Shown here: piece by piece, positions 1 through 41,309 of the stretch | Position numbering within the stretch: position 1 is the stretch's first letter | Layout of the letters: each line of letters opens with the position of its first letter | Assembly: GCA_016868395.1 (NCBI GenBank) | Contig: VGGW01000002.1 | Location: forward strand, 1-41,309 | DNA length: 41,309 nt | Direction of reading: 5' to 3' | From: Bacteroidota bacterium | Lineage (GTDB): Bacteria; Bacteroidota; Bacteroidia; Sphingobacteriales; Sphingobacteriaceae | Made by a program: the position numbers and the translations under genes | The notes under the pieces: generated by a model | What the model saw: only the letters and a program-made list of their open reading frames with translations | The model's database searches: none | Told to the model about the DNA's origin: nothing

Positions 1-1
1 A

Positions 2-940
2 AATTACCTGCATTTCAATTCTGCCGCTCTGGTGGATGCTGCTAAAGGGTATGAAAGCCACCTGGATGAAGGTGGAAAAATGATGATTACCCTTGCGGGT
101 GCGATGAGTACTGCCGAATTGGGTATTTCACTGGCAGAGATGATCCGTCAGGATAAAGTGTCCATTATTTCCTGCACTGGAGCGAATCTGGAGGAGGATA
201 TTATGAATTTGGTTGCGCATTCGCACTATAAGCGTGTGCCAAATTACCGCGATTTGAGTCCGCAGGATGAGTGGGATTTACTTGAAAATCATTATAACCG
301 GGTTACAGATACCTGCATACCCGAGGAAGAAGCTTTCAGAAGATTACAGAAGCATATCCATAAGCTCTGGAAGGATGCCGATAATGCAAGTGAACGTTAT
401 TTCCCACACGAGTATATGTACAAAATGCTTCTGAGTGGGGTGCTTAAACAGTACTATGAAATTGATGCAAAAAATTCATGGATGCTGGCAGCTGCGGAAA
501 AGAATTTACCAATTGTGGTTCCCGGTTGGGAGGATTCGACAATGGGTAATATTTTCGCTTCTTACGTAATGAAGAAAGAAATCAAAGCCTCAACTATGAA
601 AAGCGGAATTGAATATATGAGCTGGCTGGCTGATTGGTATATTGCCAATTCGGGGGGTAAGGGAATCGGATTTTTTCAAATAGGGGGCGGAATTGCCGGT
701 GATTTTCCTATCTGTGTTGTGCCAATGCTTTATCAGGATATGGAGATGGAAAATATTCCTTTCTGGAGCTATTTTTGTCAAATATCCGACTCCACTACAT
801 CTTATGGGTCATATTCAGGTGCAGTTCCTAATGAGAAGATCACTTGGGGAAAGTTGGACATTCATACACCTAAATTTATAGTTGAATCAGACGCTACCAT
901 TGTGGCACCACTCATTTTTGCTTGGGTTTTAAAGCAGTAG
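2..940 (+). CDS. Deoxyhypusine synthase-like protein, 5'-truncated by window edge
   Basis: The reading frame is open from base 2, and residues before the tracked GTG (32) read like family sequence (LHFNSAALVDAA), so the gene starts outside the window. It belongs to the deoxyhypusine synthase (DHS) superfamily, NAD-dependent enzymes that transfer an aminobutyl group from spermidine. Visible motifs are SCTGANLEEDIMN (equivalent of the NAD-binding TxGG.EED segment), GWEDSTMGN, and ITWGK near the C-terminus, which matches the catalytic-lysine segment of DHS. Bacteria lack eIF5A, so the true product may be homospermidine or another polyamine-linked compound; the substrate cannot be read from sequence. 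It ends 249 bp before the ACIII operon. Family confidence is high, reaction uncertain. Confidence 0.9.
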   Translation, partial: NYLHFNSAALVDAAKGYESHLDEGGKMMITLAGAMSTAELGISLAEMIRQDKVSIISCTGANLEEDIMNLVAHSHYKRVPNYRDLSPQDEWDLLENHYNRVTDTCIPEEEAFRRLQKHIHKLWKDADNASERYFPHEYMYKMLLSGVLKQYYEIDAKNSWMLAAAEKNLPIVVPGWEDSTMGNIFASYVMKKEIKASTMKSGIEYMSWLADWYIANSGGKGIGFFQIGGGIAGDFPICVVPMLYQDMEMENIPFWSYFCQISDSTTSYGSYSGAVPNEKITWGKLDIHTPKFIVESDATIVAPLIFAWVLKQ

Positions 941-982
941 TAATTCTTCGGTAAAAAGCAAGGCTTAGAAGGGTGGGAAAAT

Positions 983-1004
983 GGAGTATTTTTCAAAATA
1001 CCCC
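983..1004. terminator. AT-rich hairpin downstream of DHS-like gene (possible terminator)
   Basis: GGAGTATTTT and AAAATACCCC form a 10-bp stem with one mismatch around a 2-nt centre, 43 bp after the DHS-like stop. There is no following T-tract on the plus strand, so termination activity is uncertain. Confidence 0.35.
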
Positions 1005-1102
1005 CTAAATAAGCTGTAAATCAGCTACTTTTAAGTTAATTTAGAATGATTATAAATTGATAAAACAGGACATATCAATGTCATCCTTATTTGGATAAAA
1101 CA

Positions 1103-1110
1103 TACTTTTG
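1103..1110 (+). promoter_or_regulatory. Candidate Bacteroidota -7 element for the act operon
   Basis: TACTTTTG matches the Bacteroidota primary sigma -7 consensus TAnnTTTG, 79 bp upstream of actA. No TTTG element sits at the expected -33 distance, so this is only a candidate. Confidence 0.3.
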
Positions 1111-1189
1111 TCAACTGAAAATGTTCATTACAACCCTGTGGTTAACATTTTAATTTTACGTTTCATATTTTAAGCAACAAATACTCAAT

Positions 1190-2467
1190 ATGAGGAGCAT
1201 CTCATTGTTTTTTAGAAGTGTTACAAAATCATTGGTTTTGGTCTCATTGTTCTGTTCGATGGCTGTTTCTACAGTCAGTGCGCAGGATGCAGCAGCCGGA
1301 GCAGCGATTTTTAAGCAAAAGTGTACCGCTTGTCATGGTATTGAAAAAGCGGTCGTTGGTCCGGCATTGAAAGGTGTTGATACCAAGTATGACGAAGCAT
1401 GGCTGATTAAGTGGATTAGAAATGCTCCTGCCTTCATTGCTTCAGGCGATGCCCAAGCAGTAAAAGCATCTGAGTATTCACCGGCTATGATGTCGGCATT
1501 TCCGGAATTATCCGACGACGATATTAAGAATATCATAGCTTATGTGAAAGTTGGGGATGTTAAGCCTGCGGCAGATCCCAATGCAGCAGCCGGAGCAAAT
1601 GCAGCTGCTACCGCTCAGGGTGGAATAAGTAATTTCATGCTGTTTGGTCTGCTCGCTGTCATCATCATTGCCTTTCTGGTAATTCTGGTTCTAAATCGTG
1701 TAATCAGTACTTTGGAGCGTGTGATGCTTCAGAAAAAGGGTATTGAAGTTGAGGAGGAAGAAGCTGCTGGGGCCAAAGATCGCTTCGGAGGGCTCAGAAA
1801 GCTTTCCAAAAATAAGAAATTCATCCTCTTCATTGTATTGCTTTGTGTGATTTTCCTTGGTTCAGCAGGCTGGAAGGGAATGTGGGAAACGGGTGTGCAT
1901 ACGGGATATCAACCTGTTCAACCAATTAAATTTTCTCACCAATTACATGCAGGAGTAAATAAAATTGATTGTCAATATTGTCATTCAGGGGCTTATTCCT
2001 CAAAGCATGCATCCATTCCATCGCTTAATGTTTGTATGAACTGCCACAATTATGTTACGGCATCTGAGAAGTATGATGGAAAAACATCACCTGAAATCAT
2101 GAAGATTTATAATGCACTTGACTACAATGAAGATACCAAAGTTTATGGTAACAACACCAAACCGGTTGAGTGGATTAGAATCCATAATCTACCTGATTTA
2201 GCTTATTTCAATCATTCGCAACATGTTTCCGTTGCAGGCATAGAATGTCAAAAATGTCATGGTCCGATTCAAACCATGGAGGAGGTTTATCAATATTCTC
2301 CTTTAACCATGAAATGGTGTATTAATTGTCACAGAGAAACAGAAGTTAATCACAAGGACAATCCTTATTACGACAAGTTGATTGCTGCTCATGATAAGTT
2401 GAAAAAGGGTGAGAAAGTTACCGCAGCAGTTTTAGGCGGACTTGAATGTGCTAAGTGTCACTACTAA
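1190..2467 (+). CDS. actA: ACIII subunit ActA, multiheme cytochrome c with fused monoheme domain
   Basis: First gene of the alternative complex III operon; it carries electrons from the quinol-oxidising core towards the terminal oxidase on the periplasmic side. A signal peptide (about residues 1-31, ending VSAQ) precedes a class I cytochrome c domain with CTACH at 45-49 and candidate Met ligands at 100-101. Two membrane segments follow (about 148-170 and 210-226). The C-terminal part has five CxxCH motifs: CQYCH, CMNCH, CQKCH, CINCH and the terminal CAKCH. That gives six heme c sites, whereas the classical ActA is described as pentaheme. The ATG at 1190 is chosen because it gives a clean signal peptide. 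Heme attachment requires a separate cytochrome c maturation system, not present here. Confidence 0.93.
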   Translation: MRSISLFFRSVTKSLVLVSLFCSMAVSTVSAQDAAAGAAIFKQKCTACHGIEKAVVGPALKGVDTKYDEAWLIKWIRNAPAFIASGDAQAVKASEYSPAMMSAFPELSDDDIKNIIAYVKVGDVKPAADPNAAAGANAAATAQGGISNFMLFGLLAVIIIAFLVILVLNRVISTLERVMLQKKGIEVEEEEAAGAKDRFGGLRKLSKNKKFILFIVLLCVIFLGSAGWKGMWETGVHTGYQPVQPIKFSHQLHAGVNKIDCQYCHSGAYSSKHASIPSLNVCMNCHNYVTASEKYDGKTSPEIMKIYNALDYNEDTKVYGNNTKPVEWIRIHNLPDLAYFNHSQHVSVAGIECQKCHGPIQTMEEVYQYSPLTMKWCINCHRETEVNHKDNPYYDKLIAAHDKLKKGEKVTAAVLGGLECAKCHY

Positions 2468-2512
2468 TAGAATAATTTTAAGATAACATTACGTATACTT
2501 TATATAGCTTGA

Positions 2513-5500
2513 ATGGAAAGCAATAAAAAATACTGGAAAGGTTTAGAAGAACTGCAGAACACTAAGGATTTTGTTGAGAAAAACAAAAACGAGTTCGCTG
2601 AACCACTTCCTATGGAAGAAGTTCTGAATGAAGCCGGTTTAAATACCGTAACTCCACGTCGCGACTTTTTGAAGGCGCTGGGATTTGGTTTGGGGGCAGT
2701 AACTCTTGCTGCTTGTCAGACTACTCCCGTTCACAAGTCAATCCCTTACTTGGTTAAACCTGAAGAAATAGTACCGGGTATTCCTAATTACTATACTTCT
2801 ACGTTCAATGGTCACAGTGTTTTAGTTAAAACTCGTGAAGGCCGGCCGATAAAGATTGAGGGTAATCCAAATTGTATTCTGAGCAAAGGCAGTTTGGATG
2901 CTAAAGGACAAGCCTCAGTGCTTGATCTTTATGATGTATCCAATTTAAAAAATCCAGTTTTAAATGATTCAGAAGTTAGTTGGGCTAAAATTGATGAGTT
3001 TGTAAAGGCTGAACTTGCCAAAATTAAAACAAGCGGCAAAAAAATTCGGATAGTCTCCAATACAATTAACAGTCCGTCGACTAAAGCCGTAATTGCCGAC
3101 TTTACAGCGCAATATCCTTACACAAAGCACATTCAGGTTGATGCGGTGTCTTACACCGGTATAATCAAAGCAAATGAAAATAGTTTTGGAAAGGCAGTTC
3201 TTCCGAAATACCGTTTTGACAGAGCTGATTTGATTGTAAGTTTTGGTGCTGATTTTCTGGGTACCTGGATCTCTCCGGTTGAATTTAGTCGCCAATACAC
3301 ATCTAAAAGAAATAACACTGCCTTACAAGGTAAAAAAATGTCACGCCACATCCAGTTCGAGACTGGTATGAGTTTAACAGGTACCAATGCTGATGCCCGT
3401 CTTCCCTTGAAGCCGTCTGAGGAAGGTATTGCTCTTTTAAACTTGTATGCTGCGTTAGGTGGGGCTGTAACAGGGACAAAACCTTTAGCTAATAATCCTA
3501 ACGTAGAAAAGGCAATTGCACTGACCGCTAAGGAGTTAACTGCGGCTAAAGGAAGGGCATTGGTAATCAGCGGATCGAATGATGTATCCACTCAAATTCT
3601 TGTCAATGCGATTAATTCCGTTTTAGGAAGTTATGGCACAACGATTGATTTAGATAATCCATCTTATCAGTTTTCAGGAAATGATGCTGAATTTACGGAG
3701 TTTATCAATGAAATGAATCGTTCTGAAGTTGATGCAGTTTTCTTTTTGAATAGTAATCCTGCCTACGAGTTCAATGATACTAAAGCATTTACAGATGCCT
3801 TGAGTAAGGTTAAATTACGTGTTTCTTTTGCAGATCGTCAGGATGAAACCGCTTCATTATGTCAGGTTATTGCTCCAAATCATCATTACCTTGAATCATG
3901 GGGTGATTCCAATCCCGTTGAAGGATATTATACGATCATTCAGCCTACCATCAACCCGGTTAATAATTCTCGAAATGCTGAGCAAGGCTTGTTAATCTGG
4001 GCTGATGCTGCCGTTAGCGATTACTATCAATATATCCAGAATAACTGGGCTAAAACAGTTTTAGCTCAATCTGGTACCAGCTGGAAGCTTCTTCTGCAAA
4101 AGGGCTCGGTTACTCTTCCTGAAAGATCCGCCGCTACTTATACATTCTCTCGTGAACTTGATTCAGTGGTTCAGACAATTTTAGCTGAAAGTAATGCACT
4201 CGCTAAAGCTGGTGATAATGCTGTAGAACTTCATATTTATCAGAATGTTTCTGTTGGAGATGGGAAGTCGGCTAATAACCCATGGTTACAAGAGTTGCCT
4301 GATCCGGTTTCCAAGGTAACCTGGGACAACTATGCTGCAATCAATGCTAAGTTTGCCGAGAAATTAGGGATCGCTGAAAGGGATCTTGTTGAAATCAAGA
4401 CTGATAAGCATACCATTACTTTACCTGTCCTGATACAACCCGGACAGGCATACGGAACGGTTTCGGTTGCTTTAGGATATGGTAGAACTAAAGCAGGAAA
4501 AGCAGGTTCGGAAGTTGGTCAGAGTGCCTACCCATTCCTACGTTTGGTTAATGCAACTTTCCATACGGCATCTGCTGCAAGTTTGACCAAAACATCAGGA
4601 ACATATGAGCTGGCTCAAACTCAAACCCATCATTCCATTGAGGGTAGAAATATCGTTCGCGAGACTACCTTGAAAGACTACTTGAAAGATCCTAATTCAG
4701 GTACTGGTCACGCTCACGTAAATCACTATGATTTATGGAATGAATATGAGCAGCCCGGACATAGCTGGGTGATGGCCATCGATCTGAATGCCTGCACCGG
4801 TTGTGGAGCATGTATTGTGGCTTGTAATGCCGAAAATAATGTTCCTGTTGTTGGTCGTGACGAGGTTCGTCGTCGTCGTGAAATGCACTGGATTCGTATT
4901 GATCGGTATTACACCGTTAATGAAGATGGAAATAAAGTAACTGAAGAGAAGGAAATAGAGAAACTTGAAAATATTGACAAAGTTTCTGTTATACATCAGC
5001 CAATGATGTGTCAGCATTGTGACCATGCTCCTTGTGAGACTGTTTGTCCGGTGTTAGCAACTGTTCACTCTTCGGAAGGTTTAAACCAAATGGCTTACAA
5101 CCGTTGCATTGGAACACGCTATTGCGCAAACAACTGTCCATATAAAGTGCGTCGTTTTAACTGGTTTAACTATTGGAATGATTCACGTTTTGACAACTAT
5201 ATGAACAATGAGTTTACTCAACTTGTTCTTAACCCTGATGTTACTTCACGCTCAAGAGGGGTAATGGAAAAATGCTCCATGTGTGTTCAGCGTATTCAGG
5301 CAGGTAAACTCAAAGCTAAATTAGAGAAGCGTACTCTGAAAGATGGAGACGTTAAAGTTGCATGTCAGCAAACATGCCCTACTAATGCAATTATCTTTGG
5401 AGATGGAAATGATCCTGAATCTGAAGTATCAAAAGCATTAAAGAGCGAACGTACCTACTATGTACTGGAGGAACTGAACGTGAAGCCGGGTGTAGGATAT

Positions 5501-5533
5501 CAAACAAAAGTTAGAAATACTGTAGAGGTTTAA
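2513..5533 (+). CDS. actB: ACIII subunit ActB, molybdopterin-oxidoreductase-like iron-sulfur protein
   Basis: Large (1006 aa) periplasmic subunit of ACIII carrying the Fe-S wire. A twin-arginine motif RRDFLKALG (R49-R50) leads into a lipobox-like LAAC with Cys68, consistent with Tat export and lipid anchoring, as known for ACIII. Residues of about 80-740 are the molybdopterin oxidoreductase-like domain, which in this family is thought to hold no molybdenum cofactor. The C-terminal ferredoxin-like domain begins at CTGCGACIVAC (C761) and includes CQHCDHAPCETVCP, CIGTRYCANNCP and CSMC...CQQTCP, enough cysteines for four clusters. It lies 45 bp after actA and 20 bp before actC. Confidence 0.95.
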   Translation: MESNKKYWKGLEELQNTKDFVEKNKNEFAEPLPMEEVLNEAGLNTVTPRRDFLKALGFGLGAVTLAACQTTPVHKSIPYLVKPEEIVPGIPNYYTSTFNGHSVLVKTREGRPIKIEGNPNCILSKGSLDAKGQASVLDLYDVSNLKNPVLNDSEVSWAKIDEFVKAELAKIKTSGKKIRIVSNTINSPSTKAVIADFTAQYPYTKHIQVDAVSYTGIIKANENSFGKAVLPKYRFDRADLIVSFGADFLGTWISPVEFSRQYTSKRNNTALQGKKMSRHIQFETGMSLTGTNADARLPLKPSEEGIALLNLYAALGGAVTGTKPLANNPNVEKAIALTAKELTAAKGRALVISGSNDVSTQILVNAINSVLGSYGTTIDLDNPSYQFSGNDAEFTEFINEMNRSEVDAVFFLNSNPAYEFNDTKAFTDALSKVKLRVSFADRQDETASLCQVIAPNHHYLESWGDSNPVEGYYTIIQPTINPVNNSRNAEQGLLIWADAAVSDYYQYIQNNWAKTVLAQSGTSWKLLLQKGSVTLPERSAATYTFSRELDSVVQTILAESNALAKAGDNAVELHIYQNVSVGDGKSANNPWLQELPDPVSKVTWDNYAAINAKFAEKLGIAERDLVEIKTDKHTITLPVLIQPGQAYGTVSVALGYGRTKAGKAGSEVGQSAYPFLRLVNATFHTASAASLTKTSGTYELAQTQTHHSIEGRNIVRETTLKDYLKDPNSGTGHAHVNHYDLWNEYEQPGHSWVMAIDLNACTGCGACIVACNAENNVPVVGRDEVRRRREMHWIRIDRYYTVNEDGNKVTEEKEIEKLENIDKVSVIHQPMMCQHCDHAPCETVCPVLATVHSSEGLNQMAYNRCIGTRYCANNCPYKVRRFNWFNYWNDSRFDNYMNNEFTQLVLNPDVTSRSRGVMEKCSMCVQRIQAGKLKAKLEKRTLKDGDVKVACQQTCPTNAIIFGDGNDPESEVSKALKSERTYYVLEELNVKPGVGYQTKVRNTVEV

Positions 5534-5553
5534 TACAAGAAATAAAAAAGAAT

Positions 5554-7032
5554 ATGTCATCTCATCACGAGTCTATACTTAGAGAACCCTTAGTAACCGG
5601 TGAAAATATTACCTATTCAAAGGTCACCGAGGATATATTGGTTCCTGTAGAAAATAAGCCAAATAAAGCTTGGTGGATTGGTTTTATTGTATCCGCCCTT
5701 GGTGCCGGACTTTGGGTATTCTCTGTTAGCTGGACCTTCTGGTTTGGTATTGGCGAATGGGGCTTAAATAAAACAGTAGGCTGGGCCTGGGATATTACCG
5801 GTTTCGTTTGGTGGGTAGGTATTGGTCACGCCGGTACCTTGATCTCGGCAGTCTTACTCTTGTTCCGACAAAACTGGCGTAATTCAATTAACCGATCGGC
5901 AGAGGCAATGACTATTTTCGCGGTTATCTGTGCCGCTAGCTACATCATTTCCCACATGGGACGCCCCTGGTTATTCACCTGGGCATTACCACTGCCAAAT
6001 CAATTCGGATCATTATGGGTTAACTTTAACTCCCCATTAGTTTGGGACGTTTTTGCGATCTCAACTTATTTCTCGGTTTCATTAGTATTCTGGTACACAG
6101 GTTTACTTCCTGATATTGCAACGATTCGGGATCGTGCTGCGGGAGCTCGTCGCCGTATTTATTCCATTTTATCTTTTGGCTGGAATGGTTCAGTAAAGAC
6201 TTGGCAGCGTTTTGAATTGGTATCCCTGATATTAGCAGGTGTCTCTACTCCTTTGGTACTTTCAGTACACACGATTGTATCGATGGACTTTGCAACTTCC
6301 TTGGTTCCAGGATGGCATACCACCATCTTCCCTCCATATTTCGTGGCAGGCGCAATTTTCTCTGGTTTTGCAATGGTACAAACCTTATTACTCATTACTC
6401 GCAAGGTGATGAATTTTGAAAATTACATCACTATGTTTCACATTGAATCGATGAATAAAATTATCATTCTAACAGGGTCAATTGTGGGGGTAGCTTATCT
6501 AACCGAATTATTTATCGCCTGGTACTCTGGAGTTGAATACGAGCAGTATGCATTCCTGAATAGAGTGAGTGGTCCATATTGGTGGGCCTACTGGATTATG
6601 ATGACTTGTAACGTAATCTCTCCACAATTGTTCTGGTTCAAAAAGATTCGTACCAGCATAGCTTTGTCCTGGTTATTATCCATTGTGGTGAATATCGGTA
6701 TGTGGTTTGAGCGTTTTGTGATCATTGTCACCTCCTTGCACCGTGATTATCTTCCTTCAAGTTGGGTGATGTTTTACCCAAGTTGGGTTGATGTCGGGGT
6801 ATTTATCGGATCGATCGGGGTATTCTTTACCTTATTCCTTCTTTTCCTAAGGGTATTACCTGCTATTGCGATGGCGGAGGTTAAACTATTATTGAAGAGT
6901 TCAAGTGATCAAGCTAAGAAAAAATTGATCGCTGAGAAGGCCGTTAATCGTGTAGAGGCTGAGTATTATCTGGAGTCGCTCGAAAAATATGACAGTATTT
7001 CTCCAAATGTTGCTGAATTGCAAAAAGTTTAA
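5554..7032 (+). CDS. actC: ACIII subunit ActC, NrfD/PsrC-like quinol-binding membrane protein
   Basis: Polytopic protein of 492 aa in the NrfD/PsrC family. In ACIII this subunit contains the quinol oxidation site facing ActB. About ten hydrophobic helices can be traced, starting with AWWIGFIVSALGAG (around residue 40) and ending with VDVGVFIGSIGVFF before a charged cytoplasmic tail (from about 445). Segments such as FVWWVGIGHAGTLISAVLLL and SHMGRPWLF are typical of the family. It follows actB by 20 bp and precedes actD by 2 bp, so translational coupling is likely. Confidence 0.95.
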   Translation: MSSHHESILREPLVTGENITYSKVTEDILVPVENKPNKAWWIGFIVSALGAGLWVFSVSWTFWFGIGEWGLNKTVGWAWDITGFVWWVGIGHAGTLISAVLLLFRQNWRNSINRSAEAMTIFAVICAASYIISHMGRPWLFTWALPLPNQFGSLWVNFNSPLVWDVFAISTYFSVSLVFWYTGLLPDIATIRDRAAGARRRIYSILSFGWNGSVKTWQRFELVSLILAGVSTPLVLSVHTIVSMDFATSLVPGWHTTIFPPYFVAGAIFSGFAMVQTLLLITRKVMNFENYITMFHIESMNKIIILTGSIVGVAYLTELFIAWYSGVEYEQYAFLNRVSGPYWWAYWIMMTCNVISPQLFWFKKIRTSIALSWLLSIVVNIGMWFERFVIIVTSLHRDYLPSSWVMFYPSWVDVGVFIGSIGVFFTLFLLFLRVLPAIAMAEVKLLLKSSSDQAKKKLIAEKAVNRVEAEYYLESLEKYDSISPNVAELQKV

Positions 7033-7034
7033 AG

Positions 7035-7571
7035 ATGAGTAATATAAAATATATTTTAGGTCATTTTGAGGATCCGGATGATCTGATGCACGGGATAGAA
7101 AAATTACAGGAAAATAGCGTTAGTATTTACGATGTCTACACTCCTATGCCAATCCATGGTATTGAGGATAAATTAGGAATTAAACGATCAAGGTTAGGTA
7201 AAGTTGCTTTTGGTTTCGGTTTGACCGGTACCATCACTGCAATTTCTATGATCACCTATATGTTGGTTATTGACTGGCCAATGAATATTGGGGGTAAACC
7301 TCACTTTGCTTTTCCCGATTTTATTCCAATCATGTTTGAGTTGACCGTTTTGTTTGCGGCTTTTGGAATGGTTGGAACGTATTTTTTCGTCAATCACTTG
7401 GCTCCGGGTCGTGCGCCGAGAGTAATGGACTTGAGAGCAACCAATGATAGATTCGTGATCGCCATTGATGCAAGGACAAATACATCACATGATCAAATAG
7501 ATAGTATTTTAAAAGAAGCAGGTGCTGTTGAAATAAAGCACAACGAAAGGAAATATGTTAGTTATGAATAA
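7035..7571 (+). CDS. actD: ACIII subunit ActD (DUF3341)
   Basis: Small (178 aa) membrane subunit of ACIII of the DUF3341 family. The N-terminal soluble part (ILGHFEDPDDLMHGIEKL) is the characteristic DUF3341 start. Two transmembrane helices follow (about residues 55-80 and 93-118), then a soluble C-terminal domain with the family-like ...FVIAIDA segment. Its role in the complex is structural as far as known. The 3' end overlaps the start of actE. Confidence 0.93.
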   Translation: MSNIKYILGHFEDPDDLMHGIEKLQENSVSIYDVYTPMPIHGIEDKLGIKRSRLGKVAFGFGLTGTITAISMITYMLVIDWPMNIGGKPHFAFPDFIPIMFELTVLFAAFGMVGTYFFVNHLAPGRAPRVMDLRATNDRFVIAIDARTNTSHDQIDSILKEAGAVEIKHNERKYVSYE

Positions 7572-8148
7572 GCGCCTAATAATTTGTACCGCTTTTTTAA
7601 CTGTAGCCGCTGTTACGGTTATTTCTTCCTGTTCAAATAATAGAAGTACAGGGCTTGAGTTTGCCCGTAATATGTACGATCCGATTGGGTACAATCCGGA
7701 TCAGCCAAACAAGAACTTTAAGGACGGTAAAACTGCACAGGATCCGCCTGCAGGCACAATGCCTGTAGGATTCGACAAATATGATCTTTATCCAAATACG
7801 CTGGAGGGCTATCAGGCTGCAAGTGCGGAAATGACAAATCCACTTCCTGTAAATGTAGCTACACTCGAGCAGGGTAAAACATTGTATTTAAACATGTGCT
7901 CTCATTGTCATGGCCTTGAAGGAAAAGGCGATGGTTCTATCGTCAAAATGGGTGAATTTCCAGCTCCACCTTCCTATGCTACCGGAAACTCTTCAAGAGG
8001 GGGCAGCATGAAAGATCTTACAGATGGCAAAATTTATCATACCATCACCCATGGTGTGAACCTAATGGGTCCTCACAAATCTCAACTATCTCCTGAGCAA
8101 AGGTGGAAAGTTGTTATGTACGTTCATGAATTACAAAAATTACAATAG
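7555..8148 (+). CDS. actE: ACIII subunit ActE, monoheme cytochrome c lipoprotein
   Basis: Monoheme cytochrome c that passes electrons out of ACIII. A short lipoprotein signal ends VISSC, and one heme-binding motif CSHCH begins at residue 115, followed by GLEGKGDG typical of class I cytochromes c. The Met in GVNLMGPH is a plausible axial ligand. Two starts are possible: ATG 7555 (overlapping actD by 17 nt, with AAAGGA a few bases upstream) or ATG 7564. Both give a usable signal sequence; 7555 is kept because of the better ribosome-site spacing. Confidence 0.93.
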   Translation: MLVMNKRLIICTAFLTVAAVTVISSCSNNRSTGLEFARNMYDPIGYNPDQPNKNFKDGKTAQDPPAGTMPVGFDKYDLYPNTLEGYQAASAEMTNPLPVNVATLEQGKTLYLNMCSHCHGLEGKGDGSIVKMGEFPAPPSYATGNSSRGGSMKDLTDGKIYHTITHGVNLMGPHKSQLSPEQRWKVVMYVHELQKLQ

Positions 8149-8165
8149 TCAATTGCTAAAACCAG

Positions 8166-9386
8166 ATGGGAAATCATAATCATACTCATAATTTCACAGA
8201 ACAATTTGTATTTTCAGGAAAATTGAAAACCTGGACCTTACTAGCAATAGTGCTTGGAGTTCTTACTATAGCGTTTGGTTTATTGACAGGTCAGCAGGAG
8301 CGTACTTTCGCCAACTTGCTATTGATGGCATATTACTTTACTTGTGTATGCGCAACGGGCTTATTCTTTTTGGCAGTGCAATATGTAGCACAGGCAGGAT
8401 GGGCAACCGGTTTGTTAAGAATACCTCAGGCAATGTCGAGGGTTCTGCCTATTGCATCACTCGTTTTATTCGTTGTTTGTGCCGCAGGTTTATTAACGCA
8501 CAATTTATATCATCACTGGAATGGAGAGGGTCTGACAGATCCAAGCAGCCCTAATTTTGATAAGATAATTGCTGGTAAAGCAGGTTACCTGAATGTGCCT
8601 TTCTTTTTGACCAGATTGGCCATCTTCCTTGGAGCTTACAGCTTTTTTGCCTGGTTGTTTGCTAAGTATACAAAAGGACAAGAATTAGAAGGCGGACTTG
8701 TTTATCATGATAAAAACTTTAAATGGTCGGCTATATTTTTGATTGTTTTTGGTTTCACAACTCCAATATGGGCTTTTGATACCATCATGTCGCTGGAGGC
8801 TCATTGGTTCTCAACAATGTTCGGCTGGTACAATTTCGCCGCGATGTGGGTTAGTGGTCTTTGTGTAATCACACTAATCATTCTATTGATGAAGAAGGCA
8901 GGTTATCTAAGTTGGATTAATGAAAACCACCTTCATGACCTTGGTAAGTTTATTTTTGCGTTCTCCATCTTTTGGACATATGTATGGTTCTCGCAGTTTG
9001 TTTTGATCTATTATGCGAACATGCCTGAGGAAACAGTTTACTTTTACAAACGCTGGGAGCCAGAGTATCTTCCTTGGTTTTGGTTAAATATCATTATCAA
9101 TTTTGCTTCCCCTTTATTAATTCTCATGTCAAGAAAATCCAAGCGTCAAATGAATACGTTAATGTTTGTATGTATCCTACTTTTGTGTGGTCACTGGCTT
9201 GATTATTATATGATGATTATGCCGGGTACTGTTGAGTCTCACAGAAGTTTTGGCATTATCGAGATTGGGATAGCAATTGGGTTTATAGGGTTATTTACAT
9301 TTCTTACTCTAAATCAATTGAGTAAGAAATCGTTGGTTACAGAAAACCACCCTTTCTTGCAAGAAAGTATTAACCACCAGATTTAA
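8166..9386 (+). CDS. actF: ACIII subunit ActF, polytopic membrane protein
   Basis: Integral membrane subunit (406 aa) related to ActC and thought to stabilise the complex beside it. About ten hydrophobic helices are visible, beginning with TWTLLAIVLGVLTIAFGLL (around residue 23). The loop THNLYHHW and the segment FDTIMSLEAHWFSTMFGWY are family hallmarks. Position is last of the act genes, 17 bp after actE and 39 bp before coxB, which fits an ACIII-oxidase supercomplex encoded in one unit. Confidence 0.93.
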   Translation: MGNHNHTHNFTEQFVFSGKLKTWTLLAIVLGVLTIAFGLLTGQQERTFANLLLMAYYFTCVCATGLFFLAVQYVAQAGWATGLLRIPQAMSRVLPIASLVLFVVCAAGLLTHNLYHHWNGEGLTDPSSPNFDKIIAGKAGYLNVPFFLTRLAIFLGAYSFFAWLFAKYTKGQELEGGLVYHDKNFKWSAIFLIVFGFTTPIWAFDTIMSLEAHWFSTMFGWYNFAAMWVSGLCVITLIILLMKKAGYLSWINENHLHDLGKFIFAFSIFWTYVWFSQFVLIYYANMPEETVYFYKRWEPEYLPWFWLNIIINFASPLLILMSRKSKRQMNTLMFVCILLLCGHWLDYYMMIMPGTVESHRSFGIIEIGIAIGFIGLFTFLTLNQLSKKSLVTENHPFLQESINHQI

Positions 9387-9425
9387 ACACAGTTCTTAAT
9401 AGCTAAAAGAAAATTTACGAATAAA

Positions 9426-10754
9426 ATGAGGTTAAGAGAAATTTTTAATATCAGGACTGTAGCTGCAATACTAGTTATATGCACTCTTAATGTAACTAAC
9501 ACTGTAACTTTTGCTCGGGTTCAGGATTCTACAATTAGTTCAACAACTGCGGCAATTGATACTGCTGCTAAAGCTGGTTCCATTGACTTGGTTCCATCGT
9601 CCGCACCCTTAATCAGTACGGCAGTGGATACCGTAGCAAGATACGCGAACATGCAACCAATCGTCGAAACAAAGGATTACTCTGAGTCTTACAAAGTAGC
9701 TACTTATTATGTTTTAATGTTCTTGTTGCTCTGTGTTTTTATAGCCATCATTGGCAAAATTCTAAAGGTACATGAGATAAGTCGTGAGATGCAAGGTCTA
9801 AAAGCAGCTTTCAACGGGCGTAGAATTCAGGGAGTCTTTCTTGGCATCTTCCTGCTGTTTGGTCTGTACGGTGTGTACTGGTCCTATGCCGTTCAAGGGC
9901 CAATGAGTTTACATGAATCGGCATCTGAGCACGGCTTGGATATTGACTTTATGTTTAATACCACCCTAGTTATAACTACAATCGTATTCATCTTAACACA
10001 TATTGCTCTTTTCGGCTTCTCCTTTCAATACAGAGGATCAGAAAATAGAAAAGCTTATTTCTTTCCTCATAATAACTCCTTGGAAAGAATTTGGACTATT
10101 GTTCCGGCAATTGTTTTAACGGTGTTGGTGCTGCTAGGATTTTTCACCTGGAGAGGGATAACTAATGTTTCTGCTGAGGATCAGAAGAAAGCAATTAATA
10201 TTGAGGTAACAGGGGAGCAATTTAAGTGGTCTCTTCGCTATGCCGGTTTTGATAATCAAATTGGAAATCGTAACTACAAACTCACTACTCCAACTAATGG
10301 GCTCGGAATTGATTTTAAAGATCAGAAGAGCTGGGATGATAAACTGACGAGTGAGATAGTTATTCCTGTCAACAAAGCCGTACGCATTGTAATTAACTCT
10401 AAAGACGTATTGCATAGTTTTTATTTACCTGATTTTAGGGTTCAAATGAATGCCGTGCCGGGTATGCCAACTACATTTCAGTTTACTCCTCGTCTTACAA
10501 CAGCCCAAATGAGAGAAAAGAGAAATAACCCGGCATACGATTACGTTCTCCTTTGTGCTAAGATTTGTGGTGCCGGTCATTATAATATGCAAGCCAAGGT
10601 AACAGTGGTTTCGGAGGCTGAGTATGCAGCTTGGTTGGCCAAGCAGCCTTTGTACTACAATGATGACGTTAAAAGGGAACTTCAACTGGTTGAAAATTCC
10701 AAAACTGAAGAAATCAACAAAATGGCTTTAAATAAAAATAATACTATAAAATAA
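9426..10754 (+). CDS. coxB: Cytochrome c oxidase subunit II with extended N-terminus
   Basis: Holds the CuA centre that accepts electrons from cytochrome c. At 442 aa it is longer than minimal subunit II. An N-terminal signal-like stretch is followed by two hydrophobic segments (about 98-117 and 137-158) before the two canonical helices (about 178-198 and 221-243). The cupredoxin domain contains the first CuA histidine in DVLHSFYLPDF and the CAKICGAGHYNM loop supplying two Cys, His and Met. The usual CxExC Glu is Lys here; that residue binds by its backbone carbonyl, so copper binding should survive. No cytochrome c domain is fused at the C-terminus. It ends 2 bp before coxA. Confidence 0.94.
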   Translation: MRLREIFNIRTVAAILVICTLNVTNTVTFARVQDSTISSTTAAIDTAAKAGSIDLVPSSAPLISTAVDTVARYANMQPIVETKDYSESYKVATYYVLMFLLLCVFIAIIGKILKVHEISREMQGLKAAFNGRRIQGVFLGIFLLFGLYGVYWSYAVQGPMSLHESASEHGLDIDFMFNTTLVITTIVFILTHIALFGFSFQYRGSENRKAYFFPHNNSLERIWTIVPAIVLTVLVLLGFFTWRGITNVSAEDQKKAINIEVTGEQFKWSLRYAGFDNQIGNRNYKLTTPTNGLGIDFKDQKSWDDKLTSEIVIPVNKAVRIVINSKDVLHSFYLPDFRVQMNAVPGMPTTFQFTPRLTTAQMREKRNNPAYDYVLLCAKICGAGHYNMQAKVTVVSEAEYAAWLAKQPLYYNDDVKRELQLVENSKTEEINKMALNKNNTIK

Positions 10755-10756
10755 TT

Positions 10757-12664
10757 ATGGCAAGCACAGCAATACACGATGCAGTCGTATCTCACCAACA
10801 CGACGATCACGGTCACGATCACGGACATCATAAGGAAACATTTATTACTAAATATATCTTTAGTCAGGATCATAAAATGATCGCTAAACAATTCCTGATT
10901 ACAGGGATTGCCATGGCAGTTGTTGCTATGATTTTATCAATCCTCTTTAGATTACAATTGGCTTGGCCTGACGAGAGTTTTCCATTGTTGGAAACCTTTC
11001 TTGGCGAAAAATGGGCCGAAGGTGGTAGAATCAAACCCGATTTTTACCTTGCTATTGTAACAATACATGGTACCATGATGGTATTCTTCGTATTAACTGC
11101 AGGATTAAGCGGTACCTTCAGTAACTTGCTCATTCCCCTTCAATTAGGGGCCAGGGACATGGCCTCTCCATTCCTGAACATGATTTCCTACTGGTTGTTT
11201 TTTCTGTCATGCGTCATTATGATGGGTTCTTTCTTTGTTGAAAGCGGACCGGCAAGTTCAGGATGGACTGTTTATCCGCCTCTTTCGGCCCTGCCTAAAG
11301 CAATTAGCGGCTCAGGAACCGGTATGACCCTTTGGCTAATTAGTATGGTCTTGTTTGTTGCATCTGCTCTTATAGGTGCATTAAATTACATTTCAACCAT
11401 CCTAAATATGCGTACTAAAGGGATGGATATGTGGAAAATGCCTTTAACTATTTGGGCATTCTTCCTTACCGCAATTGTTGGGGTATTATCATTCCCGGTA
11501 TTAGTTTCGGCAGTGGTACTCCTAATCTTTGATCGTAGTTTCGGTACCAGTTTTTACCTTTCTGATATTGTTGTTGCTGGGCAAGTACTTCCCAACCAAG
11601 GCGGTAGCCCGGTCTTATGGCAACATTTGTTCTGGTTCCTTGGTCACCCGGAGGTTTACATTGTCATTATGCCGGCATTGGGTATTACATCAGAGGTAAT
11701 CGCAACGAATTCCAGGAAGCCAATTTTTGGTTATCATGCCATGGTTTATTCCCTTATTGGAATCACCGTATTGTCTTTCATTGTTTGGGGTCATCATATG
11801 TTTGTAACTGGCATGAACCCATTCCTTGGAGGGGTTTTCATGATTACTACCCTAATTATTGCAGTACCTTCAGCAGTAAAAACCTTTAATTACTTGGCAA
11901 CAATCTGGAGAGGAAATCTTCGCTTCACACCGGCAATGTTATTTGCAATCGGTTTGGTATCATTCTTTATCTCTGGTGGACTCACCGGGATATTTCTAGG
12001 AAATGCTGCCCTGGATATTAATCTTCACGATACCTATTTCGTAGTAGCTCACTTTCATCTGGTTATGGGTTGTGCAGCCATATTTGGTATGCTTTGCGGA
12101 GTTTATCACTGGTATCCTAAGCTGTTTGGCAGAATGATGGATGAGCGTTTAGGCTATCTTCACTTCTGGGCAACATTTATTGGGGCTTACCTTGTATTTT
12201 TCCCAATGCACTTTATGGGTATTGATGGTGTCCCACGCCGTTATTATGCTTTTACTGAGTTTGCATTTATGCAAGAATGGTTGACAGTGAATGTATTTAT
12301 AACATGGGCAGCAATTATTTCGGCAATTGCACAAATTGCTTTTTTGTGGAATTTCTTTTATTCCATCTATTATGGAAAAAAATCACCGCAGAATCCATGG
12401 GAATCAAATACCCTGGAATGGACTGCGCCGGTAGAACATTTACATGGAAACTGGCCTGGAGAGATCCCATCAGTACATCGCTGGCCTTATGATTACAGCA
12501 AACCCGGTCATCATACTGATTTTATTCCTCAAACTACTCCTTTTTCTGAAACGATGAGTTCTAATTTAATTCATGATTTTGAGGGAAACCCGGAAGCCGA
12601 GCACATACAACAACAGTGGGATAAGGAACATGCTCCAGAACGATATACTCCGGAGCAGGTTTAA
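10757..12664 (+). CDS. coxA: Cytochrome c oxidase subunit I (A1-type heme-copper oxidase)
   Basis: Catalytic subunit (635 aa) reducing oxygen to water and pumping protons. The His-rich N-terminus (HQHDDHGHDHGHH, residues 14-26) precedes twelve helices. Visible active-site elements are GHPEVY (CuB His, Tyr cross-link and the proton-channel Glu of A1 enzymes), WGHHMF (two CuB His), the K-channel lysine in SAVKTFNY, and HDTYFVVAHFH (heme ligands). The D-channel entry Asp lies in GARDMASPFLN. A hydrophilic tail of roughly 90 residues follows the last helix. It is cotranscribed with coxB and followed by a probable terminator. Confidence 0.96.
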   Translation: MASTAIHDAVVSHQHDDHGHDHGHHKETFITKYIFSQDHKMIAKQFLITGIAMAVVAMILSILFRLQLAWPDESFPLLETFLGEKWAEGGRIKPDFYLAIVTIHGTMMVFFVLTAGLSGTFSNLLIPLQLGARDMASPFLNMISYWLFFLSCVIMMGSFFVESGPASSGWTVYPPLSALPKAISGSGTGMTLWLISMVLFVASALIGALNYISTILNMRTKGMDMWKMPLTIWAFFLTAIVGVLSFPVLVSAVVLLIFDRSFGTSFYLSDIVVAGQVLPNQGGSPVLWQHLFWFLGHPEVYIVIMPALGITSEVIATNSRKPIFGYHAMVYSLIGITVLSFIVWGHHMFVTGMNPFLGGVFMITTLIIAVPSAVKTFNYLATIWRGNLRFTPAMLFAIGLVSFFISGGLTGIFLGNAALDINLHDTYFVVAHFHLVMGCAAIFGMLCGVYHWYPKLFGRMMDERLGYLHFWATFIGAYLVFFPMHFMGIDGVPRRYYAFTEFAFMQEWLTVNVFITWAAIISAIAQIAFLWNFFYSIYYGKKSPQNPWESNTLEWTAPVEHLHGNWPGEIPSVHRWPYDYSKPGHHTDFIPQTTPFSETMSSNLIHDFEGNPEAEHIQQQWDKEHAPERYTPEQV

Positions 12665-12687
12665 TCTGTAAGGGTAATTTATTAATG

Positions 12688-12714
12688 CAGGTGATATCTT
12701 GATATCGCCTGTTT
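12688..12714 (+). terminator. Probable Rho-independent terminator after coxA
   Basis: CAGGTGATATC and GATATCGCCTG form an 11-bp stem with one G-T wobble, followed by TTT, 24 bp after the coxA stop. It would end the act-cox transcript. Confidence 0.6.
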
Positions 12715-12755
12715 ATTATATGAATATTCTATCCGCCGAATTCGAAAGGGATTTC

Positions 12756-12796
12756 CCAACGTAAAAATCCTGATAAGGATGGATTTCTGTCGTTGG
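12756..12796. other. Nested inverted repeats upstream of heme O synthase
   Basis: CCAACG (12756-12761) pairs with CGTTGG (12791-12796), and inside it AAATCC (12765-12770) pairs with GGATTT (12781-12786). The element sits in the 185-bp gap between coxA and ctaB, beyond the terminator hairpin, and could be an RNA structure in the ctaB leader. No known riboswitch class is recognised. Confidence 0.4.
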
Positions 12797-12849
12797 AATT
12801 CTAATGAATGGTTCCTTCTTTGAGGGCCTTTATTTAACGATACTGACAA

Positions 12850-13767
12850 TTGATAGGAAAAAGTGAAACAGAAATTATAGTGAGTAATTTTATATCCGAC
12901 TTTAATAAATTAATTAAGTTAAGGCTAACGCTCACTGTAGTTTTTTCTGCTTCCATTTGCTTTCTTATGGGTAGTAAAGTTCAAGGTGATGTGAACTGGT
13001 TTAATTGGATTATATTGACGATAGGTGGGTTTTTAGTCACGGCTGCTGCCAATGGCTTTAATGAGATCATTGAAAAAGATTTGGATGGATTAATGAAAAG
13101 AACTATGGACAGACCAATTCCATCTGGCAAAATGACCACCGGACAGGCCTTAGGCCTTAGTTTAATCATGGGAATTTTGGGGACTTATCTTCTGGTGAGA
13201 CTTAATTTTCCGACCGGAGTGCTCTCTGTGTTTTCTATTTTTTTGTATGCATTTGTTTATACCCCAATGAAGCGGAAATCTCCAATAGCCGTATTTATCG
13301 GCGCATTCCCAGGGGCTTTGCCTCCTTTGATTGGTTATTTTGCGGCTTTTAATGAACCTAAAGTTTCCTGGATTCCCATTATTTTATTCCTGATCCAGTT
13401 CGTGTGGCAATTCCCGCATTTTTGGGCAATTGCCTGGGTTCTGGATGAAGACTATAAAAGGGCAGGATTTCGTTTATTACCCAGTACCAAACAAGACGGA
13501 ACAAGTGCGTTGCTTATACTTATTTCAACGATTATCCTTGTGCCGGTAAGCCTGATGCCCACGATATATTTGATGCCATCTGGCCAGGCTTTTGCCGGGA
13601 ATAGCTATGCCCTTATTGCATTGCTTGACGGACTGTTTTTTGTTTGGCAGGCCATTCAGCTCTATAAAAAAAGAGAGGCGTCTTTTGCTAAAAAGTTGAT
13701 GTACACCTCATTTATTTATCTTCCTTTGATGCAATTAACGCTCTTGTTTGACTTTGTATTAAAATAA
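12850..13767 (+). CDS. ctaB: Heme O synthase (protoheme IX farnesyltransferase)
   Basis: UbiA-family membrane enzyme that farnesylates heme b to heme O, the precursor of heme A for the aa3 oxidase. About eight or nine helices. The first Asp-rich motif is NGFNEIIEKDLDGLMKRTMDRPIPSG, and the second region has DEDYKRAGFRLLPS, both standard for CtaB/CyoE. An in-frame stop lies just upstream, so the start is the TTG at 12850 or the GTG at 12880; the latter removes ten unconserved residues and cannot be excluded. It opens the second cluster of oxidase genes, 11 bp before the first subunit III gene. Confidence 0.93.
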   Translation: MIGKSETEIIVSNFISDFNKLIKLRLTLTVVFSASICFLMGSKVQGDVNWFNWIILTIGGFLVTAAANGFNEIIEKDLDGLMKRTMDRPIPSGKMTTGQALGLSLIMGILGTYLLVRLNFPTGVLSVFSIFLYAFVYTPMKRKSPIAVFIGAFPGALPPLIGYFAAFNEPKVSWIPIILFLIQFVWQFPHFWAIAWVLDEDYKRAGFRLLPSTKQDGTSALLILISTIILVPVSLMPTIYLMPSGQAFAGNSYALIALLDGLFFVWQAIQLYKKREASFAKKLMYTSFIYLPLMQLTLLFDFVLK

Positions 13768-13777
13768 TTTAACTAAA

Positions 13778-14353
13778 ATGGAGAATTTACAAATTGAAGA
13801 TAGATTGAATTTAAAAGCCAAGAAGTTTTTGATGTGGCTTTTTATTATTGCTTCTTTTATGATGTTTGCTGCTTTAACCAGTGGTTTTATTGTTTATACC
13901 GAAGGAAATGCTGAACGTGGGATTAAAGTCTTACTACCTAAGGCATTTATGGTCAGCTCCGTCATTATAATTATAAGCAGTATTACCGCTCATATGGCCT
14001 ACCTTGCTGCCAGGGGCCTTCAATTTTCTAAGCAGAAGCTTTACATCACCTTAACAATTATTCTGGGAATTGCTTTTTTCTATAGTCAGTTTACGGCTTG
14101 GCAAGCCTTGTATGATTCAGGAGCTTATTTTGTAAACTACAATGCTTCACAATCCTTTATTTATGTGTTCAGTGGGGCGCATTTGTTACACGTAATTGTT
14201 GGAATCTTTTTTCTAATCTATGCCCTTATAGGTGCTGTTCGAACGATTCCCCAAGTACGGAATGTATTTAGAATGGAAGTCGCTTCCATTTTTTGGCATT
14301 TTCTTGATATCTTATGGATTTATCTATATGTTTTCTTACTTTTGAATCAATAA
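13778..14353 (+). CDS. Heme-copper oxidase subunit III, first paralogue
   Basis: Subunit III family membrane protein (191 aa) with five clear helices. Conserved signatures are the C-terminal HLLHVIVGIFFLIYA and SIFWHFLDILWIYLYVFLLL, the last typical of COX3. It lacks the first two helices of seven-helix COX3, as is usual for bacterial short forms. A second, longer subunit III gene follows after 23 bp; the arrangement is common in Bacteroidota. Which copy sits in the mature oxidase is not evident from sequence. Confidence 0.9.
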   Translation: MENLQIEDRLNLKAKKFLMWLFIIASFMMFAALTSGFIVYTEGNAERGIKVLLPKAFMVSSVIIIISSITAHMAYLAARGLQFSKQKLYITLTIILGIAFFYSQFTAWQALYDSGAYFVNYNASQSFIYVFSGAHLLHVIVGIFFLIYALIGAVRTIPQVRNVFRMEVASIFWHFLDILWIYLYVFLLLNQ

Positions 14354-14376
14354 TAACCCAATATACCATTGTTTAA

Positions 14377-15066
14377 ATGAATACTACTGTATCAAAATTA
14401 GATGAAATAAAATCTGACGCCTGGAGCGGCGGGAAATCACCTTTTTCTGTAGAATACGGAAAACTTATGATGTGGTTTTTCCTACTATCGGATGCATTTA
14501 CATTTTCTGCATTTCTAATCTATTATGGAGCCCAACGCTTCAGTAAAATTAGCTGGCCTGATCCTGATTTGGTTTTTCAATCTATACCTGGTTTAGCCGA
14601 TCATGGTTATCCTCTGGTTTTTGTCGGTATAATGACCTTTATTTTGATCATGAGTTCAGTAACCATGGTGCTTGCTGTAGAGGCAGGTCATCGTAACGCT
14701 AAAAAAGAGGTTGTATGGTGGATGATCGCCACAATTATAGGGGGTTTAATGTTTCTTGGTTGTCAGGCCTTGGAGTGGTCTCACTTGCATCATGAAGGTT
14801 ATTGGTGGGGAAGCTTTCCGACATCTTATACCGGTCAGGATACTGTTGGAGCACTTCAATTTGCAAACTTATTTTTTACCATTACAGGATTCCACGGTTT
14901 TCACGTGTTTACCGGTGTATTGATTAATATTATCATTCTGTTCATGGTACTTGGGAATGTTTTCCAAAAGAGCGGAAGCTACCTGATGGTTGAAAAAGTT
15001 GGGTTATACTGGCACTTCGTAGACCTTGTTTGGGTATTTGTATTTACTTTTTTCTATTTAGTTTAA
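14377..15066 (+). CDS. Heme-copper oxidase subunit III, second paralogue
   Basis: Another COX3-family protein (229 aa). It starts with a hydrophilic segment and has five helices, with GFHGFHVFTGVLINIIILF and the C-terminal GLYWHFVDLVWVFVFTFFYL matching the COX3 signature. An insertion between the second and third helices (EWSHLHHEGYWWGSF) distinguishes it from the upstream paralogue. It lies 21 bp before the subunit IV gene. Confidence 0.9.
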   Translation: MNTTVSKLDEIKSDAWSGGKSPFSVEYGKLMMWFFLLSDAFTFSAFLIYYGAQRFSKISWPDPDLVFQSIPGLADHGYPLVFVGIMTFILIMSSVTMVLAVEAGHRNAKKEVVWWMIATIIGGLMFLGCQALEWSHLHHEGYWWGSFPTSYTGQDTVGALQFANLFFTITGFHGFHVFTGVLINIIILFMVLGNVFQKSGSYLMVEKVGLYWHFVDLVWVFVFTFFYLV

Positions 15067-15087
15067 AATTCTGATAATCGAAATAAA

Positions 15088-15429
15088 ATGTCAGCAGAAC
15101 ACACACACGAAGAACATGCCGGTGAGCATGAAGGAATGACCAAGAAGAAAATTTGGCAGGTTTTCTTTTATCTTTTAGGAATTACAGCCCTTGAATTCTT
15201 TATTGCTCTTTATTTAATTCCCAAAGGTATAGTAGGTCATGGAATTGGTAACTTCGCTTACATTGTCCTTACCCTGGTAAAAGCCTTTTATATAGTGGCT
15301 TATTTCATGCACCTGAAATTTGAAAAATTTGCACTTAAAACAGGTATTACTGTTTCATTGTTGTTTATTATTTATTTCATAGTGCTCATGCTCATTGAAG
15401 GAAACTACCAGTTCATTCAAATGAATTAA
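15088..15429 (+). CDS. Cytochrome c oxidase subunit IV family protein
   Basis: Small (113 aa) membrane protein with three helices (about residues 26-46, 53-72 and 83-105) and a His/Glu-rich N-terminus (AEHTHEEHAGEHEG). The length, the three-helix layout and the YFMHLKFEKFA loop fit the bacterial CyoD/CtaF-like subunit IV family, thought to stabilise the oxidase. Its stop codon shares a base with the SCO start (TAATG), so the two are translationally coupled. Confidence 0.88.
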   Translation: MSAEHTHEEHAGEHEGMTKKKIWQVFFYLLGITALEFFIALYLIPKGIVGHGIGNFAYIVLTLVKAFYIVAYFMHLKFEKFALKTGITVSLLFIIYFIVLMLIEGNYQFIQMN

Positions 15430-16136
15430 TGAGTTTACCCTCTTTTCCCGCTAAGAAAATCCTGATTCTGCTGGTATTGTTGGCAGTGCCCGGGTTTGTC
15501 TATTATCTTTTAAAGGAAAAAGGACAAAATCGATATCGCCCCCTCAACATCTATGGGGAAAAACAGGTTGCCAAAACATTTCGAACTAAAAGAGGTAAAC
15601 AGATCCCGGATACCATTTATCACGTTATTCGTGATTTTAGCCTTTTGAATCAGGATTCAAACATTGTCAAGTTTCCCGCGGATAGTAATCAGATTACGGT
15701 TGTCAACTTTTTTTATACACGATGCCCACTTTTATGTCGTAATATAAACAATGACTTAGCAAGAGTAGCAAAAATGTATAGTAAAAATCGTTTGTTGCGC
15801 TTTCTGTCAATCAGTGTTGACCCGGATTATGACAGCCCCTCAGTGCTGGCTCAATACAGTAAACCTTATGTCTCAGAAAATAAAAAGTGGGATTTTTTAA
15901 CTGGTGACAAAGAATTGATTTATGCTCTGGCAAAGTCTGATTTTATGGTGGATGCCATAGCGGATACTATCGGAAACAAAAATATTGTACATAGTACTAT
16001 GCTCATCCTCATCGACCCCCAAAAGCGAATAAGGGGATATTATGATTCAAGCTTAGGTCAGGAACAAGTGTCCTTGCTGGCTGATGAAATTAAACTATTA
16101 ATCACTGAAGAACTTAGAAGCATCAAGCTAAGATAA
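15429..16136 (+). CDS. SCO1/SenC family copper chaperone for CuA
   Basis: Membrane-anchored thioredoxin-fold protein that delivers copper to the CuA site of subunit II or reduces its cysteines. One N-terminal helix (about 9-26) anchors a periplasmic domain. The copper ligands are visible: CPLLC (C99, C103) and H188 in NIVHSTMLILIDP. Length (235 aa) is normal. It overlaps the subunit IV gene by one base and is followed after 34 bp by the DUF420 gene, fitting a role in oxidase assembly. Confidence 0.93.
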   Translation: MSLPSFPAKKILILLVLLAVPGFVYYLLKEKGQNRYRPLNIYGEKQVAKTFRTKRGKQIPDTIYHVIRDFSLLNQDSNIVKFPADSNQITVVNFFYTRCPLLCRNINNDLARVAKMYSKNRLLRFLSISVDPDYDSPSVLAQYSKPYVSENKKWDFLTGDKELIYALAKSDFMVDAIADTIGNKNIVHSTMLILIDPQKRIRGYYDSSLGQEQVSLLADEIKLLITEELRSIKLR

Positions 16137-16170
16137 AGGGTAACCAAAATTAATTTGATAAATCAAAATC

Positions 16171-16710
16171 ATGAATGATAAACAAATTTCGAGACTTATT
16201 ACAGCAGTTTCAATAGTGGTTTTAATTGTTGTAGTTATATTACAAAGTAAGATCCTAAATATTTTCCCTCAAAAGGAATTAATTCCTCTCTGGGTATTTT
16301 CGCTTCCTTTGTTCAATGCCATTCTTAATGGCACTTGTAGCGTGTTACTTATACTGTCCTTGTATTTTATCAAAAGGAAGGATATTAAAACCCATAAAAA
16401 TCTTAATATTCTTACCTTTATTTTATCTTCTCTTTTTCTGGTATCCTACATAATATTTCATGCAACCGGCATAAAGACCACTTATGGTGGCCAAGGTTTG
16501 ATTCGCAGTATCTACTATTTCATATTGATTACGCACATCATTCTGGCTGCAATTGTGTTGCCACTCGTGTTGTTTAGTTTTCAAAAAGGTTTACAAATGA
16601 AGGTTGAACAGCATAAAAAGTTAGTTCGCTGGACTTATCCCATCTGGCTTTATGTCACCATAACCGGGGTATTAGTATATGTGATGATTTCACCTTATTA
16701 TACTTTTTAA
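16171..16710 (+). CDS. DUF420 membrane protein, likely oxidase assembly factor
   Basis: Membrane protein of 179 aa with five predicted helices. The FHATGIKTTYGG segment and the helix with ITHIILAAIVLPLVL are typical of DUF420. Family members in Firmicutes (CtaM) are required for heme A oxidase activity, and the position directly after SCO supports a similar role here. That function is inferred from family and context, not from a catalytic motif. Confidence 0.85.
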   Translation: MNDKQISRLITAVSIVVLIVVVILQSKILNIFPQKELIPLWVFSLPLFNAILNGTCSVLLILSLYFIKRKDIKTHKNLNILTFILSSLFLVSYIIFHATGIKTTYGGQGLIRSIYYFILITHIILAAIVLPLVLFSFQKGLQMKVEQHKKLVRWTYPIWLYVTITGVLVYVMISPYYTF

Positions 16711-16812
16711 ATCCACTTTTTTGTTATTCTTTTTAATCAGTAGACTGTAAACTTATAGTTGGATCAATTCATTTTATTAGTATAATTCTCGAAATCGGTG
16801 TAACTTTACTGC

Positions 16813-17088
16813 ATGAGAACGCTCAAATTAATACTTGTAGGTTTCGTTTTTATTTTTTCATCACTGATTTCAACAGAACTATCAGCACAATGTTCAATGT
16901 GTGCCTTAAATGCTGAAAATTCTGTGCAAAATGGTAATAATCAGGGTAAGGGGCTTAATAATGGCATTTTATACCTTTTAGCTGCACCCTACCTTGCAAT
17001 GGCCGGTGTTGGTTTTCTATGGTATAAAAAGTATAGACGCAAAAATGTCAATCTAAACATCAAGGATAGTAAGATTAATCTCAATTAG
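16813..17088 (+). CDS. Small exported CxxC membrane protein of the oxidase assembly cluster
   Basis: A 91-aa protein of unassigned function. An N-terminal signal or anchor (residues 1-25, ending LSAQ) is followed at once by CSMC, then a polar Asn-rich stretch, one membrane helix (about 51-70) and a basic tail (KKYRRKN). The topology would place the Cys-x-Met-Cys motif outside the inner membrane, with the tail in the cytoplasm. Gln before the first Cys argues against a lipobox. It lies 102 bp after DUF420 on the same strand. A copper- or thiol-related job in oxidase assembly is a guess from context. Confidence 0.75.
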   Translation: MRTLKLILVGFVFIFSSLISTELSAQCSMCALNAENSVQNGNNQGKGLNNGILYLLAAPYLAMAGVGFLWYKKYRRKNVNLNIKDSKINLN

Positions 17089-17138
17089 AATCCAAATGGA
17101 TTCGCTGCCTCTCCGTTCATACCTTGATTAATACTCTT

Positions 17139-17546
17139 ATGGCAAAGACCTCTAAATTCGTCGCGATTGCATTATCAAAATGTCCTAAATGCAGAAGAGG
17201 AAAGGTTTTCACAGGTACTTTGTATGGGCTTAATTTTCAGAAAACAAACGACCACTGTTCACATTGCGGAATGAAATTTGAAATTGAGCCCGGCTATTTT
17301 TATGGTGCGATGTATGTCAGTTATGCGTTTGTAGTAGCCGAAATGTTGAATGTGGGATTGATAACCTATATAATCACCGGGAATGAAACCTCCCCCTGGT
17401 TGTACATTTCAACAATTATTGGTTCGATTTTATTCCTAACTCCAATCAATTATCGATATTCCAGAATATTTTTATTGCACTTTCTGACTCCCAAAATTAA
17501 ATATTACCCTGAATACGATACGGATGATAAGCCCGGCAACATTTGA
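17139..17546 (+). CDS. DUF983 zinc-ribbon membrane protein
   Basis: Protein of 135 aa with an N-terminal zinc-ribbon-like pair of CxxC motifs (CPKCRRGKVFTG and CSHCGMKFE), then EPGYFYGAMYVSYAF, the core DUF983 signature, and two hydrophobic helices. Function is unknown. The tracked ORF begins at a TTG (17124); the ATG at 17139 (MAKTSKF) is a better start. The 3' end overlaps the next gene by 23 nt. Confidence 0.85.
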   Translation: MAKTSKFVAIALSKCPKCRRGKVFTGTLYGLNFQKTNDHCSHCGMKFEIEPGYFYGAMYVSYAFVVAEMLNVGLITYIITGNETSPWLYISTIIGSILFLTPINYRYSRIFLLHFLTPKIKYYPEYDTDDKPGNI

Positions 17547-18186
17547 TTTCTTAACCGAACTGAATGCGAATAATAACCGCGAGTGGTTTCATACAAATAA
17601 ATCACGCCATGACTCAGCCCGTGGCAATGTACTCGAGTTTGCAGGCAAGCTGATAGAAAATCTTTCTAAATTTGATACTTCTATTTCTTCAGATCTCGAT
17701 CCCGGGAACTGTATAATGCGTATTTATCGCGATGTTCGGTTTAGTAATGACAAAACACCAAATAAGACTAATTTCGGACTCGGATTTTCGGAGTTTGGTA
17801 AGAATTTTAAGGTGGCGGGTTATTACTTGCATATTCATCCTGAACACTCATTTCTTGCAGGGGGATGTTGGATGCCTGAGGCAGATATTCTGAAGTCAAT
17901 TCGGCAGGAAATCGATTATAATGGAAATGATTTTCATCAAATTATAGATGATAAATCCTTCAAAGGATATTTTGGGGAGCCTGACTCCCAGTATAAATTA
18001 AAGACTCCACCAAAGGGTTATCTTCATGATCATCCGGATATTGAATACCTTAAACTTAAGAGTTTTACATTTAGTCATCCCTTAGGCAAGCTTGAGCTCA
18101 GTAATTCAGATGCAGTTAAGCAAATAAGCGAGGGATTTATACTTTTATATCCATTTATTGCGTTTTTAAGAAATGCTACTTCATAA
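17524..18186 (+). CDS. DUF2461 (TIGR02453) family protein
   Basis: Soluble protein of 220 aa. The opening FDFLTELNANNNREWFHTNK and the central IMRIYRDVRFSNDKTPNKTNFG are diagnostic of DUF2461, a widespread family without a proven biochemical role. It starts inside the DUF983 gene (23-nt overlap) in another frame, suggesting translational coupling, and ends 9 bp before the OmpA-family gene. Confidence 0.88.
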   Translation: MISPATFDFLTELNANNNREWFHTNKSRHDSARGNVLEFAGKLIENLSKFDTSISSDLDPGNCIMRIYRDVRFSNDKTPNKTNFGLGFSEFGKNFKVAGYYLHIHPEHSFLAGGCWMPEADILKSIRQEIDYNGNDFHQIIDDKSFKGYFGEPDSQYKLKTPPKGYLHDHPDIEYLKLKSFTFSHPLGKLELSNSDAVKQISEGFILLYPFIAFLRNATS

Positions 18187-18195
18187 TTTTTTTCA

Positions 18196-19059
18196 ATGAG
18201 AAAATCAATTTACACCTCAATTTTTTTCATATTCTACCTATTTTCCCTTTCTTCCTGCGTGGTCATGTCGACCAGGAAGTATAATAATCTAATTTTTCAA
18301 AAAGACTCAATTTCTTTAGGTTGGGAGAATGCAAGGATAAAAATTAATTCCTTAGAGGAATTAATCTCCAAACTAAGGTCTGATAGTACCAAGCTTGAAG
18401 GAAAAATTACTGATTTGGAATCAAAAATTAAGGTTCTGGAGAATACTTTTACAGCACTCAGATCAAACTCTACCTCTGAGATCAGGAAATTGGAATCTGA
18501 TCTTAAAAATTTAGAATCTGATCTCAAAAAGCGCGAATTAAAATTAAAGGAAGTTGAAGATATTCTTCGTAAACGCGATGAAGCAACTAACGCTCTAAAA
18601 AATAAACTGCAAAAAGCCTTGTTGGGCTTTCAACAAAGTGGCTTAACTGTTGATATCCGTGATGGTAAAGTTTATGTTTCCTTAACGGATAAATTATTAT
18701 TCAGTAGTGGCAGCATTATTATTGATGATAAAGGAAAACTAGCTTTGCGTGAACTTGCAAAAATCCTCAAAACCCAACCGGAGATTAATATTTCTGTGGA
18801 AGGGCATACCGATAATCAACGGGTTGTTAATTTGGGTCAGATTAAGGATAATTGGGATTTGAGTGTTTTACGTGCCACATCGGTAGTTAGATTCTTGACA
18901 GAAATTGAGAAAATTGAAAACAACAGAATAACTGCAACAGGGAAGGGAGAAAATCAACCACTTGAGCAGAATTCAAATCCTGAAGCCAGAAGCCGTAACA
19001 GACGAATTGAGATTGTACTTTCACCTAAACTTGATGAATTGTATAATCTTATCAAGTAA
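18196..19059 (+). CDS. OmpA-family lipoprotein with coiled coil
   Basis: Protein of 287 aa. The lipoprotein signal ends LSSC (Cys21). Residues of about 45-145 form a heptad-rich coiled coil (repeated KLESDLKNLESDLKKRE-like units). The C-terminal OmpA/MotB domain (about 155-285) has the peptidoglycan-binding signature NISVEGHTDNQ and ends with RSRNRRIEIVL. It probably tethers the outer membrane to peptidoglycan. The gene converges with rfbC across a 56-bp gap. Confidence 0.92.
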   Translation: MRKSIYTSIFFIFYLFSLSSCVVMSTRKYNNLIFQKDSISLGWENARIKINSLEELISKLRSDSTKLEGKITDLESKIKVLENTFTALRSNSTSEIRKLESDLKNLESDLKKRELKLKEVEDILRKRDEATNALKNKLQKALLGFQQSGLTVDIRDGKVYVSLTDKLLFSSGSIIIDDKGKLALRELAKILKTQPEINISVEGHTDNQRVVNLGQIKDNWDLSVLRATSVVRFLTEIEKIENNRITATGKGENQPLEQNSNPEARSRNRRIEIVLSPKLDELYNLIK

Positions 19060-19115
19060 GATGTGCTACAATTTTGAGGATAGATCGTACAGGTAAAACT
19101 TGAGAGAGCTACACA

Positions 19116-19664
19116 TTAAAAAGGACTATCGAGGTCTTTGAATGCTGGTAATATCTTGTCTTTTTCTGAAAGGATGATTTCTTGAGAAGATTTGCCCCAA
19201 TTAATTTTCAGGTCAGAGTCATTCCAAACCACCCCAAATTCAGAATTCTTATCATAAAAATTCGTCACTTTATAGGTGAAGATGGTGTTGTCATCAAGAG
19301 TTAAAAATCCATGTAAAAAACCCGGGGGCACCCAAAGCATGAGACGATTTTCTTCGGATAGTTCAATTTCAACATGTTGGCCATAAGTGCCGGATGTTTT
19401 ACGGATATCTACTGCCACATCAATTACCCTGCCCTTAATTACTCTCACCAATTTGCCCTGAGCGAATGGATCAGATTGAGCGTGAAGTCCTCTTAATGTT
19501 CCTTTTTGTGAGAGAGATTGATTATCCTGCACAAAATTGGCATGAATTCCTGCTTTATCGAAAGCATCTTTATTGTAACTTTCGTAAAAGTAACCCCGAT
19601 CATCTTTCCAAATTTTCGGTTCTATAATCAGCAGGTCCTTTATTTTGGTTTCTATAAAATTCAT
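19116..19664 (-). CDS. rfbC: dTDP-4-dehydrorhamnose 3,5-epimerase
   Basis: Cupin-fold epimerase (182 aa) that converts dTDP-4-keto-6-deoxyglucose to dTDP-4-keto-L-rhamnose for surface polysaccharide. Family features are DDRGYFYESY, GTLRGLHAQ with the catalytic His61, VDIRKTSGTYG, WVPPGFLHGF and the partner Tyr131 in FTYKVT. Usual length. The other rml genes are not adjacent. Its start codon overlaps the stop of the DUF4286 gene (ATGA), so the two are cotranscribed. Confidence 0.95.
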   Translation of the reverse strand: MNFIETKIKDLLIIEPKIWKDDRGYFYESYNKDAFDKAGIHANFVQDNQSLSQKGTLRGLHAQSDPFAQGKLVRVIKGRVIDVAVDIRKTSGTYGQHVEIELSEENRLMLWVPPGFLHGFLTLDDNTIFTYKVTNFYDKNSEFGVVWNDSDLKINWGKSSQEIILSEKDKILPAFKDLDSPF

Positions 19665-19969
19665 TCGGTCTCAATATATTCCATTGATGTAGTAAACACT
19701 ACAAATTTATTCAGGAATTGATCCGGTACATGATTCATCTGATTGTTTCCATAACAGGATAGGTATTCCCTATAATTTTCATTTGAATCAGCAATGTACT
19801 GAATACAGTAGGTCAATCCTTCATTTGGTGAGTCTAATACCTTTAGAACACGATAGGAAATAAAATAGCCGGTACCCATTACTTGCACCAAGTATTCTTG
19901 TTTCAGCCAGTTCAGCCATGCTTCGTGGATTTCTTCTTCCAGAATAATCGTGACGTTATACAAGATCAT
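19661..19969 (-). CDS. DUF4286 family protein
   Basis: Small soluble protein (102 aa) of the Bacteroidota DUF4286 family: MILYNVTIILEEEIHEAWLNWL at the start and the central TYCIQYIADSNENYREYL are typical. Function is unknown. It precedes rfbC with a 4-nt overlap and follows the TPR-protein gene by 45 bp on the same strand, so the three may be one operon. Confidence 0.85.
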   Translation of the reverse strand: MILYNVTIILEEEIHEAWLNWLKQEYLVQVMGTGYFISYRVLKVLDSPNEGLTYCIQYIADSNENYREYLSCYGNNQMNHVPDQFLNKFVVFTTSMEYIETE

Positions 19970-20014
19970 TTTGCGAAGATAGGAATTGACTTATTATAAA
20001 TTAAAAGAAAATAC

Positions 20015-21820
20015 TCAACCCAGCTTATCGCCCCTGAGCTGGCGAAAGCGCTTTCTTGCTTCAATAATGTATAAGCTGCCGGAATAATCATTGATTATTC
20101 TTTGATACAATTCAATTGCCTTTTCGGCTTGGTTCAGTTTGTTCTCGTAAATATCAGCAAGCATGAAAAGCGCATCGTCACCCCAAAGATCAGAGCTGTA
20201 ATTGTCTATAATGAACTGCAATTGAATAATAGCCTGATCCAGATTATTTGAATTTAGGTATATCTTAGACTTAGCCATTAAAATATCATCAACTAGCGAG
20301 GTTGAAGGGAATAGTAGATGGATACTGTCTAAGATCGCTAAAGCAGTTTCTGACTGGTTCTTAAAAATGTTTAATTCTGCTTCTGAAAACTTTTTCAGTG
20401 CTAGTGTATCATTTTCATTTTGCAAGTTATCAGAGATGAGTAAGCTCAGATTAAGCGCGTCATTTGCAATTAATTGAGAAGTTGAACTTTTCAGCACATC
20501 AAGTTGTGCCTTGGCCCAAAGAAATTCACCCTGATAATATGCTAATTTTGCATTTTTAAATCTGGCTTCCTGTCCAAAAACCTCGTTAGGAAATGACTTT
20601 TCAACCTGCCCATAAATTAATGCTGCTTCCCAAAGCTCTCCGGATAGAATATAAACATCACCAAGTTCCAATTTAGTTTGTGCAGCCATAATGGGTGTTA
20701 TTCCGGGTAACTCGATTAGCTTTTGGAGCTGAACTATTGCCTCGGATGGCTTTTTTAAAAAAAAGGCCTGAAGATTTGCCAATTGTCTAATTGCAAAGGC
20801 AGTTCCCGAACTTCGGCCATATTCACTCAACAAGGATATATAATCGTTCTCAAGAGAAAGGAGGTCTGAGGCACTTAACTTTCCGCTGGTTAATTGTTTG
20901 CTTTTTAAATTTAGTAGATCAATCTTTGCTGGAATGTAATACCTGCTTTTTTCCCCTTTTGTGACAAGATAATCTAAGGCTTCAATAGCCTGTTCATATG
21001 CCTGGTTTGCCACGAATAATCTTGAAAGATCAAATACTCTCCCGCCATCTTCTTTCAATCTACGATCCAGAGAGAGGATTTGTCTTAAGGCCATATCAAA
21101 ATCTTTTTGCTGAATATATTGCCAGGAAAGCAATTCAGTATAAGCAACATGTTGAGGATCTTTTTGTAATCTACGAAGAATAGCAGTTTTTAGCAGATCA
21201 AAATCTTCTTTACCTTCCAAGATGTTTCCCATCACACTTTGTGCTTGTGGTAAAGCCTCCGGGTTAGAACTCAACAGCAACAGGTACTCTTGAATAAGCA
21301 TTGGCTTGTCTTTACGATACCTATATAAACTCAACAAGTCGTAAATAAAAGATTTTTCATCATTGAGTAACTTTCGGCCGTTTAAGAAGGTTTTAATGGA
21401 GAAATCATAGGCCTCTGCCCTATAAAAGGTTATCGCCAAATCTTTGATTGCAAACTCGTTTGCCGGCATATTTTTTATCAGGTTATTATAGAGAGCATCT
21501 GATTTCTCTTGTTCTCCACGTTCCTGAAATATCCGCCCAAGATCAACAGCGTAATTATAATTTTCGGGATTATTTTTTTGCAGTGTACGAGCCAGCTTTT
21601 CCGCTTCATCAAACTTTTTTAACCTCAGCAGACAGCTAAAATAAGGGTCATAATAACTGGAATTTTTTGTCCTGTTAAATAGTTTTTCATAGAGGATGGC
21701 AGCTTTTTCATAGTCTCCGGACTGAAAATATTGGACAGCAATTGATTCATCTGAATTTAACTGTGCAATAACTTCTGAAGTTGTAGAAATGATTAAAAAA
21801 AAGAGCAGAATCTTTTTCAT
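20015..21820 (-). CDS. Secreted tetratricopeptide-repeat protein
   Basis: Protein of 601 aa with a signal peptide (residues 1-19, ending VIAQ) followed by TPR-like helical repeats over its whole length, for example YFQSGDYEKAAILYEKLF, and near the C-terminus ALFMLADIYENKLNQAEKAIELYQRII. It is probably a periplasmic scaffold in envelope biogenesis; no partner can be named. The gene is transcribed divergently from the S9 peptidase across a 285-bp AT-rich gap in which no convincing TAnnTTTG element was seen on either strand. Confidence 0.88.
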   Translation of the reverse strand: MKKILLFFLIISTTSEVIAQLNSDESIAVQYFQSGDYEKAAILYEKLFNRTKNSSYYDPYFSCLLRLKKFDEAEKLARTLQKNNPENYNYAVDLGRIFQERGEQEKSDALYNNLIKNMPANEFAIKDLAITFYRAEAYDFSIKTFLNGRKLLNDEKSFIYDLLSLYRYRKDKPMLIQEYLLLLSSNPEALPQAQSVMGNILEGKEDFDLLKTAILRRLQKDPQHVAYTELLSWQYIQQKDFDMALRQILSLDRRLKEDGGRVFDLSRLFVANQAYEQAIEALDYLVTKGEKSRYYIPAKIDLLNLKSKQLTSGKLSASDLLSLENDYISLLSEYGRSSGTAFAIRQLANLQAFFLKKPSEAIVQLQKLIELPGITPIMAAQTKLELGDVYILSGELWEAALIYGQVEKSFPNEVFGQEARFKNAKLAYYQGEFLWAKAQLDVLKSSTSQLIANDALNLSLLISDNLQNENDTLALKKFSEAELNIFKNQSETALAILDSIHLLFPSTSLVDDILMAKSKIYLNSNNLDQAIIQLQFIIDNYSSDLWGDDALFMLADIYENKLNQAEKAIELYQRIINDYSGSLYIIEARKRFRQLRGDKLG

Positions 21821-22105
21821 TAAACCCGATTTACCAGTAATTTATGTATTGCATCAATATAAGTATTTAGCAGAACTTTATTTTAATGATTCTCTAAAAG
21901 TTCGTTTTATTCGGTAAAATGGGGTATAAAAATCTCTTGTAGTTTAAATGTTACGATTGTTGTCTCGAACTTAATAATGTATTTATTAATTTAACAGATA
22001 AGTTTAAAGATAAGCCTATTGCTTTTTTCTATGAAGCAAGAGGGGGAACATAAGCGGCCAATTGTATATTTTTTGTTTTTAACTTCGGACAAAATCTTTT
22101 TTATA

Positions 22106-23992
22106 ATGCCAAGATTTAATTTTTTTTTCTTGATTTTTTTTCTTTGCTGCTTACTTTCCTGCAATATGGAAAAGGCGACAAAGCAAATACCAATAGAAAA
22201 TTTTTTCATTGTCCCAATTAATACCTCCTATCTAATCTCACCTGATGGAAAGTATATTTCCTATCTAAAGCCAGATAATAATAAAATACATATTTATGTA
22301 GAAACTATTGATGGGAAAACTACAACGCAACTTACCTGTGATTCTAATCGTAGCATTTCAAATTATTTTTGGGCAAGCAATGATGAAATACTTTATTTGA
22401 AGGGCGCTTCTGAAAACATGGATCCGGGCTTATTTGCCGTTAAAATTGATGGAGATAACAAGCGCGAATTAGTCTCTTTTCCAAATACTAGAATCAGGAT
22501 GATTTCTTCAGGGCCTCTGCATGATGGGCAGGTATTACTTTCTTTGAATAGACGTGATTCAACAGTTTTTGATGCCTACAGGCTGAATATACAAACTGGG
22601 AAATTATCCCTCGTTTTACAGAATCCGGGGAATATTACAAAATGGTACTCTGATCCGCTTGGTAAACTAAGAATGGCTGTTGCCAGCGATGGAGTAAATG
22701 AAACCCTATTATATCGGGATCAGGAGAACCAGGAGTTCAAGATTATTTTAACGAATAATTTCAAGACAAGTATTGCTCCGGTCGCGTTCAGCATTGACAA
22801 CAATTGTATTTATGCTTTATCGAACAAAAATCGTGATAAAATGGCCTTGGTTGAATTGGATTGTGTGAGTGGTAAAGAGCATCGTGTGATCTACAGTAAT
22901 CCTAAAGTGGATGTTTCTGAGGCTATTTACTCGGTTAACAAGGGTAAACTGATTTATGCGGGTTTTGAAACATGGAAAAAGGAAAGACATTATTTGGATG
23001 ATTCATTTAAAATAATTTTCAAAAAGCTCGAAGCCTTATTGCCAAACACTGAACTTGTCATAGCCAGTTCAGACTCATTAGAAAGAAAGTTTATTGTAAG
23101 AACTTACACGGATCGCAATCCCGGATCATTCTATTTGTATTCAATTGACGATCAAAAGCTTGTCAAGTTGAGTGATGTAAACTCATCTCTGAAAGTTGAA
23201 AATATGGCAGAAATGAAGCCTGTCAGTTTTAAATCAAGGGATGGGCTAACCGTAAACGGGTATTTGACTCTTCCGATGGGTATGCCTGTAAGCGACCTTC
23301 CTGTGGTGGTTATGCCACACGGTGGGCCTGATGCCCGGAATAGTTGGGGTTATAATCCTGAGGTTCAATTTCTTGCAAGTAGGGGATATGCTGTATTTCA
23401 AGTAAATTTCAGAGGATCAAAAGGTTATGGGAAAAATTTTTGGATAGCAGGGTTCAAGGAATGGGGCGGGAAGATGCAAGATGATATTACGGATGGTGTA
23501 CGGTGGCTCATATCACAAAAAATTGCAGACCCCAATCGTATTGCAATTTATGGGTTCAGCTTTGGCGGTTTTTCTGCCCTTCATGGTCTGATTTCAATGC
23601 CCGAATTGTATAAATGTGGAGCCTCTTATTCAGGGTTTACTAATTTATTCACCTATTTTAAGGACATACCTCCTTATTTCAGGCCTTATTTGCAAATGTA
23701 TTTTGAAACTGTTGGTAATCCGGAAACCGATGCAGATTATTTCAGGGCAGTTTCGCCAATTTTTCATACGGATAAAATTAAGGTTCCGGTTCTCATTGCA
23801 CAAGGTGCCAGAGATCCCAGAGTCAATGTGAATGAGACCCATCAGTTTGTTAAAGAGTTAAAAAATAATAAAGTGCCTGTTACTTATATTTTCAAGGAAA
23901 GAGAGGGGCATGTATTCAGAAACAATGAGAACCGGCTTGAATTTTACAAGAAGCTCGAAGTTTTTCTTGATCAGAATTTAAGCAGGGAATAG
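22106..23992 (+). CDS. S9 family serine peptidase lipoprotein (prolyl oligopeptidase type)
   Basis: Likely periplasmic or outer-membrane peptidase. The ORF track opens at a TTG (22019), but the ATG at 22106 gives a proper lipoprotein signal ending LLSC (Cys19). An N-terminal beta-propeller-like region (about 30-370) precedes the alpha/beta hydrolase domain. The catalytic triad is visible: Ser485 in GFSFGG, Asp570 in GARDPRV and His602 in REGHVF. PVVVMPHGGPDARNSW is the family oxyanion region. The signal peptide is encoded by two long T runs (9 and 8). It is 4 bp before a histidine kinase gene, so the three genes form an operon. Confidence 0.93.
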   Translation: MPRFNFFFLIFFLCCLLSCNMEKATKQIPIENFFIVPINTSYLISPDGKYISYLKPDNNKIHIYVETIDGKTTTQLTCDSNRSISNYFWASNDEILYLKGASENMDPGLFAVKIDGDNKRELVSFPNTRIRMISSGPLHDGQVLLSLNRRDSTVFDAYRLNIQTGKLSLVLQNPGNITKWYSDPLGKLRMAVASDGVNETLLYRDQENQEFKIILTNNFKTSIAPVAFSIDNNCIYALSNKNRDKMALVELDCVSGKEHRVIYSNPKVDVSEAIYSVNKGKLIYAGFETWKKERHYLDDSFKIIFKKLEALLPNTELVIASSDSLERKFIVRTYTDRNPGSFYLYSIDDQKLVKLSDVNSSLKVENMAEMKPVSFKSRDGLTVNGYLTLPMGMPVSDLPVVVMPHGGPDARNSWGYNPEVQFLASRGYAVFQVNFRGSKGYGKNFWIAGFKEWGGKMQDDITDGVRWLISQKIADPNRIAIYGFSFGGFSALHGLISMPELYKCGASYSGFTNLFTYFKDIPPYFRPYLQMYFETVGNPETDADYFRAVSPIFHTDKIKVPVLIAQGARDPRVNVNETHQFVKELKNNKVPVTYIFKEREGHVFRNNENRLEFYKKLEVFLDQNLSRE

Positions 23993-23996
23993 TCGG

Positions 23997-25670
23997 ATGC
24001 AGGAGTATCAATATCTTTATCGTAAAAATTTCACCCTTGTCCTTGTTTTTTTATTAGTCATTACCTCGGCAATGGCAGGAGCTTTAATTCTTGGCTATAA
24101 TTTAACATCAAGATATGTTGAAAACGAATTTGCCTCGCAAAAGATTGATGTACTGGAAGAAACTATTAACCCATACAATGAATTTTTTCAAAATAAAATT
24201 CCTCAAATATCCTTCTATCAAGGTTATTTAGATTCCTCTCAGGCAATAAAATACATTGATACAATTTTAAAAAAGTTCCAATTCGTAGATCGGGTTATTT
24301 TTTATGATTCTGAAATCAGTAATTACAAAATTCCGAATGGGATCAGTGTTAATAATCTCTCAATCGGTCCGAAGGCTGTATATCAGTTTGGAAGAAATCT
24401 TTCTAAAGATTCGATTATACTATATAAAAGCGATCGACCGGATTCAGTTTTTATTATAAAGACAGGAGATGAATTCAATAAAATGGCCGTAAAGTTCGGC
24501 GGTTTTATCGAACTGGCAGATACTACTCAGGCCATACAAGATGATGATCGTTTTAATGTTTTTTATGGTATCAGATCGAACAGGATTACTTTCATGAATA
24601 TTCCAAGACGCGAAGAAATCAAGATTTATAAAGATCTGATGTTTAAAAGTGAACGAAGGTCTCCGGTTTATGAAATGGATATGCTGACTTTTTATTTAAA
24701 TCCATTAAAGTTGGCAATTATGAATAACCATCCTGACTTGTACCAATCAATTAGTATTAAGCCCCTTGTTTATGAATCGATTGAAAATGATTCAGGATAT
24801 ATGGAAAATGATCTTCCCTTGTACGGGCCTTTTTCAGACTATAAATTATTCTTCAGTTCCGATAAAGGATTTATTAGAAATAAAATTAATTCACGGTTTA
24901 TGCCAATTGCCGGGGGTTTATTTATCATCTATTTCACTCTTTTATTTATCGGGTATTTGATTTTCAGAAACTTAAATATCAACAGTAAACTGTTTAAGTT
25001 ACAATATGATTTTATCAATAATTTGACACATGAATTTAAAACTCCGGTTAGTGTAATTAAGATTGCGGGTAATAATATACGGAGTGCATCAAATCTCTCA
25101 GATCGTGAAAGACTCCATTATGGCAAAATACTTGATGAAGAGGCAGATAAACTAAATGATCTGATGAATAGATTATTGTCTTTTGCCCAAATTGAGAATA
25201 AAGCAATAAAATTAAAGCCCGAAAGTATTAATCTGGAGATTTTTTGTCAGAATATGGTGGATAGTTATCAGCTCAAATATCCCGCATTTGATATTGAATA
25301 TAATATCCAAAACGTAGAATATTTTAATTCAGATCCGGTCCTTTTGGGAAGTATCTTTCAGAATCTGATTGATAATGCATATAAGTATTCCAACCCGGAA
25401 AATAGGAAGTTGAGAATTAACATATACAAAATAAAAAATCGTATTGTTTTTAAGTTTGAAGATCAGGGAATTGGTATTCCTGAGAAAGATTTCAAGAATA
25501 TTTTTAAAAAGTTTTTTAGGGTACAAAATCAATATAATCAGCAAGGGAGTGTTGGATTAGGTTTGGCATTTTGTGCAGAACTGATTAAATTTATGGGTGG
25601 AACAATTACAATAAAAAGTGTGGAGGGAAAGGGTAGCGAGTTTAGAATTGAATTGCCTTACGAAACGTAA
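23997..25670 (+). CDS. Sensor histidine kinase
   Basis: Membrane sensor kinase (557 aa). Helix 1 lies at about 12-34 and helix 2 at about 301-324, enclosing a sensor domain of some 265 residues with no recognised fold. There is no clear HAMP or PAS domain. The HisKA box is NLTHEFKTPVS with the phospho-accepting His345, followed by the HATPase_c N box (QNLIDNAYKYS), G1 (FEDQGIGIPEKD) and G2 (SVGLGLAF). It lies 2 bp before its response regulator. Confidence 0.94.
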   Translation: MQEYQYLYRKNFTLVLVFLLVITSAMAGALILGYNLTSRYVENEFASQKIDVLEETINPYNEFFQNKIPQISFYQGYLDSSQAIKYIDTILKKFQFVDRVIFYDSEISNYKIPNGISVNNLSIGPKAVYQFGRNLSKDSIILYKSDRPDSVFIIKTGDEFNKMAVKFGGFIELADTTQAIQDDDRFNVFYGIRSNRITFMNIPRREEIKIYKDLMFKSERRSPVYEMDMLTFYLNPLKLAIMNNHPDLYQSISIKPLVYESIENDSGYMENDLPLYGPFSDYKLFFSSDKGFIRNKINSRFMPIAGGLFIIYFTLLFIGYLIFRNLNINSKLFKLQYDFINNLTHEFKTPVSVIKIAGNNIRSASNLSDRERLHYGKILDEEADKLNDLMNRLLSFAQIENKAIKLKPESINLEIFCQNMVDSYQLKYPAFDIEYNIQNVEYFNSDPVLLGSIFQNLIDNAYKYSNPENRKLRINIYKIKNRIVFKFEDQGIGIPEKDFKNIFKKFFRVQNQYNQQGSVGLGLAFCAELIKFMGGTITIKSVEGKGSEFRIELPYET

Positions 25671-25672
25671 TT

Positions 25673-26362
25673 ATGGGGAAAGAAATCAAAATTGCAGTAA
25701 TTGAAGATGATGAAAATCTTCGGTTTTTAGTGGTACATCGGCTTCAAGCTGAAGGATATAAAGTGGTTGAGGCGGCAGACGGGCAGCTTGCTGAGGAGTT
25801 GATCATGAATGAAAAACCTGACATTGTTCTGCTTGATTGGATGTTGCCCACAAAGCAGGGTTCTGAGGTATGCCAGAATGTTCGTAAACTGGGTTTTGAT
25901 AATTTGATCATTATGCTGACAGCTAAGGCACAGGACATTGATAAAATTGATGCTTATAATTTTGGTGTTTCGGATTATGTGACCAAACCTTTTAATATGG
26001 ATGTACTCGTTGCATTAATTGAAAATAAGGTCAAGTTTTTCATTAATAATGAAAAAACAGAAGTTTATAAATTTGGGAATATGGAACACCACCCCAATAC
26101 CCATTCTCTACTGCGCGAAGGGAAAAAAATAGAGTTAACCATACTTGAGAACCGAATATTATTATATTTCTTAAAGAATGCAAATAGCGTTATTAATCGG
26201 GATGATTTAATGATGGTGGTTTGGGGTTATAATTCTAATGTCAATACACGTACGCTGGATATGCATATTGTTCGTTTAAGGAAGAAGATTGAAAGTAATC
26301 CCGACAGACCTCATTTTATGCAGACTGTGCGTGGTGTTGGTTATAAATTCATTATTGATTAA
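25673..26362 (+). CDS. OmpR/PhoB-family response regulator
   Basis: Transcription factor of 229 aa partnered with the adjacent kinase. The receiver domain (about 5-120) shows the acidic pair in IEDDEN, the phospho-acceptor Asp55 in LLDWMLP and the conserved Lys in YVTKPF. The C-terminal winged-helix DNA-binding domain (about 130-228) has TILENRILLYFL and the TRTLDMHIVRLRKKI recognition region. Targets are unknown; control of its own operon, including the S9 peptidase, is plausible. Confidence 0.95.
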   Translation: MGKEIKIAVIEDDENLRFLVVHRLQAEGYKVVEAADGQLAEELIMNEKPDIVLLDWMLPTKQGSEVCQNVRKLGFDNLIIMLTAKAQDIDKIDAYNFGVSDYVTKPFNMDVLVALIENKVKFFINNEKTEVYKFGNMEHHPNTHSLLREGKKIELTILENRILLYFLKNANSVINRDDLMMVVWGYNSNVNTRTLDMHIVRLRKKIESNPDRPHFMQTVRGVGYKFIID

Positions 26363-26392
26363 AATTAGATTCCCGCACATCATATTAGGAAC

Positions 26393-27052
26393 TTAAAGTT
26401 TATTCAGCATTCTCTGAAATCGCTCGCGCCATTCTGATGTCAATGCTTCGAGCCCGCTCAGGCGCTCTAGCCATTCTTTGTTCTCAAAGTCGTGATACCT
26501 GACAAAATTTACATCCATAACGGATATCTTTTCGGGATGAGAACTTATCGGAATCAACCTGTCGTTCTTGTTTACCAAGCCTGTTTTTATTGTCCTTAAA
26601 TAATATCCTGTAAGCCCCGTTTCCTGTAAATGAATAGGAAATTGTTTGTAATTATGTCTGATTCCAATCATATAACAGGGCCCCCGTGGTTCAGAGACCT
26701 CAACAATTGCCTCACCTAATTGATAACGGTCTCCGATATAAATGTTTTCTTCATTTGCATTTTCACCACTAAGCGTAAGGTTTTCACCAAAGGCTGCAGC
26801 ATCCAAATTAATATTAAGTTCTGACTTCCATTTTTTAAAATGATCTGAATTATAGCAGCATATGGCTTTGTCATTACCACCATGATGTTTGGTGTCAACA
26901 ACAATATCACCTTCAAAGCCATACATCCCCAATTCGATGCTATCACCGGATATGGCTTGTTTTCTGAATGCCGAATGTGCCTGCTGGTGATCAGAAATCA
27001 ACAATTCGGGTTTCCCAAGGATATTAATCGATAAAATATTGATATTTTTCAC
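26393..27052 (-). CDS. MOSC-domain protein (YiiM-like)
   Basis: Protein of 219 aa with a MOSC beta-barrel, the domain found in molybdenum-cofactor sulfurases and in YiiM, which reduces N-hydroxylated compounds. KHHGGNDKAICCYN and FGENLTLSG are the family core, and SEPRGPCYMIG contains the conserved Cys expected to bind Mo cofactor. The C-terminal part resembles the YiiM 3-alpha domain. It is convergent with the response regulator across 30 bp and 112 bp from the next gene upstream. Confidence 0.88.
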   Translation of the reverse strand: MKNINILSINILGKPELLISDHQQAHSAFRKQAISGDSIELGMYGFEGDIVVDTKHHGGNDKAICCYNSDHFKKWKSELNINLDAAAFGENLTLSGENANEENIYIGDRYQLGEAIVEVSEPRGPCYMIGIRHNYKQFPIHLQETGLTGYYLRTIKTGLVNKNDRLIPISSHPEKISVMDVNFVRYHDFENKEWLERLSGLEALTSEWRERFQRMLNKL

Positions 27053-27164
27053 TCGTCAAGTTTTGGTGTATTAATTGTTTTAACTAGTCTAAGGGCTTTA
27101 TCTGTTAGAACGATTAAATCCTAATAATTATCCCTGAACCAGATTTGTAAAAAATCATGATGGC

Positions 27165-28043
27165 TCATAAAATCAGGAAGTTACAAATCAGCAGCAATAT
27201 AAATTGTAGAATCATGGTACCATCCAGAAATAATAAATAGTAATACTCATCTTTTTTCCACTTTGATCTATAAATTAGCCATCCCGTTAAAATTATGCTT
27301 AAACATAATCCAAAAAAGTTAGAATCAAACTGCTGAGTGAATAGAACCAGCAAAGAAAGGCAGCTTACAAGCATCCCCAGACTTATGATTAGTGCCCATC
27401 TTTCTCCAAAAAGAAGGGGTATCGTTTTCAACTCATAAAGCTTATCCTGATAAATATCGCGGATGTCGAAGGGCACCGTTATGGCTGCAATAAAAAGGAA
27501 GCGTTTGGTAAGCAATAGCAAGGTGTCATTGAGTGAAGTAGAAATTAGTTGCTTATTTTCCATTTCAAGAATTGGAAGCAATACGCAGCTCAGTGACCAA
27601 ACGGAAGCGATTAAGAATAGTTTAAGTCCGGGGATGTTTCTCAACCCGAATTTTTTTTCTTGAATACTGAATAATGGAATGGAATAGGCCACTGATATCA
27701 AGGCAAGGCATATGAGCAGAATCATTGCAGTTGTACTCAGAAATAAACTGAGTGGAATTATTGAAAGGGTCGAGATGATACTTATGGTAATCATCAGGCG
27801 ATGGTGTGAAAATATCCACCTGATCCGTGCTGAAGACGAACTGTTCGGGTTTTTAGGTTTATACAGCAGTATGCTGAAGTTATAAACGCCTAGGGTTGAG
27901 CTGAATAAGATTCCTAGAACAAAGATCTCAGGTTCGATTTTTAGTAATTGGTAGGTTACTAAACCTTGAGCTACTGCACAAATTGCAATAAATACATTGC
28001 TATACAAAAGGAGGTCGATACTCTGCCTAAGGTATTTGTTCAT
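27165..28043 (-). CDS. UbiA-superfamily-like membrane protein with degenerate first Asp motif
   Basis: Integral membrane protein (292 aa) with eight or nine helices. The segment PFDIRDIYQDK...KTIPLLFG (D193, D196, D200) matches the second Asp-rich motif of UbiA prenyltransferases. The place of the first motif (NDxxDxxxD) reads GVYNFSILLYKPKN, with no aspartates. It may therefore be an inactive or altered prenyltransferase. The start lies 20 bp downstream of the metallophosphoesterase stop on the same strand, so the two are probably cotranscribed. Confidence 0.65.
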   Translation of the reverse strand: MNKYLRQSIDLLLYSNVFIAICAVAQGLVTYQLLKIEPEIFVLGILFSSTLGVYNFSILLYKPKNPNSSSSARIRWIFSHHRLMITISIISTLSIIPLSLFLSTTAMILLICLALISVAYSIPLFSIQEKKFGLRNIPGLKLFLIASVWSLSCVLLPILEMENKQLISTSLNDTLLLLTKRFLFIAAITVPFDIRDIYQDKLYELKTIPLLFGERWALIISLGMLVSCLSLLVLFTQQFDSNFFGLCLSIILTGWLIYRSKWKKDEYYYLLFLDGTMILQFILLLICNFLIL

Positions 28044-28063
28044 CGAAAGAATCAGCGATTGTC

Positions 28064-29317
28064 TTAGGAATCCCCTCGTCGTAATTCAAAGATCGTAATT
28101 TCGGGTAAAATACCAACCCTGCCGGGGTAGCCTAAAAAGCCAAACCCAACATTGACATAAAGTTGTTGTAATCCCTCTTTATAATGCCCTGCCCATTCTT
28201 TATACACGTATTGCGCCGGGCTCCACTGGAATTTTTCAGTGACCAATCCAAACTGCATGCCATGTGTATGCCCACTAAACATAACATCAATCTGAGGATA
28301 TTCCCCTAGAACCTGTGCTCTCCAATGAGAAGGATCATGAGATAACAATAATTTTACGGGGACATCTTCAGTATTTTTAACAGCCAAATCCATACGCCCA
28401 TACTTGGCAAAACGACCAACTCCCCAATTTTCAATTCCTAAAATTGCAATCTCTTCATGATCTATTTTTATTCTGCGATTCTCGTTCAATAAAAGCTCCC
28501 AGCCCATATTTTTATGGGTCTGCTTGACGTCAGCCAGATTTTTAATTTTAGTAGCCGAAGTACCCTGACCAAAATAATAATCCCCGTAGTCATGATTCCC
28601 CAAGACTGAGTAAATCCCAAGAGGTGCCTTAAGTTTAGTAAAGATATCCTGGTAATCATACATTTCGGTGGCCACATTATTCACCAAATCCCCGGTAAAG
28701 AAAATTAGGTCCGGCTTTTCTTTTAGCAACATATCCACCCCGCCAATCACCGCCTTACGATCATAAAAGCTACCTGAGTGAATGTCTGAAAGTTGGCCAA
28801 GTTTAATTCCATCAAATGCTTTGGGAAGGTTTGGAAGATAAAGGGTTCTGCGTTTTATCCGGTAATCATAGGCACTGGAAACAACGCCATAGGTTAAGGA
28901 AGCTAAGGGTATTGCCGCTACCAAAGTTCCGGCTTTGATTAAAAATTCAGAACGTGGTATAACATTTTCGTGGTTCCCCGGTGGGATTCTTTTGCTACTT
29001 AGTTTTCTCTTAATCCAAATCAGAGTTCTTCTTAAATCATCAGCAATCAGGGATGGAAGAATAAATATTTTTGACACAAAAGTTAAAAAGAAGACCACCA
29101 GAATGACCGATCGAAGGAGAAATTTAATGTTGAAAAATATGCTGATGAAAACTCCAGCGATTAGTATAAAGGTAAATCCCCACCAGATATAAGTGAATGA
29201 AAGATACTTTTGACCCTTCCATTTCCAACTGACCGAGCGAATAGCTTTGTAAATGTATACATCAATGATTATCAGCAGAATACTGATTATTATTAATCCT
29301 AAAATACGATTAGCCAT
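28064..29317 (-). CDS. Membrane-anchored metallophosphoesterase
   Basis: Protein of 417 aa with three N-terminal helices, a fourth hydrophobic segment (about 130-150), then a calcineurin-like phosphoesterase domain. Metal-binding motifs appear in order: LSDIHSG, FTGDLVNN, LGNHDYGD, LLSHDP and FSGHTHGMQ. The domain order resembles YaeI/YkuE proteins, which act on phospholipid-like substrates such as UDP-diacylglucosamine; that substrate is an inference. It follows the AAA+ ATPase by 27 bp on the same strand. Confidence 0.92.
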   Translation of the reverse strand: MANRILGLIIISILLIIIDVYIYKAIRSVSWKWKGQKYLSFTYIWWGFTFILIAGVFISIFFNIKFLLRSVILVVFFLTFVSKIFILPSLIADDLRRTLIWIKRKLSSKRIPPGNHENVIPRSEFLIKAGTLVAAIPLASLTYGVVSSAYDYRIKRRTLYLPNLPKAFDGIKLGQLSDIHSGSFYDRKAVIGGVDMLLKEKPDLIFFTGDLVNNVATEMYDYQDIFTKLKAPLGIYSVLGNHDYGDYYFGQGTSATKIKNLADVKQTHKNMGWELLLNENRRIKIDHEEIAILGIENWGVGRFAKYGRMDLAVKNTEDVPVKLLLSHDPSHWRAQVLGEYPQIDVMFSGHTHGMQFGLVTEKFQWSPAQYVYKEWAGHYKEGLQQLYVNVGFGFLGYPGRVGILPEITIFELRRGDS

Positions 29318-29344
29318 TCTTCTTGGTTATTCTTGGAAACAAGG

Positions 29345-30844
29345 TTAAAACTGGTCCTGATCCTCATTATATTCATCATCATCCTCAAACTCTTTGTTAA
29401 AAAGGCTGTTGAACATGTCATTAAAACTAAACCCTTTATTGAGGAAGGATTTATTAATTAGTGAAAATTCAGAAAGGCCATGTAACAAGAACTCCATTAA
29501 AAGAATTTGTTGATTTTGACTTAGGTTTTTATGAAACTGCTTAATTACTGCTTTAAGTCCGGGAACCGAATCCAAAGCTGAAATATACTCCTCCAGCGAA
29601 AGGTCATCAACTAGGGTGATCGTATTTCCCATTGCAAACCAGTTGATTATTTCTGTATACGGATTTGTAGCTTTTGCTTTTTTAAGTTTTTCCGGGTCCG
29701 GGAAATAGGTGAGCATCAATGTTTTAATAGCTTTTCCAAGCAATATATTTGCAACTTTACTCGGACCTTCTAACTCACCTTCATAAACCAGTTCAATTTT
29801 TCCGGTTATTGCAGGTATTACACCCAGGAAATCAGAAATGCGTACAAAGGTATTGGCTTCTTCATTGATCAACATTCTTCGTTCAGCATTACTAATTAAA
29901 TTCTCATAAGCAGAGATTGTCAAACGTGCAGAAACCCCTGATTTTTTATCAATATATTCTGATTCACGGGCTTCAAAAGCAATTTGTTCTACAAGATCCT
30001 TCACTAAACCATCGGCTTCAATGCTGTTTCTTTGAGAATCCGATAACTTAGCTTCCTGTTGGGTAATTTTTCTCGAAATTTCTATACTTTTTGGATAATG
30101 GGTTAAAATTTGGCTTTCAATTCTGTCTTTAAGGGGAGTAACAATAGCCCCTCGGTTGGTATAATCTTCAGGGTTTGCAGTAAAGACAAATTCAATATCC
30201 AAAGGCAATCTCAGCTTGAATCCTCGAATTTGAATATCTTTTTCCTGAAGAATATTGAAAAGAGCAACTTGAATGCGCGCCTGTAAATCAGGGAGTTCGT
30301 TAATTACAAAAATACCACGATGCGCACGTGGAATCAAACCGAAATGGATTACTCGTTCATCAGAATAAGTAAGTTTTAGAGTTGCTGCTTTAATTGGATC
30401 AACATCCCCGATTAGATCAGCAACCGTTACATCCGGTGTAGCCAACTTCTCGGTATACCGATCAGAGCGGTGAAGCCATGCAACAGGAGTATCATCACCT
30501 TTAATTTCCAGGATGTGACGCCCAAACCATGAAATGGGGTTTAAGGGGTCCTCAAATAACTCAGAGCCTTCAATGTATGGAACATATTCATCCAGCAAGT
30601 TGATCATCAGACGGGTAATACGAGTTTTTGCCTGTCCGCGTAAGCCTAAGAGCAGTATGTTATGCTGGGATAATATGGCTGTTTGAAGATCAGGTATCAC
30701 CGTGTCCTCATATCCGATGATTCCCTCCAGTACTGTGTTTTTGTTTTTGATTTCATGAATGAGATTTTCACGAAGTTCCTGTTTTACTGTTCGGGAAACA
30801 TAGCCCGACTCTTTCAGCTCCTTTAGTGTTTTTATATGCAGCAT
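29345..30844 (-). CDS. MoxR/ChlI-like AAA+ ATPase
   Basis: AAA+ protein of 499 aa related to magnesium-chelatase subunit I and MoxR ATPases. The Walker A is GLRGQAKT (67-74), with Ala in place of the usual Gly before Lys. The Walker B reads IFVINELPD, with Asn182 in place of the usual Asp and Glu183 kept. Sensor 1 is FTANPEDYTNRG, and PLKDRIESQILTHYP supplies an arginine-finger-type element. The same deviations occur, as I recall, in mycobacterial magnesium-chelatase-like proteins, so they look family-wide. With the VWA protein 17 bp upstream it should form a MoxR-VWA type chaperone pair. The organism shows no sign of chlorophyll synthesis here. Confidence 0.9.
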   Translation of the reverse strand: MLHIKTLKELKESGYVSRTVKQELRENLIHEIKNKNTVLEGIIGYEDTVIPDLQTAILSQHNILLLGLRGQAKTRITRLMINLLDEYVPYIEGSELFEDPLNPISWFGRHILEIKGDDTPVAWLHRSDRYTEKLATPDVTVADLIGDVDPIKAATLKLTYSDERVIHFGLIPRAHRGIFVINELPDLQARIQVALFNILQEKDIQIRGFKLRLPLDIEFVFTANPEDYTNRGAIVTPLKDRIESQILTHYPKSIEISRKITQQEAKLSDSQRNSIEADGLVKDLVEQIAFEARESEYIDKKSGVSARLTISAYENLISNAERRMLINEEANTFVRISDFLGVIPAITGKIELVYEGELEGPSKVANILLGKAIKTLMLTYFPDPEKLKKAKATNPYTEIINWFAMGNTITLVDDLSLEEYISALDSVPGLKAVIKQFHKNLSQNQQILLMEFLLHGLSEFSLINKSFLNKGFSFNDMFNSLFNKEFEDDDEYNEDQDQF

Positions 30845-30861
30845 AGTATCTGTCTAAATTT

Positions 30862-31962
30862 CTATTTAATCGTTCTTTTTCTATTTTTTATGTAATCTTC
30901 AAAAATATATTCACCCAATCCTTTCAAGGAACTATAAAATGCTTTTCCCCCATTAATTTCCGTAAATTGTCTAACAAATTGTTGAAGATAAGGATCTCTT
31001 GCAATCATAAAAGTGGTAATCGGGATTCCGAGGCGTTTACACTGTGCAGCCATTCCAAGAGTCTTGTTAACTACTTTTCTATCCAGACCAACACTATTTT
31101 TATAATATTTGGCTCCTTCCTTTAAACAGGTAGGCTTCCCATCCGTGATCATAAAGATTTGTTTATTATGGGTCTTTCGTCTCCGAAGCAAATCTACAGC
31201 AAGTTCCAATCCTGCATAAGTATTCGTGTGGTAAAGCCCCACCTGAAGATAGGGGAGTTCCTTAAGGGTTATCGGCCAGGCATCATTTCCAAAAACCACA
31301 ATATCTAATGTATCTTTTGGATATTTCGTTCGAATTAACTCTGCAAGCGCCATCGCTACCTTTTTTGCCGGTGTGATTCTATCCTCACCGTAGAGAATCA
31401 TCGAATGAGAAATATCAATCATTAGGACGGTTGAAGTAATCGTCTTGTAATCCTTTTCCTCAACTTCAAGATCTCTTTCAGTCATTGAGAAGTCACCTAT
31501 CCCATAATTAATCTGAGCATTATGAATCGAAGCAGTCATGTCTATTTGATCCAGACTATCTCCAAACTGAAATTCTCTGCGGTCGGCATTTTTCTCCTCA
31601 CCTAGTCCTGAGATATTTGTATTATGTCCACCTTTACCTGATTTTTTTAGCTTACCGAAGATCTCTTCAAGTGCTGATTGCCTGATGGTTTGCTCGGTTT
31701 TGGAAGTGATTTTAAAGTCATTAGGATTCTGATCATCATTTCCTAAATAACCCTTGTTTTTCAAGTCTTCGATGAAATCACCCATTCCATAGTCATCACT
31801 GGTTAATTTATATTTCTTATCCAATTCATTCATCCAGCTTAGAGCTTCATTCGCATCACCGGAAGTATAATTCAGCAGTTCAAGAAATAATTTTAAAAGC
31901 TCATCAAACCCTCCTCTCGGAAGATCATTCGGAGTAAATTTTGAGAATTGGTGTCCCCGCAT
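30862..31962 (-). CDS. VWA-domain protein paired with the AAA+ ATPase
   Basis: Protein of 366 aa with no signal peptide or membrane helix. The C-terminal half (about 178-365) is a von Willebrand A domain with a complete MIDAS: DISHSM (D183, S185, S187), the Thr in YHTNTYAGLE and the Asp in MITDGKPT. The N-terminal half is a charged helical region without a recognised domain. It is the first gene of a run with the AAA+ ATPase and is expected to act as its substrate adaptor, as in ChlI-ChlD and MoxR-VWA pairs. The target is unknown. Confidence 0.9.
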   Translation of the reverse strand: MRGHQFSKFTPNDLPRGGFDELLKLFLELLNYTSGDANEALSWMNELDKKYKLTSDDYGMGDFIEDLKNKGYLGNDDQNPNDFKITSKTEQTIRQSALEEIFGKLKKSGKGGHNTNISGLGEEKNADRREFQFGDSLDQIDMTASIHNAQINYGIGDFSMTERDLEVEEKDYKTITSTVLMIDISHSMILYGEDRITPAKKVAMALAELIRTKYPKDTLDIVVFGNDAWPITLKELPYLQVGLYHTNTYAGLELAVDLLRRRKTHNKQIFMITDGKPTCLKEGAKYYKNSVGLDRKVVNKTLGMAAQCKRLGIPITTFMIARDPYLQQFVRQFTEINGGKAFYSSLKGLGEYIFEDYIKNRKRTIK

Positions 31963-32192
31963 GGTTTGATTGTACCTTGAATATATTAGACAGCGAAGTT
32001 AAAGGTTTATGGATCCAAATATGTTATGAACATGTCAAATAAAGATTCGATCTGTATATTTTAACCTGAGTTCGATATATGAAAGGTAAAGAAATACCCA
32101 CATCATGGTTCTCAAGCCGCTCCGCAGGCGTATGATTGGATTTTGGAAAGCAATACCTGCGTGTTATCGCTTCCTTTAGTCCTTTCCTCCGG

Positions 32193-32214
32193 AGTATTTC
32201 CGGCAAGAAATACT
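32193..32214. other. Perfect 8-bp hairpin with CGGCAA loop
   Basis: AGTATTTC and GAAATACT flank the hexamer CGGCAA. The loop is part of one copy of the octamer repeated in this region. Confidence 0.6.
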
Positions 32215-32674
32215 ACCTGATTTCAGATGATCGGTAGCCGGAAGATACCTCCTTCGGCAAGGTTTAGTTTACCCGCTGCTGTTTTTTATCGGGAGGGGCA
32301 GTCCGGTAATAGAACCCCAGGCCCTGTGAAACAAACCCGGGTGGCAGACCTATCTTTTTTGCATTTCTGAATGTTAGGTGAGCTATTCAACTTTCGGCAA
32401 AAAAATAGGGCAGAACACGGGACTGGAATAAGCCGGGAGCAACAGATCCTGCTTTCCCAAAACTGATAAAAATAATCAGCCTCCGGCAAGAGCATATATC
32501 GATCTCAGATTAATTTATATTCTTAGCCACTCTTGTCGGCAGAAAGATGAAGCCATATTTTGATTATCCTGTTATTTTGTTAGAGGGGAGGGTATGCCTT
32601 AAAAAAACATTAATAAAAAGCTTCGTATTAAGATAATAATGAGTGTATTTGACTATAGCTTTATTTTTGCCGGA
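32199..32674. repeat. Five dispersed copies of octamer TTGCCGRA
   Basis: Four copies lie on the minus strand at 32199-32206, 32253-32260, 32393-32400 and 32482-32489, and one on the plus strand at 32667-32674. Spacing is irregular. They are confined to the gene-free region. Confidence 0.6.
32662..32669 (+). promoter_or_regulatory. Candidate -7 element upstream of the NTF2-like gene
   Basis: TATTTTTG matches TAnnTTTG exactly, 29 bp before the ATG at 32699, a fitting distance for a short leader. A -33 TTTG at normal spacing is not seen. It overlaps the plus-strand TTGCCGGA copy. Confidence 0.4.
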
Positions 32675-32698
32675 CAGCAATAATCCGTATCTTTAAGT

Positions 32699-33124
32699 AT
32701 GAAAAAACTAATCCTACTCATTCTATTTTTAGTTAAGATTATACCGGTAGCAGCTCAAGATGATGACAAAAAATTAATTCTTACAGTTTTAGAAAATCAG
32801 AGGATGGCATGGAACAGAGGAGATATTCCGGAGTATATGCAAGGGTATTTGAAATCTGATTCATTGCTGTTTGTTGGCAAAAGCGGACCGAAATATGGGT
32901 GGGAAAATACGCTTGCAAATTACCAGAAAAGTTATCCAGATAAGCAGTCCATGGGTTTTTTAAGTTTTAGGATCAGGCAGGTAAAGTTGTTTTCGCCAGA
33001 TCATGCATTCGTTTTAGGTGCCTGGCATCTGAAACGGGAAAAGGACGAACCTCAAGGATACTTTACACTTATTTTAATCAAAGTTCAGGGCCAGTGGAAG
33101 ATCATGGCTGATCATTCAAGTTAG
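32699..33124 (+). CDS. Secreted NTF2-like protein (DUF4440/SnoaL type)
   Basis: Exported protein of 141 aa with a signal peptide (1-19, ending VAAQ). The pattern ILTVLENQRMAWNRGDIPEYMQGY, then GWENTLANYQKSYP and the closing GYFTLILIKVQGQWKIMADHSS, is the NTF2-like fold of DUF4440 proteins. No catalytic residues are obvious, and family members vary widely in role. It stands alone and converges on the SDR gene with a 4-bp gap. Confidence 0.85.
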   Translation: MKKLILLILFLVKIIPVAAQDDDKKLILTVLENQRMAWNRGDIPEYMQGYLKSDSLLFVGKSGPKYGWENTLANYQKSYPDKQSMGFLSFRIRQVKLFSPDHAFVLGAWHLKREKDEPQGYFTLILIKVQGQWKIMADHSS

Positions 33125-33128
33125 AGCC

Positions 33129-33920
33129 TCAGGTAACCTTAGCCTTTCTTATGAGTTTTGAAAATAGTCCGGGCAGATATCTTTTTAAAAGTACAGCATA
33201 TTTCTCCTTTCCACCAATATAAACCTCCTCCTGATTGGATTTTATTGCCCTGATGATTTTCGATGCACACGCATCAGCCGGCATTCCGTTTTCCTGAGCC
33301 TCATCCATTGTGTTTTGTTTGCTTCCGTCTGCCGTCAAAGCATTGATGGTTACGTTAGTTTTAATAAATCCCGGACAAATGACACTGATGATTATTTTTG
33401 AATCAATTTCTGACCGAACTGAGTCGAAATAGCCGTGCAATGCATGCTTAGAGGCTGAATACGACGAGCGGAGCTTAGTTCCAAATTTTCCAACTAGACT
33501 GCTGATGACTACAACATGCCCTGATTTCCTTGTTATCATGGAGGGGAGGATAGTTTGGCTAAGTGCAACCGTACCCCAGAAGTTGATATTCATGATTTTT
33601 TGGGCCACATCCAGCGCCGTTTCCATGGCAAGTGATCGCTGACTCACTCCCCCGGAATGAATTAAAATATCAATTCTTCCATAAATCTTTAGGGCAGATT
33701 CTGCCTTTTCTTTTAATTCAGAGGTGTTTTCCAAATCAAGTGGAAGTACATGAATGTCAAATAGATTTTTTGTGCAATTTTTCTTTACCTGATATAATTT
33801 TTCAATATCTCTGGATGAAATAATCAATTTTGCTCCCGCCTGATTGAGTTGATAGCAAAGTGCCTCACCTATTCCACTTGAGGCACCGGTTATCCAGACT
33901 ATATTGTTATTGATATCCAT
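33129..33920 (-). CDS. Short-chain dehydrogenase/reductase
   Basis: Classical SDR (263 aa from the chosen start). The NAD(P)-binding motif is TGASSGIGEA (11-20) and the active site is VISSL with Ser140/141 plus YSASK with Tyr154 and Lys158. The ORF track extends to 33974, overlapping hemW by 44 nt; the ATG at 33920 (MDINNNIVW) begins exactly at the Rossmann strand and avoids overlap, so it is preferred. The C-terminal extension resembles DHRS7-like SDRs. The substrate cannot be predicted. It lies 10 bp after hemW and is probably cotranscribed. Confidence 0.9.
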   Translation of the reverse strand: MDINNNIVWITGASSGIGEALCYQLNQAGAKLIISSRDIEKLYQVKKNCTKNLFDIHVLPLDLENTSELKEKAESALKIYGRIDILIHSGGVSQRSLAMETALDVAQKIMNINFWGTVALSQTILPSMITRKSGHVVVISSLVGKFGTKLRSSYSASKHALHGYFDSVRSEIDSKIIISVICPGFIKTNVTINALTADGSKQNTMDEAQENGMPADACASKIIRAIKSNQEEVYIGGKEKYAVLLKRYLPGLFSKLIRKAKVT

Positions 33921-33930
33921 AAATTTAATC

Positions 33931-35064
33931 CTAAATAGCTTGCAGAAATAAGTCTGAAGCAATATGGTCTGCAAATAGTTTACCTTCTCTGGTTAAGCTT
34001 ACTACTTGTTCATTTATACTGATCCATTTTTTTTCAAGGAATCCTTCCAACCCCAGAGAAATTTCATCTGAATAATCAGATCCAAATTTCTCAGAAATTA
34101 CCTGTAAATTCATTCCTTTACTTGTTCGAAGGGAGGTCATGATATACTCATTGATTCTGTTTTCAATACTTAACACTTCTGTTTCAGCCTGAATAGATTT
34201 TAATTCCAGTCCGGTGATGTATTTTAAATTGTTTGAAATATTCCACTGTCGGCTTTCTCCATTAAAGGAATGGGCCGAGGGACCAATACCAAGGTATTTA
34301 ACTCCATTCCAATAACTTGAATTATGCCTGGAATACATGCCGGGCTTGGCAAAGTTAGAAATTTCATAGTGCTCAAAATCAGATTCCATGAGAAGGTCAA
34401 TGAGCATCAAAAATTGGGAAGCGCTTTGGTTTTCGTCCATTACCCGCTCTGAACCCTTGTTAATAAAGGCAGCCAAAGCGGTTTTAGGCTCTACGGTCAT
34501 GGCATAGGTAGATAGGTGAGGTATACGGCACTCTACCAGCTGATTTATATTATATTCCCATTTTTGATTACTCAGGAGTGGGAAACCGTAAATCAGGTCG
34601 GCGGTAATATTTTCAAATCCTGCATCCTGAATTCTTTTTATGGCACCTAATGCTTCAGCTGCCGTATGGGCACGGTTCATCCATCTTAAATCATCTTCAT
34701 GAAATGATTGTACACCAATGCTAAAGCGATTAATAAAAGAATTTCGTATTTCCCTGACATATTGTTTGTTCAAGTCGTCTGGATTGGCCTCGAGAGTTAT
34801 TTCTACATAGGATGAAACCTCAAATTGATCCGTTATTTGATCCATTATAATTTTTAACTCATCAGCACTGAGCAGCGATGGAGTGCCCCCGCCAAAGTAA
34901 ATTGTTTCAATTTTTTCATGATCCAGATAATCCTTTCGAAGGACAATTTCGGAGCTCAATGCATTCAGCATTTGATTTTTATACTGAGCTGAGGTGCTAA
35001 AATGAAAATCACAATAGTGACAGGCTTTTTTACAAAAGGGGATATGAATATAAATTCCGGCCAT
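33931..35064 (-). CDS. hemW: HemW, radical SAM heme chaperone-like protein
   Basis: Radical SAM protein (377 aa), often misannotated as oxygen-independent coproporphyrinogen oxidase. The cluster motif is CKKACHYCDF (CxxxCxxCxF, the HemW form; HemN has a fourth Cys). FGGGTPSLL is the SAM-binding GGGTP segment. RHNSSYWNG is the HNxxYW motif linked to heme binding in HemW. Family members insert heme into respiratory enzymes, which fits the oxidase-rich genome context. Start ATG at 35064. Confidence 0.93.
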   Translation of the reverse strand: MAGIYIHIPFCKKACHYCDFHFSTSAQYKNQMLNALSSEIVLRKDYLDHEKIETIYFGGGTPSLLSADELKIIMDQITDQFEVSSYVEITLEANPDDLNKQYVREIRNSFINRFSIGVQSFHEDDLRWMNRAHTAAEALGAIKRIQDAGFENITADLIYGFPLLSNQKWEYNINQLVECRIPHLSTYAMTVEPKTALAAFINKGSERVMDENQSASQFLMLIDLLMESDFEHYEISNFAKPGMYSRHNSSYWNGVKYLGIGPSAHSFNGESRQWNISNNLKYITGLELKSIQAETEVLSIENRINEYIMTSLRTSKGMNLQVISEKFGSDYSDEISLGLEGFLEKKWISINEQVVSLTREGKLFADHIASDLFLQAI

Positions 35065-35125
35065 GTTGCAAATCTACAACATATTGTAATCCTTTGGATA
35101 GAGGATTTGTACATCTGTACAACAT

Positions 35126-36091
35126 TCAACCGGCCTCTACTGCCCTTCTTTCGGCAAGTTTTTCATTTCGGTAACGTGCCATGTTGATCATGAAAACACT
35201 GCCCAGAATGATAACCAGTCCGATCACTTGAATAGAAGAAATTTGCTCCTCGGCAAAAAATACTCCAAGAAGTACAGCCACAACAGGGTTTACATAGGCA
35301 TAGGTACTTACCTGCATGGCCGATCTTTCTTTTAATAACCAGACATATGCACTGAAACCGGCAATAGAACCCAATACAACCAGGTAAAAAATAGCCATCC
35401 ATGCATCAATGGAAACATCTTTCCATTGAAAACCATTAAATTCATCCCGAATGATGATACCCGGCATGAATGCAATCCCTGCAGCCATCATCTGCCAGGT
35501 GCTGGTAACGATTATTGGATCTCCTGTTGATTTATATTTGGAATAAATTGATCCGCCAGACCAACTTACAGCTGCAAGAATCAGCATGACCATACTAATC
35601 AGGTTTACGGATTCAGGTCCTTGAAGTGAAAGCGCCTCTGAAACCTGCTCACTAAAAAGTAAAATTACTCCGGCTAATCCAATAAGCATGCCGGCAATAA
35701 TAGACTTACTCCCGAAGTTTTCAGACCATTTTGGTTTGTCGAGTAATATAAACCAAAGCGGAGCTGATGAGACCATAATGGCTACCATGGCACTCGGCAT
35801 ACTTTGTTCAACCCATATGATTATGCCATTTCCACCAAAAAGCATCAGTATTCCGCTGAATGCGGCATATTTTATCCCTCTTGCTGCAAAAATATTCTCA
35901 CCCCTGTAGAGGCACCAAGCAAGCATAAGGCCGCCGGCGAGAATAAATCTTAAAGCACCCAAAATGAAAGGAGGAAAATCTTTGACGGCAATTTGAATAA
36001 AAAAGTAGGTAGAACCCCAAACGACGTAAACAATTAGAAAGGCGAGGATAACTGTGAGCAGCGAGGCGGATTTTATGGGTGAATTAGACAT
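35126..36091 (-). CDS. EamA-family (DMT superfamily) exporter
   Basis: Membrane protein of 321 aa with ten helices in two EamA repeats. YVVWGSTYFFIQIAVKDFPPFILGALRF is the family N-terminal signature and the second repeat includes VVLGSIAGFSAYVWLLKERSAMQ and YVNPVVAVLLGVFFAEEQ. Relatives export amino acids or other metabolites. It starts 2 bp downstream of an Lrp/AsnC regulator gene on the same strand, which suggests the regulator senses an amino acid the pump exports. The substrate is not determined. Confidence 0.92.
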   Translation of the reverse strand: MSNSPIKSASLLTVILAFLIVYVVWGSTYFFIQIAVKDFPPFILGALRFILAGGLMLAWCLYRGENIFAARGIKYAAFSGILMLFGGNGIIIWVEQSMPSAMVAIMVSSAPLWFILLDKPKWSENFGSKSIIAGMLIGLAGVILLFSEQVSEALSLQGPESVNLISMVMLILAAVSWSGGSIYSKYKSTGDPIIVTSTWQMMAAGIAFMPGIIIRDEFNGFQWKDVSIDAWMAIFYLVVLGSIAGFSAYVWLLKERSAMQVSTYAYVNPVVAVLLGVFFAEEQISSIQVIGLVIILGSVFMINMARYRNEKLAERRAVEAG

Positions 36092-36093
36092 GT

Positions 36094-36570
36094 CTATTTT
36101 CGGGGAATTACTAATTGTTGTTGTTCTTTAACGGTTTCCAGAATAATAGTTGTACGTGTTGTTTGGATATTCGGAATTTTACCGATGGTATTTCTCATTA
36201 AATCCATCAATGAAGCTGAGTCACGAGTGCGTATTTTTATAAGGTAAGAATCATCTCCTGCAGCATGATGAACTTCTTGAACTTCCGGTATAGAAGCCAG
36301 AGAGGCAGCGGTAGCGTTGCACCCAATCCCATTGTTGGCCTTGATAAAAATGAAAGCGAGCAAGTTTTTTTCAACTGCCGAAGGATTTAATCGAGCCGTA
36401 TACTGAAGGATAACATTTTTATGTTCTAATTTTTTCACCCTTTCCAAGACTGCTGAAGGAGCCATTTTTAAGTCGCGGGCAATATCGGCATTCGAGATCC
36501 TTGCATTTTGCTGCATCAGATTCAGAATTTCAATGTCAATTTGATCAATTACAACTTCTTTTTGATTCAT
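36094..36570 (-). CDS. Lrp/AsnC-family transcriptional regulator
   Basis: Protein of 158 aa. The N-terminal helix-turn-helix (ISNADIARDLKMAPSAVLERVKKLE, about 24-48) and the C-terminal RAM ligand-binding domain (LLAFIFIKANNGIG onward, about 70-145) define the family. These proteins form octamers and respond to amino acids. It is the first gene of an operon with the EamA exporter. Phased AT-rich repeats directly upstream of its start are likely binding sites for autoregulation. Confidence 0.93.
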   Translation of the reverse strand: MNQKEVVIDQIDIEILNLMQQNARISNADIARDLKMAPSAVLERVKKLEHKNVILQYTARLNPSAVEKNLLAFIFIKANNGIGCNATAASLASIPEVQEVHHAAGDDSYLIKIRTRDSASLMDLMRNTIGKIPNIQTTRTTIILETVKEQQQLVIPRK

Positions 36571-36576
36571 TATTCG

Positions 36577-36636
36577 ATAAAATTATAATTTTATGAATAA
36601 AATTCATATTTTTTATTATAAAAATGAATAAAATTC
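36577..36636. promoter_or_regulatory. Phased operator-like repeats upstream of the Lrp gene
   Basis: A perfect 18-bp palindrome ATAAAATTATAATTTTAT (36577-36594) is followed by ATGAATAAAATTCAT (36593-36607, an ATGAAT-AAA-ATTCAT inverted repeat) and by a second ATGAATAAAATTC (36624-36636). The two copies start 31 bp apart, about three helical turns. The array lies in the divergent gap with the DUF4271 gene. Confidence 0.6.
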
Positions 36637-36693
36637 TGTTAAGATTCAATGTATACCTGAAAAAATAAAATCTAGGCCGAGTTCTGGTTCTAT

Positions 36694-36701
36694 TAATTTT
36701 G
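36694..36701 (+). promoter_or_regulatory. Candidate -7 element for DUF4271-hemD
   Basis: TAATTTTG matches TAnnTTTG, 107 bp before the preferred ATG of the DUF4271 gene. No -33 element is evident. Confidence 0.3.
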
Positions 36702-36807
36702 AGATTCAAATTATGGAGAATTTAAATGAAAGATATTTAGGAAAGGAGTAGAAAAAAATGGAAATTTGATTCAATGGAAAGTATATGCATTGGTTTATCT
36801 AAAGAGG

Positions 36808-37791
36808 ATGGTTAAACGTATACGCAGTATCTTTTTTCTTTTTATTTTATCGAATTCTTTTGCTTTAGCGCAAGCTGATATTCGCTTAACAAATCCTGAT
36901 GTTTCAGTAAATCAAAGATATGATTCGGTTGCTACAGACAGAAGAATTGCTTACAGGGATTCAATATCGGCCATAAGAGATTCCATATCAATGGCTTGGA
37001 TAAAATCTCCGGACCCGAACAGGCCAAATCTTTTTCTGGATAGTTTAATTCGTTTATATAAAGTTGAAAAGTTCGACTTTTCTGCCTGGGCGGCGAAATT
37101 TCCGAAACAAGGCAGGCATAACCAGGATGGAATTAGAAGACCTCAGGGTGAAACATGGCTGGTATTTCTTATTTTATCACTGCTTGTTTTCTTTTCTACA
37201 ATCAAATATTTTTTCCCGGCTGAATTTAATAGGATTATCCAGGCCTTTTACAGTAACCAGATACTGACTAGAATTAACAAGGAAGATAACCTGTACAATT
37301 CTTGGCCCTTCATTTTTTTCTATTTGCTCTTTGGTCTTGTAATAGGGCTTTATCTCTATCTTTCAGGGAAATACATACAATTAAGCTATAGCTTCGAGGG
37401 TTTTGAGCTTTTCTTATTTTTATCAGCCCTGGTCATCGGGATGTTTACACTAAAGATACTCTTATTGAGAGTTTTAGGATTTTTATTTGATGTTAGGAGG
37501 CTGGTAAGGGAGTATGTATCTGTTTTGTATTTAAGCTTTTTTAATGCGGCTATTTTATTTTTGCCAATAGTAATTGCCTTCAGTTTAACATCCAGTCGAT
37601 TTGCCGGGGTTTACAGTTATATCGGGATGGTAATGGTTATCGGAATTTTCATCGTCCAATTTATCAGAGCGGGTACAAATATTTTATCAAATTACAAGTT
37701 TCCAAAAGTTTATTTAATTATTTATCTTTGTGCCCTCGAATTTTGTCCTTTAATTATTTTGTTTAAAATACTCGGGTTTAAGCCTTTTTGA
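36808..37791 (+). CDS. DUF4271 membrane protein
   Basis: Bacteroidota-specific membrane protein (327 aa from ATG 36808) of unknown function. A signal-like N-terminus (MVKRIRSIFFLFILSNSFALAQ) precedes a hydrophilic stretch with repeated RDSIS units, then six or more helices from about residue 120. The tracked TTG start (36766) would spoil the signal sequence, so the ATG preceded by AAAGAGG is preferred. It is followed directly by hemD, a usual pairing in the phylum. Confidence 0.85.
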   Translation: MVKRIRSIFFLFILSNSFALAQADIRLTNPDVSVNQRYDSVATDRRIAYRDSISAIRDSISMAWIKSPDPNRPNLFLDSLIRLYKVEKFDFSAWAAKFPKQGRHNQDGIRRPQGETWLVFLILSLLVFFSTIKYFFPAEFNRIIQAFYSNQILTRINKEDNLYNSWPFIFFYLLFGLVIGLYLYLSGKYIQLSYSFEGFELFLFLSALVIGMFTLKILLLRVLGFLFDVRRLVREYVSVLYLSFFNAAILFLPIVIAFSLTSSRFAGVYSYIGMVMVIGIFIVQFIRAGTNILSNYKFPKVYLIIYLCALEFCPLIILFKILGFKPF

Positions 37792-37796
37792 GAACT

Positions 37797-38567
37797 ATGC
37801 AAGTAAGTACAAACGAAAAACCAAGGAAAGTAAAAAGCATCCTCGTTACATTACCTAAGCCAGATTCGGAAAAGTCGCCTTATTATGATTTAGCAAAAAA
37901 ATATAATCTTAAAATTGATTTCAGATCATTCATTCATGTTGAAGGGGTATCTGCCAAAGAATTTCGAAAAGAGAAGATTAATTTACAAGATTTTAATGCA
38001 GTAATCTTTACAAGCCGGAACGCTGTTGATCATTTTTTTAGAATTTGTGAGGAAATGAGGTTTGATGTGCCGGCTGAGATGAAGTATTTCTGCATCTCAG
38101 AAACGATTGCGCTTTATCTTCAGAAATACATTCAGTATAGAAAGCGGAAAATTTTCTTTGGTAAAGGTAATGCAAGTGATCTGGCAGATATTTTAAAAAA
38201 GCACATGGCTGAAAAGTTTTTATATCCTTGTTCAGATGTTGCAGGTGAAGAAACTCAAAAATTCCTTACAGTCAATGGTTATGATTTTAAACCTGCTGTT
38301 TTATTTCACACGGTATGCAGTGACCTTTCAGATCTTGCCGAGGTTTTCTATGACGTAATTGCATTTTTCAGTCCAAGCAGTATTCATTCATTATTTATAA
38401 ATTTCCCTGATTTCAAGCAGAATTATACCCGTATTGCGGCCTTTGGTTTGAGTACCCATAAGGCAGTGCTGGAACATGATTTGGTACTTAACATTCCTGC
38501 CCCTAGGCCTGAAGCACCAAGTATGACCATGGCATTGGAGCAATACATTAAACAAGTTAATAAGTAG
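37797..38567 (+). CDS. hemD: Uroporphyrinogen-III synthase
   Basis: Soluble protein of 256 aa of the HemD family, which closes and flips ring D of hydroxymethylbilane to form uroporphyrinogen III for heme and siroheme. The two-domain pattern is visible: VKSILVTLPKP..., NAVIFTSRNAVDHFF in the first half and DVIAFFSPSSIHSLF with the IAAFGLSTHKAV C-terminal motif in the second. Sequence conservation in this family is low. The ORF track uses a TTG (37788) overlapping the DUF4271 stop; ATG 37797 is the likelier start. It contributes to the heme supply for the cytochromes encoded upstream. Confidence 0.88.
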   Translation: MQVSTNEKPRKVKSILVTLPKPDSEKSPYYDLAKKYNLKIDFRSFIHVEGVSAKEFRKEKINLQDFNAVIFTSRNAVDHFFRICEEMRFDVPAEMKYFCISETIALYLQKYIQYRKRKIFFGKGNASDLADILKKHMAEKFLYPCSDVAGEETQKFLTVNGYDFKPAVLFHTVCSDLSDLAEVFYDVIAFFSPSSIHSLFINFPDFKQNYTRIAAFGLSTHKAVLEHDLVLNIPAPRPEAPSMTMALEQYIKQVNK

Positions 38568-38823
38568 ATGAAAGCTTGAGGAATTGGTGAATTTATCATT
38601 TTATTGTAAACCAACTCTTTCTTTGATTTTTATCTGTTGAAAGAAGTCTCAAAAATGTATTATTCTGATCTCTTGAACCTTTATTTTTTACAAAAAATTT
38701 TAAATTTAGTAATACAATTAGTGTAAATAAACGTAAATAGATTAGTTTTTTCGAATATAATTAATGCTTTTTTATATATTCGAACCAATTTTGTCGGTTG
38801 AATGCAAAATGGAATCAAATAAA

Positions 38824-40143
38824 ATGAGAAAAATATACTTTATCATTCTTGCAGCTATCACCGTTCTTGGTGCCAGTTGTGGTAAAGGTGGTACAAACGG
38901 TGAATTGATAGGTGTTGCAACTAAAAAGTTCAAAAACACTCAAGTCCCTTACGGTATGGTTTACATCCCTGCCGGAACCTTTGTCATGGGTCAGACTGAC
39001 CAGGATATAACTTTTGCTCAAATATCTCAAAACAAACAGGTAACTGTGCAGGCCTTCTACATGGATGAAACTGAGATTACGAATAGCGAATATCGTCAGT
39101 TCGTTAACTGGGTACGTGACTCAATTGCAATTTCTACTTATTTACAAGATGATCTATACTATCTTAAGCCCAAAGGTAAAGTGGATCCAAATGATGCGGG
39201 TAAAAAGTATATCAACTGGAAAAAAGTAGGTAATGGAAGTGCGATTTGGGGAGGTAAAAAGGGTGCTTCAGCAAATGGCCCCAAGTTACAGGCTATGTAT
39301 TACCAAGGGGAGGACAGAGTATTTGACAGAAACGAAATTGATGTGAGGTTGTTGAAGTATAACTTCGCAATTATGAAATTAAGGGAAGCAGCAAATAATC
39401 GTGGTAACAGAGATGCTAGGCGTTCGGATTTTATTTTAAGAGATACCGTAGGGGTATATCCGGATACCCTCGTTTGGTTATCTGATTTTGCCTATGCTCA
39501 GAATGAGCCCTTGGTAAAAAGTTATTTTTCTCATCCTGCCTTCGCAAATTATCCAGTTGTTGGAGTAAATTGGCGGCAGGCGCGAGCGTTTACTGTTTGG
39601 AGAACTCGCTTCAACGAGGCATACAAGGACAGCCGGAAACTTCCAAAGCGTGCTGATTATGATCTTCCTACAGAGGCCGAGTTTGAATATGCTGCCCGAG
39701 GTGGTCGTGTTGGAACTAGTTTTCCCTGGGGAGGCCCATACATTAGAAATGCCAAAGGCTGCCTAATGGCAAATTTCAAGCCTGGACGGGGTAATTATGT
39801 TGATGATGGCGGACCATTTACAGTCAATGTCAAAGCATATTATCCAAATGATTATGGCTTGTACAACATGGCTGGAAATGTTTCTGAATGGACCTCTTCT
39901 GCATTTGACGAATCAGCCTCTACTTTCACCCATGATATGAATCCTTCTTTTAGCTACGAGGCTCGACCAGAAGATCCGGAGGTAATGAAACGTAAGGTTG
40001 TTCGTGGAGGATCTTGGAAGGATATTGGTTATTTTCTACAGAATTCGGCAAGTACATTTGAATATCAGGATACGGCTAAATCGTATATCGGATTTCGTTG
40101 TATAACTAAATACCAGGGTCGGGACATTAAGGACAGACTCTAA
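38824..40143 (+). CDS. gldK: Gliding motility lipoprotein GldK
   Basis: Outer-membrane lipoprotein (439 aa) that with GldN forms the periplasmic ring of the gliding and type IX secretion machinery. The lipoprotein signal ends LGASC (Cys19), which selects the ATG at 38824 over 38764. The FGE-sulfatase-like domain (about 45-430) shows YIPAGTFVMGQTD, PTEAEFEYAARGG, GNVSEWTSSAF, VVRGGSWKD and IGFRC. An insert between about 130 and 230 is typical of GldK. It is the first gene of gldKLM(N), 256 bp after hemD; no clear TAnnTTTG promoter was found in that gap. Confidence 0.95.
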   Translation: MRKIYFIILAAITVLGASCGKGGTNGELIGVATKKFKNTQVPYGMVYIPAGTFVMGQTDQDITFAQISQNKQVTVQAFYMDETEITNSEYRQFVNWVRDSIAISTYLQDDLYYLKPKGKVDPNDAGKKYINWKKVGNGSAIWGGKKGASANGPKLQAMYYQGEDRVFDRNEIDVRLLKYNFAIMKLREAANNRGNRDARRSDFILRDTVGVYPDTLVWLSDFAYAQNEPLVKSYFSHPAFANYPVVGVNWRQARAFTVWRTRFNEAYKDSRKLPKRADYDLPTEAEFEYAARGGRVGTSFPWGGPYIRNAKGCLMANFKPGRGNYVDDGGPFTVNVKAYYPNDYGLYNMAGNVSEWTSSAFDESASTFTHDMNPSFSYEARPEDPEVMKRKVVRGGSWKDIGYFLQNSASTFEYQDTAKSYIGFRCITKYQGRDIKDRL

Positions 40144-40187
40144 ATATAAATTTACTATCCACTCGTATATCAAATAGCGTATTAATT

Positions 40188-40979
40188 ATGGCTCAAAAGA
40201 AAAAGTTTAAACTGGGTATAAATACCCTGATTTCATGGGGTGCTTCTGTTGTTATCGTTGGTCTAATGTTCAAAATTCTACACTGGAAAGGTGGAGAAAT
40301 TATGATTGCAGTCGGGTTAATCACGGAAGCTTTACTGTTTTTTGCTTTAGGGTTTAAATCAGAGGCAGCGGAGCCGGATTGGACTAGAGTATATCCAGAA
40401 CTTGATGAAGAATTTAAAGGTGAGTTGCCTAAACAGGCTTCAGGAGCTTCCGGTTCTTCAACTGCTGCTTTGGATAAAATGATGTCTGAAGCTAAAATTG
40501 GCCCTGAGCTGATTGAAAGTCTGGGAACGGGGCTAAGATCTTTCGGGGATAAGGTTTCAGCGATCTCAGGAATAGCAGATACGGCAAGTGCTACCAGTGA
40601 ACTAACAGCTAAAGTTAAAACCGTTTCAGGAAGTTTTGATAACTTGAACACGGCTTTTGAAAAAGCTACCCTTAGCCTGAAGGAAATGGCTGAAACCAAT
40701 ACCGATTCCAAGTCATATCATGAGCAGATAAACAATTTAGCGAAGAATATTTCAGCACTTAATGCTGTTTACGAGCTTGAATTACAAGATTCAAGTGCGC
40801 ACCTTAAGTCGATGAATAAATTCTATCAAAATCTTTCTTTGACCATGCAAAATTTTAATGAGTCGATGGATGATTCTAAACAATTCAAAGATGAGGTGGC
40901 AAAGTTGGCAAAAAACTTATCTTCCCTAAATTCAATATATGGGAATATGCTTTCTGCTATGAACCAACCTAACCGGTAA
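40188..40979 (+). CDS. gldL: Gliding motility motor protein GldL
   Basis: Inner-membrane stator-like subunit (263 aa) of the proton-driven GldLM motor that powers gliding and type IX secretion. Two helices (about 13-31 and 37-56) form the membrane part; Glu47 in GLITEALLFF corresponds to the essential buried Glu known from Flavobacterium GldL. The rest is a cytoplasmic helical domain with a repeated motif (HEQINNLAKNISALNAVYELEL, and later DEVAKLAKNLSSLNSIY). It lies 44 bp after gldK and 47 bp before gldM. Confidence 0.95.
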   Translation: MAQKKKFKLGINTLISWGASVVIVGLMFKILHWKGGEIMIAVGLITEALLFFALGFKSEAAEPDWTRVYPELDEEFKGELPKQASGASGSSTAALDKMMSEAKIGPELIESLGTGLRSFGDKVSAISGIADTASATSELTAKVKTVSGSFDNLNTAFEKATLSLKEMAETNTDSKSYHEQINNLAKNISALNAVYELELQDSSAHLKSMNKFYQNLSLTMQNFNESMDDSKQFKDEVAKLAKNLSSLNSIYGNMLSAMNQPNR

Positions 40980-41026
40980 TAATTGCTAAACAAATTATAG
41001 ATCTTTAATTTTTTAAATAAAATTGC

Positions 41027-41309
41027 ATGGCTGGAGGTAAGGAAACCCCAAGGCAGAAAATGATTGGAATACTTTACCTAGTATTATTAGGTTTAGTAGC
41101 ACTGAATATCAGTGATTCAATTTTGGAAGCCTTCAAAAATTTAACGGATAGTTTAAATGCTTCAACACAAAATGTTCAGATTGGTGTTGATGCCACTTAC
41201 GCGTCATTTGAGGCAACCAAATTAAAAAATGAACCTGAGAGAGCACGACCGGTTTATGAAAAGGCTAAAATGGCAAGTTCTTACACCAGTGAACTGACCA
41301 CTTATGTTG
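41027..41309 (+). CDS. gldM: Gliding motility motor protein GldM, 3'-truncated by window edge
   Basis: The first 94 codons of gldM, absent from the ORF track because it is cut by the edge. The start MAGGKETPRQKMIGILYLVLLGLVALNIS is the family N-terminus: a short cytoplasmic arm, then one helix (about 13-31). Arg9, which pairs with the GldL glutamate in Flavobacterium, is present. The following LEAFKNLTDSLNAS begins the periplasmic domain that reaches the GldKN ring. Confidence 0.95.
   Translation, partial: MAGGKETPRQKMIGILYLVLLGLVALNISDSILEAFKNLTDSLNASTQNVQIGVDATYASFEATKLKNEPERARPVYEKAKMASSYTSELTTYV

Follow-up and report, generated by a model that had tools for sequence, protein, structure and literature searches.

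The mini-protein gene and its oxidase cluster

The window, by which we mean the whole 41,309-nucleotide stretch of DNA that was analyzed, contains a cluster of cytochrome c oxidase genes that includes a gene for a 91-residue protein, hereafter the mini-protein (table 1). Pfam matches place this gene after those for SCO1/SenC, which lies just upstream of DUF420, and DUF420 itself, bearing out the position given in the first-pass annotation, and also identify DUF983 and DUF2461 genes downstream. At most loci with enough flanking sequence the order is COX1–CtaB–COX3–COX3–COX4–SCO–DUF420–mini; in a minority of relatives the mini-protein gene is located elsewhere, with unrelated neighbors in the few that were inspected. 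The adjacent pair of COX3-family genes keeps its order across many relatives. The DUF983 gene, which encodes a zinc-ribbon-like start (CPKC...CSHC), follows the mini-protein gene in many, not all, relatives, and its coding end overlaps the start of the DUF2461 gene at 17524. No Rfam matches were found on the window, and promoter and terminator signals around the mini-protein gene did not rise above those of shuffled sequence.

Table 1. Features of the window that bear on the mini-protein gene
Feature	Position	Strand	Basis
Deoxyhypusine synthase family gene	32..940		PF01916, E 7e-39
Alternative complex III (ACIII)-type genes	1190..9386
COX2 with CuA motif CAKICGAGHYNM	9426..10754	+	Pfam; motif check
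COX1, aa3-type subunit I	10757..12664	+	Named from sequence and use as query, not from Pfam
CtaB-like UbiA prenyltransferase, heme O synthase by context	12850..13767	+	PF01040
COX3-family gene, first copy	13778..14353	+	PF00510
COX3-family gene, second copy	14377..15066	+	PF00510
Cytochrome c oxidase subunit IV (COX4_pro)	15088..15429	+	Pfam
SCO1/SenC	15429..16136	+	Pfam, 1e-18
DUF420 (PF04238, CtaM family), most constant neighbor of the mini-protein gene	16171..16710	+	Pfam, 5.4e-43
Mini-protein gene (91 aa, predicted exported CxxC)	16813..17088	+	Open reading frame and conservation
Predicted signal peptide, residues 1-25	16813..16887	+	Sequence, hydropathy, AQ conserved across relatives; putative SPase I site A25|Q26
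C27-S-M-C30 motif	16891..16902	+	Both Cys invariant in 49 relatives and kept in the wider family
Predicted membrane anchor, residues ~50-71	16960..17025	+	Hydropathy and model; invariant N49 just ahead, P59 within
Basic C-terminal tail	17026..17085	+	Sequence; cytoplasmic side expected by the positive-inside rule
DUF983 gene	17124..17546		Pfam

The product, MRTLKLILVGFVFIFSSLISTELSAQCSMCALNAENSVQNGNNQGKGLNNGILYLLAAPYLAMAGVGFLWYKKYRRKNVNLNIKDSKINLN, is laid out as a predicted signal peptide ending in AQ, the CSMC motif, a polar stretch of approximately 20 residues, a single membrane helix and a basic tail. Its N-terminus consists of a basic n-region and a hydrophobic h-region leading to LSA|QCSMC, and the sequence KKYRRK directly follows the second hydrophobic stretch. 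The open reading frame, the CSMC motif after a signal-like segment and the C-terminal hydrophobic anchor are thus as first described. An AlphaFold2 model (mean pLDDT 73) contains helices at residues 2–26 and 46–79 and places the CxxC motif in a low-confidence loop, with no fold around it. Given that the first cysteine is preceded by glutamine and not by a lipobox, cleavage by signal peptidase I at A25|Q26 is likely. This glutamine is present in 49/49 relatives, with an extra glycine between it and the cysteine in one or two, and on this basis we rejected a lipoprotein reading. The signal peptide and the basic tail together suggest that the cysteine pair faces the outer side of the membrane.

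The gene is under selection. Eight pairwise comparisons gave dN/dS values of 0.03–0.11, and Q26, C27, C30, N49 and P59 are invariant in an alignment of 49 sequences. We rejected a chance open reading frame given dN/dS values of about 0.1, a match in 57/60 relatives (53/54 among good-quality genomes of its class) and the invariance of both cysteines, which are kept across the wider family; the proposal first made for this gene depended on that conservation and is not refuted on this count.

Co-occurrence and linkage with the aa3-type oxidase

A profile search of 198 genomes of the phylum identified the mini-protein in 51, and all 51 also encode DUF420 and an aa3-type COX1 homologous to that of the window. 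Within the class of the window, 47 of the 49 sampled genomes are carriers, and the other two lack COX1 and DUF420 as well. We then sampled 119 genomes from the order of one such genome, calling an aa3-type COX1 at E < 1e-100, which leaves out weak matches of 25–35% identity and admits one dubious COX1 (G337, 41% identity, with in-frame stops). Both genes occur together in 76 of these genomes and neither occurs in 38; the five discordant genomes comprise one with the mini-protein alone (68% complete) and four with COX1 alone. The association is strong by Fisher's test (p 2e-25), which ignores phylogeny. The four genomes with an aa3-type COX1 and no detected mini-protein copy count against the reading that we favor below; two of them (G272 and G282) are each at least 94% complete, and their missing copies are either assembly gaps or real losses. 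The COX1-like frame of G337 (C2:9466-10887) contains 12 in-frame TGA codons and possibly belongs to a contaminant in which TGA encodes an amino acid.

Homologs are therefore not regularly found in genomes lacking an aa3-type oxidase in either the phylum or the order sample, an outcome that does not refute the original proposal, and co-occurrence in both samples strongly supports the link to the oxidase that it had drawn. The gene product is a small membrane protein, maintained by selection and specific to the oxidase, with an invariant pair of cysteines, and its family is almost confined to the company of aa3-type oxidases in several bacterial phyla.

Linkage within the phylum sample separates DUF420 from COX1. 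DUF420 lies within 1 kb of the mini-protein gene in 37 of the 51 carriers, on the same strand in 36 of these 37; 19 of the 37 have COX1 at a distance of over 10 kb or on a different contig. The mini-protein gene is near COX1 only in 3/51 carriers and near neither gene in 11/51, the latter counting against the favored reading. The mini-protein gene is linked more to an assembly factor than to the catalytic subunit, and the placement of COX1 in those 19 genomes is easier to reconcile with an assembly factor than with a core subunit.

Related proteins in other phyla

Profile searches of the more distant members of the phylum sample identified ACPACK-type proteins encoded beside DUF420 or inside cox clusters and CPxCYG-type proteins (the CPVCFG group) encoded beside COX2. 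Profile–profile comparison with hhalign aligned the AQCxMC group of the window (A1) with the ACPACK group (A4) and the latter with the CPVCFG group (A5), each at 97.3% (E 1.8e-11), and A1 with A5 at 91.8% (E 7e-7), scores that may owe part of their strength to signal-peptide and helix composition. Because similar composition can be enough to align short proteins that have both a signal peptide and a helix, we also relied on the shared gene context and the fixed CxxC-to-helix layout; profile similarity and context together support a single family comprising all three groups.

A scan of public genomes for the CPxCYG group, using two patterns of which one holds the cysteine motif so that cysteine conservation is partly built in, returned 36 loci. 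The titles of their records name Acidobacteria, Neomarinimicrobiota, Ignavibacteriae and Chlorobi, along with a few further groups; some MAG labels may be wrong. In all 36 the mini-protein gene adjoins COX2 and is downstream of COX3. We also searched 149 genomes from the phylum of one acidobacterial genome by profile, with no input from gene context, and identified 28 carriers. All 20 loci fetched from this sample have COX1, COX3 and COX2 beside the mini-protein gene, which is located between COX3 and COX2, and all 20 proteins contain CxxC. The family extends to other phyla, a point missed in the first-pass annotation.

In the acidobacterial sample the presence of the mini-protein follows that of one COX1 subtype, not that of alternative complex III. 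A COX1 at least 64% identical to the acidobacterial reference is present in 26 genomes, 25 of which are carriers, and the exception has only a COX1 fragment at a contig edge. Three weak-scoring carriers fall outside this subtype, and almost all genomes with other COX1 types only are missing the mini-protein. At two Neomarinimicrobiota loci (L096 and L097, ~8400-11600), a second, different COX2–COX1–COX3–COX3 set is directly downstream of the oxidase genes that bear the mini-protein gene.

Candidate roles in oxidase maturation

The first-pass annotation did not recognize this protein as described, and our searches strongly support that view: Pfam and NCBIfam contain no family for it (relatives gave sporadic weak matches of a compositional type), the family profile matched no PDB chain even at E 10, and no description was found among open-license PMC papers. 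Several characterized systems resemble it in part. Cox11/CtaG (PF04442), a copper chaperone for CuB, is likewise small and linked to the oxidase, with a single anchor, an outer soluble part and two conserved cysteines; however, Cox11 has an N-terminal anchor and a CxC motif (Cu2S4) in a large immunoglobulin-like domain, whereas the mini-protein has a bare CxxC at the mature N-terminus and a C-terminal anchor. The mini-protein does not match PF04442, which is also absent among the first 25 families listed for A1 and A5 members. SCO1/SenC (PF02630) is also an exported thiol protein of oxidase clusters but has a thioredoxin fold, in contrast to the mini-protein, which has no Pfam match to such a domain and is modeled as two helices only. 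CtaM (DUF420), present in all 51 carriers of the phylum sample, shares a neighborhood with the mini-protein; it is polytopic in the membrane, and genomic context marks it as a partner, not a homolog. CutF/DUF2946 is a small exported protein with a cysteine motif encoded beside a cuproenzyme; its CxxxC is in mid-protein, its end is rich in proline and its target is the translation of cutO, whereas in the A1 and A5 alignments CxxC stands at the N-terminus of the mature protein, a membrane helix is present and a C-terminal PP is absent. CcmH/CcmL (PF03918) combines an exported CxxC with a C-terminal membrane helix, but CcmH has a larger periplasmic three-helix domain with LRCxxC; PF03918 gave no match to the window protein and weak matches in 3/36 A5 members (best E 0.019). 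The mini-protein shares with oxidase copper/thiol maturation factors as a functional class both co-occurrence with the oxidase and conserved residues capable of metal binding or redox chemistry (both cysteines are invariant), with the outer-face location predicted. Based on a resemblance to known oxidase copper/thiol factors in placement and cysteine pair, and on the lack of the defining features examined for Cox11, SCO, CutF and CcmH, we regard these proteins as probable oxidase maturation factors that form an undescribed family.

We posit, with confidence that is about evenly balanced, that the mini-protein is a dedicated maturation factor of the aa3-type cytochrome c oxidase. As first suggested for this gene, it may be a metal or thiol factor for CuA or CuB. 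Among 41 relatives, Cox11/CtaG was absent from all and Caa3_CtaG reached the cut-off in one, with positive controls behaving as expected in both searches. These two proteins are the CuB factors named in a review that assigns CtaM to CuB or to a late step (PMC9145763), given that hemes a and a3 are still made in Bacillus subtilis lacking CtaM. Because SCO is present for CuA and both known CuB factors were not seen in these relatives, elimination favors CuB as the putative target, an argument from absence; every complete COX2 that we checked adjoining the mini-protein gene contains the CuA motif, so that CuA may instead be served.

In the mechanism that we infer, Sec export and removal of the signal peptide would yield a mature protein starting with (Q)CxMC on the outer side of the inner membrane, held there by a single helix and with its basic tail in the cytoplasm. 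Its invariant pair of thiols would coordinate one Cu(I) or serve as a dithiol, and copper or electrons would be passed to the nascent apo-oxidase near the membrane surface, most probably at CuB of subunit I. The mini-protein would act together with DUF420/CtaM at CuB, with SCO serving CuA. The stretch predicted to be exported between the CxxC motif and the helix counts against this reading, as it spans only about 20 residues without a known fold, and Cox11, SCO and PCuAC are all much larger.

A broader version, which we offer tentatively and hold to be less probable than its failure, is that these proteins supply the CuB insertion factor otherwise missing in Bacteroidota and in one oxidase lineage of Acidobacteria, Neomarinimicrobiota and their relatives, in the form of a minimal membrane-tethered CxxC copper donor that would replace, with CtaM, Cox11 or Caa3_CtaG. 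For the loading of CuB in bacteria lacking Cox11 or Caa3_CtaG, the family provides a named candidate. The review is based on models in Bacillota, Actinomycetota and Proteobacteria and anticipates that further factors will be found (PMC9145763). A genetic system and oxidase assays exist for Flavobacterium johnsoniae (PMC8552683). Given that the gene is near-universal in Bacteroidia, tied to the oxidase there and in other phyla, and unannotated, a family model would fill a gap in annotation pipelines.

A possible though rather unlikely alternative is that the protein carries no copper and is a thiol–disulfide factor that keeps the CuA cysteines of COX2, or those of SCO, reduced before metallation, comparable to TlpA or CcmH in other pathways. 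CxxC is a classic redox motif, the gene has SCO nearby in the window and COX2 as its neighbor in other phyla, and the CuA cysteines are present in every complete COX2 checked; however, the protein lacks a thioredoxin fold, with about 20 exported residues and no modeled fold around the motif, and a conserved gene for a redox partner was not noticed, outside any systematic search. In addition, SCO is already present in most Bacteroidia clusters and can itself reduce the CuA cysteines in Thermus thermophilus (PMC6696091).

It is also possible, if unlikely, that the mini-protein is a small structural subunit comparable to CcoQ and other single-helix subunits, with its cysteines forming a structural disulfide. 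Single-helix subunits are common in heme-copper oxidases, and in Acidobacteria and Neomarinimicrobiota the gene is positioned among structural genes (COX1–COX3–mini–COX2). Pairing with DUF420 away from COX1, as in the 19 of 51 genomes described above, would nevertheless be unusual for a subunit, as would an invariant CxxC straight after the signal peptide, and no PDB chain matches the family.

For the CPVCFG group only, whose gene is immediately upstream of COX2, a nascent-chain copper sensor controlling translation of that next gene is conceivable, as small exported proteins with cysteine motifs encoded directly upstream of a cuproenzyme gene can act in this way (CutF; PMC9973294), but we consider this highly improbable given that a conserved membrane helix takes the place of the C-terminal proline-rich stall motif and that in Bacteroidia the gene comes after DUF420 and is succeeded not by COX2 but by unrelated genes, DUF983 among them.

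A role in alternative complex III alone, consistent with the ACIII-type genes upstream in the window and with the ACPACK-group gene that directly precedes actA-like genes, is disfavored and very doubtful because the distributions of ActC and the mini-protein part in the 149 acidobacterial genomes: ActC is present in 105, many of them non-carriers with 50–66% identity, four carriers (G402, G427, G438 and G457) have no ActC match, and G353 has the mini-protein with one COX1 and no detected copy with its other COX1, which is beside ActC. Just upstream of the complex III cluster in the window, this bacterial genome encodes a member of the deoxyhypusine synthase family.

Follow-up and report, generated by a model that had tools for sequence, protein, structure and literature searches.

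A probable MITE-like element of Daejeonella built around an inverted pair of Flavo-1-type hairpins

Introduction

Flavo-1 (RF01705) was annotated as a probable RNA by Weinberg et al. in 2010 (PMC2864571), and its role has been unknown since. Bacterial MITEs, exemplified by MITECca01 of Cardinium (PMC9769881) and the MITEs of Porphyromonas gingivalis (PMC4596501), are short, non-coding sequences with terminal inverted repeats that recur within a genome. REPs measure 20 to 40 bp and carry a conserved tag at one end (PMC3733652).

MITEs and Flavo-1 are thus already known; here we describe an element of Daejeonella (Sphingobacteriaceae) that is MITE-like and has an inverted Flavo-1-type dimer as its core. 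Like the bacterial MITEs cited above, it is short, non-coding, bounded by terminal inverted repeats and repeated in the genome; unlike them, it has no identified parent insertion sequence, and it carries a conserved, covarying pair of hairpins. With Flavo-1 it shares the same hairpin, as judged by covariance models, the same phylum, and a multicopy presence (for Flavo-1, in many genomes of the family). It differs from Flavo-1 in that its hairpins fall below the Rfam threshold, are paired in inverted orientation, and share the space between terminal inverted repeats with additional sequence.

Results

The window analyzed is a 41,309-nucleotide stretch of contig VGGW01000002.1 (assembly GCA_016868395.1). 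One gap between its ORFs, at 31963-32698, spans 736 bp and the next largest 249 bp, which bears out the description in a first-pass annotation of a gene-free island among gaps otherwise shorter than 300 bp. That annotation was also right that the core of the island is richer in G+C than other intergenic DNA (46% versus 28%): the G+C fraction is 0.461 over 32064-32510 and 0.47 over 32090-32500, whereas the whole window averages 0.379 and its other intergenic DNA 0.277. The ORFs within the gap, which it had called unconvincing, are indeed all short, the longest encoding 69 aa on the minus strand. An Rfam scan of the window matched no family, and ARAGORN found no tRNA in the element. The gap holds ∼94 bp of ancestral DNA at its left, a 447-bp element and a second insert, laid out as follows.

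30862-31962, minus strand: flanking gene, VWA_2 domain protein, 366 aa (Pfam PF13519)
31963-32056, no strand: ancestral intergenic DNA (∼94 bp) upstream of the VWA-domain gene, aligning with intergenic DNA of six Daejeonella genomes (L397-L402)
32057-32063, no strand: target-site duplication, left copy TATTTTA, adjoining the ACC end; 6 of 7 positions identical to its partner TAATTTA
32064-32510, plus strand: 447-bp non-autonomous mobile element (the preferred reading), with terminal inverted repeats enclosing two Flavo-1-type hairpins as an inverted dimer; at least 115 copies; absent from the orthologous site of six sister genomes
32064-32077, plus strand: left terminal inverted repeat ACCTGAGTTCGATA, common to copies
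32497-32510, minus strand: right terminal inverted repeat, minus-strand reading ATCTGAGATCGATA, common to copies
32511-32517, no strand: target-site duplication, right copy TAATTTA, partner of TATTTTA at 32057
32526-32690, no strand: second insert, 165 bp, a short dispersed repeat that is unrelated to the element and that sister genomes lack
32699-33124, plus strand: flanking gene, DUF4440 protein, 141 aa (Pfam PF14534)

The island is an insertion between the VWA and DUF4440 genes. In six other Daejeonella genomes the VWA protein is 94 to 96% identical and the same DUF4440 gene comes next, and in five of the six the SDR gene that follows is kept as well; the distance between the VWA and DUF4440 genes in these genomes is ∼120 to 135 bp. 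Excision of 32064-32510 with one target copy, together with 32526-32690, restores alignment with the sister intergenic DNA, and the orthologous site is empty in all six genomes at this locus, the one examined.

The dispersed repeat that the first-pass annotation had put forward was confirmed by searches that found matches across the genome itself and in relatives within the genus. A search of the genome (2.99 Mb in 320 contigs) gave 39 further strong matches, most of them covering query positions ∼95 to 560, and the scored candidates were 81 to 93% identical. A 22-bp core pattern, allowing three mismatches, occurred 59 + 56 = 115 times, against none for the reversed control; the copy number is a lower bound, at least 115, and at ∼430 bp per copy the element makes up ∼1.6% of the genome. 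The exact core in this species' version had no match in GTDB genomes, and the genus version had many. A pattern scan of named genomes placed the element in Daejeonella. Among 201 genomes of the family, DNA-level relatives were present in 11 of the 20 Daejeonella genomes sampled, several with tens of copies, and 24 other genera had none. Copies are intergenic and enriched in gaps between convergent genes (29/83 and 34/90, versus 16/109 background pairs).

The inverted ends of the element read ACCTGAGWTCGATA. The pair ACCTGAGTTCGATA / TATCGATCTCAGAT, 14 to 17 bp long, is common to copies; aligned copies run from ACCTGAGTTCGATA to TATCGATCTCAGGT between TA-rich flanks, and matches to the terminal repeat number 72 + 65 in the genome, versus 1 + 3 for the control. 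Exact 7-bp direct repeats adjoin the ends in 8 of the 68 copies that have both ends present, where shuffled pairing gave a mean of 1.4 and a maximum of 6 in 1,000 shuffles. Perfect duplications are a minority; others have one mismatch or are 5 to 6 bp long, with the form TA-N1-3-TA, and 7-bp TA-N3-TA duplications were seen at other copies. The window copy's own 7-bp duplication has decayed to TATTTTA/TAATTTA. Its inverted ends and target duplications, together with the empty orthologous site, mark it as a mobile element; remains of one had also been suggested for the island.

Near-full-length copies across the genus measure ∼380 to 550 bp, and variants occur. Some copies in the same genome end in CTCACCTAAATTAGATTG (for example, L078, L080, and L092); in this subfamily the right end is longer, and an apparent second terminal repeat (GATATCGAACTCAG) comes after it. 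At L121, L125, L128, and L285, also in this genome, a variant internal module around CCGATGGAAAACAGCTCCGGGT is joined to the P3 half and the right end, and these variants perhaps represent a longer ancestral form of the element.

No transposase gene was found between such ends in the 1.47 Mb of locus sequence examined, and candidate ORFs between the ends carry non-transposase domains (Pfam); multicopy transposase genes are easily lost in a fragmented draft, such as this assembly. Partial copies of the 165-bp repeat also lie beside other copies of the element (L026, 1363-1487; L096, 1179-1262; L066, 1248-1308). In relatives, a family of ∼200-bp repeats has near-identical inverted ends, AACGTGAGTTCGATATTA (L218, 1191-1391; L220, 2458-2643; L226, 863-1065; L229, 4028-4228). 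These repeats resemble the element in lying between genes and in having nearly the same ends, although their interior has no match to the element model; the similar ends fit an enzyme shared with the element, which probably mobilizes both.

The interior of the element was compared in a structure alignment of 102 copies from nine genomes, in which internal blocks are strongly conserved. Its hairpins are as follows.

32181-32262, minus strand: P1 hairpin, Flavo-1-type unit, antisense (Flavo-1 reads in sense along the minus strand); pairing in the stem 98% over 102 copies
32263-32314, plus strand: P2 hairpin, many G-U pairs, weaker support; 79 to 92% of cells paired in alignment A1
32336-32421, plus strand: P3 hairpin, Flavo-1-type unit, sense; supported by covariation

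The stem of P1 is near invariant, with one clearly covarying pair in which T-A is replaced by G-C through double changes in several genomes. P3 has 113 double-changed cells distributed over 16 of its 22 pairs, versus a shuffled mean of 40 and maximum of 56, and 91% of cells are paired; in a cleaner subset 96% are paired and the observed covariation was reached in none of 500 shuffles. The P1 and P3 shuffles ignore the relatedness of copies, which makes the covariation strong but short of formal proof. Sliding the partner strand halves the pairing in both hairpins. In P3, G-U cells outnumber A-C cells (127 versus 55), a strand test that is informative for P3 and not for P1. RNAalifold returned no structure for P3 from alignment A2 because MAFFT had misplaced an A-run, and alignment A3 was used instead. 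Two of the stable hairpins reported in the first-pass annotation are thus backed by comparative evidence, although single-sequence folding (z scores of -0.84 and -1.13) did no better than shuffles. In L038, L048, and L049, from two genomes, a G+C-rich insert of ∼50 bp (GCTGGTGCGCGCGTGCC...) interrupts P2 or takes its place. We also considered a closing helix, P0, between TTTTGGAAAGCA and TGCTTTCCAAAA; the sequence is conserved, but it shows zero compensatory changes and pairs no better than shuffled sequence, so P0 does not count as a demonstrated helix.

When nearest copies are compared, the P1 stem diverges by 0.035, the P1 loop by 0.168 and the arms by 0.13 to 0.17. The stem is nearly gap-free and four to five times more conserved than the loop, a figure to be read with the fact that copies in this genome were found partly with a pattern overlapping the 3' end of the P1 stem, whereas copies in relatives were found by BLAST. 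The contrast has the same direction, to varying degree, in six other genomes (for example, 3.1% versus 27%). Such conservation is not expected if dead MITE copies decay neutrally. Individual copies may be of use, insertion may be limited to copies that fold, or ascertainment may play a part.

Covariance models were built for P1-P2 (R1) and for P3 (R2). Over 401 genomes of the order, R1 matched, besides the genomes that bear the element, five from a second genus (E values of 7e-6 to 4e-4), and it matched no further genomes among 396 across the phylum. Rfam scans of loci from four of these five genomes identified three as Flavo-1 above the gathering score, in the same place on the opposite strand. 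Flavo-1 loci in the genome itself are matched likewise by R1 (L283, E value of 1.5e-6; L284, 1.1e-6). R2 matches the same Flavo-1 loci as R1 but on Flavo-1's own strand, opposite to R1; the loci matched by both are L245, L247, L248, L274, L279, L283, and L284. Furthermore, in other copies of the element R2 matches P1, on the opposite strand (for example, L036, E value of 2.2e-9), and R1 matches P3 on the minus strand of the window copy itself (L001, 1818-1965; E value of 2.8e-7). A Smith-Waterman comparison of the left half with the reverse-complemented right half gave only a marginal match. The reciprocal model matches, each on the opposite strand, show that P1 and P3 are Flavo-1-type hairpins in inverted arrangement, diverged so far that Rfam's model does not score them. 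The window did not reach the gathering score of RF01705 (42 bits) and was not listed at E values up to 10; an RF01705 search of the whole genome likewise listed only other places. We therefore class the element as a relative of Flavo-1 and not as a member.

RF01705 itself is widespread in the family, with matches in 101 of 151 genomes (77 over the cutoff) and 19 of 25 genera, and in none of 14 controls. Several genera have at least 25 to 29 copies per genome, and others have one. The canonical Flavo-1 loci of this genome, L283 to L288, have none of the element's context apart from a ragged end at L285. Tandem arrays of canonical units also occur, spaced 321 and 232 bp apart (L268 in genome G081; G081:C11:193590-194286). 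Among the single-copy loci of other genera (L299 to L303, L305 to L307, L309, and L311), some look as if they sit just after the end of a conjugative-transposon (RteC-like) gene, judging by the translated end of the neighboring gene.

Discussion

We interpret the island as a MITE-like, non-autonomous element that has an inverted Flavo-1 dimer at its core and was inserted at a TA-rich target, a reading to which we assign a probability of about 0.87. The element is short and has no transposase gene and no ORF longer than 69 aa; it has terminal inverted repeats and a target-site duplication, and it is present here and absent at the orthologous site elsewhere. Copy number, compensatory changes in the hairpins, and the homology of P1, P3, and Flavo-1 complete the evidence. 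An inverted pair of Flavo-1-type units would have become enclosed by ACCTGAGWTCGATA ends, giving rise to the element, and a transposase recognizing those ends would move it in trans. Here it inserted between the VWA and DUF4440 genes, duplicating ∼7 bp, and the 165-bp repeat inserted beside it. The hairpins may be kept because spread depends on them, through folding of RNA or single-stranded DNA or through protein binding, or they may serve some RNA function for which the element is the vehicle.

The most serious competitor is that each copy is a locus for a host-beneficial regulatory or structural RNA, one of a dispersed, retained sRNA family whose mobility is secondary or past. The constraint on the P1 stem, seen in this genome and six others, speaks for it, as do the excess of G-U over A-C cells in P3 and the annotation of Flavo-1 as a probable RNA (PMC2864571). 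However, copies show no orientation bias relative to neighboring genes (22 versus 17 among same-strand pairs), the sister species lack the element at the one site examined, and the search pattern that overlaps the stem qualifies the constraint itself; we consider this reading unlikely, though it deserves weight. Much less can be said for a cis-regulatory, riboswitch-like leader of the VWA or DUF4440 gene. The position suits one, in a divergent intergenic region upstream of both genes, but the empty sites, in sister genomes that retain both genes, already contradict it, and more than 100 copies lie beside other genes in all four orientations. Such a leader is highly improbable.

A REP/BIME-type palindromic family moved by a RAYT (TnpA-REP) transposase would likewise be extragenic, palindromic, high in copy number and enriched between convergent genes, yet a 447-bp unit with 14- to 17-bp terminal inverted repeats and a target duplication does not have the REP anatomy described above, a 20- to 40-bp palindrome tagged at one end, and we regard this origin as very unlikely. 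The mobile features and short ORFs might instead be what is left of a mobile element that once encoded protein, or mark a pseudogene, but the longest ORF inside encodes 69 aa, near-full-length copies keep a common size across the genus, and conserved positions track the paired stems; we give this the least credence of all. The first-pass annotation had named a complete lack of homologues, or protein-like substitution in a short ORF, as grounds for rejecting a structured RNA or repeat, and neither was found. Each of its three guesses, structured RNA, dispersed repeat, and mobile element, was correct in part; for the first, what stands is that the element holds two covarying, RNA-like hairpins with kinship to Flavo-1, which may act either as RNA or as DNA.

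For a family that has been a probable RNA since 2010, the link with a mobile element that is high in copy number, and whose ends, target duplications, and empty site are defined, offers a concrete route to the question of RNA or DNA action. It also advises caution in annotation, as multicopy "sRNA" families may be mobile repeats, and the constrained stems of individually diverged copies pose an evolutionary puzzle. We tentatively suggest that Flavo-1 may be the structural core of a Bacteroidota mobile-element family and not simply a dispersed sRNA gene. The Daejeonella inverted dimer, enclosed in terminal inverted repeats, present in more than 100 copies and with stems individually kept by selection, would then be a MITE for which a folded RNA or single-stranded DNA is either a requirement or a cargo.
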